From: Agrococcus lahaulensis DSM 17612
GTDB taxonomy: Bacteria; Actinomycetota; Actinomycetes; Actinomycetales; Microbacteriaceae
Assembly (NCBI RefSeq): GCF_000425105.1
Contig: NZ_AULD01000006.1
Location: 1 to 64,000 of the forward strand
Direction of reading: 5' to 3'
DNA: 64,000 nt
Shown: piece after piece, positions 1 through 64,000 of the stretch
Numbering within the stretch: position 1 is the stretch's first letter
How the letters are laid out: each line of letters begins with the position of its first letter
The notes under the pieces: model-generated
Seen by the model: only the letters and a program-made list of their open reading frames with translations
Databases searched by the model: none
Told to the model about the DNA's origin: nothing
Made by a program: the position numbers and the translations under genes

Positions 1-71
1 CCGCGACCTTCCTCGAAGCACGCTACCGCGAACTCGCGCTGCTCCTCCGTCAGCGAACTTCGCTGATCCAT
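1..71 (-). CDS. Transposase (IS3-type orfA) N-terminus, truncated by the window edge
   Basis: Only the first 23 codons are present, starting at the ATG complementary to 69-71. The peptide begins MDQRSSLTEEQREFAVAC, which resembles the start of the helix-turn-helix OrfA proteins of IS3-type elements (acidic/Gln-rich first helix before the HTH). A G-rich stretch about 8 nt upstream (complement of 80-84) could be the ribosome binding site, and it lies inside the terminal hairpin. Function is inferred mainly from position inside the IS end; the catalytic part is outside the window. Confidence 0.55.
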   Translation of the reverse strand, partial: MDQRSSLTEEQREFAVACFEEGR

Positions 72-75
72 ATGA

Positions 76-127
76 CTGACCCCCGGGAGTCGGAACTGAA
101 TTTCTCAGTCCAACTCCCGGGGGTCAG
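76..127. terminator. Long hairpin at the IS end, downstream of sigA
   Basis: The 15-nt arms 76-90 and 113-127 are perfectly complementary. An inner stem (92-93 with 110-111, 95-99 with 105-109) closes on a 5-nt loop. The structure can form on either strand. It can act as a terminator for sigA mRNA and would enclose the G-rich putative ribosome binding site of the transposase in any transcript entering from outside the IS. Confidence 0.6.
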
Positions 128-162
128 TTCACTTCCGGGACGGCCCTCCGCTCACGCGTCGA

Positions 163-1572
163 TCACTCGAGGTAGTCGCGCAGCTGCTGCGAGCGCGACG
201 GGTGCCGCAGCTTCGCCATCGTCTTCGACTCGATCTGGCGGATGCGCTCGCGCGTCACGCCGAAGGTGTCGCCGATCTGGTCGAGCGTCTTCGGCATGCC
301 GTCGCCGAGGCCGAAGCGCATGCGGATGACCCCCGCCTCGCGCTCCGAGAGGGAGTCGAGGAGCGACTCGAGCTGGCGCTGGAGCATCGTGAAGCCCACC
401 GCGTCGGCCGGCACGACCGCCTCGGTGTCCTCGATGAGGTCGCCGAACTCGCTGTCGCCGTCCTCGCCCAGCGGCGTGTGCAGCGAGATGGGCTCGCGGC
501 CGTACTTCTGCACCTCGATGACCTTCTCGGGGGTCATGTCGAGCTCGCGCGCGAGCTCCTCGGGGCTCGGCTCGCGACCGAGGTCCTGCAGCATCTGCCG
601 CTGCACGCGGGCGAGCTTGTTGATGACCTCGACCATGTGCACGGGGATGCGGATCGTGCGGGCCTGGTCTGCCATCGCGCGCGTGATCGCCTGGCGGATC
701 CACCACGTCGCGTAGGTCGAGAACTTGAAGCCCTTCGTGTAGTCGAACTTCTCGACCGCACGGATGAGGCCCAGGTTGCCCTCCTGGATGAGGTCGAGGA
801 ACTGCATGCCTCGGCCCGTGTAGCGCTTCGCGAGCGAGACCACGAGGCGCAGGTTCGCGCCCAGCAGGTGGCTCTTCGCGCGCTGCCCGTCGCGGGCGAT
901 GCGCGTGAGGTCGCGCTTGAGCTGCCAGTCGAGGTCGTCGCCCTCGAGCGAGAGCTTCTCCTCGGCGAACAGGCCCGCCTCGATGCGCATCGCGAGGTCG
1001 ACCTCCTGCTCGGCGTTGAGCAGCGCGACCTTGCCGATCTGCTTGAGGTAGTCCTTGACCGGGTCGGCCGTCGCGCCCGTGATCTGGGTGGCGGCAGGCT
1101 CGTCGTCGTCGCCCGAGAGGCGCAGGGCGCCGGTCGGGAGCTTCTCGACGTGGACCTCCTCCTCGTCCTCCTCGGGCGCCTCGGTCGCGGTCTCCTCGGC
1201 CTCCATCACCTCGGCGACGGGGTCGGCGGCCTTGCGGCGGCCGCCGCGCGCGGCGGGCTTCGCCGGGCCGGTCGACGGCGAGGCGGCCTTCTTCGCGGCA
1301 GCGGTCTTCGCGGCAGCGGTCTTGGCGGCGGCGGTCTTGGCGGCGGTCGCCTTGGCGGGCGCCTTCGCGGCGGTCGACTTGGCAGCCGTGGTCTTCGCGG
1401 TCGACTTGGCGGCAGGCGCCTTCGCCGCCGTCGTCTTCGCGGTCGCCGACTTCGCGGCAGTGGTCTTCGCGGCGGTGGCCTTTGGCGCTGCGGCCGTCGT
1501 GGCGCTCTGCTCAGCGTCGGCGGCCGCCTTCATCGTTCGGCTCCGCGGGCTCGTGGTCTTGTCAGCTGGCAT
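163..1572 (-). CDS. sigA: Primary RNA polymerase sigma factor SigA/RpoD
   Basis: Housekeeping sigma factor of 469 aa that binds core RNA polymerase and recognises -10/-35 promoters. Residues about 25-105 are a low-complexity Ala/Lys/Thr tract built of AAK, TAAK and TAAAK units, followed by an acidic linker. Region 1.2 starts near residue 170 ([11 protein letters not shown]). Region 2 holds [34 protein letters not shown] and [13 protein letters not shown] (core binding and -10 recognition). Region 4 ends with [20 protein letters not shown] (-35 recognition). The ATG is supported by GGAGGA upstream. Lys/Ala-rich N-termini are usual in actinobacterial primary sigma factors. The gene is single, with an IS just beyond its 3' end. 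Confidence 0.97.
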
Positions 1573-1683
1573 GCGTCCTCCGGTCGGTCAAGCGTCCAGA
1601 CTCGGTCCAGTCGCGCTGAGGGCAGTCGAATGACCCATGTCAAGTCCGCGCGCTGGCACGATCTCGACTGGGTCGGTCTTGAC

Positions 1684-1689
1684 AGTATA
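1684..1689 (-). promoter_or_regulatory. Candidate sigA -10 element
   Basis: The minus strand reads TATACT here, the best -10 hexamer upstream of sigA. It would give a leader of about 105 nt before the ATG at 1572. No good -35 is seen at 17 nt. A separate TTGACA (1638-1643, minus strand) lies nearer the gene but is not followed by a credible -10. Confidence 0.4.
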
Positions 1690-1734
1690 GCGCCGGATGT
1701 GGCATGGGCATTCCCAGGTCGCGGAATCCGCCGC

Positions 1735-3066
1735 TCAGTCGGGGCGGCGGCGCATCCGCCGGGCGATCGCCGCCCACAGCGGCCCCACCTCGATGCCCTC
1801 CTCCTCGCGCAGCCGCGAGCGGGTGATGCGACGCATCCGCACGACCATGAGGAACCCGAGCGCGAGCAGCACGAACTGGAACGAGAGGGCGGCGCGGAAG
1901 CCCTCCCAGTCGTAGAGGCCGACCGCCTCGCCGCCCGCGACGCGCGCCGAGTGGACGAGGTCGAGGATGATGCCGACCGCGGGCATGGCGGCGAACGTCG
2001 CGATGAAGCCGCCGACGTTGACGATGCCGTTCGCCGAGCCGAGCACGCGCAGCGGGTTCGACGTGCGGGCGAAGTCGAAGCCGACCGTCGAGCCCGGGCC
2101 TGCCGCGCCGAGCACGATGAGCAGCAGCACGACGAGCCAGGTCGGCGGATGCGTCGGCCACGCGAGCACGACGGCCCACGCGGCGACGACGAGCGTGACG
2201 AGCGCGAGCACGAGGGTCGAGCGCCGGAGCGGGAAGCGCGCGGTCGTGATGCCGACGATCGGGCCCACGATCATGCCGGTCACCACGACGACGCTCATGA
2301 GCGCCGCGGCCTCGGGCTGCGAGTAGCCGAGCCCGTCGACGAGCATCGGGAAGCCCCACAGCAGCAGGAAGAGGTTCGTCGAGCCGAGCAGCGAGAAGTG
2401 CGTCCAGAAGCCGAGCCGCGTGCCGGGCGTGCGGAAGGCGCTGCGGAGCCGCGGCAGCCAGCCCTCGGGCACGTCGATCGAGCCGGTCGGCGGGGCACCG
2501 CCCGGGGGCGCGTCGAAGACGATGAGGAGGACGAGCACGAAGGCGACGGCGCCGACGGCAGCGAGCGTGCCGAACGAGAGGGTCCAGCCGGCCGCCGAGA
2601 GCAGCCAGACGAACGGCACGGCCGAGAGCAGCTGCCCGACCTGGCCGCTGATGGCGGTGTACTGCGACATCTGCGCGAGGATCGGCCCGCGGAACCAGCC
2701 CGACTGGAGCCGGATGACCGAGATGAAGGTCGCCGCATCGCCGATGCCGACGAGCACGCGGCCGAGGATCGCGAGCGGCATGTCCTCGGCGATCGCGACG
2801 AGCAGCTGACCGCCCGCCATGACCGCCGCGCCCGAGGCGATGAGCACGCGCGGGCCGAGCCGGTCGAGCAGCACGCCGACGGGGATCTGCATCGCCGCGT
2901 AGACGCCGACCTGGACGGCGCCGAGCGTCGAGAGCTCGGTCGCGGCGACCTCGAAGCGCTCGGCGGCCGCGGGTCCGGCGACGCCGAGCGACGAGCGGTG
3001 GAGCACCGCCGCGATGTAGGCCAGTGCCGCCACGCCCCAGACGAGCCAGGAGCGGGCGCTGTTCAT
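1735..3066 (-). CDS. MFS family transporter
   Basis: Integral membrane protein of 443 aa with about 12 hydrophobic segments and the MFS loop signature between TM2 and TM3 (DRLGPR near residue 68). The N-terminus begins MNSARSWLVWGVAALAYIAA, and a charged tail rich in Arg follows the last segment. Substrate cannot be assigned; the overall form is that of nitrate/sugar-phosphate-like or drug MFS carriers of about 430 aa. Its start overlaps the stop of the upstream PAC2-family gene by 4 bp (ATGA), so the two are probably translated together from the promoter before that gene. Confidence 0.85.
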   Translation of the reverse strand: MNSARSWLVWGVAALAYIAAVLHRSSLGVAGPAAAERFEVAATELSTLGAVQVGVYAAMQIPVGVLLDRLGPRVLIASGAAVMAGGQLLVAIAEDMPLAILGRVLVGIGDAATFISVIRLQSGWFRGPILAQMSQYTAISGQVGQLLSAVPFVWLLSAAGWTLSFGTLAAVGAVAFVLVLLIVFDAPPGGAPPTGSIDVPEGWLPRLRSAFRTPGTRLGFWTHFSLLGSTNLFLLLWGFPMLVDGLGYSQPEAAALMSVVVVTGMIVGPIVGITTARFPLRRSTLVLALVTLVVAAWAVVLAWPTHPPTWLVVLLLIVLGAAGPGSTVGFDFARTSNPLRVLGSANGIVNVGGFIATFAAMPAVGIILDLVHSARVAGGEAVGLYDWEGFRAALSFQFVLLALGFLMVVRMRRITRSRLREEEGIEVGPLWAAIARRMRRRPD

Positions 3067-3983
3067 CCGAGCGGGTCCGAGCCCGGCTTCCGCCGCTCCT
3101 GCAGGTAGCGCTCGAGCTCCTCCGCGATCTCGTCGGCGCTCGGCAGCGAGCCGTCCTCATCGGTGAGCGGCGACTTGACGGACGACTGCGCCATGAAGGC
3201 GTCGTAGCGGGCCTCGAGCGTGCGCACGACGCGCTGCAGCTCCTCGTTCGACTCCATCTGCTGCGCGACGAGCTGCTGGAACTCGCGGTCGGCCTGGCGC
3301 AGCTCCTCGGTGCGGAACGCGAGCGACGTCGCGCTCGTGACGCCCTCGAGGGCGGCGAGCGCGGGGCCCGCGGAGCCCGACTCGCCGACGTAGTGCGGCA
3401 CGAGCACGGTGAAGGATGCGACGGGCGACGTCGGGTGCAGGCGGTGCTCGATGCGGTGGATGACGGAGGCCGGCACCGAGGAGACGGGCCGCCAGGCCGA
3501 GTACTGCTCGATGAGCTCGGCGCGGTTGCCGGAGACGGTCGAGACGAGCGGCCGCGTGTGCGGCACGGGCATGCCGATCGAGCTGATGATCGTGGTCGAG
3601 GCGACCTCGAGCTCCTCGTGCAGCTCGAGCAGGGCATCCGTGAACCGCTCCCACATCCAGTCGGGCTCCGGCCCGGTGAGCAGCAGGAACGGCGCTCCCG
3701 CGTCGTCCTCCACCTGCAGGAGCGTGAGCGAGTGCGGCAGGTACTCCTCGACGTGGTCCTCGTTGAACAGCATGCGCGGCCGCCGCGAGCGGTGGTCGAT
3801 GAGCACGTCGGTGTCGAACGCGACGACCGGGCGGTGCGGGAGCGTGTCGAGGATCGCGGCCGCGGCGGCCTCGGCTGCGGCGCCGGCGTCGACGAAGCCG
3901 TGGATCGCGATGACGAGGTCGAGCCCGCGCGGCACCGTCTCGAGGTCCTCGAGGTGCAGGGTCAGCGAGCGCGGATCGAACAC
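3063..3983 (-). CDS. PAC2 family protein
   Basis: Soluble protein of 306 aa of the PAC2 (proteasome assembly chaperone 2-like) family widespread in actinobacteria. The N-terminal half has the typical features: an opening strand (LDLVIAIHGFVDAG), then FDTDVLIDHRSRRP and a central LLTGPEPDWMWERF. The C-terminal part is charged and probably helical. The molecular role in bacteria is not established. Start is GTG; a TAGGCT hexamer (complement of 3990-3995) ends 6 nt upstream and no Shine-Dalgarno is present, suggesting a leaderless mRNA. It is the first gene of a two-gene unit with the MFS transporter and is divergent from pepA. Confidence 0.85.
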   Translation of the reverse strand: MFDPRSLTLHLEDLETVPRGLDLVIAIHGFVDAGAAAEAAAAAILDTLPHRPVVAFDTDVLIDHRSRRPRMLFNEDHVEEYLPHSLTLLQVEDDAGAPFLLLTGPEPDWMWERFTDALLELHEELEVASTTIISSIGMPVPHTRPLVSTVSGNRAELIEQYSAWRPVSSVPASVIHRIEHRLHPTSPVASFTVLVPHYVGESGSAGPALAALEGVTSATSLAFRTEELRQADREFQQLVAQQMESNEELQRVVRTLEARYDAFMAQSSVKSPLTDEDGSLPSADEIAEELERYLQERRKPGSDPLG

Positions 3984-4028
3984 GCTCCCAGCCTAGTGAC
4001 CGCCGGCCCGCAGGTATCCTCGTGACCC

Positions 4029-5477
4029 ATGCCCATCCCCGCACTCTCCATCATCGCCCGCCCCGAGGACGCCACAGCCGAGCTCATCGTGCACGGCGTG
4101 CACCCCGGCGAGCAGCCCTCCGCCGAGGGCTTCGACCCCGAGCTCCTCCGCGGCATCGGCGCGACGGGCGAGCGAGAGCAGGTCGTGCGGGCGGTCGTCG
4201 ACGGTCGCCGCGTCGCCTTCGTCGGCCTCGGCGACGACACGGGCTCGGTGCGGCTGCGGGAGATCGCGGGTGCGGCGGTGCGCGCGCTGCGCGACGTCCC
4301 GACGCTCGCGCTCGCGCTGCCCGTGCGGACGACCGATGACGTGCTCGCGGTGCTCGAAGGCGCGGCGCTCGGCGCCTACCGCTTCGACGGGCTCAAGCGC
4401 GAGCCGAAGCCCGGCGTCGTCGAGATCGCGGTCGTCGCGGGCGAGGCGGAGGTGACCGAGACGGTCGTCGCGATGGCCAAGGCCGCCTCGACCGCCGTGT
4501 GGCTCACGCGCGACCTCGCGAACACGCCGCCGAACCTGCTGAGCCCCGTGCACTTCGCCGACCGCGTCGCCGCCGAGGCGCCGCACGCGGGGCTCAGCGT
4601 CGTCGTGCGCGACGAGGAGCGCCTGCGCCGCGAGGGCTTCGGCGGCATCGTCGGCGTCGGCCAGGGCTCGAGCCGTCCGCCGCGGCTCGTGACGGTCGAG
4701 CACGCGCCCGACAACGCGACGCGCCACGTCGTGCTCGTGGGCAAGGGCATCACCTTCGACTCGGGCGGCCTCTCGCTCAAGCCCGCCGGCTCGATGCAGC
4801 ACATGAAGTACGACATGACCGGTGCCGCGACGGTCTACGCCGTGACCGCCGCCGCGGCCGCGCTCCAGCTGCCCATCCGCGTGACCGCCCACCTCGCGCT
4901 CGCCGAGAACATGGTCTCGTCGACGTCGACCAGGCCCGACGACGTCATCGTCATCCGTGGGGGCACGAGCGTCGAGGTGACGAACACCGACGCCGAGGGC
5001 CGGCTCGTGATGGCCGACGCGCTCGTGCTCGCCTCCGAGGCGCAGCCCGACGCGATCATCGACGTCGCGACCCTCACCGGCGCCCAGCAGGTCGCGCTCG
5101 GCGATCGCGTCAGCGGCGTGATGGGCAACGACGAGGCGTTCGTCGACGCGCTCGTGCGCGCCTCGCGGGAAGTCGGTGAGCTCGTCTGGCCCATGCCCAT
5201 CCCGGAGGAGATGCGCTCGATGCTCGACTCGGAGGTCGCCGACCTCCAGAACGCGAAGGTCGGCAACCGCTCGGGCGGCATGCTGCTGGCCGCGGCGTTC
5301 CTCAACGAGTTCGTCGGCGAGCGCGACGGCTCCCCCATCCCGTGGGCGCACATCGACATCGCCGGCCCGTCGACGAACACCGGCAAGCCCTTCGGCCACA
5401 CGCCGGTCGGCGCGACGGGCGTCGTCGTGCGCGGCGTGCTCCGCTTGATCTCGAAGATGTCGCGCTCAGCCGAGTGA
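4029..5477 (+). CDS. pepA: Leucyl aminopeptidase (M17 family)
   Basis: Cytosolic M17 metallo-aminopeptidase of 482 aa, usually a hexamer with two metal ions, removing N-terminal residues in peptide turnover. The C-terminal catalytic domain has the signature NTDAEGRLVMADAL (about residues 317-330). The metal/lysine segment GKGITFDSGGLSLKP lies near residues 238-252 and KYDMTGAA follows at about 260. The N-terminal half is the variable macro-like M17 domain. Start ATG at 4029 follows TATCCT (4015-4020) by 8 nt with no Shine-Dalgarno, so it may be leaderless. It is divergent from the PAC2 gene. Confidence 0.95.
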   Translation: MPIPALSIIARPEDATAELIVHGVHPGEQPSAEGFDPELLRGIGATGEREQVVRAVVDGRRVAFVGLGDDTGSVRLREIAGAAVRALRDVPTLALALPVRTTDDVLAVLEGAALGAYRFDGLKREPKPGVVEIAVVAGEAEVTETVVAMAKAASTAVWLTRDLANTPPNLLSPVHFADRVAAEAPHAGLSVVVRDEERLRREGFGGIVGVGQGSSRPPRLVTVEHAPDNATRHVVLVGKGITFDSGGLSLKPAGSMQHMKYDMTGAATVYAVTAAAAALQLPIRVTAHLALAENMVSSTSTRPDDVIVIRGGTSVEVTNTDAEGRLVMADALVLASEAQPDAIIDVATLTGAQQVALGDRVSGVMGNDEAFVDALVRASREVGELVWPMPIPEEMRSMLDSEVADLQNAKVGNRSGGMLLAAAFLNEFVGERDGSPIPWAHIDIAGPSTNTGKPFGHTPVGATGVVVRGVLRLISKMSRSAE

Positions 5478-5580
5478 CACCGATCCGTCAGGGGTGAGCG
5501 ACTAGGCTGGCTCGGGCAGGAACTGCCGTGCACCGCTGCGCCCACCGGCGCGGCACAAGAGACTCATGAGGAGCAAGTGC

Positions 5581-6954
5581 GTGTCCGATCAGAGCTTTGA
5601 CATCGTCGTCCTGGGTGGAGGCAGTGCCGGCTACGCCGTCGCGCTGCGCGCCGTGCAGCTCGGCAAGACCGTCGCGATCGTCGAGAAGGACAAGCTCGGC
5701 GGCACGTGCCTCCACCGCGGCTGCGTGCCCACGAAGGCGATGCTGCACTCGGCCGAGGTCGCCGACGAGGTGCGCGACGCCGGCCACGCCGGGGTCGACG
5801 CCGAGCTCAAGGGCATCGACATCGAGCGCGTGACCGCCTTCCGCGAGGGCATCGTCTCGAAGAAGTACAAGGGCCTGCAGGGCCTCATCAAGGCCAAGGG
5901 CATCGAGGTCGTCGACGGCGAGGGCAAGCTCACCTCCCCCACGACCGTGCAGGTCGGCGACCGCACCCTGACCGGCAAGAACATCGTGCTCGCGACCGGC
6001 TCGTACGCGAAGACCCTGCCGGGCCTCGAGATCACCGGCAACGTCATCACGAGCGAGCAGGCGCTCCGCCTCGACTGGATCCCGCAGCGCGTGGCGATCC
6101 TCGGCGGCGGCGTCATCGGCGTCGAGTTCGCGAGCGTGTGGCGCGCCTTCGGCGCCGAGGTCACGATCATCGAGGGCCTGCCCCACCTCGTCGCGAACGA
6201 GGAGGAGTCGGTCTCGAAGCAGTTCGAGCGCGCGTACAAGAAGCGCGGCATCCAGTTCAAGCTCGGCGCGCGCTTCTCGGGCGTGACGCAGGACGACTCG
6301 GGCGTGCACGTCTCGCTCGAGACGGGCGAGACGATCGACGCCGACCTCCTGCTCGTCGCGGTCGGCCGCGGCCCGAACACCGCCGGCCTCGGCTATGAGG
6401 AGGTCGGCGTGCAGCTCGACCGCGGCTTCGTGACCGTCGACGAGCGCCTGCAGACCTCCGTCCCCGGCGTCTACGCCGTCGGCGACATCGTCCCCGGCCT
6501 CCAGCTCGCGCACCGCGGCTACCAGCAGGGCATCTTCGTCGCTGAGGAGATCGCCGGCCTCGAGCCGCGCATGGTGCAGGACATCAACATCCCGAAGGTC
6601 ACCTACTCCGATCCCGAGGTCGCGTCGATCGGCTACTCCGAGGCCAAGGCCAAGGAGCAGTTCGGCGAGGACAGGATCGAGTCGTACGAGTACTCGCTCG
6701 GCGGCAACGCGAAGAGCGAGATCGTCGGCACGACCGGCTCGGTCAAGGCGGTGCGGGTCAAGGACGGCCCCGTCGTCGGCGTCCACATGATTGGCCGCCG
6801 CGTGAGCGAGCTCATCGGCGAGGCCCAGCTCATCGTGAACTGGGAGGCCTACCCCGAGGACGTCTCGCAGCTCGTCCACGCCCACCCGACGCAGCACGAG
6901 GCGCTCGGCGAGACCATGATGAAGCTCGCGGGCACCCCGCTCCACGCCATCTGA
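5581..6954 (+). CDS. lpdA: Dihydrolipoyl dehydrogenase (E3)
   Basis: FAD/NAD enzyme of 457 aa that reoxidises dihydrolipoamide on the E2 subunits of pyruvate and 2-oxoglutarate dehydrogenases. Visible are the FAD motif VVLGGGSAGYAVA, the redox disulfide GGTCLHRGCVP (C43 and C48), the NAD-binding ILGGGVIGVEFAS, and the C-terminal His-Glu pair in AHPTQHEALGE. I chose GTG at 5581 because GAGGAG lies 7 nt upstream; the ATG at 5566 would add five residues and lose that site. A TAGGCT hexamer at 5503-5508 could start a leader of about 65 nt. sucB follows after 24 bp, probably in the same operon. Confidence 0.95.
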   Translation: MSDQSFDIVVLGGGSAGYAVALRAVQLGKTVAIVEKDKLGGTCLHRGCVPTKAMLHSAEVADEVRDAGHAGVDAELKGIDIERVTAFREGIVSKKYKGLQGLIKAKGIEVVDGEGKLTSPTTVQVGDRTLTGKNIVLATGSYAKTLPGLEITGNVITSEQALRLDWIPQRVAILGGGVIGVEFASVWRAFGAEVTIIEGLPHLVANEEESVSKQFERAYKKRGIQFKLGARFSGVTQDDSGVHVSLETGETIDADLLLVAVGRGPNTAGLGYEEVGVQLDRGFVTVDERLQTSVPGVYAVGDIVPGLQLAHRGYQQGIFVAEEIAGLEPRMVQDINIPKVTYSDPEVASIGYSEAKAKEQFGEDRIESYEYSLGGNAKSEIVGTTGSVKAVRVKDGPVVGVHMIGRRVSELIGEAQLIVNWEAYPEDVSQLVHAHPTQHEALGETMMKLAGTPLHAI

Positions 6955-6978
6955 TCGACAGCCACAGGAGATCCCAGA

Positions 6979-8892
6979 ATGACTGACATCAAGCTCCCCG
7001 AGCTCGGCGAGAGCGTCACCGAGGGCACGATCACCCGCTGGCTGAAGGCCGTGGGCGACGAGATCGCCGTCGACGAGCCGCTCGTCGAGATCTCGACCGA
7101 CAAGGTCGACACCGAGGTGCCGTCGCCGATCGCCGGCACGCTCACCGAGATCCTCGCCGACGAGGACGACACCGTCGAGGTCGGCGCCGTCATCGCGCGC
7201 GTGGGCGATGCGGGCGACGCGCCCGCAGAGCAGGCGCCCGAGACCGACGCCGAGGCGGCGACCGAGGGCACCGACGCCGAGCCCGAGCAGGAGGCCGACG
7301 ACGAGTCGGCCGCCGAGGCGCAGGAGTCGCCCTCGAAGGAGGCCGACGAGGCGCAGCAGGAGGCGCCCGAGCCGGCTCCGCAGGCCGAGGCGCAGCCCTC
7401 GAGCGGCGGCGGCACCGACATCAAGCTCCCCGAGCTCGGCGAGAGCGTCACCGAGGGCACGATCATCCGCTGGCTCAAGGCCGTCGGCGACGAGATCGAG
7501 GTCGACGAGCCCATCGTCGAGATCTCGACCGACAAGGTCGACACCGAGGTGCCCTCCCCCGTGGCCGGCACGATCTCCGAGCTGCTCGTGGACGAGGACG
7601 ACACCGTCGAGGTCGGCAGCGTCATCGCGCGCGTCGGCGGCTCGGCGAGCGCGCCCTCGGGCGGCGAGCCGACGACCGACGACGCCGAGACCGACGAGCC
7701 TGCCCCCTCATCGAGCTCCGCCGAGGAGCAGGACGCGACGCCGGCCGAGCAGCCCGAGCCCGCGAAGCCGTCGACCGAGCAGCCGGAGCCCGCGAAGGCC
7801 CCCGAGGCCGAGGAGCAGGAGGCGGCGCCCGCTCCCGAGGCGCCGAAGCAGGAGGCGCCGAAGGCCGAGGCGCCCAAGCAGCCGGCGCCGCCTGCCCCCT
7901 CGAAGCCCGCCCCGTCGGATTCCGCAGCGCAGGCAGCCGCGGCCCCCTCTGCGTCGGCGTCGCCCGCGCAGCCCGCCGCGCAGTCCGCGTCGGCCGGTGT
8001 CTACGTGACCCCGATCGTCCGCAAGCTCGCGAACGAGCGCGGCGTCGACCTCGGCTCGATCACGGGCACGGGCGTCGGCGGCCGCATCCGCAAGGAGGAC
8101 GTGCTCGCGGCAGCCGAGGCGAAGCCCGCCGAGTCCGCGCAGGCCGCGCCCGCTGCCGCTGCCGCGCCGGCGCCCGTCGAGGTCTCGCCGCTGCGCGGCA
8201 CGACCGCGAAGATGTCGCGCCTGCGGAAGGTCGTCGCGAAGCGCGCCGTCGAGTCGATGCAGGAGCTCGCGCAGCTCACGACGGTCGTCGAGGTCGACGT
8301 GACGAAGGTCGCGCAGCTCCGCGAGGCGAAGAAGGCCTCGTTCCAGCAGGAGACCGGCAACAAGCTCACCTTCCTGCCGTTCTTCACGCAGGCGGCGGTC
8401 GAGGCGCTCAAGGCGCACCCGCTCATCAACGCGACGGACGACGGCGAGACGATCACCTACCCGGAGACCGAGAACCTCGCGATGGCGGTCGACACCGAGC
8501 GCGGCCTGCTCACGCCGGTCATCCGCGACGCGTCGTCGAAGAGCATCCGCGAGCTGACCGCGGAGATCGCCGACCTCGCGCAGCGCACGCGCGACAACCA
8601 GCTCAAGCCCGACGAGCTGGCCGGGGGCACCTTCACGCTCACCAACACCGGCTCGCGCGGCGCGCTGTTCGACACCCCCGTGGTGTTCCAGCCCCAGCGC
8701 GCGATCCTGGGGGTCGGCACGGTCGTGAAGCGCCCGGTCGTCGTCTCGGTCGACGGCCAGGACTCGATCGCGATCCGCTCGATGGTCTACCTCGCCCTGT
8801 CGTACGACCACCGGATCATCGACGGCGCCGACGCCGCCCGCTACCTCGCGGCGGTCAAGCAGCGCCTCGAGTCGGGCGCGTTCGAGGTCTAG
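6979..8892 (+). CDS. sucB: 2-oxoacid dehydrogenase E2, dihydrolipoamide acyltransferase (SucB type)
   Basis: E2 core protein of 637 aa. Two lipoyl domains (about residues 1-77 and 145-222) are almost the same sequence, each with the lipoyl-lysine motif [14 protein letters not shown]. Pro/Ala/Glu-rich linkers follow each. The E1/E3-binding domain lies near 342-375 ([19 protein letters not shown]), and the catalytic domain ends with the active-site [15 protein letters not shown]. In actinobacteria this E2 commonly serves both pyruvate and 2-oxoglutarate dehydrogenases, which fits aceE being encoded alone at 26465 without its own E2. Ribosome binding site CAGGAGA precedes the ATG. The stop overlaps the convergent pseudokinase gene by 4 bp. 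Confidence 0.95.
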
Positions 8893-10172
8893 CCCGGCCA
8901 CGCGTCCCGAAGGACCCAGCCTGCCTCGGTGCTCATGACGAGCACCGAGGCAGGCTCGTCTCCGGACACGACCCGCAGCAGCCAGGCGTCGCCGAGCTGC
9001 TGCACGACCTCGAGCACCCCGTCGTCGGGCATGCGCCACGGCGCGGCGGCGGTGAGCAGGGGGCTGTCGGGATCGTGCAGCCCGACGAGGCACGCCGCGT
9101 CGCCCGCGTCGAGGCACGCCTCGCGCTCGGCGAGCAGCGCTGCCGCGCCCGCGACCGGGTCGCCCGTCACGGCGCCCGGCGCTTCCGGCCGGACCGCCGC
9201 TGCCGCCGACGGCGTGTCCGCCGGCTCGGCAGCGCCGACGGGAGACGGCATCGTCGCGGGATCCGCGGCGCCTGCGCCGGGAGGCCCGCTCCCGCCGAGG
9301 AGCGCCGCCGTCATGACGAGCGCGATCCCGCCCGCGCACCCGAGGGCCCAGTAGCGTGGCCGCACGGCGCGCGCCGCCGCCACGAGTCGAGCGGCGGACG
9401 GCGTGCCTCGCGGGAGCCGCTCGAGCAGCCGCGCGACGCGAGCCCACACCGCGTCGAGCCCGCTCGCCCGCTCGCGCGGGCGCATCCGCACCGGTGCCGC
9501 CGCGGCCCCCACCACCGGAGGGTCGAGCGCGAGCGGCAGCGCGGGCCAGGCGGCGATGAGCGCCGATGCCGCGGCAGCGAGGTCGCGGCGCTCGAGCGCA
9601 GCCTCGACCGCCTCCGGCAGCGGTTGCCCGCATGCGTCCGCGAGCAGCAGGGCGAGCTCGCGCCAGCCGAGCGCGTCGGCCGCGACGCCGTCGCTCGACT
9701 CGCGCCACGCCTCAGTGGGCCGCTCGGTCTCGCGGTGCGCGCCCTCGGCGGCGAGCAGCGGCGCGCCATCGACATCGACGCGCACGTCGTGGGCTGTGAC
9801 GGCGCCGGCGACGGCTCCGATCGCGTGCAGCGCGCCGAGCGCCGCCGCGATCGGTGCGAGCGCGGTGACGATCTCCCCCGGCTCCGGCTCGCCGCGCTCG
9901 AGCAGCCAGTCGGCGAGGTCGCGCGCCACGAGCTGCCGCACGATGACCACGCCCTCGTCGGTCGCGACGTCGATGACGGGCAGGAGGTGCTCGTGGTCGG
10001 CGAGCAGCAGGGCCTCCGCCTCGCGCGCGAGCGGCGCGTCACCGCCCGCGAGGGCGCGGTGCACCTCGACCCCGTGACCCGACGCATCCGCCACCCAGAC
10101 CTCGCGGTCGGCCGTCCGCCGCACGGCGCGGACGAGCGGGTAGCCGGCGATCGACGCTGCCTCGACTTCCAC
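8889..10172 (-). CDS. Membrane-anchored kinase-like protein lacking catalytic motifs (pseudokinase)
   Basis: Protein of 427 aa. The N-terminal ~200 residues follow the layout of a bacterial Ser/Thr kinase fold: a hinge-like stretch ([18 protein letters not shown]), then a helical C-lobe with [20 protein letters not shown] where the catalytic loop should be. The HxD catalytic aspartate, DFG and glycine-rich loop are not recognisable, so phosphotransfer is unlikely. One transmembrane segment (about 280-300, [18 protein letters not shown]) is followed by an Ala/Pro-rich linker and an extracytoplasmic domain with [20 protein letters not shown], as in proteins with a small C-terminal accessory domain. 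Start is GTG. Role unknown; a scaffold or sensor is possible. Confidence 0.65.
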
Positions 10173-10265
10173 GCCGCGACCATGCCACGACGGCCGGCGC
10201 GGGCGAGCGGGTCGCGCTCCCCGCTGTGGAGAGCGGAGGCCCCGCGCGCCGGTATCCTGGAGAGC

Positions 10266-10955
10266 ATGGCGCGCGAGACCGAGAAGGAGCCCGGCAGGCT
10301 CAAGACGATGTGGTCCATCTTCCAGATGACCCGCAAGAACGACAAGGCGGCGCTGCCGCTGATGCTGCTGGCCTTCCTCGGGCCGATCGTCGTCGTCGTC
10401 GTGCTCGCGATCGTGACGCAGCAGGACGTGCTGTGGTTCGTCCTCTGGGTGATCTCGGGCGTGCTCATCGGCCTGATGCTCATGATGATGACGCTCACCT
10501 GGCGGGCCGAGAAGATCGCGTTCTCGCAGATCGAGGGCCGCCCCGGCGCCGTGGGCGCCGTGCTGAAGAGCGGCCTCCGCGGCAACTGGTCGACGAGCGA
10601 GATGCCCGTCGCCGTCAACCCGCGCACGCAGGACGCCGTCTACCGCGCGGTCGGCAAGCCCGGCGTCGTGCTGATCGCCGAGGGCCCGCGCGAGCGCGTC
10701 GCGCGGCTCGTCGGCGAGGAGCAGCGCAAGCTCAAGCGGATCGTGCCGAACGTGCCGGTCAACGTGCTCGAGATCGGCCCCGACTCCTCGCTCGAGCTGC
10801 GCAAGATGACGAAGTCGATGCGTCGGCTGAAGAAGGTGCTGAGCCGCGCCGAGGTGATGGCGGTCGCGAACCGGCTCACCTCGCTCGGGCAGTCGAACCT
10901 GCCCATCCCGAAGGGCATCGATCCCCGCCGGGTGCGCCCCGGCCGGCCGCGCTGA
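10266..10955 (+). CDS. DUF4191 family membrane protein
   Basis: Protein of 229 aa with two adjacent transmembrane segments (about 30-50 and 58-77) and a long basic cytosolic C-terminal domain (KAVGKP-like core PVAVNPRTQDAVYRAVGKPG, ending in GRPR). This is the architecture of the conserved actinobacterial DUF4191 family, whose function is unknown. I start at the ATG 7 nt after TATCCT (10253-10258); the longer upstream frame is not protein-like. In many actinobacteria this gene sits beside lipA/lipB or glnA; here it is directly upstream of glnA1, separated by the GlnR operator. Confidence 0.85.
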   Translation: MARETEKEPGRLKTMWSIFQMTRKNDKAALPLMLLAFLGPIVVVVVLAIVTQQDVLWFVLWVISGVLIGLMLMMMTLTWRAEKIAFSQIEGRPGAVGAVLKSGLRGNWSTSEMPVAVNPRTQDAVYRAVGKPGVVLIAEGPRERVARLVGEEQRKLKRIVPNVPVNVLEIGPDSSLELRKMTKSMRRLKKVLSRAEVMAVANRLTSLGQSNLPIPKGIDPRRVRPGRPR

Positions 10956-10956
10956 C

Positions 10957-10994
10957 GTAACACCGCCGAAACATCGGCGTCACGGTCGGGCAAC
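10957..10994 (+). promoter_or_regulatory. GlnR operator in front of glnA1
   Basis: Four half-sites in the canonical GlnR spacing: GTAAC (10957), GAAAC (10968), GTCAC (10979) and GCAAC (10990), each separated by 6 nt. This matches the actinobacterial consensus GTNAC-N6-GAAAC repeated twice, with one deviation in the last half-site. A TAGCGT -10 element follows at 11005-11010, placing the operator over and just upstream of the -35 region. Nitrogen control of glnA1 by the response regulator GlnR is therefore expected; whether glnR is present cannot be seen in this window. Confidence 0.85.
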
Positions 10995-11055
10995 GGCTCC
11001 CGCGTAGCGTCGAGGCAAGGCATCCGCTCAACCGAAACGCCAAGTCAGGAGCACC

Positions 11056-12480
11056 ATGTTCAAGGACCCGTCCGAGGCCCTCGCCTTCATCAAGGACGAG
11101 GAGGTGAAGTTCCTCGACATCCGGTTCACCGACCTGCCCGGCGTGCAGCAGCACTTCAACATCCCCGCGTCGACGGTGGACGAGGAGTTCTTCTCGGTCG
11201 GCCAGCTCTTCGACGGCTCCTCGATCCGCGGCTTCGCGACCATCAACGAGTCCGACATGCAGCTCATCCCTGACGTGTCGACCGCGTACCTCGACCCGTT
11301 CCGCGAGCAGAAGACGCTCGTGATGATCTTCGACATCTACAACCCGCGCACGGGCGAGATCTACCACCGCGACCCGCGCCAGGTCGCGCACAAGGCCGAG
11401 CAGTACCTCGCCTCGACCGGCATCGCCGACACCGCGTTCTTCGCGCCCGAGGCCGAGTTCTACATCTTCGACGACGTGCGCTACTCGGTCACGCCGAACC
11501 AGTCGTTCCACTCGGTCGACTCGGAGGAGGGCGCCTGGAACACCGGGCGCGTCGAGGAGGGCGGCAACCTCGCCTACAAGACGTCCTACAAGGGCGGCTA
11601 CTTCCCCGTCTCCCCGGTCGACAAGCAGGCCGACCTGCGCGACGACATCTGCCTCAAGCTCGCGGGCATCGGCCTGCAGGTCGAGCGCAGCCACCACGAG
11701 GTCGGCACGGGCGGCCAGGCCGAGATCAACTACCGCTTCAACACGATGGTGAAGGCGGCCGACGAGATCCTCGCCTTCAAGTACATCGTCAAGAACACGG
11801 CGCTCGAGTGGGGCAAGACGGCGACCTTCATGCCGAAGCCCCTCTTCGGCGACAACGGCTCGGGCATGCACACGCACCAGTCGCTGTGGCTCGACGGCAA
11901 GCCGCTCTTCTTCGACGAGAACGGCTACGGCAACCTCTCCGACACGGCCCGCTGGTACATCGGCGGCCTGCTCGCGCACGCGCCGTCGGTGCTCGCGTTC
12001 ACGAACCCGTCGATCAACTCCTACCGCCGCCTCGTGAAGGGCTTCGAGGCGCCGGTCAACCTCGTCTACTCGGCGGGCAACCGCTCGGCGGCGATCCGCA
12101 TCCCGATCACGGGCTCGAACCCGAAGGCGAAGCGCATCGAGTTCCGCGCGCCCGACGCGGCGTCGAACCCGTACCTCGCGTTCGCGGCGCAGATGATGGC
12201 GGGCCTCGACGGCATCCGCAACCGCATCGAGCCGATGGACCCGATCGACAAGGACCTCTACGAGCTGCCGCCCGAGGAGGCCAAGGGCATCCCGCAGGTG
12301 CCGGGCACGCTCGAGGAGGCGCTCGTCGCGCTCGAGAACGACCACGAGTTCCTGCTCGAGGGCAACGTCTTCACGAAGGACCTCATCGACACGTGGATCT
12401 CGCTCAAGCGCGAGACCGAGATCCTGCCGATGGCCCTGCGCCCGCACCCGTACGAGTTCGAGCTCTACTACGGCGTCTGA
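11056..12480 (+). CDS. glnA: Glutamine synthetase type I (GlnA1)
   Basis: Dodecameric GSI-beta of 474 aa making glutamine from glutamate, ammonia and ATP. Motifs include [10 protein letters not shown] (early Asp50-type loop), [11 protein letters not shown], the ATP-binding [18 protein letters not shown], and the Arg/metal segment of the C-terminal third. The adenylylation loop [11 protein letters not shown] has the target tyrosine near residue 399, so activity can be controlled by GlnE, encoded at 13722-16646. The ribosome binding site AGGAG is 5 nt upstream of the ATG. It is transcribed alone between the GlnR operator and a strong terminator at 12493-12530. Confidence 0.97.
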
Positions 12481-12492
12481 CGCACAGTGCTC

Positions 12493-12530
12493 GCGGCCCG
12501 GCTCTCCCGACCCTGGAGGAGCCGGGCCGC
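12493..12530 (+). terminator. Terminator of glnA1
   Basis: Perfect 12-bp stem, GCGGCCCGGCTC (12493-12504) with its complement at 12519-12530, and a 14-nt loop, 13 nt after the glnA1 stop. No U-tract follows, as is common in GC-rich actinobacteria. It lies 22 bp before the end of the convergent gene and may serve both. Confidence 0.8.
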
Positions 12531-12552
12531 TCGCACGTGCAGCGTGCGCTGC

Positions 12553-13311
12553 CTATGCCTCGATGGCCGTGATCGTTGCTAGGAGCGCCGCGTAGAGCAC
12601 GAGCGCGGTCACGAACCAGCCGAAGCTCGACCGGCGCGTGCTGGGGATCTCCTCCTTGAACACGTTGAGCAGCACGGAGCCGCCGAGCAGCGCGGTCAGC
12701 AGCGCCACGGCGACCGTGCTCACCGGGGCCGCGACGGCCGCAAGCACCCAGCCGACGAGCAGCGAAGCGGCGAGCAGGACGCGGCCGCTCGAGCGGAAGC
12801 GACGCGGGTAGTGCTCCGCGAGGCCTCGGTCCGTGAGCAGGAAGTGCAGGCCCATCGCGATCGCGAACAGGATCGCGAAGAGCAGGCCCGTCCGGACGCG
12901 CAGGATCATCGTGTAGGTGATCAGCGCGTTGTAGAGCATGAACGAGCCGAGGTGCAGCCAGTACACGCCAGCGGTGTCCCGGCCGTCGTCGCTGTGCCGC
13001 TCCGCGAGGCGCTCGAGCCCGTAGAACGCGGTGAACCCGGCGAGCGCGACGAGGAAGATGGCGAGCTCGAGCAGGGGTGTCGGCTCCACGACGTCCGAGA
13101 GCGCCTCGCCCACCGCTTCGTTGCCCGAGGCGAGCTCCGGCAGCAGGTGCAGGAAGACGTACGCGACCGCGAGTCCGCCGGCGAAGGACCCCATGGCGCG
13201 CTCGGGCACGAGCGGCAACGACCGGATGCGCGGAGCTGCGAGATGCAGGACGGCCAGCAGGACCGTGAGGGCGAACGCGATCCATGTGCTCTCAGCGACG
13301 CCGAGATCCAT
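12553..13311 (-). CDS. ZIP-like integral membrane protein
   Basis: Protein of 252 aa with about eight hydrophobic segments. Two features recall the ZIP metal-transporter fold: HLLPEL near residue 57, after a TM segment, and the late LLNVFKEEIPSTRRSSFGWF, similar to the HxxxE-containing helix region of ZIP relatives although the histidine is replaced by Asn-Val-Phe-Lys-Glu-Glu. A central WLHLGSFMLYNALITYTMIL resembles the His-x-x-x-x-Asn helix. Metal transport is therefore possible but the key residues are only partly kept. It is 12 bp upstream of the zinc-ribbon gene end and is probably monocistronic. Confidence 0.6.
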   Translation of the reverse strand: MDLGVAESTWIAFALTVLLAVLHLAAPRIRSLPLVPERAMGSFAGGLAVAYVFLHLLPELASGNEAVGEALSDVVEPTPLLELAIFLVALAGFTAFYGLERLAERHSDDGRDTAGVYWLHLGSFMLYNALITYTMILRVRTGLLFAILFAIAMGLHFLLTDRGLAEHYPRRFRSSGRVLLAASLLVGWVLAAVAAPVSTVAVALLTALLGGSVLLNVFKEEIPSTRRSSFGWFVTALVLYAALLATITAIEA

Positions 13312-13323
13312 GGCAGCGCTCGC

Positions 13324-13527
13324 TCAGGCGGGGACGGCGTAGCCGCAGATCGGGCACGCCTCGAACTCGCGCTTGCCCCAGCGCGCGATGGGGATGAAGA
13401 AGAGCGTGAAGCGCTTCGACTCGCGGATGCGGCGCCACACCGCGGTGTTGTTGCAGTTGACGCACGTGCGGGTCAGCCCGGGGCCGACCTCCTCCTGCTT
13501 GGGGCCGAAGCCGAAGATGAAGAACAT
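13324..13527 (-). CDS. Small zinc-ribbon protein
   Basis: A 67-aa protein whose likely zinc ligands are two pairs: TCVNCNN (C22, C25) and ACPICGY (C58, C61), around a basic middle with a short hydrophobic patch ([12 protein letters not shown]). This is the usual form of the small 'zinc-ribbon domain-containing protein' found singly in actinobacteria; the function is unknown. I start at the internal ATG complementary to 13525-13527, since the upstream extension of the frame is not protein-like. The frame ends 12 bp before the start of the ZIP-like gene (same strand), so it may be expressed with it. Confidence 0.8.
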
Positions 13528-13581
13528 CGCGCCAGCGTAGGGACGGAGCCTGCGAGCTTCCCCTGGCCACCGGTCACGTTG

Positions 13582-13704
13582 GGTGGCACCGAATCGTCGC
13601 CTGGCCCCGACACGAGCGACGAATCGGTACCACCCCGCCGAGTGACACGCTCGGGGAGGTACCGGATGGTCGCCTCGGCTCGCGCCAGGCGACCAATCCG
13701 CACC
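13582..13704. repeat. Pair of related palindromes downstream of glnE
   Basis: Two consecutive imperfect palindromes. The first pairs 13582-13600 with 13616-13634 (17 of 19 positions). The second pairs 13658-13674 with 13688-13704 (13 of 17). Both share the arm theme GGTACCGGAT-GGTCGCC with variants, so they look like two copies of one REP-like element in opposite degrees of decay. They lie between the glnE stop (13722) and the zinc-ribbon gene and may terminate glnE transcription. Confidence 0.6.
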
Positions 13705-13721
13705 ACCCGCGAGAGCGCCGG

Positions 13722-16646
13722 TCAGGCGTCGTAGAAGAGGCGGTCGAAGACGCGGCGCGATCGCCGGGTGACCGCGAGGTAGTGCTCCTCGAGCGCGAGC
13801 GCCGACCGGGCCGGCATGCCGATGAGCCGGGCGACCGCCTCGAGCTCGGTGCGGTCGTTCGGCAGCACGTCGATCGTGCGCGCGCGGGCGAGCGCGAGCC
13901 CGTTGCGGATGCGGGTCGCGAGCGACCACGCCTCCCGCAGGATCTCCGCATCGCGATCGCTGATGAGGTCGGCGCGGGCAGCGGCAGCCAGGGCCTCGAG
14001 CGTCGACGGCGTCCGCAGGCTCGGCTCATGGCCCGCGTGCTGCAGCTGCAGCAGCTGCACGAGCCACTCGACGTCGCTGAGCGCCCCGTCGCCCAGCTTG
14101 AGGTGGCGGCGTCGGTCGGCGTTCTTCGGCAGCCGCTCCGACTCGACGCGCGCCTTGATGCGCCGCACCTCGCGGGCGGCCGCGGCGGGCAGCTCCTGCG
14201 GGTAGCGGCGCTCGTCGATGATCGCCATGAGCTCCGCCGCGAGCTCGGCGTCGCCCGCGAACGGCCGCGCACGCAGGAGCGCCTGCGCCTCCCACGGCTC
14301 CGACCAGCGCTCGTAGTAGGCGCGGTAGCTCTCGAGGGTGCGCACGATCGGGCCCTGGCGTCCTTCGGGCCGGAGCGCCGCATCCAGCTCGAACGGCAGC
14401 GTCGGGTCGGCGAGCGTCTCCTGCACCTTGCGGATGACGGTCGTCGCGACCGCGATCGGGTCGCCCTCGCCGACCGCGACGTGCATGACGTCGATGTCGC
14501 TGCCGAAGCCGATCTCGCGGCCGCCCGTGCGCCCGAGCGTGATGGTCGCGAGCCGGAGCCCCTCCGGCGTGTGGAGCGTCAGCGCCGCGTCGACGAGCGC
14601 CGCCGCGATCGCGGTGAGCGCGACGCCGACGGTCGACTCGTCGATGCGCTGGAGCGCGCTCGCCATCGCGACGCGCAGGTGCTCGCGGCGGCGGAGGGAC
14701 CGCAGCGCCGTGCGCAGCGCCTCCCGGTCGTCGCGGTGCCGGGCGAGCACGGCGGCCGCCTCCTCGCGGAGCGACTCCTCCGAGCGCGGCCGCAGCTGCT
14801 CGTCGCCGTCGAGCCACGACGCGGCCTCGGGGATGCGCTCCATGAGGGAGCCGATGAGCCGCGACGACGAGAGCAGCCGCGTGAGCCGGCGGGCGGCGAC
14901 CGGCGAGTCGCGCAGCATGCGGAGGAACCACGGGCTCTCGCCGAGCGCCTCGCTCAGCCGCCGGAACGCGAGCAGCCCCATGTCGGGGTCGACGCCCTCG
15001 GCGAACCAGCCGAGCAGCACCGGCAGCAGCAGCCGCTGGATCTGCGCGCGGCGCGTCACGCCGCCCGTGAGCTCGGCGATGTGGCCCAGCGCGCCGCGCG
15101 CGTCGGCGTAGCCGGAGGCCTCGAGCCGCTTCGCCGCGTGCTCGGGCGTGAGCCGCACGTCGTCGTGGCCGAGCGAGGCGACGGCGCCGAGCAGCGGCCG
15201 GTAGAAGAGCCGCTCGTGCAGCGACCGCACCGCCCGGCGCACCGCTTGCCAGCGCTCGGTGAGCGCGTCGGCGTCGGGCAGGCCCGCCGAGCGCGCGAGC
15301 CGTCGCAGCTCGTCGGGCTCGACCGGCATGAGGTGCGTGCGACGCATCCGCCAGAACTGGATGCGGTGCTCGAGCACGCGCAGGAACCGGTAGTGCGCGC
15401 TGAACTCGTCCCGGTCTGCGCGACCGATGATGCCGAGCTCGGCGAGCGCGTCGAGCGCCTCGAGCGTGCCGCGCTGCCGCACCGACTCGTCGTCGGCGCC
15501 GTGCACGAGCTGCAGCAGCTGCACGGTGAACTCGATGTCGCGCAGGCCCCCTGGCCCGAGCTTCAGCTGCCGCGCGACCTCATCGGCCGGGATGTGCTCG
15601 CTCACGCGTTCGCGCATCCGCTGCACCGACTCGACGAAGCCCTCGCGGCTCGACGACTCCCACACCTTCGATCGCACGGCGGCCTCGTAGGCGGTGCCGA
15701 GCTCCGCGTCGCCCGCGACCGCGCGCGCCTTGAGCAGCGCCTGGAACTCCCACGACTTGGCCCAGCGCTCGTAGTAGGCGACGTGCGAGGCGAGCGTGCG
15801 CGTGAGCGCGCCGTCCTTGCCCTCGGGCCGCAGGTTCGCGTCGACCTCCCACAGCGGCGGCGCCTTCTGGAACTGCGCGCACGCGGCGGTCGTCTCGCGT
15901 GCGAGCAGCGTCGCGATCTGCGTCGCCCTCGGGTCCTCGACGCCGTCGGCCTCGTGCACCCAGATGACGTCGACGTCGCTGAGGTAGTTGAGCTCGCGCG
16001 CGCCGGTCTTCCCCATCGCGACGACCGCGAGCCGCACGCGATCGGCGTCCTCGCCGTACCGCTCGCGCGCGGCGGCGCGGGCGATCGCGAGGCCCGCCTC
16101 GAGCGCGGCCGCAGCGAGGTCGGCGAGCGCGGCCGAGACGACATCGACCGAGGCAGCCGGGTCGTCGAGGCCGAGGTCCCACGCGACGAGCTCGGTGAGG
16201 TGGCGGCGGTAGCGGCCGCGCATCGCGGCGATCGCCTCATCCCTCGGCTTCCGCGCGATGCCGGCGGATGCGTCGACCGACTCGAGCAGGCTGTCGACGT
16301 AGCGCTCGGCGGGCGCGGGCGGCATCGGCCGGGCGGCGACGTCGAGGTCCTCGGCGTGCCGCTCGAGGTGCTCGGCGATCCCGATCGAGCCGCCGAGCAC
16401 CCGCAGGAGCGACTCGAGCGAGCCCGCGTCGGCGAGCGCCTCGTCGAGCGAGACGCCGGCGCGCTCGAGCCGCACCGCCCACTCGATGGCCGTGTCGGGG
16501 TCGGCGGCGCGAGCCGCGGCCTCGACGAGGGCCGTCCTGCCCGTGCCCCGCCACGCATCCGGAAGCTCCTCGAGGCATGCCGCGGCTCGGCTCGGCTCGC
16601 GGAACCCGAGCTGCGCCAGTCGAGCGCGCGGCGACGGGATGCGCAT
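13722..16646 (-). CDS. glnE: Bifunctional glutamine synthetase adenylyltransferase/deadenylylase
   Basis: Protein of 974 aa, normal length, with two nucleotidyltransferase halves. The N-terminal (deadenylylating in known enzymes) half has [20 protein letters not shown] near residue 210. The C-terminal (adenylylating) half has [20 protein letters not shown] near residue 700. Each half has its own [12 protein letters not shown] / [12 protein letters not shown] helper motif. It modifies the tyrosine present in GlnA1 to lower activity under nitrogen excess. It starts 3 bp after the glnA2 stop, so glnA2-glnE are one operon. Confidence 0.97.
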
Positions 16647-16649
16647 GCG

Positions 16650-17981
16650 TTAGAGCGAGAGGAGGTTCGACTCGAGCTCGACGCGCGTCACCTGGGCGCG
16701 GTAGCGCTGCCAGTCCTCGCGCTTGTTGCGCAGGAAGTACTCGAAGACCTGCTCGCCGAGCGTCTCGGCGACGAGCTCCGACTCCTCCATGTGCTGCAGC
16801 GCCCGGTCGAGGCTCGCCGGCAGCGGCGTGAAGCCGAGCGCGCGCCGCTCGCGGTCGGAGAGCGCCCACACGTCGTCGGTCGCCTCCTCGGGCAGCTCGT
16901 AGCCCTCCTCGATGCCCTTGAGCCCCGCCGCGAGCAGCACCGAGAACGCGAGGTAGGGGTTGGCCGCCGAGTCGAGCCCGCGGTACTCGACGCGCGCCGA
17001 CTGGGCCTTGTTGGGCTTCGAGAGCGGCACGCGCACGAGCGCGGAGCGGTTGTTGTGGCCCCACGAGACGTAGCTCGGCGCCTCGTCGCCCGACCACATG
17101 CGCTTGTAGGAGTTGACGAACTGGTTCGTCACCGCCGTGAACTCCGGCGCGTGGTGCAGGAGGCCCGCGACGAACTGCCGGCCGACCTTCGAGAGCTGGT
17201 ACTGCCCGGCGGGGTCGTGGAAGGCGTTCCGCTCCCCCTCGAACAGCGACATGTGGGTGTGCATGCCGCTGCCGGGCTGTCCCTCGAAGGGCTTCGGCAT
17301 GAAGGTCGCGTAGACGCCCTCCTGGATCGCGACCTCCTTGACGACCGTGCGGAAGGTCATGATGTTGTCGGCGGTCGAGAGTGCATCGGCGTAGCGCAGG
17401 TCGATCTCGTTCTGGCCGGGGCCCGCCTCGTGGTGGCTGAACTCGACCGAGATGCCGATGTCCTCGAGCATGCGCACGCTCGCGCGGCGGAAGTCGTGGG
17501 CGGTGCCGCCGGGCACGTTGTCGAAGTAGCCGGCGCGGTCGACGGGCTCGGGGTGATGCACGTCGGCCGACTTGAGCAGGTAGAACTCGCACTCGGGATG
17601 CGTGTAGAAGCTGAACCCGAGGTCGGCGGCCTTCGCGAGCGTGCGCTTGAGCACGTGCCGCGGGTCGGCGGCGGCCGGCTGCCCGTCGGGCGTCGCGATG
17701 TCGCAGAACATGCGCGCGGTCGGGTCGATCTCGCCGCGCCACGGCAGCACCTGGAACGTCGACGGGTCGGCCTTCGCGATGACGTCGGCCTCGGAGGAGC
17801 GCGAGAGCCCCTCGATCGACGAGCCGTCGATGCCGAGCCCCTCGGTGAAGGCGCCCTCGACCTCGGCAGGCGCGATCGCCACCGACTTCAGCGTGCCCAG
17901 CACATCCGTGAACCACAGCCGCACGAACTTGACGCCGCGCTCCTCGATCGTCCGGAGCACGAAGTCCCGCTGCTTGTCCAT
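16650..17981 (-). CDS. glnA2: Glutamine synthetase type I, second copy (GlnA2)
   Basis: GSI enzyme of 443 aa. It has [38 protein letters not shown] and [11 protein letters not shown], the usual substrate and nucleotide motifs. At the position of the adenylylation loop it reads [12 protein letters not shown], with Trp where GlnA1 has Tyr (my alignment by eye), so it is probably not a GlnE substrate despite sharing an operon with glnE. I start at the ATG after AGAAGGGG; the longer frame upstream is antisense to panB. Secondary GlnA proteins of actinobacteria can also have polyamine or other ligase roles, but the full active-site set here supports glutamine synthesis. Confidence 0.93.
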
Positions 17982-18047
17982 CCGAGTCCCCTTCTGAAGG
18001 CCTGCCCTCAGGCTAGTGGGCGCGCGGCTGTCGATAGGCTCGGCCGC

Positions 18048-18908
18048 ATGGCATTCAGCGAGAGCGCCCAGGAGCCCGCAGCGCCCTACGGCGGCGCGGC
18101 CTCGAGCCCCAAGCGCGTCAGGATCCGGCACTTCCAGCAGGCGAAGCGCGACGGGGTGAAGATCGTCGGGCTCACGAGCTACGACTACCTCTCCGCCGGC
18201 ATCTTCGACCGCGCCGGGATCGACTTCCTGCTCGTGGGCGACTCGGCCGGCAACACCGTCTTCGGCTACGACACGACACTGCCGGTGACGGTCGACGAGC
18301 TCATCCCCCTCACCCGCGCCGTCGCGCGCGGCGCGAAGCGGGCGCTCGTCGTCGCCGACCTGCCCTTCGGCTCCTACGAGACGAACCCGCGCGAGGCGGT
18401 GCACACCGCGATCCGCTTCATGAAGGAGACCGGCGCGCACGCCGTCAAGCTCGAGGGCGGCGAGCGCTCGGCCGAGCAGATCCGCCACATCGTCGAGGCC
18501 GGCATCCCCGTCATGGCGCACGTCGGCTTCACCCCCCAGGCCGAGCACGGCCTCGGCGGCCACGTCATCCAGGGCCGCGGCGAGGAGGGCGCCGAGAAGC
18601 TGCTGCGCGACGCGAAGGCCGTCGAGGCGGCGGGCGCGTTCGCGGTCGTGCTCGAGATGGTGCCGTCGGAGTCGGCCCGCGCGGTGACCGAGGCGCTCAC
18701 GATCCCGACGATCTCGGTCGGCGCCGGCCCGCACTGCGACGGGCAGCTGCTCGTCTGGACCGACTGGGCGGGCTTCACGACCGGGCGCATCCCGCGCTTC
18801 GTGAAGCAGTACGCGCAGATCGGCAAGGACCTCGAGGATGCGGCGAACGCGTTCCGCGAGGACGTCTCCTCGGGCGCCTATCCGGCGCCGGAGCACGAGT
18901 ACGAGTAG
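18048..18908 (+). CDS. panB: 3-methyl-2-oxobutanoate hydroxymethyltransferase
   Basis: Pantothenate-pathway enzyme of 286 aa that transfers a hydroxymethyl group from methylene-THF to 2-oxoisovalerate. The family motifs are visible: [39 protein letters not shown] (metal-binding Asp), [18 protein letters not shown] and [11 protein letters not shown] basic 30-residue N-terminal extension is usual in actinobacteria. The ATG at 18048 lies 7 nt after TAGGCT (18035-18040) with no Shine-Dalgarno, so a leaderless transcript is likely. It is divergent from glnA2. Confidence 0.96.
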
Positions 18909-18921
18909 CCGAGCGAGCACC

Positions 18922-19431
18922 GTGCGCATCGCCCTGCTCCTCCGCGGCGTGAACGTCGGCGGTGTGACCGTGCGATCGGCCGACCTCAAGGCGCTGCTCG
19001 AGGATGCGGGGCTCGACGACGTCGTGACCGTGCTCGCGAGCGGCAACGCCGTGGTCACGGCGGCGGATGCGTCGGCCGCGGCTCGTGCGGCGGAGGCCGC
19101 GCTCGAGGCGCGGTACGGCCGGCGCATCCGCGTGCTGGGCGTCGAGATCGATGACCTCGAGCGCATCATCGCCGACTACCCGCACGAGGAGGACGACGAG
19201 CACACGCCCTACGTCGTGTTCGAGCTCGAGCCGGGGATCGCCGCCGAGCTCGCGGCGCTCGAGCCGGGCGAGGGCGAGGCGATCGCCGCGGGCGACGGTG
19301 TCGTCCACTGGTCGAACCCGAAGGGCACGACGCTGTCGAGCCCCTTCGGCAAGGCGCTCGAGCGACAGGCGAAGGACCGCGTCACGACCCGCAACCTCCG
19401 CACGCTGCGCCGCATCGTCGCGGTCGCCTGA
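18922..19431 (+). CDS. DUF1697 family protein
   Basis: Protein of 169 aa of the DUF1697 family: it opens with RIALLLRGVNVGGV, continues with LLEDAGLDDVVTVLASGNAV and ends with VTTRNLRTLRRIV, the three hallmarks of this family. Function is unknown. I start at GTG 18922, 13 bp after the panB stop, because it gives the standard family N-terminus; a longer frame overlapping panB exists but is not needed. Probably co-transcribed with panB. Its TGA stop is the first three bases of the repeat region that follows (TGATCGAG). Confidence 0.85.
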   Translation: MRIALLLRGVNVGGVTVRSADLKALLEDAGLDDVVTVLASGNAVVTAADASAAARAAEAALEARYGRRIRVLGVEIDDLERIIADYPHEEDDEHTPYVVFELEPGIAAELAALEPGEGEAIAAGDGVVHWSNPKGTTLSSPFGKALERQAKDRVTTRNLRTLRRIVAVA

Positions 19432-19835
19432 TCGAGCCGTTCGTCGAGCAGCGGCCGCAGCACGCCCGTTCGTCGAGTAGCGGCCGCAGGCCGCGTATCG
19501 AGACGTGAGCGCTTCGATCTCGATACGCGGTCGGCTGCGCCGACCGCTACTCGATCAACGGAAGGGGCCGCAGCACCCGCTCGTCGAGTAGCGGCCGCCC
19601 CACCCGCTCGTCGAGTAGCGGCCGCAGGCCCCGTATCGAGACGTGAGCGCTCTGATCTCGATACGCGGTCGGCTGCGCCGACCGCTGCTCGATCAACGGG
19701 AGGGGCCCAGCACCGCCGCTCGTCGAGCAGCGGCCGCAGGCCGCGTCTCGAGACGTGAGCGCTCTGATCTCGATACGCGGTCGGCTGCGCCGACCGCTAC
19801 TCGATCAACGGGGGGCGCCGACTGCTGCTCGATCA
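19429..19835. repeat. Palindromic repeat array, three 90-bp units plus half-units
   Basis: This 400-bp convergent intergenic stretch holds no gene. It contains three 90-bp units (19471-19560, 19609-19698, 19721-19810). Each starts CGTCGAGTAGCGGCCGCAGG and ends GACCGCTACTCGATCAACG, with an inner pair GTATCGAGAC / GATCTCGATAC, so each unit is an imperfect palindrome that can fold into a large cruciform or hairpin. Single half-units lie at about 19440, 19582 and 19822. The same element occurs at 34693-35013, 57616-57700 and 59717-59815. The units differ by only a few bases from each other. Confidence 0.9.
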
Positions 19836-20030
19836 ACGGGACGAGGAGGCGCTGCCCCAGTCGTCCTCGGCCGCCTCCTCGGCGGCCCACTTCCGCGAGC
19901 GCTCCTTGATGATCTCGGGCGCGCGCGCCGCCTCCTCGCGAGTGGCGAAGGGCCCCGCGCGGTCGTAGCCCGGGGAGACCATGCCCTCCTCGACGACGCC
20001 GGTCTCCAGGTTGTACCAGTACTCGGTCAT
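19833..20030 (-). CDS. Small conserved protein (SPOR-like, 65 aa)
   Basis: Short protein opening [17 protein letters not shown], with [19 protein letters not shown] and an acidic/basic tail. It belongs to a small actinobacterial family annotated as SPOR-domain-like, often next to map as here (divergent, 64 bp apart). Function is unknown. The ATG is complementary to 20028-20030, with AGGAGG 5-6 nt upstream (complement of about 20037-20042). The stop TGA belongs to the palindromic repeat (CGTTGATCGAG), so the last residue codons abut the array. Confidence 0.75.
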
Positions 20031-20093
20031 GCGCGCCTCCTCGGGAGCTGCCGCGGGTCGGTCTGCCTCGGCCGTCTGCCTAGGATGGAGCCT

Positions 20094-20963
20094 ATGCCGA
20101 AGGACGTGAGAGGTCACCTGATCCCCGGTCGCATCTCTCCCCCGAGGCCCGTGGCCGCATCCATCGCCCGCCCGGAGTACGTCGGCAAGCCGCGCCCCGC
20201 GAAGCACGTCGGCGGCGACGTCTACGACGAGGCGACGATCGACCGGATCCGCGCGGCGGGCACGATCGCCGCCGACGCGATCGCCGCGGTCGGCGCCGCC
20301 GTGCAGCCCGGCATCACGACCGACGAGCTCGACCGGATCGGCCACGACTTCGTCACGAGGCACGGCGCCTACCCGTCGACGCTCGGCTACCGCGGCTTCC
20401 CGAAGTCGGTGTGCTCGAGCGTCAACGAGGTCGTCTGCCACGGCATCCCCGACGACACCGTGCTCGAGGCGGGCGACATCGTCAACATCGACATCACGGC
20501 GTTCAAGGACGGCGTGCACGGCGACTCGAACCGCACCTTCATCGTCGGGCAGGCGAGCGACGAGGTGACGCAGCTCGTCGAGCGCACCGAGGAGGCGCTG
20601 CGGCGCGCGATCAAGGTCGCGATGCCCGGCCGCCGCGTCAACGTCATCGGCCGCACGATCGAGCAGTACGCGAAGCGCTTCGGCTACGGCGTCGTGCGCG
20701 ACTTCACCGGCCACGGCGTCGGCACGTCGTTCCACTCGGGCCTCATCATCCCCCACTACGACACCGAGCAGTACGACACCGAGATGGTGCCGGGCATGGT
20801 CTTCACGATCGAGCCGATGCTGACGCTCGGCACGCACGAGTGGGACGGCTGGGACGACGGCTGGACGATCGTCACGCGCGACCGCTCGATCACAGCGCAG
20901 TTCGAGCACACCATCGTCGTGCGCGAGGGCGGTGCCGAGATCCTGACCCTGCCGTCGGCGTGA
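20094..20963 (+). CDS. map: Methionine aminopeptidase type I
   Basis: Cytosolic metallo-enzyme of 289 aa that removes N-terminal Met. The catalytic domain has NEVVCHGIP, the metal ligands in [20 protein letters not shown] (Asp pair), [13 protein letters not shown] (His), MVFTIEPM (Glu) and the last Glu near QFEHTIVV. A ~40-residue N-terminal extension with a Pro/Arg-rich part is typical of actinobacterial type Ic enzymes. The ATG follows TAGGAT (20081-20086) by 7 nt, suggesting a leaderless mRNA. ppgK follows after 8 bp. Confidence 0.96.
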
Positions 20964-20971
20964 TCCGATCC

Positions 20972-21745
20972 ATGGCAGGATCGGCAAGCGTGACCAGCTC
21001 CAGCGATCAGGCAGTCGGCGTCGACATCGGCGGCACGGGTGTGAAGGCGGCGCTCGTCGACGTGCGCACCGGCGCCCTGCTGAGCGATCGCGTGAAGGTG
21101 CCGACGCCGGCGGGCGGCGAGCCCGACGCGATCCGCGACGCGGTCGTGAGCCTCGTCGGCATGCTCGAGATCGACGACGAGACCCCCATCGGCGTCACCT
21201 TCCCCGCGATCGTCCGCCACGGTCGCACGATGAGCGCCGCGAACGTCTCGAAGTCGTGGATCGGGCTCGAGGCCGAGCAGCTGTTCGAGCGCGCGCTCGG
21301 GCGCGACATCCACTTCGTCAACGACGCGGACGCCGCGGGCTTCGCCGAGGACCACTACGGTGCGGCGAGGGATGCCTCGGGGCTCGTGATCCTGACGACG
21401 CTCGGCACGGGCATCGGCGGCGCCCTCATCTACAACGGCACCCTCATCCCCAACGCCGAGCTCGGCCACCTCGAGCTCGACGGCGTCGCTGCGGAGACGC
21501 GGGCATCCAACAAGGCGCGCGAGCGCGAGGAGCTGAGCTGGGAGGACTGGGCGGCGCGGCTGCAGCGCTACTACAGCCACCTCGAGTTCATCTTCTCCCC
21601 CGACCTCTTCGTCGTCGGCGGCGGGGTCTCGAAGTCGTCGGAGAAGTTCCTGCCGCTCCTGCGGCTCGCGACGCCGATCGTGCCGGCCGCGCTGCGCAAC
21701 AACGCGGGCATCATCGGCGCCGCGGCGCTCGCGCGCGGGGTGTGA
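20972..21745 (+). CDS. ppgK: Polyphosphate glucokinase
   Basis: ROK-fold sugar kinase of 257 aa that phosphorylates glucose with polyphosphate and/or ATP. It shows the phosphate-binding VGVDIGGTGVKAALVD, the catalytic NDADAAGFAE, and TLGTGIGGALIYNG followed by PNAELGHLEL. The zinc-binding Cys cluster of repressor-type ROK proteins is absent, as expected for PPGK. A GTG at 20990 is an alternative start. It is 8 bp behind map, probably one operon. The stop codon touches the 3' end of the RNase P RNA gene on the other strand. Confidence 0.92.
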   Translation: MAGSASVTSSSDQAVGVDIGGTGVKAALVDVRTGALLSDRVKVPTPAGGEPDAIRDAVVSLVGMLEIDDETPIGVTFPAIVRHGRTMSAANVSKSWIGLEAEQLFERALGRDIHFVNDADAAGFAEDHYGAARDASGLVILTTLGTGIGGALIYNGTLIPNAELGHLELDGVAAETRASNKAREREELSWEDWAARLQRYYSHLEFIFSPDLFVVGGGVSKSSEKFLPLLRLATPIVPAALRNNAGIIGAAALARGV

Positions 21746-22104
21746 ACCGGCCGGCCGATACGCCGGGTTCTGTCGTGGACGGTCATCTCTCTCGGGGATG
21801 CATTGCTGCAGCCCTCCAGCGACCTACCCGCGGACGGGACGAGCAGCCCCATGGTCCGCTGTCTGGTCTTGCTCCGGGCGAGGTTTGCCTAGCCGCCGCG
21901 CTCGCACGCGACGCTGGTGGGCTCTTGCCCCACCGTTTCACTCCTGGCCGGTCGGTCGCCCGACCGGTGGACCTGCTCTCTGTTGCACTTTCTCGCGGGT
22001 TGCCCCGGGTGGACGTTATCCACCGCCCTGCTCTGCGGAGCCCGGACGTTCCTCGGCACCGCTCCCGAGGGAGCGGCGACGCGACCGCCTAGCCGACCGG
22101 TTCA
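21744..22104 (-). ncRNA. rnpB: RNase P RNA (bacterial type A)
   Basis: Catalytic RNA of RNase P, about 361 nt. Recognisable conserved stretches on the minus strand are GGAACGTCCGGGCTCC (about 22055), GGTGGATAACGTCCACCCGG, CAGGAGTGAAACGGTGGGGC (about 21940) and ACAGAACCCGGCGTATCGG near the 3' end. The termini pair as helix P1: GAACCGG at 22097-22103 with CCGGTTC at 21744-21750. A TACCCT -10 (complement of 22112-22117) sits the right distance upstream. The exact ends are taken from the P1 pairing and could be off by a few bases. Confidence 0.95.
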
Positions 22105-22147
22105 CGCCCTCAGGGTACCGCCCGAGCCGGCCCGAGGCATCCGCTCG

Positions 22148-23257
22148 TCACCGCTCGAGCGCCTTGCGGTAGTAGGCGGTCGCGTGCAGCGGGCGGCCGC
22201 CGAAGCGGGTGAACTGCCGCACCGATCCCGGGTTCATGCGGCCGACGAGCGTCGAGCGCAGCGTCGTGCAGCCGAGCTCGGCGAGGTTCGCGTGCAGCCG
22301 CCGGCTCAAGAGCGTCACGATGCCCTTGCCCTGCGCGTGCGGCCGGGCGCCCTGCATGACGAGCACCGCCTCGCGCCGGAGCGCGCCGCGGCGGGTGACG
22401 AGCTCCCAGCGCTCGCGCGCGCCGATCCGGCCGCCCGAGCGCTGCAGCACGCGCGAGGGGTCGAGCACGGCGAGCACGAATGCGACGGGCTCCTCCTGCT
22501 CGTCGCGCGCGATGAGGAAGAGCCCCTCCTCGTGGAGCCACCAGAGCCCGTCGGTCTGCGCGCGCAGCTCCTCGCGCGAGTAGGGGGTGAAGGTCGGCAG
22601 CAGGGCGAACGAGTCGTTGAGGAGCGGCAGCAGCGCCCGCAGGCCGCGGCCGAGCCCGAAGCGGGTCACCTCGTCGATGCGGATGCCGGCTCGGTCGAGC
22701 TCCGCCTCGGTCGGCCCGTCGTCGTCGACGACCTCGACGATCCACGTGTCGGCCTCGTACCAGCGCTCGAAGCCGCGCGCCTCGAGCGCGTCCGGCAGCC
22801 ACGGCGGGTTCCACGCCGAGTCGAGGAAGCCGCGCTCCTCGAAGCCGCCGGTGATGACGCCGCCCGACTGGTTCGGCAGCAGCTGCGCGGGCCCGAAGAG
22901 CTCGGTCGCGCCGGCACCGGCGGCGCGCGCCTCGAACTCGTCGACGAGGGCGTCGACGACGGATGCGTCGGGTGCGACGAGCGCGCCGAACACGAGCGCG
23001 CGCGTGCCGAGCCGGGCGTCGAGCCGATCGTCGCGGTGCACGACCGCACGGCCGACGGGCTCGTCGCCGCGGCGCGCGACGAGCAGCGCGATCGGATGCG
23101 GGTGCGGGTGCCAGCCCTTGAACCAGCTCCGCACCGTGCGCTCGGGGAGCGGCACCGCGAGCCCGCCGTGGGTGTCGTGCCCGAGGCGCAGGAACGCATC
23201 CAGGCCCGCCTCGTCGGCGACCTGCTCGACGCGGAGGCCGCTGCCCATGCCCCGCAT
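22148..23257 (-). CDS. GNAT family N-acetyltransferase-like protein
   Basis: Protein of 369 aa. The C-terminal half carries GNAT-like features: RREAVLVMQGARPHAQGKGI (acetyl-CoA pyrophosphate loop, near residue 305), then LLSRRLHANLAELGCTTLRS. The N-terminal half has a second related fold (DEPVGRAVVHRDDRL), so this may be a tandem GNAT protein. Substrate unknown. The start is uncertain between the two nearby ATGs (23257 and nine bases in); neither has a clear ribosome binding site. It is 43 bp from the rnpB start and 27 bp after the neighbouring zinc-ribbon-like gene, in the same direction. Confidence 0.7.
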   Translation of the reverse strand: MRGMGSGLRVEQVADEAGLDAFLRLGHDTHGGLAVPLPERTVRSWFKGWHPHPHPIALLVARRGDEPVGRAVVHRDDRLDARLGTRALVFGALVAPDASVVDALVDEFEARAAGAGATELFGPAQLLPNQSGGVITGGFEERGFLDSAWNPPWLPDALEARGFERWYEADTWIVEVVDDDGPTEAELDRAGIRIDEVTRFGLGRGLRALLPLLNDSFALLPTFTPYSREELRAQTDGLWWLHEEGLFLIARDEQEEPVAFVLAVLDPSRVLQRSGGRIGARERWELVTRRGALRREAVLVMQGARPHAQGKGIVTLLSRRLHANLAELGCTTLRSTLVGRMNPGSVRQFTRFGGRPLHATAYYRKALER

Positions 23258-23284
23258 CGTACGGGGGCCGGTGCGCGGCCCGCG

Positions 23285-24025
23285 CTAGATGCCGCTCTCC
23301 TCCGTGCGCACGAGGATCGCGGACGAGTTCGGGTCGAGCAGCACGTCGTCCTCGGCCGCCGACTGGATCGTGTAGAGCTCTGCGGCGGTGAGCTCGACGC
23401 CCGAAGCCACCGAGGTGCGGCGCTGCAGGAGCGTCGCGCCGATGCCGTAGCGGGCGCGCTGCCGCTCGTAGAGCGCGAGCAGCTCGGGCGAGATGACGGC
23501 GGTGCGCTGCTCGCGCTCCGCTCGGGCCTCCTCGAGCTCGCGCTCGATGCCGGCCGCCTCCGCGGCGCGCTCGGCCTCGAGGCGCTCGCGCTCGGCACGC
23601 GCCTCACCGGCGGCGGCGCGAGCCGCCTCGAGCGCGGCCGCGGCGTCCTCCTGCGCCTGCATGGCCTCGAGCTCGAGGTCCTCGAGGTCGCTGCGCCGGC
23701 GCTCGAGCGTCACGATCTCGTGCTCGGTCGCGGTGGCGACCTTCGCGTCGGTGATCGACGGCAGCCGCTCGCGGTTGCGCTGCAGCCGCGCCTCGACGAC
23801 CTTGACGTCGCTCTCGGTCCGGGCGACCTCGGCGGCCGCGTCGTCGTGCGCGCCGAGCCGGTCGAGCACCTCGCGATCGAGCTCGGCGAGCTTCGCGTCG
23901 AGCTCGGCGATGCGCTTGGCCTGCGGCAGCGCCTTCGCCTTCGCGGTCAACCGCACGATGCGGGTGTCGACGTCCTGCAGCTCGAGCAGGCGACGCTGCT
24001 CGTGGTTCGAAGCCTTCAGTGCCAT
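23285..24025 (-). CDS. Coiled-coil 'C4 zinc-ribbon' family protein without its cysteines
   Basis: Protein of 246 aa: a long charged coiled coil (about residues 10-180), then the C-terminal region typical of the DUF164/CT398-like family (LLALYERQRARYGIGATLLQ). The family normally has a CxxC...CxxC ribbon there; here the matching segments read RRTSVASGVEL and DPNSSAILVR, with no cysteine in the whole domain. The fold may therefore be metal-free. Family members are encoded next to Nif3-like genes and near rnhA/rnpB in actinobacteria, as here. The ATG overlaps the Nif3-like gene end by 10 bp. Function unknown. Confidence 0.8.
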   Translation of the reverse strand: MALKASNHEQRRLLELQDVDTRIVRLTAKAKALPQAKRIAELDAKLAELDREVLDRLGAHDDAAAEVARTESDVKVVEARLQRNRERLPSITDAKVATATEHEIVTLERRRSDLEDLELEAMQAQEDAAAALEAARAAAGEARAERERLEAERAAEAAGIERELEEARAEREQRTAVISPELLALYERQRARYGIGATLLQRRTSVASGVELTAAELYTIQSAAEDDVLLDPNSSAILVRTEESGI

Positions 24026-24852
24026 GCGTGCTCCTCCTGCGGGACGGCGAAGTCCCATGGGTCGGTCCTGATCTCGCTCACCTCGACGGCGACGCCCGGG
24101 AGCGCCGCGCGCAGCTGCTCGGCCGCGGGCCGCAGCCACAGCGACTCGCTCGCCCAGTGGGAGACGTCGATGAGCGCGGGGCCCTCGCCAGCGATGTGCC
24201 GCTCTCGGGCATCGGAGGCCGGGTGGTGGCGCAGGTCGCTCGTGATGTAGACATCCGCGCCGAGCACCGCGGACTCGCGCAGCAGCGAATCGCCCGCGCC
24301 GCCGCAGATCGCGACGCGGCGCACCGAGCGCTCGGGATCGCCCGCGACGCGCACGCCCCCCGCGACGGCGGGCAGCAGCTGCGCGAGGGTGCGCGCGAGG
24401 CCCGAGAGCGCGACCGGCTCGGGCAGGTCGCCCACGCGGCCGAGCCCCTTGGCGTCGTCGACGCGGTTGACGACGATGGGCTCGGCGCCTGTGAGTCTCA
24501 GCATCGAGGCGAGCTCGCCGCTCGTGCCACGATCGACGGCGTCGGCGTTCGTGTGGGCGGCGAGCAGCGCGACCCGCTCGCGCACGAGCCGGGTGATGAC
24601 GCGGCCGGCTGGCGTGGTCGCCGCGACGCTCGAGACGCCGCGGAGCAGCAGCGGGTGGTGCACGAGCAGCAGGTCGACACCGCGCTCGACCGCTTCGGCG
24701 GCAGTCGCCTCGGTCGCGTCGACGGCGAGCAGGATGCGCGACACCTCGTCGACGGGATCGCCCGCGACGAGCCCGACGGCGTCCCAGTCCTCGGCGGTCG
24801 CGGCGGGCCAGAGTGCCTCGACGGCGCGCTGCACATCCTCGACGGTCGTCAT
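24016..24852 (-). CDS. Nif3-like dinuclear metal centre protein
   Basis: Protein of 278 aa of the NIF3/YbgI family (hexameric, binds two metal ions; precise reaction unknown). Metal ligands appear in LLLVHHPLLLRG, AAHTNADAV and, near the C-terminus, TSDLRHHPASDA and LIDVSHWASE. The shorter form lacks the inserted PII-like domain. Start ATG follows TAGGAT (complement of 24859-24864) by 6 nt without a Shine-Dalgarno, so it is probably leaderless and drives the downstream coiled-coil gene by translational coupling. Confidence 0.9.
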   Translation of the reverse strand: MTTVEDVQRAVEALWPAATAEDWDAVGLVAGDPVDEVSRILLAVDATEATAAEAVERGVDLLLVHHPLLLRGVSSVAATTPAGRVITRLVRERVALLAAHTNADAVDRGTSGELASMLRLTGAEPIVVNRVDDAKGLGRVGDLPEPVALSGLARTLAQLLPAVAGGVRVAGDPERSVRRVAICGGAGDSLLRESAVLGADVYITSDLRHHPASDARERHIAGEGPALIDVSHWASESLWLRPAAEQLRAALPGVAVEVSEIRTDPWDFAVPQEEHAWH

Positions 24853-24914
24853 GGCCCCATCCTAGGGAGCGGTGCGGAGTCGGATGCCGACCGCGACGGT
24901 GCGATGATGGTCGC

Positions 24915-24987
24915 GGGCGGTTGGCGCAGCTGGTAGCGCACTTCGTTTACACCGAAGGGGTCGCCGGTTCGAGCCCGGCACCGCCCA
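24915..24987 (+). tRNA. tRNA-Val (TAC)
   Basis: A 73-nt cloverleaf: acceptor GGGCGGT pairs with ACCGCCC, D arm GCGC...GCGC, anticodon stem CTTCG/CGAAG with loop TTTACAC (anticodon TAC), T arm CCGGTTCGAGCCCGG, discriminator A. No CCA is encoded in the DNA. The two genes that follow are orphan, so the locus may have served as an integration site, but no duplicated tRNA end was seen. Confidence 0.97.
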
Positions 24988-25197
24988 CGCTGCTGCTCGC
25001 GCGACGATGGTGAGCATGTCCTGGAAGTCCGGCACGCATCGCCCGCCGTATCAGGACGACGGCGCAGTTGTTCGCGTTCGACGAGCCCCTTGCGTTGTCG
25101 CCCGGCCGAGTTGAACGCCTCCGGAATGCCTTCGTCGACTCGCGCGTGACGGGGACATACGGTGCTACGACAGATTCGCCTCGAGGGGGAGACCGCG

Positions 25198-25539
25198 ATG
25201 CCTGCTAGACGATTCACTCCGATTGCGGCCGCGGCTTGTCCCATCGCCTTGAGCGTAGTTGCCGGCGCCGCGCCCGCTAACGCTGCGATCCGCGAGGCTG
25301 CTGGCAGCCGGACGTGCCTGGCTGGCCAGCACGTCTACGTCGGAGTCGAGCTCCACGGTTCAGCGGACATCGTCTTCTATCGCGGCACGTCGGTCGTGCA
25401 ACAGCGGATCAAGGGCTTGAGCGGTTTCATAGAGCACTACTCCGGCTATCGCAGCACGGCGTGGCGGGTCACCACCACTGGAAGCATCTCAGGAGTGTGG
25501 GACGGCTGCGCAGCCGACCCTGCGAGGGTCGCTCCGTGA
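25198..25539 (+). CDS. Secreted small protein of unknown function
   Basis: Protein of 113 aa with a signal peptide (MPARRF, hydrophobic core AAACPIALSVVAGAA, likely cleavage after PANA, residue 29). The mature part has two cysteines (CLAGQHVYVG and VWDGCAAD) that may form a disulfide, and a beta-rich pattern. I recognise no family. GAGGGGGAGA gives a ribosome binding site. Base composition is lower in GC than its neighbours, and it lies behind tRNA-Val, suggesting acquisition. The stop overlaps the next start (GTGA). Confidence 0.65.
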   Translation: MPARRFTPIAAAACPIALSVVAGAAPANAAIREAAGSRTCLAGQHVYVGVELHGSADIVFYRGTSVVQQRIKGLSGFIEHYSGYRSTAWRVTTTGSISGVWDGCAADPARVAP

Positions 25540-25775
25540 CAGGTCCGGAGTGGCACCTCGCCTTCGAAGCGACCCTGGCCGACGCCGCAATACCCCCGGT
25601 TCGGACCGGCTCAAGGCTTGAGCGACACGAGCGGGTCGCGAACGTGCTTCAATCGCTCGACATCGATGCCACCGCTCACGAGGCGGGCGTTCGATTCGGG
25701 TCAGCCACAACGGAAGAGCAACAGGCACTGATCTTCGCTGCCCTCGCCCTAGCGGAACGTCGCTTCCCCGCGTAG
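25536..25775 (+). CDS. Hypothetical small protein, coupled to the secreted protein
   Basis: Protein of 79 aa starting at GTG, whose last two bases are the first two of the upstream TGA stop, a typical translational-coupling overlap. The sequence (start TGPEWHLAFEATLADAA, then ERVANVLQSLDIDATAHEAG) is predicted mostly helical with an acidic surface and no membrane segment. No family recognised. The longer frame from 25314 overlaps the secreted protein in another frame and is not credible. Together they may be a secreted protein and a cytosolic partner. Confidence 0.5.
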   Translation: MTGPEWHLAFEATLADAAIPPVRTGSRLERHERVANVLQSLDIDATAHEAGVRFGSATTEEQQALIFAALALAERRFPA

Positions 25776-25854
25776 ACCCTTGTCCGAGCAATAGCGCGAG
25801 CGCAGGCGCACGTGCAAGCGTCGAATTCTCGGCCGGCGAGCCGCTTCCGCGAGG

Positions 25855-26313
25855 TCAGGCGACCTTCGCGAGCGCCTCGCGGTAGGCGTCGAGGTCGCGC
25901 GACTCCGAGGTGGAGACCCGGAAGTGGTCGGCGATCCGGCCCTCGCGGTCGATGACGTACGTCGCGCGCGTCGCGACGCCGCGCTCCGGCAGGAAGGCGT
26001 CGTACGCCTGCGCGACCGCACCGTGCGGCCAGAAGTCGCTCAGCAGGCGGAACGAGAAGCCCTCCTGCTCGGCGAAGACCCCGAGCGACGCGGCGGTGTC
26101 GACCGAGATCGCGAGCACTTCCGCCTCAGAGCCCTCGAAGTCGCCGATCTCATCGCGGATCGAGCACAGCTCCCCCGTGCACCGGCCGGTGAAGGCCGCC
26201 GGGTAGAAGACGAGCACCACGGGGCGGCCTCGCAGCTCCGAGAGCGTCACCGCTTCCCCGGTGTGGTCCGTGAGCGTGAAGTCCGGTGCCTCGTCGCCGA
26301 TCTGCAGTGCCAT
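25855..26313 (-). CDS. ahpE: Peroxiredoxin, AhpE type
   Basis: Thiol peroxidase of 152 aa. The peroxidatic cysteine lies in [15 protein letters not shown] (C45 by my count), followed by a second Cys four residues on that may resolve it. The downstream segment [18 protein letters not shown] is the hallmark of mycobacterial AhpE. It reduces hydroperoxides, including peroxynitrite, using mycothiol/mycoredoxin systems in related organisms. GGAGG precedes the ATG complementary to 26311-26313. Divergent from aceE, sharing a 150-bp intergenic region. Confidence 0.9.
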
Positions 26314-26464
26314 GCGGGCCTCCTCAGGTCTCCTCGCGCATCCGCTCGACCATCGTGCCAGAGCGCTCCCGCGCGCGCTCGTCGAGGACCGCCCGGTGGA
26401 TAGAGTGGAGGGGCTGCGCCCGCCACCCAGGAGCGCACGCGCCCAATCGACGTCAGGAGCTTCG

Positions 26465-29182
26465 GTGCTGAACGACCAGGACCCGTACTCGGCCCACGTG
26501 AACGACCCCGACCCGAGCGAGACCGCCGAGTGGCAGGAGTCGCTCACGCAGCTCGTCGAGGCGAACGGCCACCAGCGCGGGCGCGAGATCATGCTGAGCC
26601 TGCTCAAGCGCTCGAAGGAGCTGCACCTCGGCGTGCCGATGGTCCCGACGACGGACTACCTCAACACCATCGCGCCCGACGCGGAGGCCGAGTTCCCCGG
26701 CGACGAGGCGCTCGAGCGCACGTACCGCCGCTGGATCCGCTGGAACGCGGCCGTCATGGTGCACCGCGCGCAGGCGCCCGGCATCGGCGTCGGCGGCCAC
26801 ATCTCGACCTATGCCTCGTCGGCGTCGCTCTACGAGGTCGGTCTCAACCACTTCTTCCGCGGCCAGGACGCCCCCGGCGGCGGCGACCAGATCTTCTACC
26901 AGGGCCACGCCTCCCCCGGCATGTACGCTCGCGCGTTCCTCGAGGGCCGGCTGAGCGAGGCGCAGATGGACGCCTTCCGCCAGGAGAAGTCGAAGGCGCC
27001 CAACGGCATCCCCTCCTACCCGCACCCGCGGATGATGCCCGAGTTCTGGCAGTTCCCGACGGTGTCGATGGGCCTCGGCCCCATCAACGCGATCTACCAG
27101 GCGCAGGCCAACCGCTACCTCGTCAACCGCGGCATCAAGAGCGAGCTCGACTCGCAGGTGTGGGCGTTCCTCGGCGACGGCGAGATGGACGAGGTCGAGT
27201 CGCGCGGCGCGCTGCAGCTCGCCGCGAACGACGGCCTCGACAACCTCAACTTCGTCATCAACGCCAACCTCCAGCGCCTCGACGGCCCGGTCCGCGGCAA
27301 CGGCAAGATCATCCAGGAGCTCGAGTCGTTCTTCCGCGGGGCGGGCTGGAACGTCATCAAGGTCATCTGGGGCCGTGAGTGGGATGCGCTGCTCGAGCAG
27401 GACCACGAGGGCGCCCTCCGCGACCTCATGAACGCGACGCCGGATGGCGACTACCAGACGTACAAGGCGGAGTCGGGGCTGTTCGTGCGCGAGCACTTCT
27501 TCGGCCGCGACCCCCGCACGCTCGAGATGGTCAAGCACCTCACCGACGACGAGATCTGGGCGCTCAAGCGCGGCGGCCACGACTACCGGAAGGTCTACGC
27601 GGCCTACAAGGCGGCGACCGAGCACAAGGGCCAGCCGACCGTCATCATCGCGAAGACGATCAAGGGCTACGGCCTCGGCAAGAGCTTCGAGGGCCGCAAC
27701 GCGACCCACCAGATGAAGAAGCTCACGCTCGACGACCTCAAGTCGTTCCGCGACGCGATGCAGATCGACATCTCCGACAAGCAGCTCGAGAGCGACCCGT
27801 ACCACCCGCCGTACTGGAACCCCGGCATGGACTCCCCCGAGATCCAGTACATGCTCGAGCGCCGGCGCGAGCTCGGCGGCTTCACGCCCGAGCGCCGCTC
27901 GAAGCACACGATCATCCCGCTGCCCGAGGACAAGACCTACGACATGCCCAAGAAGGGCTCGGGCAAGCAGCAGGTCGCCACGACGATGGCCTTCGTGCGC
28001 CTGCTGAAGGACCTGCTGCGCGACAAGGGCTGGGGCGACCGCTTCGTGCCGATCATCCCCGACGAGGCCCGCACGTTCGGCATCGACGCGTTCTTCCCGA
28101 CCGCGAAGATCTACAACCCGCAGGGCCAGAACTACACGTCGGTCGACCGCGACCTGCTGCTGAAGTACCGCGAAGCGCCCGACGGGCAGATCGTGCACGT
28201 CGGCATCAACGAGGCCGGCGCGATGGCCGCGTTCACCGCCGCCGCGACGTCGTACTCGACGCACGGCGAGCCGCTCATCCCTATCTACGTCTTCTACTCG
28301 ATGTTCGGGTTCCAGCGCACCGGCGACTCGATCTGGGCCGCCGCCGACCAGATGGCGCGCGGCTTCCTCATCGGCGCGACCGCCGGCCGCACGACGCTCG
28401 CGGGCGAGGGCACGCAGCACGCCGACGGCCACTCGCCGCTCCTCGCGTCGACGAACCCCGCGGTGCTCGCCTACGACCCCGCCTACGGCTACGAGATCGC
28501 CCACATCACGCAGATGGGCATCGAGCGGATGTACGGCGAGGCTCCCGAGGACGTCATCGTCTACCTGACGGTCTACAACGAGCCGATGGTGCAGCCCGCC
28601 GAGCCCGAGGGCGTCGACGTCGAGGGCATCCGCCGCGGCATCCACCGCGTCTCGACGAGCGACCACCACCCGATCAAGGTGCAGCTGCTCGGCTCGGGCG
28701 TCGCCCTGCCGTGGCTCCACCACGCGCAGGAGATCCTCGGCACCGACTGGGGCATCTCGGCCGACATCTGGTCGGTCACGTCGTGGAGCGAGCTGCGCCG
28801 CGACGGCCTCGAGGCCGACGAGCACAACCTCCTGCACCCGCAGGAGCCCGCGAAGGTGCCATACGTCACGCAGCGCCTGTCGGAGGCCGACGGCCCGTTC
28901 GTCGCGACGAGCGACTACATGCGCGCGGTGCCCGACCAGATCCGCGAGTGGGTCCCGGGCGACTACGCGACGCTCGGCGCCGACGGCTTCGGCTTCGCCG
29001 ACACCCGCGCCGCGGCTCGCCGCTTCTTCAAGATCGACAGCCACTCCGTGGTCGTGCGCGCGCTCGACGCGCTCGCGAAGCAGGGCAAGGTGCCGCTCGG
29101 CATGGTGCAGCAGGCGATCGCGAAGTACAGCATCCACGACGTGAACGCGGGCATGTCCGGCACCGTCGGCGGCGACTCCTAG
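26465..29182 (+). CDS. aceE: Pyruvate dehydrogenase E1, homodimeric (AceE)
   Basis: ThDP-dependent E1p of 905 aa that decarboxylates pyruvate and acetylates the lipoyl group of E2. Seen are the ThDP motif [19 protein letters not shown] with [10 protein letters not shown], the catalytic [20 protein letters not shown], and [15 protein letters not shown] in the C-terminal part. No E2 gene follows; the E2 (sucB) and E3 (lpd) encoded at 5581-8892 are the likely partners, as in the mixed PDH/ODH supercomplex described in actinobacteria. Start GTG at 26465 has AGGAG 5 nt upstream. fasR follows at once, so acetyl-CoA production and fatty acid synthesis genes are physically linked. Confidence 0.97.
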
Positions 29183-29267
29183 GCGGCCGCCGCTGACCGC
29201 TGACGCCGAGCTGAAGGCGCAGCAGCTCGCGTGGCTGCGCCGCACCTCCGGCGACCTCGCGACGCAA

Positions 29268-30434
29268 GTGATGCGCGCGCTCGACGACCGGCTGCCGTGG
29301 TACCGGACGATGCCGCCCTCCCGGCGGAGCGCCGTCGGCCTCGTCGCGCAATCGGGCATCACGTCGTTCATCGCGTGGCACGAGGACCCGGAGGCGCAGC
29401 CGTGGATCGCGGCTGACGTCTTCGCGGCCGCGCCGCGCGAGCTGCTGCGCAGCGTGAGCCTGCAGCAGACGCTGCAGCTCATCCGCACCGTCGTGTCGGT
29501 CTTCGAGGAGCGCATCGGCGACGCCGACCCGGCGATGCGCGAGCCGATCCTGCGCTACTCGCGCGAGATCGCGTTCGCGGCCGCCGACGTCTACGCGCGC
29601 GCCGCGGAGTCGCGCGGGCTGTGGGACGCGCGCCTCGAGGCGCTCGTGGTCGACTCGATCCTCACGGGCGAGCACGACGACGAGCTCCCGAGCCGCTCGG
29701 CCGCGCTCGGCTGGCACGGCCGGGGCGAGTGCGCCGTGCTCGTGGGCGTCGCCCCGCGCATCCTCGACGTCGACGTCGTGCGCCGGAAGGCGAGGCATGC
29801 CGGATGCGACGTGCTGGTCGGGGTGCAGGGCACCCGGCTGGTCGTCGTCATCGGCCGCGAGGCCGCGAGCGAGGACGAGCGCGAGCCGGAGCCGATCGAG
29901 TTCCTCGCGATCGCCGCGCAGCTCGCGGAGGGCTTCGGCGAGGGGCACCTCGTGCTCGGCCCCGCGGTGCCGGGCATCACCGACGCGGCGAGGAGCGCGA
30001 AGGCCGCACTGGCGGGCTTCGCGGTCGCCGACGCGTGGCGGCGCACGCCGCGGCCGGTACGCGCCGACGACCTGCTGCCCGAGCGCGCGCTCGCCGGCGA
30101 TCCGCTCGCCCGCCAACAGCTCGTGCGCACCGTCTACCAGCCGCTGCGCGACCACTCCTCCGACCTGCTCGCGACGCTCGCGTGCTACCTCGACACCGGC
30201 CGCTCGCTCGAGGCGACAGCGCGAGAGCTCTTCGTGCACCCCAACACCGTGCGCTATCGGCTGAAGCGCATCAGCGAGATCATCGGCTGGGACGCGACGG
30301 GTGCTCGCGAGGCGCTCGCCCTGCACACCGCGATCATCCTCGGCGCGATCCACGACGCCTCGCGCGAGCGCGCCCAGCGGCCGCCGCAGCCGAGCCGCCA
30401 TGCCTCCTCGGGCAAGGGGACGGTGGGAGGATGA
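29268..30434 (+). CDS. fasR: PucR/CdaR-like regulator of fatty acid synthesis (FasR)
   Basis: Transcription regulator of 388 aa or more. The C-terminus has the PucR helix-turn-helix: LACYLDTGRSLEATARELFV then HPNTVRYRLKRISEIIGWD (about residues 320-360). The position directly before fabD-fabH-acpP-fabF matches Streptomyces FasR, an activator of that operon. The first credible start in frame is GTG 29268, but the frame upstream (LKAQQLAWLRRTSGDLATQ, from about 29193) reads like protein of this family, and has no ATG/GTG, so a CTG start at 29193 or 29211 is possible. fabD overlaps the stop (ATGA). Confidence 0.88.
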   Translation: MMRALDDRLPWYRTMPPSRRSAVGLVAQSGITSFIAWHEDPEAQPWIAADVFAAAPRELLRSVSLQQTLQLIRTVVSVFEERIGDADPAMREPILRYSREIAFAAADVYARAAESRGLWDARLEALVVDSILTGEHDDELPSRSAALGWHGRGECAVLVGVAPRILDVDVVRRKARHAGCDVLVGVQGTRLVVVIGREAASEDEREPEPIEFLAIAAQLAEGFGEGHLVLGPAVPGITDAARSAKAALAGFAVADAWRRTPRPVRADDLLPERALAGDPLARQQLVRTVYQPLRDHSSDLLATLACYLDTGRSLEATARELFVHPNTVRYRLKRISEIIGWDATGAREALALHTAIILGAIHDASRERAQRPPQPSRHASSGKGTVGG

Positions 30435-31360
30435 ACGACGTGATCGTCATCGTCGCTCCCGGGCAGGGCTCCCAGAAGCCCGGCTTCCTCTCCCCCTGGC
30501 TCGAGCTGCCCGGCGCGAGGGCGCGGCTCGCCGCGCTCGGCGAGGCCGCGGGCATCGACCTCATCGAGCACGGCACCGTGAGCGACGCCGACACGATCCG
30601 CGACACGCGCGTCGCCCAGCCGCTCATCGTCGCCGCGGGCATCCTCGCGCTCGACGCCCTCGGCGAGCGCGCGAGCCTCGCGAGCGGCGTCGCGGGCCAC
30701 TCCGTGGGCGAGATCACCGCCGCGGTCGCCGCGGGCGTGCTCGAGGCCGAGGATGCGATGGCGCTCGTCGGCGAGCGCTCGCGCGCGATGGCGGATGCGG
30801 CCGCGCAGACCCCCACGGGCATGGCGGCCGTGATCGGCGCCGATGAGATGGAGCTCGAGACGCGGCTCGCCGAGCTCGGCCTCCAGCCGGCGAACTACAA
30901 CGGCGGCGGCCAGATCGTCGTCGCCGGCCCGCTCGACGCGCTCGAGGCGCTCGGCGAGGCGCCGCCCGCGCGCGCTCGCGTCATCCCGCTCCAGACCGCC
31001 GGCGCCTTCCACACGAGCTTCATGGAGCCCGCCGTCGAGCGCTTCCGCGCGAAGGCCGCATCCACGCCGACCGCCGACCCGACCACGACGCTGTGGACGA
31101 ATCGCGACGGCAGCGCCGTCGAGCGCGGCGCGGAGTTCCTCGAGCTCATCGTCGGGCAGCTCTCGAGCCCCGTGCGCTGGGACCTGTGCATGGCCGCCTT
31201 CCAGGAGGCGGGCGTGACCGGCATCATCGAGCTCGCGCCCGCGGGGGCCCTCGTCGGCCTCGCGAAGCGCGGCCTGCGCGGCGTGCCCGCGGTCGGCGTG
31301 AGCTCCCCCGACGACCTGGAGGCAGCCGCCCGGCTGCTGGAGAGCGGAGCCGCAGCATGA
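30431..31360 (+). CDS. fabD: Malonyl-CoA:ACP transacylase
   Basis: FAS II enzyme of 309 aa that loads malonyl groups on AcpP. It has the oxyanion VAPGQGSQ start, the nucleophile in GVAGHSVGEITAAVAAG (S91), the Arg of VGERSRAM and the catalytic His in AGAFHTSFM. It is translationally coupled to fasR and fabH (both ATGA overlaps), so the whole fas cluster is one operon. Confidence 0.96.
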   Translation: MNDVIVIVAPGQGSQKPGFLSPWLELPGARARLAALGEAAGIDLIEHGTVSDADTIRDTRVAQPLIVAAGILALDALGERASLASGVAGHSVGEITAAVAAGVLEAEDAMALVGERSRAMADAAAQTPTGMAAVIGADEMELETRLAELGLQPANYNGGGQIVVAGPLDALEALGEAPPARARVIPLQTAGAFHTSFMEPAVERFRAKAASTPTADPTTTLWTNRDGSAVERGAEFLELIVGQLSSPVRWDLCMAAFQEAGVTGIIELAPAGALVGLAKRGLRGVPAVGVSSPDDLEAAARLLESGAAA

Positions 31361-32370
31361 CGAGCACCACGGGCAAGCCCAACCTGTCGAGCCTTCCCAC
31401 CCGCGCCGGGGCACGCATCCTCTCCGTCGGCGCCGCGCGCGGTGACCGCGAGGTGCCCAACGACGACCTCGTCGGCCCGATCGACTCCTCCGACGAGTGG
31501 ATCCGGCAGCGCACCGGCATCATCAGCCGCGTGCGCGCATCCGAGGGCATCGAGGCCGTCGACCTCGCCGAGACGGCCGCGAAGGAGGCGCTCGAGCGCG
31601 CCGGCATCGACGGCGCGAAGATCGACGCGGTGATCGTCTCGACCATCAGCAACACGGTCCAGACGCCCTCGATGGCGGCGCTCCTCACCGAGCGCATCGG
31701 CGCGACCCCGGCACCCGCGTTCGACATCTCGGCCGCGTGCGCCGGCTATGCCTACGGCGTCGCCCAGGCCGACGCGCTCGTGCGCAGCGGCATGGCCGAG
31801 CACGTGCTCGTCGTCGGCGTCGAGAAGCTCTCCGAGATCGTCGACCCGACCGACCGCTCCATCAGCTTCCTGCTCGGCGACGGCGCGGGCGCCGTCGTCA
31901 TCGGCCCCTCCGACGAGCCCGGCATCAGCCCCTCCGTGTGGGGCTCCGACGGCGGCCAGTGGGACACCATCCGCATGACCAACACGCTCGGCTCGATGCG
32001 CGAGGGCGCCGCGTGGCCGACGCTCCGCCAGGACGGCCAGAAGGTCTTCCGCTGGGCCGTGTGGGAGATGGCGAAGAAGGCGCGCGAGGCGCTCGACGCC
32101 GCCGGCATCGAGCCCGGCGACCTCGCCGCGTTCATCCCCCACCAGGCGAACATGCGCATCATCGACGAGTTCGCGAAGCAGCTGAAGCTGCCCGAGTCGG
32201 TCGTGATCGCCCGCGACATCGCGACGACCGGCAACACCTCGGCGGCATCCATCCCGCTCGCGATGCACCGCATCCTCGAGGAGCACCCCGAGCTCTCGGG
32301 CGGCCTGGCGCTGCAGATCGGCTTCGGCGCCGGTCTCGTGTACGGCGCCCAGGTCGTGGTCCTCCCCTAG
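31357..32370 (+). CDS. fabH: Beta-ketoacyl-ACP synthase III
   Basis: Condensing enzyme of 337 aa that starts fatty acid chains from acyl-CoA and malonyl-ACP. The triad is visible: Cys128 in DISAACAGYAYG, His in FIPHQANMRII and Asn in TGNTSAASIP. An N-terminal extension of about 20 residues precedes the core. It overlaps fabD by 4 bp. In actinobacteria this enzyme usually also accepts branched-chain primers, which fits the iso/anteiso lipids of Microbacteriaceae, but substrate preference cannot be read from the sequence. Confidence 0.96.
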   Translation: MTSTTGKPNLSSLPTRAGARILSVGAARGDREVPNDDLVGPIDSSDEWIRQRTGIISRVRASEGIEAVDLAETAAKEALERAGIDGAKIDAVIVSTISNTVQTPSMAALLTERIGATPAPAFDISAACAGYAYGVAQADALVRSGMAEHVLVVGVEKLSEIVDPTDRSISFLLGDGAGAVVIGPSDEPGISPSVWGSDGGQWDTIRMTNTLGSMREGAAWPTLRQDGQKVFRWAVWEMAKKAREALDAAGIEPGDLAAFIPHQANMRIIDEFAKQLKLPESVVIARDIATTGNTSAASIPLAMHRILEEHPELSGGLALQIGFGAGLVYGAQVVVLP

Positions 32371-32406
32371 ACTTCAACCCGTCCGACCGACAGAAGGAGA
32401 CATCCC

Positions 32407-32658
32407 GTGGCCTACACCAAGGACGAGGTCCTCGCAGGGCTCGCCGACCTCGTGAACGACGAGACCGGCATCGCTACCGAGAACGTCCAGCTCGAGAAGT
32501 CGTTCACCGACGACCTCGACATCGACTCGATCTCGATGATGACCATCGTCGTGAACGCCGAGGAGAAGTTCGACGTCAAGATCCCGGACGACGAGGTCAA
32601 GAACCTCAAGACCGTCCAGGACGCGGTCGACTACATCACGAACGCCCAGGCTGCCTGA
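32407..32658 (+). CDS. acpP: Acyl carrier protein
   Basis: Acidic 83-aa carrier. The phosphopantetheine serine is S41 in DDLDIDSISMM (the general family motif is DSL; here DSI). GAAGGAGA lies 8 nt before the GTG start. fabH ends 36 bp upstream. A strong hairpin follows the stop and may give more acpP than fabF message. Confidence 0.96.
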   Translation: MAYTKDEVLAGLADLVNDETGIATENVQLEKSFTDDLDIDSISMMTIVVNAEEKFDVKIPDDEVKNLKTVQDAVDYITNAQAA

Positions 32659-32672
32659 GGCCTGTTCGACTG

Positions 32673-32703
32673 CGCGTGCGGCCGGGTCGACCGGCCGCAC
32701 GCG
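32673..32703 (+). terminator. Strong hairpin between acpP and fabF
   Basis: Perfect 13-bp stem, CGCGTGCGGCCGG (32673-32685) with its complement 32691-32703, loop of 5 nt. It lies between the acpP stop (32658) and the fabF ribosome binding site (32712). It has no U-run. A partial terminator or a 3'-end-stabilising structure for the acpP message is likely. Confidence 0.7.
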
Positions 32704-32721
32704 CGATCTGTGAGGAGAGGC

Positions 32722-33957
32722 ATGACGAAGAAGATCGTCATCACCGGCATCGGCGCCACGTCGCCCATCGGCGGCACCGCTCGCGAGAGCTGGCAGGCGC
32801 TGCTCGCCGGCGAGTCCGGCGCGCGCTCGCTCGAGCACGAGTGGGTCCAGGAGCTGCAGCTGCCCGTCACGTTCGCCGCCGAGGCGAAGGTGCGCCCTGA
32901 CACGGTGCTCGAGCGCCCGGTCGCGAAGCGCCTCGACCCCTCGAGCCAGCTCGCGCTCGTCGCCGCGAAGGAGGCGTTCGCAGACGCCGGCTCTCCTGAG
33001 ATCGACCCCGAGCGCCTCGGCGTCGACTTCTCGACCGGCATCGGCGGCCTCTGGACGCTGCTCGACGCCTGGGACACGCTGCGCGAGCGCGGCCCCCGGC
33101 GAGTGCTGCCCATGACGGTGCCGATGCTCATGCCCAACGCGCCGTCGGCCGCGATCTCGATGCACTTCCAGGCGCGCGCCTACGCGCGGACCGTCGCCGC
33201 CGCGTGCGCCTCGAGCACCGAGGCGCTCGTGAACGCCTACGAGCACCTGCAGGCGGGCCTCGCCGACGTCGTGCTCGCCGGCGGCAGCGAGTCGGCGATC
33301 CACCCGCTGACGCTCGCCGCGTTCTCGTCGATGCAGGCGCTCTCGCGCCGCAACGACGACCCGGCCACCGCCTCCCGCCCCTACGACATCGCCCGCGACG
33401 GGTTCGTCATGGGCGAGGGCGCCGCCGTGCTCGTCGTCGAGACCGAGGAGCACGCGCTCGCACGCGGCGCGAAGATCTACGCCGAGCTCGCCGGCGGCGG
33501 CGTCACGGCCGATTCGTACCACATCACCGCGCCCGAGCCCGAGGGCCTCGGCGCAAGCCGTGCGGTGCACATGGCGCTCGAGGCCGCGGGTGCGACGCCC
33601 GACGAGGTCACGCACATCAACGCGCACGCGACGTCGACCCCCGTCGGCGACGTCGCCGAGGTGCGCGCGCTCGAGCGCGTGTTCGGCGAGCGCGTGCGCG
33701 AGATCCCCGTCTCGGCGACGAAGGCGGCCCACGGCCACCTGCTCGGCGGCACGGGCGCGCTCGAGGCGATCTTCACCGCGCTCGCGGTGCAGGAGCGCCA
33801 GGCACCGCCGACGATCAACGTCACGGAGCAGGACCCCGACGCGCCGCTGCGCATCTCGGGCGCCCCGATGCCGCTCGGCGACGAGCCGCAGCTCGCGGTG
33901 TCGAACTCGTTCGGCTTCGGCGGCCACAACGCCGTCATCGCGATCCGCTCGGTCTGA
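32722..33957 (+). CDS. fabF: Beta-ketoacyl-ACP synthase II
   Basis: Elongating condensing enzyme of 411 aa, last gene of the FAS II operon. The active site has Cys in AAACASSTEAL and the two His in NAHATSTPVGD and KAAHGHLLGGTGA. GAGGAGAGG lies just before the ATG at 32722; the slightly longer frame from 32710 would place the start inside the ribosome binding site. No ketoreductase, dehydratase or enoyl reductase is encoded here, as usual for this actinobacterial cluster. Confidence 0.96.
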   Translation: MTKKIVITGIGATSPIGGTARESWQALLAGESGARSLEHEWVQELQLPVTFAAEAKVRPDTVLERPVAKRLDPSSQLALVAAKEAFADAGSPEIDPERLGVDFSTGIGGLWTLLDAWDTLRERGPRRVLPMTVPMLMPNAPSAAISMHFQARAYARTVAAACASSTEALVNAYEHLQAGLADVVLAGGSESAIHPLTLAAFSSMQALSRRNDDPATASRPYDIARDGFVMGEGAAVLVVETEEHALARGAKIYAELAGGGVTADSYHITAPEPEGLGASRAVHMALEAAGATPDEVTHINAHATSTPVGDVAEVRALERVFGERVREIPVSATKAAHGHLLGGTGALEAIFTALAVQERQAPPTINVTEQDPDAPLRISGAPMPLGDEPQLAVSNSFGFGGHNAVIAIRSV

Positions 33958-33971
33958 GCCCGCGAAGCGCC

Positions 33972-34001
33972 GAGGCCCCCGCTGCTCGCAACGGGGGCCT
34001 C
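33972..34001. terminator. Bidirectional terminator between fabF and DUF3145 gene
   Basis: Perfect 10-bp stem GAGGCCCCCG (33972-33981) with 33992-34001 and a 10-nt loop. It lies 15 bp after fabF and 16 bp after the convergent DUF3145 gene, so it can serve both strands. Confidence 0.8.
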
Positions 34002-34016
34002 ATCGTGCTGGGCGCG

Positions 34017-34544
34017 TCAGCCGACGCGGTGCAGCCACGCGACGGGCGATGCGTCGGAGGCGTGGCGGTAGCCCTCGAGGTCGCGGTCCCACGGGCCGGC
34101 CATCGCCTCGTCGAGCTCGGCGAGGAGCGCGCGCGAGTCGGGGCCGGCGGCCTCGATCGCGCTGCGGATGCGGTCCTCCGGCACAAGCAGGGAACCGGCG
34201 GCGTCGATGCGGCGCGCGGCGATGCCGAGCTGCGGCGTGTGCATCCAGCGCATGCCGTCGCTGCCCGGCGTGGGGTCCTCCGTCACCTCGAAGCGCACGT
34301 CGCGCCAGCCGGCGAGGGCGCTCGCGATCGACGCGCCGGTGCCGACCGGGCCCGTCCAGTGCACCTCGGTGCGCTCGGCGCCGGGCTCGGCGGGCTGCGG
34401 CTGCCACACGAAGCGCAGCGCGTCGCCCACGGCCTGGCCGATCGCCCACTCGAGGTGGGTGCGCATGGCGCGCTGGGACGCGTGGATCCAGACGACCCCC
34501 GCGGTGGTCGCGGGACGTCGCCTGAGCATGTTCGCAGCAGTCAT
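34017..34544 (-). CDS. DUF3145 family protein
   Basis: Protein of 175 aa of the actinobacterial DUF3145 family: it has GVVWIHASQRAMRTHLEWAI at the start, then LRFVWQPQPAEPG and MRWMHTPQLGI in the middle. Function is unknown. Its position immediately after the FAS II operon, in convergent orientation, is common in actinobacteria and is the main contextual hint. The ATG is preceded by GGGAGA. The upstream region is the second repeat array. Confidence 0.88.
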   Translation of the reverse strand: MTAANMLRRRPATTAGVVWIHASQRAMRTHLEWAIGQAVGDALRFVWQPQPAEPGAERTEVHWTGPVGTGASIASALAGWRDVRFEVTEDPTPGSDGMRWMHTPQLGIAARRIDAAGSLLVPEDRIRSAIEAAGPDSRALLAELDEAMAGPWDRDLEGYRHASDASPVAWLHRVG

Positions 34545-34618
34545 CGTCTCTCCCTCGTTCGATGCGACTTCCCCATCGGTCGAACGAGCCCGAGTCGATG
34601 CCTCGAGTGTGGCACACG

Positions 34619-35013
34619 CGGGCTGCGAACTCCAAGCGTGTCATTCGTCGCGGATCGTCGAGCACCGCGCGTGGCGTCACCCATCGACCGCTCGTCGAGC
34701 ACCGCGCGAAGCGTCGCCCAGCCACCCGTTCGTCGAGCACCGCGCGAAGCGTCGCCCAGCCACCCGTTCGTCGAGTAGCGCGCGAAGCGTCGCCCAGCCA
34801 CCCGTTCGTCGAGTAGCTCGCGAAGCGCGCGTATCGAGACGGGCGCGATCGGTCTCGATACGCCGCCTGCGGCGGCTACTCGACCGACGAGGGGGCGGCG
34901 GCTACTCGACCGACGAGGGGGCGGCGGCTACTCGACCACCGAGGGTGCGGCGGCTACTCGACCACCGAGGGTGCGGCGGCTACTCGACCGACGGATGGTG
35001 CCGGCGGCGGCTA
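34619..35013. repeat. Asymmetric palindromic repeat array (38-bp and 26-bp periods)
   Basis: No gene here. A core palindrome (34807-34889) is the same type as at 19471. To its left, the left arm has expanded as three 38-bp tandem copies starting at 34693, 34731 and 34769 (start CGTCGAGCACCGCGCGAAGC). To its right, the right arm has expanded as five 26-bp copies at 34869, 34895, 34921, 34947 and 34973 (GCGGCGGCTACTCGACCGAC) plus a partial copy to 35013. Left copies differ from each other by few bases. The last copy contains the stop codon of the DUF1684 gene. A degenerate stretch continues to about 34619. Confidence 0.9.
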
Positions 35014-35847
35014 CTCGGCCGGCGCGGACTCCGCGAAGATCGGCCGCTGCTCGCCCGCCTCGATCGGGAAGGCGAGGCGGTTGCCCGCCGGCGGCAGCGG
35101 GCAGTTGAACTGGTCGCTCATCGCGCACGGCGGCACGATCGCGCGGTTGAAGTCGAGCTCGACGGTGCCGTCCTGCCGCGGCTTGACGAACAGGAAGCGG
35201 CCGACGTCGTAGGTCGCCTGCCCCGTCGTCGCGTCGGCGAAGACGATCTGCAGGCTGTCGCCGTCCGGGAGCGCGACGAGCTCGACCTCGGCGCCCTCGT
35301 GCTCGAAGCGGATCGTGCCGGGCGAGACGCCCTGCCGCATCGAGCCGCCCTGCGACTTGCCGTACTCGAAGGCGACGCCGCCCTCGACGGGCTCGAACGT
35401 GCCCTGCTTGACCCACGCGGGGTCGTAGTCGTAGGTCGAGATACCGTCGAAGCCGCGCTCCTCGGCCGCCTCGGCATCCCACACGCGCAGCGCGAACCGG
35501 CCGTGGAAGTCGGGACCGATCACGAACGCGGTCCGGCGGTCGTCGAAGCGCACGGAGCTCGGCGTCATCGAGTCGTGGCTGTAGACGATCGCCGCCCCGT
35601 CGACGAGCTGGCCGTCCACGACGATCTCGGCCGACGCATCCGCCGTCACCTGCAGCCCGTCACCCGCGGGCGAGGGCGCCCACGTGCCCGGCACGCCCTC
35701 GATCTCGGTCGACTCCGCGACCCACGCGGTGGCGACGAGGGCGACGGCGCCCTGCGGGCCGCGCACGCTCGCGTCGCGCTTGCGGCGGAAGGCGAGGTGC
35801 GACTCGGGCACGGTGGTGTCGGGGCTCGTGACGGCGGCGTCGGTCAT
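35011..35847 (-). CDS. DUF1684 family protein
   Basis: Soluble protein of 278 aa. It carries the DUF1684 landmarks: YDYDPAWVKQGTFEPVEG, then FFADAT-like VFADATTGQATYDVGRFLF and the final FNRAIVPPCAMSDQFNCPLP with two Cys and NRLAFPIEAGE. Function unknown. The ATG follows TAGGCT (complement of 35854-35859) by 6 nt, suggesting leaderless translation. The stop codon TAG (complement of 35011-35013) is part of the repeat sequence CGAGTAGC. Confidence 0.88.
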   Translation of the reverse strand: MTDAAVTSPDTTVPESHLAFRRKRDASVRGPQGAVALVATAWVAESTEIEGVPGTWAPSPAGDGLQVTADASAEIVVDGQLVDGAAIVYSHDSMTPSSVRFDDRRTAFVIGPDFHGRFALRVWDAEAAEERGFDGISTYDYDPAWVKQGTFEPVEGGVAFEYGKSQGGSMRQGVSPGTIRFEHEGAEVELVALPDGDSLQIVFADATTGQATYDVGRFLFVKPRQDGTVELDFNRAIVPPCAMSDQFNCPLPPAGNRLAFPIEAGEQRPIFAESAPAE

Positions 35848-35879
35848 GCCTCAAGCCTATCGATCCCTATGCTCGCGGC

Positions 35880-36071
35880 ATGGCGCAGCGCATCTGGATC
35901 GTCCAGCACGACGAGTCACCCGACAACACGGTGCTCGGCGTCTTCGACGACGAGACGGCAGCCGACCGGTTCGCGAAGGAGGTCCAGGATCGCTGGACCA
36001 ACGGCGTGCTCATCGCGTCTCACGAGATCGGGTACCGCTACGACGCTGGCAGCTACCGCTTCGGTCCCTGA
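35880..36071 (+). CDS. Small protein of unknown function (63 aa)
   Basis: Protein starting MAQRIWIVQHDESPDNTVLG and continuing DDETAADRFAKEVQDRW, then a Tyr-rich C-terminus. The pattern (hydrophobic start, FDDE...A..F) resembles short proteins of the YCII-like/SPOR-like size class, but no family is certain. ATG 35880 lies 6 nt after TATGCT (35868-35873) with no Shine-Dalgarno, so it is a leaderless candidate. Divergent from the DUF1684 gene with only 32 bp between the starts, so the two promoters face each other back to back. Confidence 0.7.
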   Translation: MAQRIWIVQHDESPDNTVLGVFDDETAADRFAKEVQDRWTNGVLIASHEIGYRYDAGSYRFGP

Positions 36072-36119
36072 GCGGAAGCCCATCGCTCGCGTGTCGGCGC
36101 GACCGCCTAGCGTGAGGCC

Positions 36120-36932
36120 ATGGACCCGATGCCGCAGCTGAGCCTCATCATCCCTCCCGACGTCGCGCCCGAGCGCTTCGTCCCGATCGCCCGCGCCGCG
36201 GAGGGGGCCGGCGTCGACGAGGTGTGGGTGTGGGAGGACTGCTTCGCCGAGTCGGGCTCGGCGACCGCGGCGGCGCTCCTCGCGGCGACCGAGCGGCTGC
36301 GCGTCGGCATCGGGCTCATGCCCGTGCCGCTCCGCGCGGTCGCGCTCACGGCCATGGAGGTCGCGACGCTCGAGCGCATGGCGCCCGGCCGCGTGCTGCC
36401 GGGTGTCGGCCACGGGGTGCTCGAGTGGATGGGGCAGGCGGGCGTGCGCGCCGAGTCGCCCCTCACGCTCCTGCGCGAGCACACGGAGGCGCTCCGGCAG
36501 CTGCTCGCCGGCGACGAGGTGAGCATGCGCGGCCGCTACGTGCAGCTCGACCGCGTGCAGCTGCGCTGGCCGCCCGCGGCTCGGCCGCCCCTCTACCTCG
36601 GCGCGCAGCGGCCGAAGACGCTCGCGCTCGCGGCCGAGCTCGGCGACGGCGTCATCCTCGCGGGCGATGCGACGCCCGAGTCGGCCCGCGCCGCGGTCGG
36701 GACGGTCCTGGCCGTGCGGGCCGAGCGCGCGCTCGACGCGCCGTTCGAAGTCGTGCAGTTCCGCGGCGTGCGAGCGGATGCGTCGGCGGCCGAGGTTACG
36801 GACGTCGTGGCCGCGCTCGCCGACGCGGGCGCGACGAGCGTGCCGGTCTTCGCGCTCGATCAGGGCGGCCGCATCGACGCGGGCGACGGCATCCTCCGGC
36901 TCGCCGAGACGATCGGCTCGCTCGGCGCCTGA
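36120..36932 (+). CDS. LLM-class flavin-dependent oxidoreductase
   Basis: Luciferase-like monooxygenase fold, 270 aa, short for the family. Features: opening PQLSLIIPPDVAPERFVPIA, then AEGAGVDEVWVWEDCFAESG, RLRVGIGLMPVPLRAV, and PLYLGAQRPKTLALAAELGD near the flavin phosphate. Probably F420- or FMN-dependent; the substrate is unknown. ATG is 6 nt after TAGCGT (36108-36113), a leaderless candidate. It ends 17 bp before the convergent aldolase-like gene. Confidence 0.85.
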   Translation: MDPMPQLSLIIPPDVAPERFVPIARAAEGAGVDEVWVWEDCFAESGSATAAALLAATERLRVGIGLMPVPLRAVALTAMEVATLERMAPGRVLPGVGHGVLEWMGQAGVRAESPLTLLREHTEALRQLLAGDEVSMRGRYVQLDRVQLRWPPAARPPLYLGAQRPKTLALAAELGDGVILAGDATPESARAAVGTVLAVRAERALDAPFEVVQFRGVRADASAAEVTDVVAALADAGATSVPVFALDQGGRIDAGDGILRLAETIGSLGA

Positions 36933-36949
36933 GCGATCTACCTGAGCGG

Positions 36950-38023
36950 TCAGTCGTTGCGGCCGCGGGCCGCGACGCGCCAGCGGGTCGACGGCAGCTC
37001 GTCATCGCCGCGGTCGAAGACGTGAAGGTCATCGACGAGGTTGACGGCCATGCAGACGTGGTTCGGCACGACGCGCACGCGGCTGCCGAGCGGCGGCAGC
37101 TCACCCGGCAGCTCGACCACGGCGTGGTGCTCGCTCAGCTGCACGATCCGCGCATCCGGATCGTCCAGGAGGCGACCGTGACCGCTCGCCCACGCCGCGC
37201 GATCCGGGCCGAGCACCTTCGAGCCGGCGTCGAGCACCATCCGGCCGCCCGCGTGCGAGACGACCGTGGCATGCGCCGTGAGCGCGATGGCGGTCGGCGG
37301 GATCGTGCCGAGCTCCCACTGCTGCGCGTCGCCGAAGACGCTGACGCCCGGTCGCAGCTCAGTGATGGGCGAATCCGTCTCGAGCGCCGCCTCGAAGCTC
37401 GGCGTCGAGCCGCCGGACACGACCCCCGGGTGGATGCCCGCCGCTCGCATCGCCTCCGCCGCGACGCCGAGCCCCGATGCCTCGTGCCGCGCCGCCACCG
37501 CTCGCGCGTCGGGCGCGTACGCGTGCCCGGGGAAGGCGAAGACGCCCTCCACGTCGATGCCGGCCCGCGCCGCCGCGAGGGCGACCTCGCCCGCGCGCTC
37601 GGGCGCGCATCCGGAGCGGTGATGGCCGACGTCGACCTCGACGCGCGCCGCGACGCGGCCCGCGAGCCCGGCGCGCGCCATGCGCTCGGCGCCCTCGACG
37701 GAGTCGACGCCGATCGAGATCGCGGCGCCCGCGGCGACGAGATGGCTCAGCCGCGCCGCGCGCTCGCCGTCGATCCAGAGCGGGAACGCGATGAAGAGGT
37801 CGTCGAGCCCGGCGGCGGCGAAGACCTCGGCCTCCCCGATCGTCGCGACCGTGAGCCCGTGCGCTCCGGCCGCCACCTGCATCCGACCGATCTCGATCGT
37901 CTTGTGCGTCTTCGCGTGCGGCCGCAGGGCGATGCCGCGCGCCGTCGCCGCCTCCGCCGCGCGCGCGATGTTCGCCTGCATCCGCTCGAGGTCGACCGCC
38001 AGATAGGGCGTCGAGGGTGCCAT
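36950..38023 (-). CDS. D-threonine aldolase / D-serine dehydratase-like PLP enzyme
   Basis: Fold-type III PLP enzyme of 357 aa with an alanine racemase-like N-terminal barrel: ALRPHAKTHKTIEIG contains the PLP lysine (near residue 41), and VSGGSTPSFEAALE and GVSVFGDAQQW follow. The C-terminus keeps the divalent metal ligands of this group: VVPNHVCMAVNL (His and Cys). It probably cleaves or dehydrates a D-hydroxyamino acid. The ATG follows TACGCT by 7 nt (complement of 38031-38036), so a leaderless start. Divergent from the amino acid permease, possibly with related substrates. Confidence 0.85.
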   Translation of the reverse strand: MAPSTPYLAVDLERMQANIARAAEAATARGIALRPHAKTHKTIEIGRMQVAAGAHGLTVATIGEAEVFAAAGLDDLFIAFPLWIDGERAARLSHLVAAGAAISIGVDSVEGAERMARAGLAGRVAARVEVDVGHHRSGCAPERAGEVALAAARAGIDVEGVFAFPGHAYAPDARAVAARHEASGLGVAAEAMRAAGIHPGVVSGGSTPSFEAALETDSPITELRPGVSVFGDAQQWELGTIPPTAIALTAHATVVSHAGGRMVLDAGSKVLGPDRAAWASGHGRLLDDPDARIVQLSEHHAVVELPGELPPLGSRVRVVPNHVCMAVNLVDDLHVFDRGDDELPSTRWRVAARGRND

Positions 38024-38087
38024 GCCTCGGAGCGTATCGGCCGCCGCTCCCGGCGTTCCCGCAGGGGCTCCGACCTAGGCTTCGGCT

Positions 38088-39452
38088 ATGAGCTTGGACG
38101 AGCAGACAGCGGCGAGGAACGGCGAGATCAGCACGAAGCTGAAGCGAGGCATCACGGGACCGCTGCTGTTCCTGTTCATCCTCGGCGACGTGCTCGGCGC
38201 CGGGGTCTACGCCCTCACCGGCACGATGGCCGCCGAGGTCGGCGGGGCCCTGTGGGTGCCGCTCATCGTCGCGCTGTTCCTCGCCCTGCTGACGGCCGGC
38301 TCCTACGCCGAGCTCGTCACGAAGTACCCGCGGGCGGGCGGCGCGGCGGTCTTCGCGCAGCGCGCGTTCAAGAGCCCGATCGTGTCGTTCCTCGTCGGCT
38401 TCAGCATGATGGCCGCGGGCGTCGTGAGCGCCGCGGGCCTCGCGCTCGCGTTCGCGGGCGACTACCTCGCCGAGTTCGTGCCGGTGCCAGCGGTCGTGGC
38501 CGCGCCGATCTTCCTGCTGCTCGTCGCGGCGCTCAACGCGCGCGGCATCCGCGAGTCGATGGCGAGCAACGTCGTCATGACGGTCATCGAGCTCTCAGGC
38601 CTCCTGATCATCATCATCGCGGTCGGGCTCATGATGGGCGGCGGGGGTGGCGACGTCTCGCGAATCGGCGAGTTCCCCGAGGGCGTGAACCCGGCGCTCG
38701 CGACCCTGTCGGCCGCGATCATCGCCTACTACTCCTTCGTCGGCTTCGAGACCTCCGCGAACGTCATCGAGGAGGTGCGGAACCCCCGCCGGGTCTACCC
38801 GCGCGCGCTCTTCGGCTCGCTCATCGTCGCCGGCGTCGTGTACGTGCTCGTCGGGCTCGCGAGCTCGATCGCGATGCCGGCGGAGGAGCTCGCCGACTCG
38901 AGCGCGCCGCTGCTCGAGGTCTTCGAGGCGACGGGCCTCGCCGTGCCGGGCTGGGTCTTCAGCGCCATCGCGCTGATCGCCGTCGCGAACGGCGCGCTGC
39001 TCACGATGATCATGGCGAGCCGGCTCGCGTACGGCATGGCCGAGCAGGGGCTCCTGCCCTCGGTGCTCGGCCGCGTGCTGCCGAAGCGCCGCACGCCGTG
39101 GGTCGCGATCCTCGTGACGACCGCGATCGCGATCGGCCTCACCTTCATCGGCGACCTCGGCACGCTCGCCGAGACGGTCGTGCTGCTGCTGCTGTTCGTC
39201 TTCCTGAGCACGAACGTCGCCGTGCTCGTGCTGCGCCGGGAGCACGTCGAGCGCGAGCACTTCCGGGTCTGGACCTTCGTGCCGGTGCTCGGGATCGCCT
39301 CGTGCGTCCTGCTGCTCACGCAGCAGGAGCCGCACGTGTGGCTCCTCGGCGCGATCGCGATCGCGGTCGGCCTCGTCGCCTACGCGGCGACGCGGTTCGG
39401 CATCACGACGCCGCAGCCCGCTCCCGCTGCTGATCGTGTCGGAGACGAGTGA
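38088..39452 (+). CDS. APC-family amino acid permease
   Basis: Membrane transporter of 454 aa with 12 probable TM segments. The APC signature is in TM1 (LFLFILGDVLGAGVYALTG) and FVGFETSANVIEEVRNPRR in the middle. Substrate unknown; a neutral or cationic amino acid is likely. ATG 38088 lies 6 nt after TAGGCT (38076-38081), a leaderless candidate. Its last 50 bp overlap the 3' end of the convergent PAP2 gene. Confidence 0.9.
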   Translation: MSLDEQTAARNGEISTKLKRGITGPLLFLFILGDVLGAGVYALTGTMAAEVGGALWVPLIVALFLALLTAGSYAELVTKYPRAGGAAVFAQRAFKSPIVSFLVGFSMMAAGVVSAAGLALAFAGDYLAEFVPVPAVVAAPIFLLLVAALNARGIRESMASNVVMTVIELSGLLIIIIAVGLMMGGGGGDVSRIGEFPEGVNPALATLSAAIIAYYSFVGFETSANVIEEVRNPRRVYPRALFGSLIVAGVVYVLVGLASSIAMPAEELADSSAPLLEVFEATGLAVPGWVFSAIALIAVANGALLTMIMASRLAYGMAEQGLLPSVLGRVLPKRRTPWVAILVTTAIAIGLTFIGDLGTLAETVVLLLLFVFLSTNVAVLVLRREHVEREHFRVWTFVPVLGIASCVLLLTQQEPHVWLLGAIAIAVGLVAYAATRFGITTPQPAPAADRVGDE

Positions 39453-40242
39453 GCAGGTAGAGCCGATGGGCGGTGATGACGATCGCGAGCCACGCAGCGC
39501 CGAGCAGCCATCCCGCCACCACGTCGGTCACCCAGTGGTGCCCGAGGTAGACGCGGCTCGCCGCGACGAGCAGTGACGCGACCACCGCGATCACGACGAT
39601 GCCGGCGCGCGCCCATCCGGAGCGGCGCCGCAGGATGAGCAGGTAGGCGATGACGCCGAGGATCGCGACCGCGTTGAGCGTGTGCCCGCTCGGGAACGAC
39701 GCCGAGACCTCGTAGGGCGGCACGGCGTCGGTGAGCGGCGGGCGGTCGCGGCCGATGAGCACCTTGCCCGCGACCGTCATGAGCAGCGAGCCCGCCCCCG
39801 CCGCGACGACGAGCACGAGCGGCGTCCACGAGCGGCGGCGGAGGCTCAGGATCGCGAGCGACGCGATCGCGATGAGGGGCATGCCGATCGTGCCCGCGAG
39901 GTCCGTGAACCCCGTGATGAGCGCATCCGCCTGTGGATCCCGGATGGTGAGGATGGCGTCGAGCAGCGGGCGGTCGATGCCCGCGACGCCGTCCTCGTCG
40001 GTGACCGCGTCGTAGACGCCGACGGCGCCGAGGGCGAGCGCGAACGCGATCACCGCGCCGATCGCGAGCGTGAGGATGAGCGTGCCGTAGGGGCCGACGA
40101 GCTCGCCGAGCCTCGCCGCGAGGCCCGAGATCCCACGCGCGATCGGCGAGCTCGAGCGCGCGACCGCGACCTCCGGCTGGCCGGCGTCGTGGACCCTCTC
40201 CCCCGTGGTGCCATGCTCGTCCGCCGTGCCCTGCGCTCGCAT
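39403..40242 (-). CDS. PAP2-family membrane phosphatase
   Basis: Membrane lipid phosphatase-like protein of 279 aa with six TM segments after a ~40-residue cytosolic start. The three phosphatase motifs are visible: KVLIGRDRPP, SFPSGHTLNAV and SRVYLGHHWVTDVVAG. It may dephosphorylate undecaprenyl pyrophosphate or a phosphatidate. The 3' end overlaps the permease gene by 50 bp on the other strand; the last ~16 residues are charged and variable, so this overlap is tolerable. A Met further in is an alternative start. Confidence 0.88.
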   Translation of the reverse strand: MRAQGTADEHGTTGERVHDAGQPEVAVARSSSPIARGISGLAARLGELVGPYGTLILTLAIGAVIAFALALGAVGVYDAVTDEDGVAGIDRPLLDAILTIRDPQADALITGFTDLAGTIGMPLIAIASLAILSLRRRSWTPLVLVVAAGAGSLLMTVAGKVLIGRDRPPLTDAVPPYEVSASFPSGHTLNAVAILGVIAYLLILRRRSGWARAGIVVIAVVASLLVAASRVYLGHHWVTDVVAGWLLGAAWLAIVITAHRLYLLTRLRHDQQRERAAAS

Positions 40243-40281
40243 CGTCGTCTCCTCGCCGTCGCCCGCTCGTGTGCGTCGACG

Positions 40282-41466
40282 CTAGCGCGCGGGTCCTCCC
40301 GAGCCGCTGTGCGCCGGAGCTGGGCGGCGCGCCACCCCGAGGAGCGACGCGCCGAGCGTCGCGGCGGCCGCGAGCGCGAACGCGGGCAGGTGGCCGAGCA
40401 CGCCGATGAGCGCACCGGCGAGCGCGGCACCGATCGCCTGCCCGAGCACGAGCACGATGAACAGGAGCGCCGTGCCCGTCGGCGCTCGCTCCGGCTCGAG
40501 CTCTCCCGTCCACGCGATGAGCGCGCCGCTGCCAGCGACGTAGCCCCAGCCGAACGCGGCGCTCGCCGCGAGCGCCACGCCCTGCGAGCCGGGCGCGAGC
40601 GCGATCGCGAGCGTGGCGGCCGCCGCGACGGCGGTCGTGAGCGACCACGCCGTCCGCGGTGCGCGGCGGCTCAGCCAGCCCGCGGTCGCGATCGTCGCCG
40701 CGCCGCCCGCGCCGAGCGCGATCCACGCCGCGACGGTGACGGATGGCTCCAGCCCGGCGTCCACGAGCAGCACGCGCGCGTAGTTCCACATCGCCGCGGA
40801 GCCGATGCCGAGCAGCGCCGCACCGGCGATGAGGCGGCGGTGGCCGGCGAACCACTCGCGCGAGGGGACCGCGCTCGGCGCACCCTCCGCGGCCGGGCGC
40901 CGACGATCGGCGGCGAGCACCGCGATCGCGGACGCGACCGTCACGCCGGCGGCGACCCACCACGCGAGGCGCCAGTCGGGCAGCACGACGAGCGCCAGCG
41001 CGCCGGCGGCCACGATCCCTGGGCCCGTGCCCGCGTTCACGATCGTCTGCGCCCAGCTCCGACCGTCGCGCGGCACGTTGCGCCGCACGGCGTCGACGAG
41101 CGCGGGCGACGCGAGCCCCGCCGCGGCGGAGCTCACGATCGCGGCGATGGCGAGCATCGCGACGTCGGTCGCGATCGCCATCCCTGCCCCGCCGAGGCCT
41201 GCCGCTGCCGCCGCGGCCACGACGAGCGAGCGGGCGTGGCGCGAGGCGAGCACGAACCCCGCGGCCGCGCCGCCGCAGTACACGAGGGAGGCGCCGGCGG
41301 AGACGACGCCGGCGGTCGCGTCGTCGAGGCCGAGCTCGGCCTGCATCTCGGGCAGAAGCAGCCCGAAGCCGAAGCGCACGAGCCCGTACGAGCCCGCGAT
41401 GAGCACGACCCCCGCGGGGATGAGAGCGGTCGGCGAGCTGGTCCCAATCGACAACGCACGTTTCAC
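40282..41466 (-). CDS. MFS transporter (YbfB/YjiJ-like)
   Basis: Transporter of 394 aa with 12 TM segments. The family-like features are LIAGSYGLVRFGFGLLLPEM in TM1 and the loop FVLASRHARSL. Substrate unknown. The start is GTG; TAGACT (complement of 41473-41478) lies 6 nt upstream, with no Shine-Dalgarno. Divergent from the tetR gene only 22 bp away, so it is the likely target of that repressor. Confidence 0.85.
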   Translation of the reverse strand: MKRALSIGTSSPTALIPAGVVLIAGSYGLVRFGFGLLLPEMQAELGLDDATAGVVSAGASLVYCGGAAAGFVLASRHARSLVVAAAAAAGLGGAGMAIATDVAMLAIAAIVSSAAAGLASPALVDAVRRNVPRDGRSWAQTIVNAGTGPGIVAAGALALVVLPDWRLAWWVAAGVTVASAIAVLAADRRRPAAEGAPSAVPSREWFAGHRRLIAGAALLGIGSAAMWNYARVLLVDAGLEPSVTVAAWIALGAGGAATIATAGWLSRRAPRTAWSLTTAVAAAATLAIALAPGSQGVALAASAAFGWGYVAGSGALIAWTGELEPERAPTGTALLFIVLVLGQAIGAALAGALIGVLGHLPAFALAAAATLGASLLGVARRPAPAHSGSGGPAR

Positions 41467-41472
41467 TTCGGC

Positions 41473-41482
41473 AGTCTAGGGT
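41473..41482. promoter_or_regulatory. Bidirectional promoter with overlapping -10 elements
   Basis: The minus strand reads TAGACT (complement of 41473-41478) and the plus strand TAGGGT (41477-41482). The two hexamers share the TA at 41477-41478. Each is followed after 6 nt by the start codon of the divergent gene (GTG 41466, ATG 41489), so both transcripts are predicted leaderless. Both promoters cannot be occupied at once, and a repressor bound here would block both genes. Confidence 0.7.
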
Positions 41483-41488
41483 GACGAC

Positions 41489-42067
41489 ATGGGGATGCGC
41501 GAGAGCACTCGGGATCGGATGCTCGACGCCGCGGAGGAGCTGTTCTTCTCGCGCGGCATCGCGGCGACGCCGGTGGACGCCGTGATCGCGCGCGCCGGCG
41601 TGTCGACCGCGACGATGTACCGCGGCTTCCCGAGCAAGGAGGCGCTCGTCGCCGCGGCGCTCGAGCGCCGCGAGCGCGCGTGGATCGTGACGTGGGACGC
41701 AGCGGTCGACGCCGCCGGCTCGGAGGCCGAACGCCTGCTCGCCGTCTTCGACGCGCTCGACGACTTCCGCGCCGAGCGCGACTCCGCGCGCTGGTGCGCG
41801 TTCCTCGGGGCCGCCGCCGAGCACGTGGATGCCGACGAGGAGGTCGCGGCGGCCGTCCGCGCCGACACGGAGGCCTTCCGCATCCGCCTCGAGCGCCTCG
41901 CGGCCGACGTCGCCCCCGGGCTCGAGCACGAGCTCGCCGAGTCGCTGCTGCTCGTCATCAGCGGGCACCTCGCGATGCGCCTGCGCGACCCGTCGCAGTC
42001 GAGCGCGACAGCCCGCCGCGTCGCGCACGCGGTCATCGCGGCCATTGCGCAGGCTCCCGCGCTCTGA
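41489..42067 (+). CDS. TetR-family transcriptional regulator
   Basis: Repressor of 192 aa. The N-terminal HTH is clear: RDRMLDAAEELFFSRGIAAT then VDAVIARAGVSTATMYRGFP (about 10-50). The C-terminal ligand domain is helical. It is 22 bp from the divergent MFS gene and most likely controls it and itself through the shared promoter region. Ligand unknown. Confidence 0.9.
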   Translation: MGMRESTRDRMLDAAEELFFSRGIAATPVDAVIARAGVSTATMYRGFPSKEALVAAALERRERAWIVTWDAAVDAAGSEAERLLAVFDALDDFRAERDSARWCAFLGAAAEHVDADEEVAAAVRADTEAFRIRLERLAADVAPGLEHELAESLLLVISGHLAMRLRDPSQSSATARRVAHAVIAAIAQAPAL

Positions 42068-42096
42068 GAGCGTTGCCGCTGACCGAGGGAGGTCGC

Positions 42097-42792
42097 ATGG
42101 ACATGCTGTCGGGAGAGCAGATCGCGGCGGCGGAGCTGGCCGATTGGCGCAAGCTCGCGCAGGGCCTGCACGCTCGCTACCTCGTCGACGGCTTCGCCGC
42201 CGGCGCGCGGTTCGTCGGCGAGGTCGCCGAGGCGGCCGACGCGCTCGGGCACCATCCGAGCGCGACGATCGGCGACGGGCACGTCGACCTGAAGCTCATC
42301 AGCGACGACGCGATCTACCGCGACGACACGGGCGCCGAGCACGTCGTGCAGTGGGTGACGCAGCAGGACCTCGATCTCGCGCAGCGGATCACCGAGATCG
42401 GCGCCGAGCGGGGGCTCCGAGCCGAGCCGGCTGCGGTGACGGCGATCGAGCTCGGCCTCGACGCCGCGGCGTCGGCGACGGTCGCCCCGGTGTGGGCGGC
42501 GCTGCTGACCGGCGACCCCGGCTCCCAGGGGCTCGGCTCACCGAGCGACGAGATCCGCGACCGCACGGGCCGCGTCCCGAACCTCTGGTTCGGGGACGCC
42601 GCGGACGGCGGCCAGCGCTTCCACATCGAGGTCTACGTCGCGCCCGAAGTCGGCCCCGAGCGCATCGCCGCCGCGGTCGCGGCCGGCGGCACGGTCGTCG
42701 ACGACAGCAAGGCGCCGTGGCTCACGGTCATCGCCGATCCCGAGGGCAATCGCGGCGTGGTCTGCGTCGACCCCTCGGCCGTCAAGCGATAG
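42097..42792 (+). CDS. Pterin carbinolamine dehydratase-like / VOC fusion protein
   Basis: Protein of 231 aa. The N-terminal ~90 residues match 4a-hydroxytetrahydrobiopterin dehydratase: LADWRKLAQGLHARYLVDGF, FVGEVAEAADALGHHPSATI, then VDLKLIS. The C-terminal part is a glyoxalase/VOC-like domain (VPNLWFGDAADGGQRFHIEV, VIADPEGNRGVVCVD). This two-domain arrangement is known in actinobacteria. The real substrate is unknown; pterin recycling is possible only if an aromatic hydroxylase exists elsewhere. GGAGG precedes the ATG. It follows tetR after 29 bp. Confidence 0.85.
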   Translation: MDMLSGEQIAAAELADWRKLAQGLHARYLVDGFAAGARFVGEVAEAADALGHHPSATIGDGHVDLKLISDDAIYRDDTGAEHVVQWVTQQDLDLAQRITEIGAERGLRAEPAAVTAIELGLDAAASATVAPVWAALLTGDPGSQGLGSPSDEIRDRTGRVPNLWFGDAADGGQRFHIEVYVAPEVGPERIAAAVAAGGTVVDDSKAPWLTVIADPEGNRGVVCVDPSAVKR

Positions 42793-42804
42793 CGAGGAGC
42801 AGCC

Positions 42805-43617
42805 ATGCGGTCTGTCGCCGATCAGAGCGTCGCCGAGCTGGGCGGGCGCATTAGCGTCCTCTCGCGCCAGAAGAGCGATCACGTGCGGCTCGACCAGCTG
42901 CTGCACCGCTTGCGCGAGTCGTCGCACGAGGAGCAGCTGCCCGCGCTGCTCGAGCTCTACCGGCTCGTCTTCCCGCACGCGTTCGCCGAGGAGTCGGTGC
43001 TGTGGCCCGTCATGCGCCGCGTGCTGCCCGACGGCGAGGAACTGACCCTGCAGGTCGAGCAGGAGCACCAGGAGGTCAACGAGCTCGTCACTCGGCTCGA
43101 GGACCTCGAGCTCGGCTCGCCCGAGCGGCAGGCCGCGCTCGAGCGGCTCGACGAGGTGCTGCGCGAGGACGTGCGCGACGAGGAGGACGAGCTGTTCCCG
43201 CGCCTGCAGGAGCGGGTCTCCGAGCGCGAGCTCCGACTGCTCGGCATCGCGTGGGAGGTCGTGAGCCGAGTGGCTCCGACGAGGGCGCATCCGATCGTCG
43301 CGCGACGTCCGCCGGGAAACGTGATCGCCGCGCTGCCGCTCTCGGTGCTCGACCGCTCGCGCGACCGCCTCGACGCGATCCGCCTGCGCGGCGCCGGCTC
43401 CGCCGAGGGAGCGCTCCATGCCGTGACGGACGCCCTGACGCGCGCGGCGCATGCCATCGAGCACTCCCCCGCGATGCGGCACGGCGAGGATCCGTCGACG
43501 CGCGTCGACGGGAAGCCCGGTGTGCCCTGGGGGCTCCTCGGCGGGGCGCTCGTGGCCGCCGTCGCGGTGCCGATCGTGCTCAGCCGTCGGCGCGGACGAC
43601 GCCGCCGGGCGTCGTAG
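42805..43617 (+). CDS. Hemerythrin-domain protein with C-terminal membrane anchor
   Basis: Protein of 270 aa. The first ~150 residues form a four-helix hemerythrin-like domain with iron ligand candidates in SDHVRLDQLLHRL, HAFAEESVLWPV, EQEHQEVNEL and DEEDELFPRL. A linker follows, then a TM segment near the end (VPWGLLGGALVAAVAVPIVL) with a very basic tail. A role in oxygen or NO sensing/defence is possible. The last ligand histidine of canonical hemerythrins appears replaced. AGGAG precedes the ATG; it is 12 bp after the preceding gene, so co-transcribed. Confidence 0.8.
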   Translation: MRSVADQSVAELGGRISVLSRQKSDHVRLDQLLHRLRESSHEEQLPALLELYRLVFPHAFAEESVLWPVMRRVLPDGEELTLQVEQEHQEVNELVTRLEDLELGSPERQAALERLDEVLREDVRDEEDELFPRLQERVSERELRLLGIAWEVVSRVAPTRAHPIVARRPPGNVIAALPLSVLDRSRDRLDAIRLRGAGSAEGALHAVTDALTRAAHAIEHSPAMRHGEDPSTRVDGKPGVPWGLLGGALVAAVAVPIVLSRRRGRRRRAS

Positions 43618-43626
43618 CGCTCTCGG

Positions 43627-44652
43627 TCAGCGCAGGTCGCCAGAGACCGCGATGAGCACCTTACCCGTGACGCCGCCCTCGACGGCGTCGTGCGCGGCTG
43701 CCGTCTCCTCGAGCGGGAACCACGTCAGCGGCAGCCCGGCGGCCTCGCCCACGGGCAGGGCGCCCGCTTCGAGCGCGGCCGTGATGTCCTCCGCGGCTGC
43801 GGCGAGCGCTTCGCGCCCCACGGTGTAGAGCAGCAGCCCCTGCCAGCGCGCGTTCTTCGCGAAGCTCGCCGCGATCGGGACGGTGAAGTCATCGCCGTTG
43901 TTGTTCGCGTAGTACGCGATGCTGCCGTGGTTGGCGAGCACCTCGACGTCGAGCTCGGCGTTCTGCGCCAGCGCGACCTCGACGATGTGGTCGACGCCGC
44001 GCTGCGCGATGGCGCGCACCTTGGCCGCGAGCTCGGCATCCGGGTACTGGAGGACGTGATGGGCACCCGCCGCACGAGCGAGCGCTGCCTTCTCGTCGCT
44101 GCTGACCGTGGCGATCACGGTCGCACCGGCCCACACCGCCAGCTGGATCGCGGCATGGCCGACGGCTCCTGCCCCGCCCTGCACGAGCACCATGCGCCCG
44201 TCGAGCGAGCCCGGTGCTAGCCGTGCAGGCCCGCGCTCGTGCACGGTCAGCGCGCGGTGGGCGGTCATCGCGGGAACGCCCAAGCTGGCCGCGACATCGA
44301 AGTCGATGCCGTCGGGCAGGCGGACGACGCGGTCTGCCGGCACCACCGTGAGGTCCTGCGCGGTCCCCGTCGGTCGCTGGTGGGCGGCGAGGTGGATCCA
44401 CACGCGATCGCCGACCCGCAGCCCCACGACGCCCGAGCCGACGGCATCGACGACGCCGGCGCCGTCCTGGTTCGGGACGACCTCTGCGAACTCGAGCGGC
44501 CTGCTGCCCGCGCGCGCCTTCCAGTCGGTCGGATTGACGCCCGACACGGCGACACGGACTCGCACCTCATCCGGGCCCGGCACACCGGGCTCGCGGTCGT
44601 TGAGCTCGAGGACCGACGAGGGTCCGGGGCGGGAGTAGACGATGGCTCGCAT
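43627..44652 (-). CDS. Zinc-type alcohol dehydrogenase-like / quinone oxidoreductase
   Basis: MDR-superfamily protein of 341 aa without the structural-zinc cysteines, which fits the NADPH:quinone reductase branch. It has GVNPTDWKAR near residue 35, the nucleotide motif GGAGAVGHAAIQLA with VIATVSSDEKAAL, and HIVEVALAQNAELDVEVLA. Substrate unknown. Convergent with the hemerythrin gene, 9 bp apart. Confidence 0.88.
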   Translation of the reverse strand: MRAIVYSRPGPSSVLELNDREPGVPGPDEVRVRVAVSGVNPTDWKARAGSRPLEFAEVVPNQDGAGVVDAVGSGVVGLRVGDRVWIHLAAHQRPTGTAQDLTVVPADRVVRLPDGIDFDVAASLGVPAMTAHRALTVHERGPARLAPGSLDGRMVLVQGGAGAVGHAAIQLAVWAGATVIATVSSDEKAALARAAGAHHVLQYPDAELAAKVRAIAQRGVDHIVEVALAQNAELDVEVLANHGSIAYYANNNGDDFTVPIAASFAKNARWQGLLLYTVGREALAAAAEDITAALEAGALPVGEAAGLPLTWFPLEETAAAHDAVEGGVTGKVLIAVSGDLR

Positions 44653-44687
44653 GAGGGGTGCAAGGTGCGAGCGGCCGCGAGCATTCC

Positions 44688-44703
44688 CCTGGCCAGTGCC
44701 AGG
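44688..44703. terminator. Short palindromic hairpin
   Basis: Perfect inverted repeat CCTGGC-CAGT-GCCAGG between the lipoprotein gene (ends 44798) and the oxidoreductase gene (starts 44652). It may end the lipoprotein transcript. The surrounding 145 bp show nothing else. Confidence 0.35.
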
Positions 44704-44797
44704 TCGCCGTGGGAGAGGTCCGCCGCTCAGTGCCCGCGCTTCTGGCAGAGGTGCGCGAATGAGGCGCGACGACAGCGATCGCGGCGCCGACCCCGGA

Positions 44798-45253
44798 TCA
44801 CATGCCGCACAGCTCGGCCTCCGCAGCCTCGGCGATGACGCGGTACTCGTCGGCAGTCCAGCCGTAGAGCTCAGCCTGCTCGGCGTGCTCGTCGGCGTCG
44901 CCCCTTCGCTCCTCGTCGATGTAGAGGCGGTCGCACCACTGGTAGCCGGCGCCGATGACGACGTGCCGGAACGCTTCCATCGGCTCGCCCTCGGCGGGCG
45001 GCAGCTCCGAGCCGATCAGGCGGAGCTCTTCGCCGACGGAGGCGGCGAAGTCCCGCTCCCACGTGCGGTGCTCCTCCTGATACATCTCCTCCTCGGCCGG
45101 GGCAAACTCTTCGTCGCTCGACGGGTCGTAGGGGCCGTAGCCGCCGACGAAGCCGTAGCTGAACGGGTCGGCGAACGGCGGGATGATGACGCAGCCGGTG
45201 AGTCCGACCGCTGCGGCGGCGCTGATGGTGAGCGCAGCGAGCGTGCGTCGCAT
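44798..45253 (-). CDS. Putative lipoprotein of unknown function
   Basis: Protein of 151 aa with a lipoprotein signal peptide: MRRTLAALTISAAAAVGLTGC, lipobox LTGC (C21). The mature part is acidic, and its C-terminal third (about 105-150) contains two Cys, GYQWCDRLYIDEE and EAELCGM, a spacing like that of DUF732 proteins. Function unknown. I use the ATG complementary to 45251-45253, which follows GAGAGG; the frame upstream is not signal-like. Confidence 0.75.
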   Translation of the reverse strand: MRRTLAALTISAAAAVGLTGCVIIPPFADPFSYGFVGGYGPYDPSSDEEFAPAEEEMYQEEHRTWERDFAASVGEELRLIGSELPPAEGEPMEAFRHVVIGAGYQWCDRLYIDEERRGDADEHAEQAELYGWTADEYRVIAEAAEAELCGM

Positions 45254-45365
45254 AGACGAGCCTCTCGAGAGGGACGATCGGGCGGCCGCGCTGGGGTGCT
45301 CGTCGCTCCGAGGAGAGTGTTGCACGAGGGGCCGCCCATCGCGGGCTCTGCCCGAATGCTCCTCG

Positions 45366-45439
45366 TAGGGCGGACGGGACTTGAACCCGTGACCGAGGGA
45401 TTATGAGTCCCCTGCTCTGACCAGCTGAGCTACCGCCCC
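45366..45439 (-). tRNA. tRNA with CAT anticodon (probably Ile2, possibly elongator Met)
   Basis: A 74-nt tRNA: acceptor GGGGCGG with CCGCCCT, anticodon loop CTCATAA, T arm ACGGGTTCAAGTCCCGT, discriminator A. The anticodon-stem sequence AGGGGACTCATAATCCCT and the T-arm GTTCAAGTCC resemble lysidine-modified tRNA-Ile2 more than elongator Met (GTTCGA). Pair 1-72 is G-U. No CCA encoded. Confidence 0.9.
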
Positions 45440-45466
45440 TCGGGCGCGAGGCCCGACCGGTCGAGC

Positions 45467-46666
45467 CTAGTCGCTGAGCTCGACGCGGGTGTCGGGGTCG
45501 CGGATGTCCTCGCCGCGGTAGAGGCGCTCGAACGCCGTGATGGTCCGCTCGATGTCGTGCGGCGCCACCATCTCGAGGCTGTGCTGGCGATACTTGCCGT
45601 ACTCCTCGTCGCTCAGCCGCAGGATGCGCTCGAGCTTCTCGGCGAGGTCGGCCGCGTCATCGGGTCGGAAGAGCCAGCCGTTCGCGCCGTCGCGCACGAG
45701 GTGCGGGAGCGCCATGGCGTCGGCGGCGACGACCGGCAGCCCCGTCGCCATCGCCTCCATCGTCGCGATCGACTGCAGCTCGGCCGTCGACGGCATCGCG
45801 AAGACCTCCGCGCCGCGCAGGCGCTCGCGCAGCTCCTCGTCGCTCACGTAGCCCGTGAGCGTCACGCGGTCGGCGACGTGCAGGTCGCGCGCGAGCGCGG
45901 CGAGCTCGTCGATCTGGTCGCCGCCGCCGACGACGTCGAGGTGCCAGTCGAGGTCGCCCGGCAGCTGCGCCACGGCGCGCACGAGCGTCTCGAGCCGCTT
46001 CTCGCTCGTGACGCGGCCGACGAACACGATCCGGCCGCGCTGCCGCTCGGGGTTCGGCCGGTACTCGTCGCCCGGCAGGCCGCACGAGATGGCGTGCACG
46101 CCCGTGAGCCCGGTCATCTTCTCGAGGTAGTCGGCGCTCCGCCGCGTCGGCGTCGTCACGACGTCGCAGCGGCCGAGCACCTTCGCCGCGTCGCGCCACG
46201 CGAACTCGACGGTCTTGCCCTGCAGCGCCTGCGGGATGTTCGAGTGGTCCATGAGGTTCTCGAACATGAGGTGGTTCGTGCCGATGACGCGGATGCCGCG
46301 CTTCTTCGCCTCGATCGAGAACGCCCGACCGAGCACGATGTGCGACTGGAAGTGCACGACGTCCGGCCGCAGCGCATCCAGCAGCGATGCCGCGTTCGAG
46401 AACATGCGCCACGGCTCCGCGAACCGCAGCCACTCGTGCCCCGGGTAGAGCAGCGAGCGCAGCCGGTGCACGGTGAACCGCTCCCCCTCGTGCTCCTCGA
46501 CGTGCGTCCCGTGGCGGCCGCGGCCGAGCGACGAGGCGACGACGTGCACCTCGTGCCCGCGCTTCGTGAGCCGGGCGGCGAGCCGGGTGGTGAACTTGGC
46601 GGCCCCGTTCACGTCGGGCGCGAAGGTATCCGTCGCGATCAGGACGCGAAGCGGTCGGTCGGTCAT
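45467..46666 (-). CDS. Glycosyltransferase family 4
   Basis: GT-B glycosyltransferase of 399 aa. N-terminal domain: RVLIATDTFAPDVNGAAKFT; C-terminal donor domain: RIVFVGRVTSEKRLETLVRA, VDVVGG-like region and the EX7E-type EVFAMPSTAELQSIATMEAM. It resembles PimB/PimC-like or related mannosyl transferases of actinobacteria; acceptor unknown. ATG overlaps the upstream DMT gene stop by 4 bp (ATGA), so they form one operon. Confidence 0.9.
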   Translation of the reverse strand: MTDRPLRVLIATDTFAPDVNGAAKFTTRLAARLTKRGHEVHVVASSLGRGRHGTHVEEHEGERFTVHRLRSLLYPGHEWLRFAEPWRMFSNAASLLDALRPDVVHFQSHIVLGRAFSIEAKKRGIRVIGTNHLMFENLMDHSNIPQALQGKTVEFAWRDAAKVLGRCDVVTTPTRRSADYLEKMTGLTGVHAISCGLPGDEYRPNPERQRGRIVFVGRVTSEKRLETLVRAVAQLPGDLDWHLDVVGGGDQIDELAALARDLHVADRVTLTGYVSDEELRERLRGAEVFAMPSTAELQSIATMEAMATGLPVVAADAMALPHLVRDGANGWLFRPDDAADLAEKLERILRLSDEEYGKYRQHSLEMVAPHDIERTITAFERLYRGEDIRDPDTRVELSD

Positions 46667-47604
46667 GGGGTCTCCTCGGGCGCCTGGGCGAGCGGGCGGA
46701 TCTGGGGATGGTGCCGCGCGAGCTGCAGCACGCCGGTGACGGCGATCGCTCCCGCGGCGGCGAAGACGATGATGGCCCACGGCGGCGTCGCGGCCGCCTC
46801 GCCGAGCACCGTGACGCCGATGAGCACGGCGACGAGCGGGTCGACGACCGTGAGCCCGGCGATCACGAGGTCGGGCGGGCCGGATGCGTGGGCGAGCTGC
46901 ACGGCGTAGCTGCCGGCCACGAGCGCGATCACGACGCCGATGCCGCACACGATCGTGAGCCACTCGAACTGACCCGAGATGATGCGGTTGATGACGATCT
47001 TCGAGAGCGTGACGACGAATCCGTAGAGCACGCCCGCCGTGACGATGTAGAAGATCGCGTTCGCGCGCTTGCGGTAGAACCACCACGCGATGCCGACGCC
47101 CGCGAGCCCGACGACGAGCAGCGCGAGCACCGTGAGCAGCTGCCGGTCGCTTATCGGCCGCTCGACAGCGAAGATCGCGGCGACGCCGACGAAGATGCCG
47201 ATGCCGAGCAGGCACAGCCCGATCGCCCGGATCGTGCGGTGATCGAGCTTGATCTTCGCGAGCCGCGCGTTGAGGATCGCGGTGACGACGAGCGCGACCG
47301 CGCCGAGGGGCTGCACCACGATGAGCGGCGCGAGCGCGAGCGCCCCGAGCTGCATCGCGACGGCGAGGCCGAGCAGCAGCGTGCCGCCGACCCACGCTGG
47401 GTTCCGCAGCAGTCGCAGGACGGCCGAACCGCCGAGGTGCGCGCCGCGCTGGTCGCCGCCCTCGAACTGGTCGACACCGCGGTGCTGGAACTGCGTGCCG
47501 ACCGACAGGAAGACGGCGCCGACGATCGCCACCGGGATCCCGAGAGCCTGCATCGGCGTGAGCGAGATCTCAGCCGCCAGGTCGTCGAGGGAGGTGAACA
47601 GCAC
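46663..47604 (-). CDS. DMT-superfamily (EamA-like) membrane protein
   Basis: Protein of 313 aa with ten hydrophobic segments in two repeated halves, typical of DMT/EamA carriers such as the DUF1634-less actinobacterial 'DMT family transporter'. Features: MQALGIPVAIVGAVFLSVGT, then LALAPLIVVQPLGAVALVV. Substrate unknown; with the glycosyltransferase it may handle a lipid-linked sugar or precursor (inference). Start is GTG after TAGGTT (complement of 47611-47616) at 6 nt, a leaderless candidate. Divergent from def. Confidence 0.8.
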   Translation of the reverse strand: MLFTSLDDLAAEISLTPMQALGIPVAIVGAVFLSVGTQFQHRGVDQFEGGDQRGAHLGGSAVLRLLRNPAWVGGTLLLGLAVAMQLGALALAPLIVVQPLGAVALVVTAILNARLAKIKLDHRTIRAIGLCLLGIGIFVGVAAIFAVERPISDRQLLTVLALLVVGLAGVGIAWWFYRKRANAIFYIVTAGVLYGFVVTLSKIVINRIISGQFEWLTIVCGIGVVIALVAGSYAVQLAHASGPPDLVIAGLTVVDPLVAVLIGVTVLGEAAATPPWAIIVFAAAGAIAVTGVLQLARHHPQIRPLAQAPEETP

Positions 47605-47645
47605 CTAGCGAACCTACCGTTCAGCCCGCCGATACTCTGGAGGAC

Positions 47646-48209
47646 ATGACCGTTCTGCCCATCCGCATCACGGGCGATCCCGTGCTGCACACCGTCGCCG
47701 AGCCCGTGACCGACTTCGACGAGGAGCTCCGCACGCTCGTCGCCGACATGTTCGAGACGATGGAGGCGGCACCCGGCGTCGGCCTCGCGGCCCCGCAGAT
47801 CGGCATCGGCAAGCGGCTCTTCGTCTACGACTGGACCGACTCGGAGGGCGTCCGCACGCGCGGCGTCGCCGCGAACCCGGAGCTGTGGATCTCGCCGCTC
47901 CCGATCGGCGTGCCCGAGGAGCACGAGGAGGAGGGCTGCCTCTCCATCCCCGGCGAGCGCTTCGCCCTCAAGCGCGCCGAGCGCGCGATCCTGCGCGCGC
48001 AGGACGAGACGGGTGAGCGCTACGAGCTCGAGGCAACCGGTTGGCTCGCTCGCATCCTGCAGCACGAGTACGACCACCTCGACGGCATCCTCTATGCCGA
48101 CCGGTTGGATGCGTTCGGCACGAAGGGCGTGCAGAAGGCGATCAAGCGCAACAAGTGGGGCGTCGACGGCCTCAGCTGGATGCCCGGGGTCGACGACCTC
48201 GACGCCTGA
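47646..48209 (+). CDS. def: Peptide deformylase
   Basis: Iron/zinc enzyme of 187 aa that removes the N-formyl group from nascent chains. All three motifs are present: GVGLAAPQIGIG, EEGCLSIPGE and LQHEYDHLDG. ATG 47646 follows TACTCT (47633-47638) by 7 nt; GGAGG in between could also serve as ribosome binding site. Together with map it processes N-termini. Confidence 0.96.
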   Translation: MTVLPIRITGDPVLHTVAEPVTDFDEELRTLVADMFETMEAAPGVGLAAPQIGIGKRLFVYDWTDSEGVRTRGVAANPELWISPLPIGVPEEHEEEGCLSIPGERFALKRAERAILRAQDETGERYELEATGWLARILQHEYDHLDGILYADRLDAFGTKGVQKAIKRNKWGVDGLSWMPGVDDLDA

Positions 48210-48285
48210 GCGGGAACGCGTCTGCCCGGCGATCCTCCAGGAGGGGGCGCTACGTTCCGTGCACCGACACGAAGGAGCGTGCACG

Positions 48286-48453
48286 ATGAACTTCCTCTCC
48301 CAGCTGCGCAACGCCGTCTCCGGACGCCGCTCGAGCGGCTCTGCCCGCGGCAGGCGCTCGACCGGCATGGGCGGCGCGGGCGGCGCTCGCGGACGCGGCT
48401 CCCTCCTGAGCTCGGCGCTCGGGTGGATCAGCGGCCGCAACCGGCGCCGCTGA
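48286..48453 (+). CDS. Small basic protein (55 aa)
   Basis: Very basic Arg/Gly/Ser-rich protein: MNFLSQLRNAVSGRRSSGSA, ending SALGWISGRNRRR. AAGGAG lies 8 nt before the ATG, which supports translation. Possibly nucleic-acid binding. It is followed by a strong terminator. No family recognised. Confidence 0.55.
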   Translation: MNFLSQLRNAVSGRRSSGSARGRRSTGMGGAGGARGRGSLLSSALGWISGRNRRR

Positions 48454-48475
48454 GTGCCTCCGGCGCGCACGAAGG

Positions 48476-48503
48476 AGGCCCTCACCCCGAAGGGTGAGGG
48501 CCT
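48476..48503. terminator. Bidirectional terminator
   Basis: Perfect 12-bp stem AGGCCCTCACCC (48476-48487) with 48492-48503 and a CGAA tetraloop. It lies between the small basic gene and the end of tRNA-Asn and can end transcription from both sides. Confidence 0.88.
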
Positions 48504-48507
48504 GTCG

Positions 48508-48580
48508 CTCCCCGAGATGGACTCGAACCATCAACCTGCCGGTTAACAGCCGGCTGCTCTGCCAATTGAGCTATCGAGGA
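48508..48580 (-). tRNA. tRNA-Asn (GTT)
   Basis: A 73-nt cloverleaf: acceptor TCCTCGA with TCGGGGA, anticodon loop CTGTTAA (anticodon GTT) on stem GCCGG/CCGGC, T arm GATGGTTCGAGTCCATC, discriminator G. No CCA encoded. Confidence 0.97.
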
Positions 48581-48661
48581 TCGCTGTGGGAGCGACGACC
48601 ATCGTAGCATCCCGCGCGGGTCGGGGTCACATCGGCCGACCCCGACCGGAAGGAGGGCACC

Positions 48662-49834
48662 GTGACCGTCAAGCAGATCTCGCCCAAGCTCTACAACTGG
48701 GCATCGATCATCGACGACGAGACGCTCGAGCAGGCGAAGCGCACCTCGGAGATGCCGTTCGTCCAGCCGCACCTCGCGCTCATGCCGGACGCGCACCTCG
48801 GGAAGGGCGCGACCGTCGGCTCGGTCATCCCCACGCGCGGCGCCATCATGCCCGCCGCGGTCGGCGTCGACATCGGCTGCGGCATGATCGCCGTGCTCAC
48901 CTCGCACACCGCCGAAGCGCTGCCGGCCGACCGATCGACCGTGCGGACGGCGATCGAGCGCGCCGTGCCGCTCTCGGCGGGCCACTACAACAAGCGCCTC
49001 ACGACGAGCGCCGCGCGTCGCGTCGCCGAGCTCGAAGCACTCGCGGAGCGCGCCGGCTTCGACCCGGCCGACTACGCCAAGAACTGGCGCCTGCAGCTCG
49101 GCTCGCTCGGCTCGGGCAACCACTTCATCGAGATCAGCCTCGACGAGCAGGGCCGCGTCTGGCTGTTCCTGCACTCGGGCTCTCGCGGGGTCGGCAACAA
49201 GATCGCGCAGCGGCACATCGCCGCGGCGCAGGCCTACGCCAAGGCGAAGCGGATCGCGCTGCCGGACCGCGACCTCGCCTACCTCGAGGAGGGCACGCGG
49301 GAGTTCGATCGCTACATCGCCGAGCTCGAGTGGGCGCAGCACTTCGCGCTCCTCAACCGCGAGGAGATGATGGACCGCGTCGTCGACGCCTTCGAGGCGT
49401 GGACGGGCGCCCCGGCGGGCGAGACCGAGCGCATCAACTGCCACCACAACTACACGGCGCGCGAGCACCGCTTCGGCCAGGACGTCTGGCTCTCGCGGAA
49501 GGGCGCGATCGACGCCGCCGAGGGCGTGCTCGGGCTCATCCCCGGATCGATGGGCACCCGCTCGTACGTCGTCGAGGGGCTCGGGAACCGCACGGCGCTC
49601 GACTCGTCGCCGCACGGCGCGGGCCGCGAGTACTCGCGATCCCGGGCGCGCCGCACCTTCACGCGAGCGCAGCTCGAGGAGGCGATGCGGGGCATCGAGT
49701 GGCGACGCACGGATGCCTTCCTCGACGAGATCCCGCAGGCCTACAAGGACATCGACACCGTGATGGCCGACGCGGCCGATCTCGTGCGCATCCGGCACAC
49801 GCTCCGGCAGATCGTCAACGTGAAGGGCGACTGA
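48662..49834 (+). CDS. rtcB: RtcB-family RNA ligase
   Basis: GTP-dependent RNA 3'-P/5'-OH ligase family, 390 aa. Metal and GMP-site motifs: MPDAHLGKGATVGSVIPTRG, VGVDIGCGM (metal Cys), GSGNHFIEI, NCHHNYTAREH and the guanylate His in SSPHGAGREYSRSRA. GGAAGGAGG precedes the GTG. The upstream neighbour is tRNA-Asn (divergent); no archease gene is present. An RNA repair role is expected, but targets in bacteria are not clear. Confidence 0.93.
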   Translation: MTVKQISPKLYNWASIIDDETLEQAKRTSEMPFVQPHLALMPDAHLGKGATVGSVIPTRGAIMPAAVGVDIGCGMIAVLTSHTAEALPADRSTVRTAIERAVPLSAGHYNKRLTTSAARRVAELEALAERAGFDPADYAKNWRLQLGSLGSGNHFIEISLDEQGRVWLFLHSGSRGVGNKIAQRHIAAAQAYAKAKRIALPDRDLAYLEEGTREFDRYIAELEWAQHFALLNREEMMDRVVDAFEAWTGAPAGETERINCHHNYTAREHRFGQDVWLSRKGAIDAAEGVLGLIPGSMGTRSYVVEGLGNRTALDSSPHGAGREYSRSRARRTFTRAQLEEAMRGIEWRRTDAFLDEIPQAYKDIDTVMADAADLVRIRHTLRQIVNVKGD

Positions 49835-49928
49835 GCGACCTCAGGATCGGTTGCGGATTGCGGCAATCCACCGCCGCTCCCCATCGGCTCACGAGACCAT
49901 GGCACACGCGCAGAACGGGGGCGGTCCG

Positions 49929-50042
49929 ATGAGCGAGCAAGACACCGGTTGTCCGGACCTCGAGCCCGGCGAGCTCGAGGCGATCGAAGCCGAGGACCGC
50001 CGGAACGAGCGCGCGGTCGCAGCCGGCGACGACCACCGCTGA
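49929..50042 (+). CDS. Possible small acidic protein (37 aa)
   Basis: Short frame MSEQDTGCPDLEPGELEAIE then EDRRNERAVAAGDD. The composition is protein-like and a G-rich stretch precedes the ATG, but the length gives little support. It may be a small acidic protein or non-coding. Confidence 0.3.
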   Translation: MSEQDTGCPDLEPGELEAIEAEDRRNERAVAAGDDHR

Positions 50043-50114
50043 CCGCGGCCGGGCCGCCGCTCGCTCTCGGGCGCGCCGCTGGACGGCCCCGGCCGCACGG
50101 ACGAGGCTGGAGCC

Positions 50115-50624
50115 ATGTGGTTCGACTCCTGGTCCGATGTCTTCCGGGTGCTGCTCGTCGGCACGGCCTCCTACGCCGCGCTCATCGTCGTGCTCCGCGT
50201 CTACGGCAAGCGCACGCTCTCGCAGCTGAACGCGTTCGACTTCGTCGTGACCGTCGCGCTCGGGTCGACGCTCGCCACGATCCTGCTCTCGAGCGACGTC
50301 TCCTTCCTCGAGGGCCTGACGGCATTCGTGCTGCTGGCGACGCTGCAGCTCATGATCGCGGTCGTGACCTCGCGCGTCGCATGGGCTCGGCGGGCGACGA
50401 CGGCTCGGCCGGTGCTGCTCGTGCGCGACGGACGGCTCGACGAGGAGGCGCTGCGCCGCAACCGCATGAGCGAGACCGACGTTCTGCAGGCGGTCCGCTC
50501 GGCCGGCAAGGGCGACCTCGGCGCGATCGCCGCCGTCGTGCTCGAGGCGACGGGAGCGCTGAGCGTCGTGGCGACGAGCGATCTCGGCGATGGCTCCGCC
50601 CTGGCCGACGTCGAAGGGCGCTGA
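50115..50624 (+). CDS. DUF421 (YetF-like) membrane protein
   Basis: Protein of 169 aa with three TM segments, then the cytosolic domain. It shows VVLRVYGKRTLSQLNAFDFV, a YetF/DUF421 hallmark, and RPVLLVRDGRLDEEALRRNR with SETDVLQAVRSAG. Function unknown; relatives are linked to envelope or germination functions in Bacillus. Convergent with dnaG, 5 bp apart. Confidence 0.88.
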   Translation: MWFDSWSDVFRVLLVGTASYAALIVVLRVYGKRTLSQLNAFDFVVTVALGSTLATILLSSDVSFLEGLTAFVLLATLQLMIAVVTSRVAWARRATTARPVLLVRDGRLDEEALRRNRMSETDVLQAVRSAGKGDLGAIAAVVLEATGALSVVATSDLGDGSALADVEGR

Positions 50625-50629
50625 GCGCG

Positions 50630-52495
50630 CTACAGCTCCTCGCGCAGCGACCGCCGCTCGCGCTCGAGCTCGAGCAGCTGCTCCTGCAGCCGCTTCGAGC
50701 CTTCCGGGTCGCTCGCGCCGAGCCGCTGCAGGCTGCCGAGCATCTCGGCCTTCCGCCGCAGGATGTCGCGGTCGACGAGCGAGCCGACGATGCCCTGCAC
50801 GTAGGCGCGCACGCCCTCGCGCGACGACTGCGGGATCGGCGCCATCGCGAGCGTGCGCACGAGCGGCACGATCTCGGCCGGCACCGCCCCGGCGACGTGC
50901 TCCGAGAAGTCGGGCGCCTCGATGCGGTCGAGCGAGGCGAGGATCCCGTCGCGCACGACCGCGAGCGAGGGGTTCGCGACGTACGCCGACGCGCCGCGCG
51001 CGGCGAGGTCGCGCCCGACGACCGCCGGCTGCTGCAGGAGCGCTGCGATCGCGTCGCGCTCGAGCCGCGACGCCGGGTCGCGCTCGAGCTGCTGGAGGGC
51101 GACGTCGGGGGGCGGATGCGCGGGGCCGACCTCGGCGGGCCGGTCGCCCGGCGTCGGCGCGGGCCGGGGCGCCGCTTGCCGCACCGCGCGCCGCACCTCG
51201 TCGGGGCTCACGCCGAGCCAGCCGGCGACCGTGCGCACGTAGCCGTCGGCGAGCGCGCGGTCGCGGATCGACAGCAGCACCGGAGCGGCCCGGCGCATCG
51301 CCGCGACCCGGCCCTCGACCGTCTCGAGGTCGTGCTCGGCGACGATGCGGCGGAGCATGAACTCGAACAGCGGCCGTCGCTGCTGCACGAGCTTGCGCAC
51401 GGCGTCGTCGCCGCGCTCGAGGCGCAGGTCGCACGGGTCGAGCCCCTGCGGCGGCACCGCGACGAAGGTCTGGGCGGCGAAGCGCTGCTCCTCGGCGAAG
51501 GTGCGCGCGGCGGCCTGCTGGCCGGCCTCGTCGGGGTCGAACGTGAAGATGACGCGGCCGAGCGAGCGGGTGTCGGTCGTCGAGACGTCGCCGAGCACGC
51601 GCCGCAGCACCTTGATGTGGTCGACGCCGAAGGCGGTGCCGCACGTCGCGACCGCGGTCGTGACGCCCGCGAGGTGGCACGCCATCACATCCGTGTAGCC
51701 CTCGACGACGACCGCCTCGTGGCCGCGGGCGATGTCGCGCTTCGCGAGGTCGAGCCCGTAGAGCACCTGGCTCTTGCGGAAGATCGGGGTCTCGGGCGAG
51801 TTGAGGTACTTCGGGCCCTTGTCGTCGTCGGAGAGGCGGCGAGCGCCGAAGCCGACCGTCGCGCCCGTGACGTCGCGGATGGGCCACACGAGCCGGCCGC
51901 GGAAGCGGTCGTAGCTGCCGCGCTGCCCCTCGCTCAGCAGGCCCGCGCCGAGCAGCTCGGCCTCGGTGTAGCCCTTGCCGCGGAGGTGCTGCTTCAGCGC
52001 GTCGAACGACTGCGGCGCGAAGCCGACGCCGAAGCGCTCGGCGGCCGCGAGGTCGAAGCCGCGCTCGCCGAGGAATCGCTGCCCGAGCGCCGCGGCGGGC
52101 GTGAGCAGCTGCTCGCGGAAGAACGCCTCCGCCTCGCGGCTCGCGGCGAGCAGCCGCACGCGACCGCTCGTCTCCTCCTGGGGCTTGCCGTCCTCGTAGT
52201 GGAGCGTGTAGCCGAGCTGCGCGGCGAAGCGCTCGACCGTCTCCTGGAACGACGTGTGATCCATCGCCATGACGAACTGGAAGACGTCGCCGTCCTCGCC
52301 GCAGCCGAAGCAGTGGTAGCGGCCGACCGCGGGCCGGACGTGGAAGGACGGCGTGCGCTCGTCGTGGAACGGGCACAGGCCCTTCATGCTGCCGACGCCC
52401 GCCGACTTCAGCGTGACGTGCTCGCCGACGACGTCGACGATCGAGATGCGCGATCGCAGCTCGTCGATGTCGCTGCGCCGGATCCTGCCCGCCAT
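50630..52495 (-). CDS. dnaG: DNA primase
   Basis: Replication primase of 621 aa. The N-terminal CHC2 zinc ribbon has C41 and H44 (LCPFHDE) and C62 and C65 (HCFGCGEDGD). The Toprim core has EAVVVEGYTDVMACH and IFTFDPDEAGQQAA. The C-terminal helicase-binding part begins near residue 440. It starts 7 bp after the dgt stop and is the last gene of the glyS-dusB-dgt-dnaG operon. Confidence 0.96.
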   Translation of the reverse strand: MAGRIRRSDIDELRSRISIVDVVGEHVTLKSAGVGSMKGLCPFHDERTPSFHVRPAVGRYHCFGCGEDGDVFQFVMAMDHTSFQETVERFAAQLGYTLHYEDGKPQEETSGRVRLLAASREAEAFFREQLLTPAAALGQRFLGERGFDLAAAERFGVGFAPQSFDALKQHLRGKGYTEAELLGAGLLSEGQRGSYDRFRGRLVWPIRDVTGATVGFGARRLSDDDKGPKYLNSPETPIFRKSQVLYGLDLAKRDIARGHEAVVVEGYTDVMACHLAGVTTAVATCGTAFGVDHIKVLRRVLGDVSTTDTRSLGRVIFTFDPDEAGQQAAARTFAEEQRFAAQTFVAVPPQGLDPCDLRLERGDDAVRKLVQQRRPLFEFMLRRIVAEHDLETVEGRVAAMRRAAPVLLSIRDRALADGYVRTVAGWLGVSPDEVRRAVRQAAPRPAPTPGDRPAEVGPAHPPPDVALQQLERDPASRLERDAIAALLQQPAVVGRDLAARGASAYVANPSLAVVRDGILASLDRIEAPDFSEHVAGAVPAEIVPLVRTLAMAPIPQSSREGVRAYVQGIVGSLVDRDILRRKAEMLGSLQRLGASDPEGSKRLQEQLLELERERRSLREEL

Positions 52496-52502
52496 GGCCG
52501 CT

Positions 52503-53744
52503 TCAGTCCCCCACGTAGCGCTCGTGCCACGCGAACGCGCCGCGATCGGTGAGGCTCGCGACCTGGTCGACGACCACGCGAGCGCGAGCGGCGTCGTCCG
52601 GCGCCGCCGCCCAGTCGTCGGCGTAGGCGCGGTCGAGCGCGGAGGGCCCGAGCCGCACGAGCGCGTCGCACAGCTCCTGCAGGATGCGCCGCTGGCTCGC
52701 GTAGATGGGCTGACGCCGCTCGGCCAGGATGAAGCTCGCCGCCGTGCCCTTGAGCACCGCGATCTCGGCGCGCACCTCGCGCGGCACCTCGATCGTGCCG
52801 CCGAAGCGCGCGAGCGGCCCCTCGTGGGTCTCGCGCGTGAGCCGGATGGCGGCGTTCGCGAACCGCCCGATGAGCTTCGACGTGAGGTTCTTGAGCCGCG
52901 CGTGGTCGGCGCGCGAGCCGTCGAACGAGCGCAGCCACGTCTCGAGGTCGTCGAGCCGGTCGAACGCGGCGAGCAGCTCGTCGCGCGTGTACTCGGGGCC
53001 CACCCACGTCAGCATCGTCGAGACGAGCTCGTCGTGCCCGACCCGGCTCTGCAGCTTCGCGACGTCGACGTAGCCGCCCACCACCGCATCCTCGAAGTCG
53101 TGCACCGAGTATGCGATGTCGTCGGCGAGGTCCATCGCTTGCGCCTCGATGCTCGGGCGTCCCTCGGGCGCGCCCTCGCGCATCCACTCGAACGCCTCGC
53201 GGTCGTCGTCGTAGTAGCCGAACTTGATGCGGCCGGATGCGTCGTGGACGTCGGATGCGGCGGCCCACGGATACTTGCAGGCCGCGTCGACGCTCGCGCG
53301 CGTGAGGTTGAGCCCGTACGGCTGCTCGCGGATCACCTTGGGCTCGAGCCGCGTGATGACCCGGAGCGTCTGCGCGTTGCCCTCGAAGCCGCCGATGCCG
53401 AGCGCCCACTCGTTGAGCCCCTTCTCGCCGTTGTGGCCGAAGGGCGGGTGGCCGATGTCGTGGGCGAGGCACGCGGTGTCGACGACGTCGGGGTCGAGGC
53501 CGAGCTCGCCCGCGATCTCGCGGCCGATCTGCGCGACCTCGAGCGAGTGGGTCAAGCGCGTGCGCGAGTCGTCGAAGCCCATCGTGGGCGAGAGCACCTG
53601 CGTCTTCTGCCCGAGCCGGCGGAAGGCGCTCGAGTGCGTGAGCCGCGCGCGGTCGCGCGAGAAGTCGGTGCGCGACGAGGAGTGCGTCTCGGGCAGCCGG
53701 CGCTCGACGTCGTGGGCGCCGTAGCCGCGCGCGTCAGCCGCCAC
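52503..53744 (-). CDS. dgt: Deoxyguanosinetriphosphate triphosphohydrolase-like protein
   Basis: HD-domain dNTPase of 413 aa. Metal ligands: RLTHSLEVAQIGREI (first His), TACLAHDIGHPPFGHNGE (HD) and DDIAYSVHDFEDAV (Asp). It cleaves dNTPs to nucleosides and triphosphate, controlling dNTP pools. It overlaps the dusB end by 11 bp. Confidence 0.93.
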   Translation of the reverse strand: MAADARGYGAHDVERRLPETHSSSRTDFSRDRARLTHSSAFRRLGQKTQVLSPTMGFDDSRTRLTHSLEVAQIGREIAGELGLDPDVVDTACLAHDIGHPPFGHNGEKGLNEWALGIGGFEGNAQTLRVITRLEPKVIREQPYGLNLTRASVDAACKYPWAAASDVHDASGRIKFGYYDDDREAFEWMREGAPEGRPSIEAQAMDLADDIAYSVHDFEDAVVGGYVDVAKLQSRVGHDELVSTMLTWVGPEYTRDELLAAFDRLDDLETWLRSFDGSRADHARLKNLTSKLIGRFANAAIRLTRETHEGPLARFGGTIEVPREVRAEIAVLKGTAASFILAERRQPIYASQRRILQELCDALVRLGPSALDRAYADDWAAAPDDAARARVVVDQVASLTDRGAFAWHERYVGD

Positions 53745-54885
53745 GGGTGTCGCTCTCGTCCTCGATGAGCGCCTCGCGCTGGGCGGGCGTCAGCTCGGGG
53801 CTGTCGAGCCAGCCGTCGGGCAGCGCGGGCGTGCGCGGGCTGCCCGCTCGGCCGCGCTGGCCCTCGATGCCCTCGGCGACGTAGGGGATGTCGCGATCGA
53901 GCCTGCCGAGCAGCTCGTCCATGTGCGCGAGCGACTCGACCGCCGCGAGCTCGCGGCGCGCGTCGCCGCCCACGGGGTAGCCCTTGAAGTACCACGCGAC
54001 GTGCTTGCGGATGTCGCGGCACGCGCGGTCCTCCTCGCCGAAGAACTCGACGAGCAGCTCGGCGTGGCGACGGAACGCATCCGCGACCTGCCCGAGACCC
54101 GGGCGGAACCGCGTGTCGGAGCCCGCGAACGCCGCCGCGAGGTCGCCGAAGAGCCACGGCCGGCCGAGGCAGCCGCGGCCGACCACGACGCCGTCGACGC
54201 CGGTCTCGTCGACCATGCGCAGCGCATCCTCGGCCTGCCAGATGTCGCCGTTGCCGAGCACCGGGATGGAGGTGACGGCCTCCTTGAGCTTCGCGATCGC
54301 CGTCCAGTCGGCCTTGCCCGAGTAGTGCTGCGCGGCCGTGCGGCCGTGCAGCGCGACCGCGGCGACGCCGGCGTCCTCGGCGATGCGGCCCGCGTCGAGG
54401 TAGGTGACGTGGCTCTCGTCGATGCCGATGCGCATCTTCACCGTGACGGGGATGTCGCCCGCGCGCCGCGCCGCGCGGCGCACGATCGCGCCGAACAGGT
54501 CGCGCTTCCACGGCAGCGCGCTGCCGCCGCCGCGACGCGTCACCTTCGGCACCGGGCAGCCGAAGTTGAGGTCGATGTGGTCGGCGCGGTCCTCGTCGAC
54601 GAGAATGCCGACGGCCGCCTCGACCGTCTTCGGGTCGACGCCGTAGAGCTGCACCGAGCGCAGCGACTCCGAGGGGTGGTGGCTGATGAGCCGCATCGTC
54701 TCGGGCGTGCGCTCGACGAGCGCGCGCGAGGTGATCATCTCGCTCACGTACAGCCCCGCGCCGTACTCGCGGCACAGCCGTCGGAACGCGGTGTTCGTGA
54801 TGCCCGCCATGGGCGCGAGCACGACCGGCGAGTCGAGGGCGATGGGCCCGATCGACAGCGCCGGCGTGCTCACGGTGGTCGTCAC
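53734..54885 (-). CDS. dusB: tRNA-dihydrouridine synthase
   Basis: FMN enzyme of 383 aa that reduces uridines in tRNA D-loops. It has [40 protein letters not shown] (catalytic Cys), [10 protein letters not shown] and [15 protein letters not shown] use GTG 54885, which overlaps the glyS stop as GTGA; the longer frame to 55590 is antisense-derived and not protein-like. The last 70 residues include a DUF-like tail ending ESDTRGG. Confidence 0.95.
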
Positions 54886-56261
54886 GCTCCGACGAGCCCC
54901 TGCGCGAGGTGCGCCTCGAGGTCGTCGATCTTCACGCGCTGCTGCTGCATCGAGTCGCGCTCGCGCACGGTGACGGCGCCGTCCTCGAGCGAGTCGAAGT
55001 CGACGGTGACGCAGTAGGGCGTGCCGACCTCGTCCTGGCGGCGGTAGCGGCGGCCGATCGCGCCGGCGTCGTCGAAGTCGATCGCCCAGTGCTTGCGGAG
55101 GCGCGCCGCGATGTCGCGCGCGAGCGGCGAGAGCCGCTCGTTCCGCGACAGCGGCAGCACCGCGACCTTGACGGGCGCGAGGCGCGGGTCGAGGCGCAGC
55201 ACCGTGCGGGTGTCGGTGCCGCCCTTCGCGTTCGGCACCTCCTCCTCGACGTACGCGTCGACGAGGAACGCCATGAGGCTGCGCGTGAGGCCGAACGACG
55301 GCTCGATGACGTAGGGCGTGTAGCGCTCCCCCGTCGCCTGGTCGAAGTAGACGAGGTCCTTGCCCGACGCCTCGGAGTGCGACGAGAGGTCGAAGTCGGT
55401 GCGGTTCGCGATGCCCATGAGCTCGCCCCACTCGGAGCCCTGGAAGCCGAAGCGGTACTCCACGTCGATCGTGCCGGCCGAGTAGTGCGCGCGCTCCTCC
55501 TCGGGCACGTCGAAGCGGCGCATGTTCGCCGGGTCGACGCCGAGGTCGACGAACCAGTCCCAGCACGCCTCGACCCAGCGGTCGAACCACGCGGCGGCCT
55601 CGTCGGGGTGCGTGAAGAACTCGATCTCCATCTGCTCGAACTCACGCGTGCGGAAGATGAAGTTGCCGGGCGTGATCTCGTTGCGGAAGGCCTTGCCGAC
55701 CTGGCCGATGCCGAACGGCGGCTTCTTGCGCGAGACGGTGAGCACGTTCGCGAAGTTCACGAAGATGCCCTGCGCCGTCTCGGGGCGCAGGTAGTGCTGG
55801 CCCGCCTCGTTGTCGACCGGGCCGAGGAACGTCTTCATGAGGCCCGAGAAGAGCTGCGGCTCGGTCCACTTGCCGGTCGTGCCGCAATCGGGGCACGTGA
55901 TGTCGGCCATCGACTCGGGCTTCCGGCCCTTCTTCGCCTCGAACGCCTCCTCGAGGTGATCCTGGCGGTGGCGCTTGTGGCACTGCAGGCACTCGACGAG
56001 AGGGTCGGTGAAGGTCGCGACGTGACCGGATGCGTTCCAGACGGCGGAGGGGAGGATGATCGACGAGTCGAGGCCGACCATGTCGTCGCGGCCCTGCACG
56101 AACGTCTTCCACCACTGGCGCTTGATGTTCTCCTTGAGCGCGACGCCGAGGGGACCGTAGTCCCACGCCGAGCGCGAGCCTCCGTAGATCTCGCCCGCCT
56201 GGAACACGAAGCCACGGCGCTTCGCGAGGCTGATGACGGCGTCGAGACGGTTCTGGACCAC
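54882..56261 (-). CDS. glyS: Glycyl-tRNA synthetase (dimeric class II)
   Basis: Class II aminoacyl-tRNA synthetase of 459 aa, alpha2 type. It begins with [20 protein letters not shown], then [16 protein letters not shown], the zinc pair CLQCHKR and TCPDCGTTG, motif 2 ([20 protein letters not shown]) and the C-terminal anticodon domain [12 protein letters not shown]. First gene of a four-gene operon with dusB, dgt and dnaG, all overlapping or nearly so. Confidence 0.96.
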
Positions 56262-56450
56262 GGATGCTCCTCGGGGATGCGGCTGCGCGCGCCCGCTGGA
56301 TCGCGGCGCGACACGTGAACCTCGATTCTACCGAGCGCGGCGGGTGCCGCCGCCCGCGCCCGGGGTCGGCTGTGCAGGGTGTCGCCATGCCTCGCTGGGA
56401 TAGTGTCTTCTCTCGGGGCGCGGGCGCCCCGTCGTGTGCGAGGAGGTCGG

Positions 56451-57083
56451 ATGCAGAGCGAGGAAGGTCGCGAGCTCTACGGCGCCTGGGCGGAGCGATG
56501 GCCGTCCGACGCGGCAGAGCTGCTCGACGGCTACTCCGGCTCCTGGTGGATCGGCGGCAGCTGGGCCATCGGCGCCGCGACCGGCATCGATCGACCGCGC
56601 ACCGACATCGACATCGTCATCCCCCGCAGCGAGCTGAGCCTCCTGCGCGGCTGGCTCGGTGGCCGCTGGCAGCTGTGGTCGGCCTTCCAGGGCGCGCTCA
56701 AGCCGCTGCGCCCGCACGACTCCGACGTGCTGCCGATCGGCACCACGAGCATCTGGCTGCGCCGCAGCGCCTACGGCCAGTGGGAGTACGAGATCCTGCT
56801 CGATCCGAGCGACAGCGAGTCGTGGCGCTTCCGCCGCGACACCGCCGTCACGATGCCGCTCGAGGAGGCCCTCTTCGAGAAGGACGGCATCCGCTACGCG
56901 AAGCCGCAGATCGTGCTCGCCTACGCGGCAGCTGAGCGGGCCGACGTCTCGTGGCTCGAGGATGCGCTGCCCGCGCTCGACGAGGACGCGCGCGCATGGG
57001 TCGTCGAGCGCCTCGCCGACGACCACCCGTGGCGCGAGCGACTCAGCGCGTCGACGGACGTCGTGCCGTCGCCTATCCCCTGA
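56451..57083 (+). CDS. Nucleotidyltransferase-like (aminoglycoside adenylyltransferase fold) protein
   Basis: Protein of 210 aa. The segment WWIGGSWAIGAATGIDRPRT then DIDIVIPRSEL matches the GG..A...G..R...DiDi core of MNT-like nucleotidyltransferases, so a metal-dependent transfer is plausible. The rest is helical (WRFRRDTAVTMPLEEALFEK). Substrate unknown. AGGAGG precedes the ATG at 56451; the longer frame from 56379 is unsupported. It overlaps the vapC remnant by 11 bp at the 3' ends. Confidence 0.7.
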   Translation: MQSEEGRELYGAWAERWPSDAAELLDGYSGSWWIGGSWAIGAATGIDRPRTDIDIVIPRSELSLLRGWLGGRWQLWSAFQGALKPLRPHDSDVLPIGTTSIWLRRSAYGQWEYEILLDPSDSESWRFRRDTAVTMPLEEALFEKDGIRYAKPQIVLAYAAAERADVSWLEDALPALDEDARAWVVERLADDHPWRERLSASTDVVPSPIP

Positions 57084-57394
57084 CCGCGTCGAGCTCGGTC
57101 ACGCGAGCGATCGCGTCGAAGTCCGCATCGGCGTGCAGCACCGGTTCGCCCGCGCGCATCGCCATCGCGGCGATGAGGCAATCCACGAGCTTGCGGATCG
57201 TTACGCCCTGTCGCCGCCCCGTCCGGTAGATGCGGGCCGCGTCGTCCCAATCGCTCGGGACGGTGCGCACGAGCTGGCACCGGGCGAGCAGTCCGCGCAG
57301 CTCGGCGACGTGCTGCTCGGCGCGCGATGTGCGCGCTCGATCCGGTCACGCGGAGGAACTCGATCCCCGCCGACGTGTCGACGAGCACGGTCAC
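57073..57394 (-). pseudogene. vapC: vapC PIN-domain toxin, inactivated by a deletion and frameshift
   Basis: The first part (GTG complementary to 57392-57394) reads VTVLVDTSAGIEFLRVTG, the N-terminal strand of a VapC PIN RNase with the first catalytic Asp. After about residue 22 the reading shifts by one base: from about 57320 the other frame gives RAEQHVAELRGLLARCQLV, then PSDWDDAARIYRTGRRQG and VTIRKLVDCLIAAMAMR, a normal VapC C-terminus to the stop at 57073. The remnant is 322 bp (not a multiple of 3) and about 25 codons of the central PIN part are missing, including the second acidic residue. The first frame contains SAGIEF where the family has xWIEF. Confidence 0.85.
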
Positions 57395-57591
57395 GCCCTC
57401 GAGGCGCGGAGCTCGTCCAGATCCGCGTCCCATCCGGAGCCCTCCAGGGCGAGAGCGCGCGCGACGTCGAGCGGCTCGGATGCCAGAGCGCGGAGCGCGT
57501 AGTTCACAGCCTCACGCTTCGTGGTGAAGGCGAAGCGACGCATGACCGCTTGTACTGCCGACTCATCGAGATCGATGTTGGTACGTGCCAT
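57391..57591 (-). CDS. vapB: VapB-type antitoxin
   Basis: Antitoxin of 66 aa: MARTNIDLDESAVQAVMRRF then TKREAVNYALRALA, the ribbon-helix-helix-like family whose partner is VapC. The C-terminal toxin-binding tail (ALEGSGWDADLDELRASRA) is intact. It overlaps the vapC start (GTGA), the standard coupling. With the toxin decayed, this antitoxin is an orphan. I start at the ATG complementary to 57589-57591; the longer frame is repeat-derived. Confidence 0.85.
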   Translation of the reverse strand: MARTNIDLDESAVQAVMRRFAFTTKREAVNYALRALASEPLDVARALALEGSGWDADLDELRASRA

Positions 57592-57615
57592 GCACCGTGG
57601 ATACCGTATCCAGGG

Positions 57616-57700
57616 CCGTTCGTCGAGCAGGGTGGAGGGCCGCTTCAAGAGGCGCGCGCCGATCTCGGTACGCGGCCTTCCGCCGCTACTCGATCATCGG
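57616..57700. repeat. Degenerate copy of the palindromic repeat
   Basis: CGTTCGTCGAGCAG (left arm) and GATCTCGGTACGCGG...CCGCTACTCGATCATCG (right arm) flank a diverged centre. It sits between vapB and the hypothetical gene at 57744-58712; up to 57743 nothing else is seen. Confidence 0.75.
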
Positions 57701-57743
57701 GGCGGGGCTCGTCGAGCGTCGGTCCGCCCGGGGCGTCTTGTCG

Positions 57744-58712
57744 TCATCCGACGAGGTCGTGAGTTCGCCGATGGGGCCTTAGTGATTGGAACCAGGCACG
57801 CTTGAGCGGGATCGCTTCGGCGTCCTGCGGCGCGCCATCACGCAGCAGGTCGGTGACGGCGGTGGGCAAACCGAGAATCGAGATGAGCTCGCTTAAGGTC
57901 TCATCGGAGCATGTCTCTTCCGCCAGCGCCCGAAGTGCCGCCGCATCGTCGCTGCTCCGACCTAGCTCTGCGAGCACGCCGTCAATCGGATCGACAAGGT
58001 CGGGCAGCATGCCGCCCAGCTCATCGCGTAGCGCCATCAGTTCCTCGACAGCCGTGACAGCGTCACCGAACCGCACGACCCGCCACCAATAGAGGCCGAG
58101 ATCGGGCAGGCCCGCTACGAAAGGGTCCTGCCGTGCTTTGACGTAACCGCTCGGCACCGCCACGCCCAAGACGTAGCCGTGCGCGTATGCGGTCACTTCC
58201 ACGACGGGTCGAACTCGCTTGGCCCACTTCCAGCTTCCGCGCTCGTCGCTACACAGCACGCTCCGACCCTCCACCACGACGTGAGCGGCGCGGCTGGGTG
58301 TGCGCGCGAAGACCGATCTCCGCGGGAGCCACCGATCCACGTCCAGCTCCTCCAGCGACTCCGGCAGCACGTAGATCGACCGAGTCTCCGCCGCCGGGCC
58401 GCCACGCTCGCGCCCGGGTGCTGCTTCGATGTACCCGCTGTCGGGGCCCGCAGCGATCGGCCCCCACTCCACCTGCGCACCCGTTCGTCGTGCGACTGTG
58501 ACGGCGAGCTCTTCAGCGGTTGACCCTGTCCCGACCACGCGTCCGTCCAGCACGGCAACGGCGACCGCAGTGCCCTCGATCGGCTTCCAAGACGCCAGTC
58601 CGGTGGCACCGAGATCGCTGAACACAGCCGCGGCAACTGCGGGCGTGATCGGCGAGCTATCCCATCCCTCATCGAGCGCGAACCACTCGACTGTGCTGGC
58701 GCCGGCCGTCAT
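57744..58712 (-). CDS. Hypothetical protein (322 aa), orphan
   Basis: Soluble acidic protein without signal peptide or TM segment. Start ATG (complement of 58710-58712) follows TAACGT (58720-58725) by 7 nt. Parts look like a small beta domain (AVAVAVLDGRVVGTGSTAEE) and a C-terminal helical region with DLVDPIDGVLAELGRSSDDA. I recognise no family. Codon use and GC are lower than in the surrounding core genes, suggesting acquisition. Divergent from the small zinc-binding-like gene at 58778. Confidence 0.6.
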   Translation of the reverse strand: MTAGASTVEWFALDEGWDSSPITPAVAAAVFSDLGATGLASWKPIEGTAVAVAVLDGRVVGTGSTAEELAVTVARRTGAQVEWGPIAAGPDSGYIEAAPGRERGGPAAETRSIYVLPESLEELDVDRWLPRRSVFARTPSRAAHVVVEGRSVLCSDERGSWKWAKRVRPVVEVTAYAHGYVLGVAVPSGYVKARQDPFVAGLPDLGLYWWRVVRFGDAVTAVEELMALRDELGGMLPDLVDPIDGVLAELGRSSDDAAALRALAEETCSDETLSELISILGLPTAVTDLLRDGAPQDAEAIPLKRAWFQSLRPHRRTHDLVG

Positions 58713-58777
58713 GAACCGGACGTTAGCAGCGTCGCCGCTTTCTGATGCCGCCGGGAGACCGGCGCTAGCGTAGCTAC

Positions 58778-58978
58778 ATGGGCGCCCGGCCGCGATTGAG
58801 GCGTTGGCTGGCGGCCGGCTCCGAGGTATGCGAGGCGTGCGGCCACCCATGGTCCGAGCACGGCGCGACCAATGACTATGCCTTCGATCACTGTGGCGAG
58901 TGCCAATACGAACTCGAGCATGGCTACATATCGGCGGATGCGCCCCTGTGTCGCTTGCAGCCGCCTGCGTCGTCGTAG
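58778..58978 (+). CDS. Small Cys/His-rich protein (66 aa)
   Basis: A basic N-terminus (MGARPRLRRWLAAGSE) is followed by VCEACGHPWSEHG and FDHCGECQYELEHG: two CxxC pairs with nearby His that could bind zinc. ATG lies 6 nt after TAGCGT (58766-58771), a leaderless candidate. Function unknown; orphan. Confidence 0.6.
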   Translation: MGARPRLRRWLAAGSEVCEACGHPWSEHGATNDYAFDHCGECQYELEHGYISADAPLCRLQPPASS

Positions 58979-59086
58979 ACGGGCCTAATCACTACGAGAC
59001 CCGCCTCGCCTGCATCGCGGCGCTCTACGGTGCTTTGCGCGCCGCATTGAGGATCGGCGCCGCAGGCGTCCGTCTAGTGTCGCGCC

Positions 59087-59623
59087 ATGCAGGAGCTTCC
59101 GGTGGCAAGGCAGACGCTGGGCGCCCAGTGGGCTGCCTCGCCTCGTACCGGATCGCGGTGGCGAAGCTCTATCCGCCGCTCTACGGCGGCCAGCGCGCCC
59201 GCGAGCCGGTACCTGGACTGGACAGTCGATGGCGAAGCGATCGGCGACTGGTTCGCGGACGAGAGGAACCCGTGGTACGGGGTGACGTGGCTCGTGCAGG
59301 GCGACAACGACCCAGACATGATCGAGGCGAGTTTGCTGGCGCTACTAGGTGAGCGCGATCCCAGACTGGACGCTGAAGTGCGCTTCGCCGATGGACGCGT
59401 CGCGATCCTCTTCTGCCCGCTGTGCGGCGATCTCGCCTGGGGCGCGATCAGCGCAGATTTGCACTTCACGGACGACGCCGTCGAATGGCGGGCGCTGAAC
59501 TCTCAGGATGGCCTGACTCGCGAGGTTCGGACTGATCCACCGCAGCGCAGCGTCTCCTTCGACCGACATCAGTACGAGGCGGCGAACGGCGAGCTGCTGC
59601 GCGACTGGGTCAAGAGGACCTGA
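59087..59623 (+). CDS. Conserved hypothetical protein, N-terminus uncertain
   Basis: Protein of up to 178 aa. From about residue 42 (SRYLDWTVDGEAIGDWFADE) to the end it matches my recollection of a small actinobacterial family with YLEWTVDG..., LFCPLCGDLAWGAISAD and a closing FDRHQYEAANGELLRDW. The two Cys are in FCPLCGD. The first 40 residues do not look like the family, whereas the neighbouring frame reads GCLASYRIAVAKLYPPLYGG, so a one-base indel near 59150-59200 or a later start is possible. Lower-GC accessory context. Confidence 0.55.
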   Translation: MQELPVARQTLGAQWAASPRTGSRWRSSIRRSTAASAPASRYLDWTVDGEAIGDWFADERNPWYGVTWLVQGDNDPDMIEASLLALLGERDPRLDAEVRFADGRVAILFCPLCGDLAWGAISADLHFTDDAVEWRALNSQDGLTREVRTDPPQRSVSFDRHQYEAANGELLRDWVKRT

Positions 59624-59716
59624 AGGCGGACGGCGGTTCGCTCGCCTCTTCGAGCGGCCGTGTCCATCCCGGGTTCCAGTGGGCACGGGGAGCCGTATTC
59701 GGACATGTCCGACGGA

Positions 59717-59815
59717 TCTCGATGCGCGGCCTACGGCCGCTACTCGATCAACGGGACGAGGCGGGCTGCTGCTCGATCGACGGGGAGGATGCGGGTTGCG
59801 GCCGCTACTCGATCA
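59717..59815. repeat. Half-copies of the palindromic repeat
   Basis: Three right-arm half-units (GGCCGCTACTCGATCAACG and variants) in the 3'-3' gap between the hypothetical gene and uppS; the last supplies the uppS stop TGA. The remainder of 59624-59812 shows no gene. Confidence 0.8.
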
Positions 59816-60592
59816 ACGGGGTCGCGACGGGGCGTCGACCGCCGCGCCGAAGCGGCGGTCGCGGCCCGTGTACTGGTCGAGCGCGTGCCACAGGTCCTCG
59901 CGCGTGAAGTCGGGCCACAGCCGGTCGAGGAAGACCATCTCGGCGTACGCGCCCTGCAGCGTCAGGAAGTTCGAGATGCGCTGCTCGCCCGAGGAGCGGA
60001 TGTAGAGGTCGACGTCCGGGATGTCAGGGTTGTACATGCGCCGGCGCACGAGCCTGTCGTCGACGCTCGACGGCTTGAGGCGCCCGGCCGCGACGTCCTC
60101 GGCGATCGAGCGCACCGCATCCGCGATCTCGTGCGTGCCCCCGTAGTTCACGCACATCTGGAGCGTCATCGTGCGGTTGCCGGCGGTGCGGCGCTCGGCC
60201 TCCTCGAGCTCGCGGATCACGCTCGGCCACAGCCGCGGGCGCCGGCCGGCCCAGCGCACCCGGACGCCCCACGCATCCAGCTGGTCGCGCTGGCGCCGCA
60301 GCACGTCCTTGTTGAAGCCCATGAGGAAGCGCACCTCGTCGGGGCTGCGCTTCCAGTTCTCGGTCGAGAAGGCGTAGACCGACAGGTGCTGGATGCCGAC
60401 CTGCAGCGCCCCCGCGACGACGTCGAGCAGCCGCTCCTCCCCCGCCGCGTGGCCCTGCGTGCGCGTGAGGCCGCGCTGGTTGGCCCAGCGGCCGTTGCCG
60501 TCCATGATGATCGCGACGTGCGCGGGCAGGCTGCCCGCCGGGTACTGCGGCGGCTGCTGGCCGGTCCAGTCGATCGGCTTGACCTCGCTCAC
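59813..60592 (-). CDS. uppS: Isoprenyl transferase (cis-prenyl diphosphate synthase)
   Basis: Enzyme of 259 aa making the long-chain cis-polyprenyl diphosphate needed for cell-wall carriers. It opens with [20 protein letters not shown] (catalytic Asp in MDGNGRWA), continues [13 protein letters not shown] and [15 protein letters not shown], and ends with [16 protein letters not shown] start (complement of 60590-60592) overlaps the recO stop as GTGA. The stop codon is in the repeat CGTTGATCGAG. Confidence 0.95.
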
Positions 60593-61320
60593 CGCGCTCC
60601 TCGGTCGACGTGCTCGAGCGAGCGCAGCCCGCGCTCGAGGTGCCACTGCACGTAGGCGGCCACCGCGCCCGAGGCGCGCGATCGCACACCAGCGGGCGAG
60701 GCCTCGGCGAGCTGCCACTCGCCCGTCAGGAGCGCCCCGAGCAGCTCGAGCGTCGCGGGGTCGATGCGGAGCGCGCCCGGCGGGGCCGCGTGGTCGGCGA
60801 CCATGCCGCCGAGCTGCGGCACGAACGCGCGGTGCGGGCCCGGCTCGCCGGTGACGGCGCAATCGCCGAACGACGGCGCCCAGCCCGCGATCGAGAGCGC
60901 CCGCAGGAGGTAGGAGTCGAGCGTGAGCGAGGGGTCGTGCTCGGCGCGCGCGAGCGAGCGCAGCGCCCCGACGAGGAGCAGGTACTGCTGCCGGGAGCCG
61001 TCCTCGTCGGTCAGCCGGTCGGCGGTCTCGACCATCGCCGCCGCCGCGGTGTAGGCGCGGTAGTCGGCCACGATGACCGGCGCGTACGCCCCGAGCGTCA
61101 CCGCTTGCGTGATGATGTCGAGGCTGCGCCCGACCGCGAGCTGCAGGTCGGCGACCATGAACGGCTCGAGCCTCGCCCCGAACCGCGACGACGTGCGCCG
61201 CACGCCCCGCGCGACGGCGCGCACCTTGCCGTGCTCGCGCGTCAGGAGCGTGACGATGCGGTCGGCCTCCCCCAGCTGGTGGGTGCGGAGGACGACGCCT
61301 TCGTCGCGGTAGGTGGGCAC
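60589..61320 (-). CDS. recO: DNA repair protein RecO
   Basis: Recombination mediator of 243 aa. The N-terminal OB domain begins [20 protein letters not shown], and the helical C-terminal domain follows. Many actinobacterial RecO proteins have a four-Cys zinc site around residue 150; here only one Cys is left ([15 protein letters not shown]), so metal binding is unlikely. It is 3 bp after leuA and overlaps uppS, forming leuA-recO-uppS. Confidence 0.92.
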
Positions 61321-61323
61321 GGC

Positions 61324-63237
<1,914 letters not shown>

Positions 63238-64000
63238 TCACTCGGCGGCGACGGCGGCGAGCGGTGCGATGCGCGCCGCGCGCCGGCCGGCGGGCACGCT
63301 CGTCGCCACGGCGACGGCGAGGCCGACGGCCGCGAGCGCGAGCGGCAGCTGCCACGGCAGCGACGGCGCGGTCGAGACGACGCCCTGCACCGACGAGAGC
63401 ATCGCGTGCGCGCCGATCCAGCCGTAGAGCGTGCCGATCGCGAAGCCGGTCGAGACCGCGACGATCGTGATCGCGCCCGCCTCGGCCAGCAGCATCGAGC
63501 GCGTCTGGCCGCGGCGGAGGCCGAGCGTGCGCAGCAGCCCGATCTCGCGGGTGCGGCGGCGCACCGACAGCAGCATCGAGGCGACGAAGCCGAGCACGCC
63601 GAGCAGCGCCGAGAAGCCGACGATGCCGGCGAGCACGCTCGTGACGCCCATGAGCACGTCGCGCAGCTGCTGCTGGAAGAAGGGGTCACGCTCGATCGTG
63701 TGGGCGGCCGTCGTGAGCGACGAGCCGGCCGCGATCATCATCGTGACGACCGCCGTCCCCGCGAAGAGCGAGAGCACGAGGGCCGACGTGCGGCCCGGAT
63801 GCGTCGCGAGCGTGCCCGCCGCGGCTCGCGCGGGCACGCTCCGGCCGAGCGCCCGCGACGCGAGCGCGACGAGCGGCGGGGCGATCGCCGGCGCGAGGGC
63901 GACGATCCCCGCCGTGCTCACGACGCCGCCGGCGAAGCCGATGAGCACGGCGAAGGGCGAGACGGGGCCGAGCAGCACCGCCGCGGCGAGCAGCACCGCG
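63238..64000 (-). CDS. FtsX-like ABC transporter permease, C-terminal part (cut by the window)
   Basis: At least 252 aa are visible and the frame continues beyond the window. It has four TM segments in the FtsX/MacB-like order: a long one after the first (AVLIGFAGGVVSTAGIVAL), GILLR-like REIGLLRTLGLRRGQTRSML, and the C-terminal pair. The signature RTREIGLLRTLGLRRGQ is typical of permeases exporting lipids or peptides with a MacA-like partner. The ATP-binding gene lies outside the window. Confidence 0.85.
   Translation of the reverse strand, partial: AVLLAAAVLLGPVSPFAVLIGFAGGVVSTAGIVALAPAIAPPLVALASRALGRSVPARAAAGTLATHPGRTSALVLSLFAGTAVVTMMIAAGSSLTTAAHTIERDPFFQQQLRDVLMGVTSVLAGIVGFSALLGVLGFVASMLLSVRRRTREIGLLRTLGLRRGQTRSMLLAEAGAITIVAVSTGFAIGTLYGWIGAHAMLSSVQGVVSTAPSLPWQLPLALAAVGLAVAVATSVPAGRRAARIAPLAAVAAE

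Follow-up and report, generated by a model that had tools for sequence, protein, structure and literature searches.

How does a palindrome in a short intergenic spacer come to have both of its arms repeated in tandem, each with a period of its own? The question is raised by the spacer between the DUF1684 and DUF3145 genes of Agrococcus lahaulensis DSM 17612, which lies in the stretch of 64,000 nucleotides analysed here (the window), on contig C2 of a genome of 2,677,837 bases in 13 contigs (G000). The spacer measures 469 bp in this genome and 106 bp in a related one, G015, from which the whole array is absent, and spacer lengths together with the alignment place an insertion, relative to G015, of about 363 bp at 34648-35010, immediately past the stop codon of DUF1684 and ahead of the DUF3145 upstream region. 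Both genes are on the minus strand (DUF1684, 35011-35847, PF07920, E = 7.8e-39; DUF3145, 34017-34544, PF11343, E = 2e-56), the stop codon of the former touching the array and the latter lying downstream of it. DUF3145 was found in 23 of 24 Agrococcus genomes and both genes were present on 21 of the 24 loci returned; in a named collection all eight loci with DUF3145 relatives were from Agrococcus, at 82-98% identity.

Structure of the array

The core of the array consists of two complete REPs facing one another. The left REP (34807-34841, minus strand) has the terminal class CG and carries GTAG at 34813-34816, and the right REP (34851-34885, plus strand) has the class GG and carries CTAC at 34876-34879, in both cases on the outer side. 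The right REP is followed by an outer tail (34886-34894, plus strand) for which the tail composition of 115 halves gives the family consensus ARCGGRGG. The arms of the core palindrome run from 34798 to 34840 and from 34852 to 34894, with 11 nt between them. An earlier note, made from the letters of the window, had placed a core palindrome around 34807-34889, 38-bp units beginning at 34693, 34731 and 34769 on its left and five 26-bp units beginning at 34869, 34895, 34921, 34947 and 34973 on its right, and this layout proved accurate in position, period and copy number. Repeat analysis delimits the left outer units, all on the minus strand, at 34693-34730, 34731-34768 and 34769-34806, the last of them also recovered by half-element parsing, and adds a fourth, diverged unit at 34655-34692; TRF reported 34655-34827 with a period of 38 and 92% matches. 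To the right, on the plus strand, the units outside the REP and its tail occupy 34895-34920, 34921-34946, 34947-34972 and 34973-34998, and TRF reported 34869-35021 with a period of 26 and 90% matches. Right units 3, 4 and 5 each show three differences from unit 1, in keeping with the two or three bases by which the last right units had been said to depart from the first. A degenerate sixth right unit (35000-35020, plus strand) overlaps the DUF1684 stop codon, and its CTACTCGG is part of the 3' end of that gene and is found in G015 too. On the left and right alike it is the outermost unit that has diverged most.

When folded as DNA the two-sided core does better than its shuffles (z -3.0). Taken alone, the right REP gives a bulged hairpin on folding, and this copy of the left REP folds no better than shuffled sequence. 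The TA of the right REP tag is paired in the plus-strand fold and the tag is free in the minus-strand fold. Rfam covariance models gave no matches at E up to 1 within 34000-35200.

A REP-like family in the genome

The array belongs to a family. The 306-bp repeated stretch had 98 matches in its own 2.68-Mb genome, a count that includes the stretch itself and both orientations of palindromic places and for which 40 of 249 first-look candidates were scored, and TCTCGATAC occurs 101 times in the genome against a single occurrence of the reversed motif used as a control. These matches and the 101-to-1 excess exclude chance as the origin of the array. From the stretches around motif sites we parsed 120 half-elements, and their consensus can be written as [GC][GA]TCTCGATACG, a variable stem-loop, CTACTCGA[CT][CG] and the tail ARCGGRGG, which is conserved on the 3' side of the outer motif. 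Motifs usually run in the order outer-minus (repeated), inner-minus, inner-plus and outer-plus (repeated), with two unlike REPs placed face to face and GTAG, which reads CTAC on the opposite strand, at the outer side of each. Many single-sided copies were also present in the parsed stretches.

Conservation of these motifs is not in itself evidence, because the copies were chosen by motif, and it is the covariation of ends and arms that carries weight. In every one of the 120 halves the opening dinucleotide is complementary to the closing one, where 43 such cases would be expected by chance, and the ends fall into four terminal classes (GG 52, CG 47, GA 15 and CA 6). Between the ends lie 66 distinct stem-loops, whose mean uninterrupted arm, with G-T pairs allowed, is 5.66 bp compared with 1.02 bp after shuffling, and arms of 5-6 bp around a 3-nt loop are found in 82 of the 120 halves; many copies lie in tandem arrays and are thus non-independent. 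The two REPs of an element tend to differ. Different terminal classes are combined in 38 of the 43 two-sided elements and identical hairpins in none, and when tandem copies are removed same-class pairs number 4 of 32 against 11.2 expected (p = 0.003). The sections of PMC3733652 that deal with dimers describe a preference for heterodimers in REPs and suggest protection from enzymatic degradation, naming SbcCD; by analogy, such protection may apply to the Agrococcus pairs also.

Crude gene calls allowed 62 of the 67 clusters of copies to be classed by context, 23 lying between convergent genes, 23 between genes in the same direction, four between divergent genes and 12 over a called gene. Among background spacers from these stretches 23 were convergent, 72 same-direction and 28 divergent. 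This placement agrees with the 3'-end preference of REPs reported in the text of PMC3733652 on their location.

Other copies illustrate the range of forms. A second array in the window (19437-19851) is made of three two-sided elements with periods of 112-138 bp and has extra outer units of 27-29 bp besides; a motif scan of the corresponding G015 site recognised no REP. Single REPs of the GA class stand at 57663 and 59717 of the window, the second with extra outer motifs 29 and 36 bp apart. Elsewhere in the genome, at C1:66908-67582, six two-sided elements follow one another in a row, three of the five steps measuring 121 bp, with no REP recognised by alignment and motif scan at the equivalent G015 site. 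Window positions 1282-1482 contain tandem repeats rich in G+C, about 15 to 42 bp long, which are possibly a coding repeat.

Origin of the extra outer units

Extra outer units were found at 40 of the 120 halves, 70 in all and mostly with periods of 23-39 bp, and the asymmetry for which the earlier note proposed to check other copies in the genome is therefore a recurrent one. A further inner motif on the same strand lies within 90 nt after three of the 120 halves; the lack of an inner motif in the extra units is partly a matter of construction, because an extra unit was defined as lacking it. At least one side is extended in 25 of the 43 two-sided elements and both sides in six of the 43, as judged by eye. 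The two periods are unequal in all six, which bears out the idea of separate tandem growth on each side, and just three of the six cases are solid, because the other three each have a side whose extra unit agrees with the local hairpin over no more than 3 nt.

The extra units are mostly local in origin. Their hairpin arms match those of their own REP over 7.9 nt and those of other REPs over 3.1 nt, the highest of 300 draws being 4.2, and 64 of the 70 keep the local terminal dinucleotide where 25 would be expected. Under a looser spacing limit, which gives 73 candidate units, the start of the duplication falls within the 3' arm or loop for 38 units, within the 5' arm for 21 and one or two bases beyond for three, with no useful hairpin match by which to place it in the remaining 11. 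The counts include doubtful units such as the outermost one of the window array, inside the DUF1684 gene, and one at C4:175603, whose stem-loop differs from that of its neighbour and is not accounted for by local duplication.

The outer motif retains its TCGA core in 63 of the 70 extra units. An exact CTAC is intact in 102 of the 120 complete REPs and in 40 of the 70 extra units (p = 5e-5), and this lower frequency indicates that the extra units decay. Figures for conservation of the units are upper bounds, because detection allowed up to two mismatches.

Orthologous sites in related Agrococcus

Flanks from G015 or from Agrococcus pavilionensis RW1 (G010) could be paired with 24 of the 67 clusters; 19 of these were aligned and all 24 scanned for motifs, with the calls made by eye. 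A REP is present in both species at eight sites, none is present in the relative at 14 and an outer fragment only at one (site 51), while site 38 has no REP but chance matches to the outer motif in both species. In the eight shared sites (34, 36, 37, 40, 43, 55, 57 and 60) the relative's copy is degenerate at 36, 37 and 43, and the degenerate copy at site 37 is of another terminal class. No constant target-site duplication was seen by eye in the 19 alignments.

Extra units differ between the species at seven of the eight sites with a REP in both, a comparison that is unrooted with respect to gain and loss. The clearest differences are at C1:243639, which has no extra units in G000 and about three left units of 35 bp with the local stem-loop in G010, and at C1:731515, where four right units of 30 bp in G000 correspond to none in G015, which has one REP only. 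At C1:754776 the right arm of G010 has about four 36-bp steps and the matching G000 array has one. At C1:302107 G015 has a left REP alone, where G000 shows a right REP, two additional units on the left and one more outer motif. Two extra units are present in G000 and none in G015 at C1:148340, and two in G000 at C1:197869, where G015 has a degenerate REP of another class; at C1:708218 G000 has none and G015 has one outer motif 51 nt further out. The one site without a difference is C1:156939, where neither species has extra units.

As judged by eye, the DUF1684-DUF3145 spacer itself is occupied in other relatives by REPs of a variant kind, with GGAG in place of GTAG (G016, G004, G021 and G006), and G002 has a close form. 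In G016 four GGAG-type REPs stand head to tail in this spacer, which could reflect repeated use of one site. In A. pavilionensis contig C42 starts 126 bp upstream of DUF3145.

Distribution across Microbacteriaceae and the search for a mobiliser

The GTAG form was found in 65 of 249 sampled Microbacteriaceae genomes, representing 31 of 85 genera, in 1 to 1123 copies, and the reversed control gave two matches in total. Within one genus G068 has 1123 copies and G241 none. The second variant, TCTCGTGACG..CTCCTCGA, with GGAG for GTAG, is present in 15 of the 24 Agrococcus genomes; G000 has no copies of it, G004 has 166, and G006, G007, G008 and G013 have from 108 to 136. In stretches of the single-contig genome G004, picked for listed clustered sites, the tag varies jointly with the inner motif, 27 pairs being GATACG-CTAC and 19 GTGACG-CTCC with none crossed (p = 2e-13). 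In G000 there are 83 GATACG-CTAC and three GATACG-CTCC pairs.

The same G004 stretches held 41 halves, nine of them with extra units, in arrays of REPs with mixed dimers, and complete REPs are also repeated head to tail in this genome. Six stretches of G068, from another genus, gave 13 halves, three with extra units, and the corresponding numbers were two of seven in G015, none of three in G150 and none of two in G048. Terminal complementarity extends to these genomes as well, without being perfect in all of them (G004 40 of 41, G068 11 of 13, G015 six of seven, G150 three of three and G048 two of two).

The search for a gene that might mobilise the family gave negative results. The PF01797 (Y1_Tnp) profile had no match in sets of one, 24 and 21 genomes, which overlap and cover part of the 65 repeat-bearing genomes, and the NF047646 (REP_Tyr_transpos) profile had none in 12 genomes overlapping with those sets, the E. 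coli control being positive for both. No REPtron-like locus came from a Pfam scan of 20 genes selected from those flanking clustered copies. Matches were obtained for 19 of them, to metabolic, cell-wall, transport, regulatory and similar families and none to a transposase; the other gene was without a match. Gene loss is suspected in PMC6006769, in its treatment of such cases, for genomes that have REPs but no RAYT gene. Here the loss of RAYTs would have to be wide, which leaves room for an unknown mobiliser. Among the best-ranked papers of the open PMC library, we recognised no named actinobacterial REP family.

Explanations for the array

The reading that we favour, and to which we would give a probability of roughly two in three, is that the family is REP/BIME (REPIN)-like and lacks a detectable RAYT, and that slippage or template switching at the hairpin lengthens its ends in place. 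According to this explanation an element would have been inserted in the DUF1684-DUF3145 spacer, rather than lost from G015, as is suggested by the relatives with a short spacer, and its outer ends would then have been lengthened in place, as their local identity suggests. The lengthening would consist of tandem duplication, separately on each side, of a segment that begins inside the hairpin and takes in the outer motif and the tail. Since hairpin arm and tail length are particular to a side, each side would also acquire its own period. Replication slippage or template switching at the hairpin is the likely mechanism; slippage or recombination at the palindrome, as put forward in the earlier note, stands as the best inference and is inferred rather than observed. 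Against slippage, the outer breakpoints are often close to the conserved tail, which a blind process need not respect. The C1 halves with extra units are equal on the two strands (11 and 11), and there is accordingly no pointer to lagging-strand synthesis. The array probably has no function that is required, and a side effect on RNA 3' ends is a possible candidate. More speculatively, and in our view somewhat doubtfully, the REP-like element of Microbacteriaceae could spread to more than 1000 copies without a RAYT through an unrecognised enzyme or replication process that reads the hairpin from its outer end and deposits partial copies at that end, so that the outer units would be its footprint.

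The extra units might instead be abortive transposition products, made by an unrecognised transposase-like enzyme that nicks the hairpin and pastes truncated REP ends beside a REP already in place. The coincidence of unit ends with the hairpin and the element tail would suit such an enzyme, and the terminal complementarity of 120 of 120 halves and the linkage of inner and outer motifs resemble recognition by one enzyme. Motif counts that run from 0 to 105 between species of one genus and the foreign stem-loop at C4:175603 point the same way. However, the extra units resemble, for the most part, the hairpin next to them rather than those elsewhere, no Y1_Tnp or REP_Tyr_transpos match was obtained in the genomes tested and no transposase lies among the 20 nearby genes scanned, and we regard this explanation as unlikely. 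It is a good deal less probable that the outer units would be retained as repeated sites to which a host protein, gyrase or a nucleoid protein, binds, with copy number under selection. Retention of the TCGA core in most extra units could be read in this way, and E. coli REPs are gyrase targets according to the background given in PMC3733652, but the loss of CTAC speaks for decay of the units, and the conservation figures are upper bounds.

The position of the array at the 3' end of DUF1684, like that of the 23 convergent and 23 same-direction clusters among the 62, would also be expected of an ordinary terminator acting in both directions, or of a structure at mRNA 3' ends, that was repeated by chance. 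We consider this very improbable: no terminator-like site with a T tract was found within 34400-35100, which supports the earlier note in its doubt about a simple terminator, the spacer is short and free of the array in G015 and other relatives, and partial tandem units are not needed for termination. An assembly artefact in a repeat-rich draft seems hardly credible. The assembly is in 13 contigs, and runs of N, probably assembly gaps, lie beside copies at C3:372419, C4:125620, C4:146962 and C5:20331, but the units carry private substitutions and locus-specific sequence, and related arrays occupy the same spacer in other Agrococcus. Such arrays follow the same grammar in G004, which is a single contig, and misassembly is therefore unlikely as a general explanation.

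The family has some wider meaning for the study of these repeats. RAYTs are the standing candidate for REP spread, a role that is itself unproven, and a large REP-like family with no detectable RAYT but with partial end copies that vary in number between close species allows end growth and spread to be separated and tested. It is also a caution that the length of arrays in such spacers can vary among close relatives.

Comparison with known systems

The Agrococcus family is short, present in many copies and mainly intergenic, with GTAG beside the stem, and in these respects it resembles the GTAG-tagged REP superfamily, which the descriptions in Di Nocera 2013 (PMC3733652) portray as high-copy palindromes of 20-40 bp, one end of which carries GTAG. 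Further likenesses in that account are dimers joined head to head with GTAG on the outside, a preference for heterodimers in most families, location in convergent and same-direction spacers and clusters reiterated with flanking DNA. Unlike those repeats the Agrococcus family has no detected RAYT, has four complementary terminal classes and shows tandem growth of partial REPs. The main text of the same paper names Proteobacteria, Cyanobacteria, Chloroflexi and PVC for GTAG repeats, and the word 'Actinobacteria' is absent from it. CGTC-tagged REPs, as treated there, are likewise without a dedicated transposase and mostly head-to-head dimers, and some Agrococcus ends read CGTC, but their stems are of 8-9 bp beginning with A-T and have loops of 4-5 nt, in contrast to 5-6 bp and a 3-nt loop in most Agrococcus halves. 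The table of arms and loops does not fit the CGTC-tagged group, and the Agrococcus ends are GG, CG, GA or CA.

With REPINs, in the outline of Bertels and Rainey 2011 (PMC3116915), the family shares an inverted pair of REPs as the apparent unit, seen here in 43 two-sided elements, and ordered tandem arrays of REPs or REPINs. REPINs, however, accompany RAYT genes, and the arrays described in that outline repeat whole REPs or REPINs and not the outer part of one REP. The E. coli BIME and TnpA-REP system, in the features given by Corneloup 2021 (PMC8266576), is similar in having GTAG followed by a bulged hairpin in pairs that are tandemly repeated, and differs in that no HuH transposase was detected in Agrococcus and in that the ends here are complementary and vary by class. 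Tandem growth of partial REPs that starts in the hairpin is absent from the parts of these REP descriptions that were compared. An associated RAYT gene (TnpA-REP, Y1 HuH) was not found in the profile-searched genomes, and for this reason the Agrococcus element is not a full member of the RAYT-linked families; by its structure and arrangement it is REP/BIME-like.
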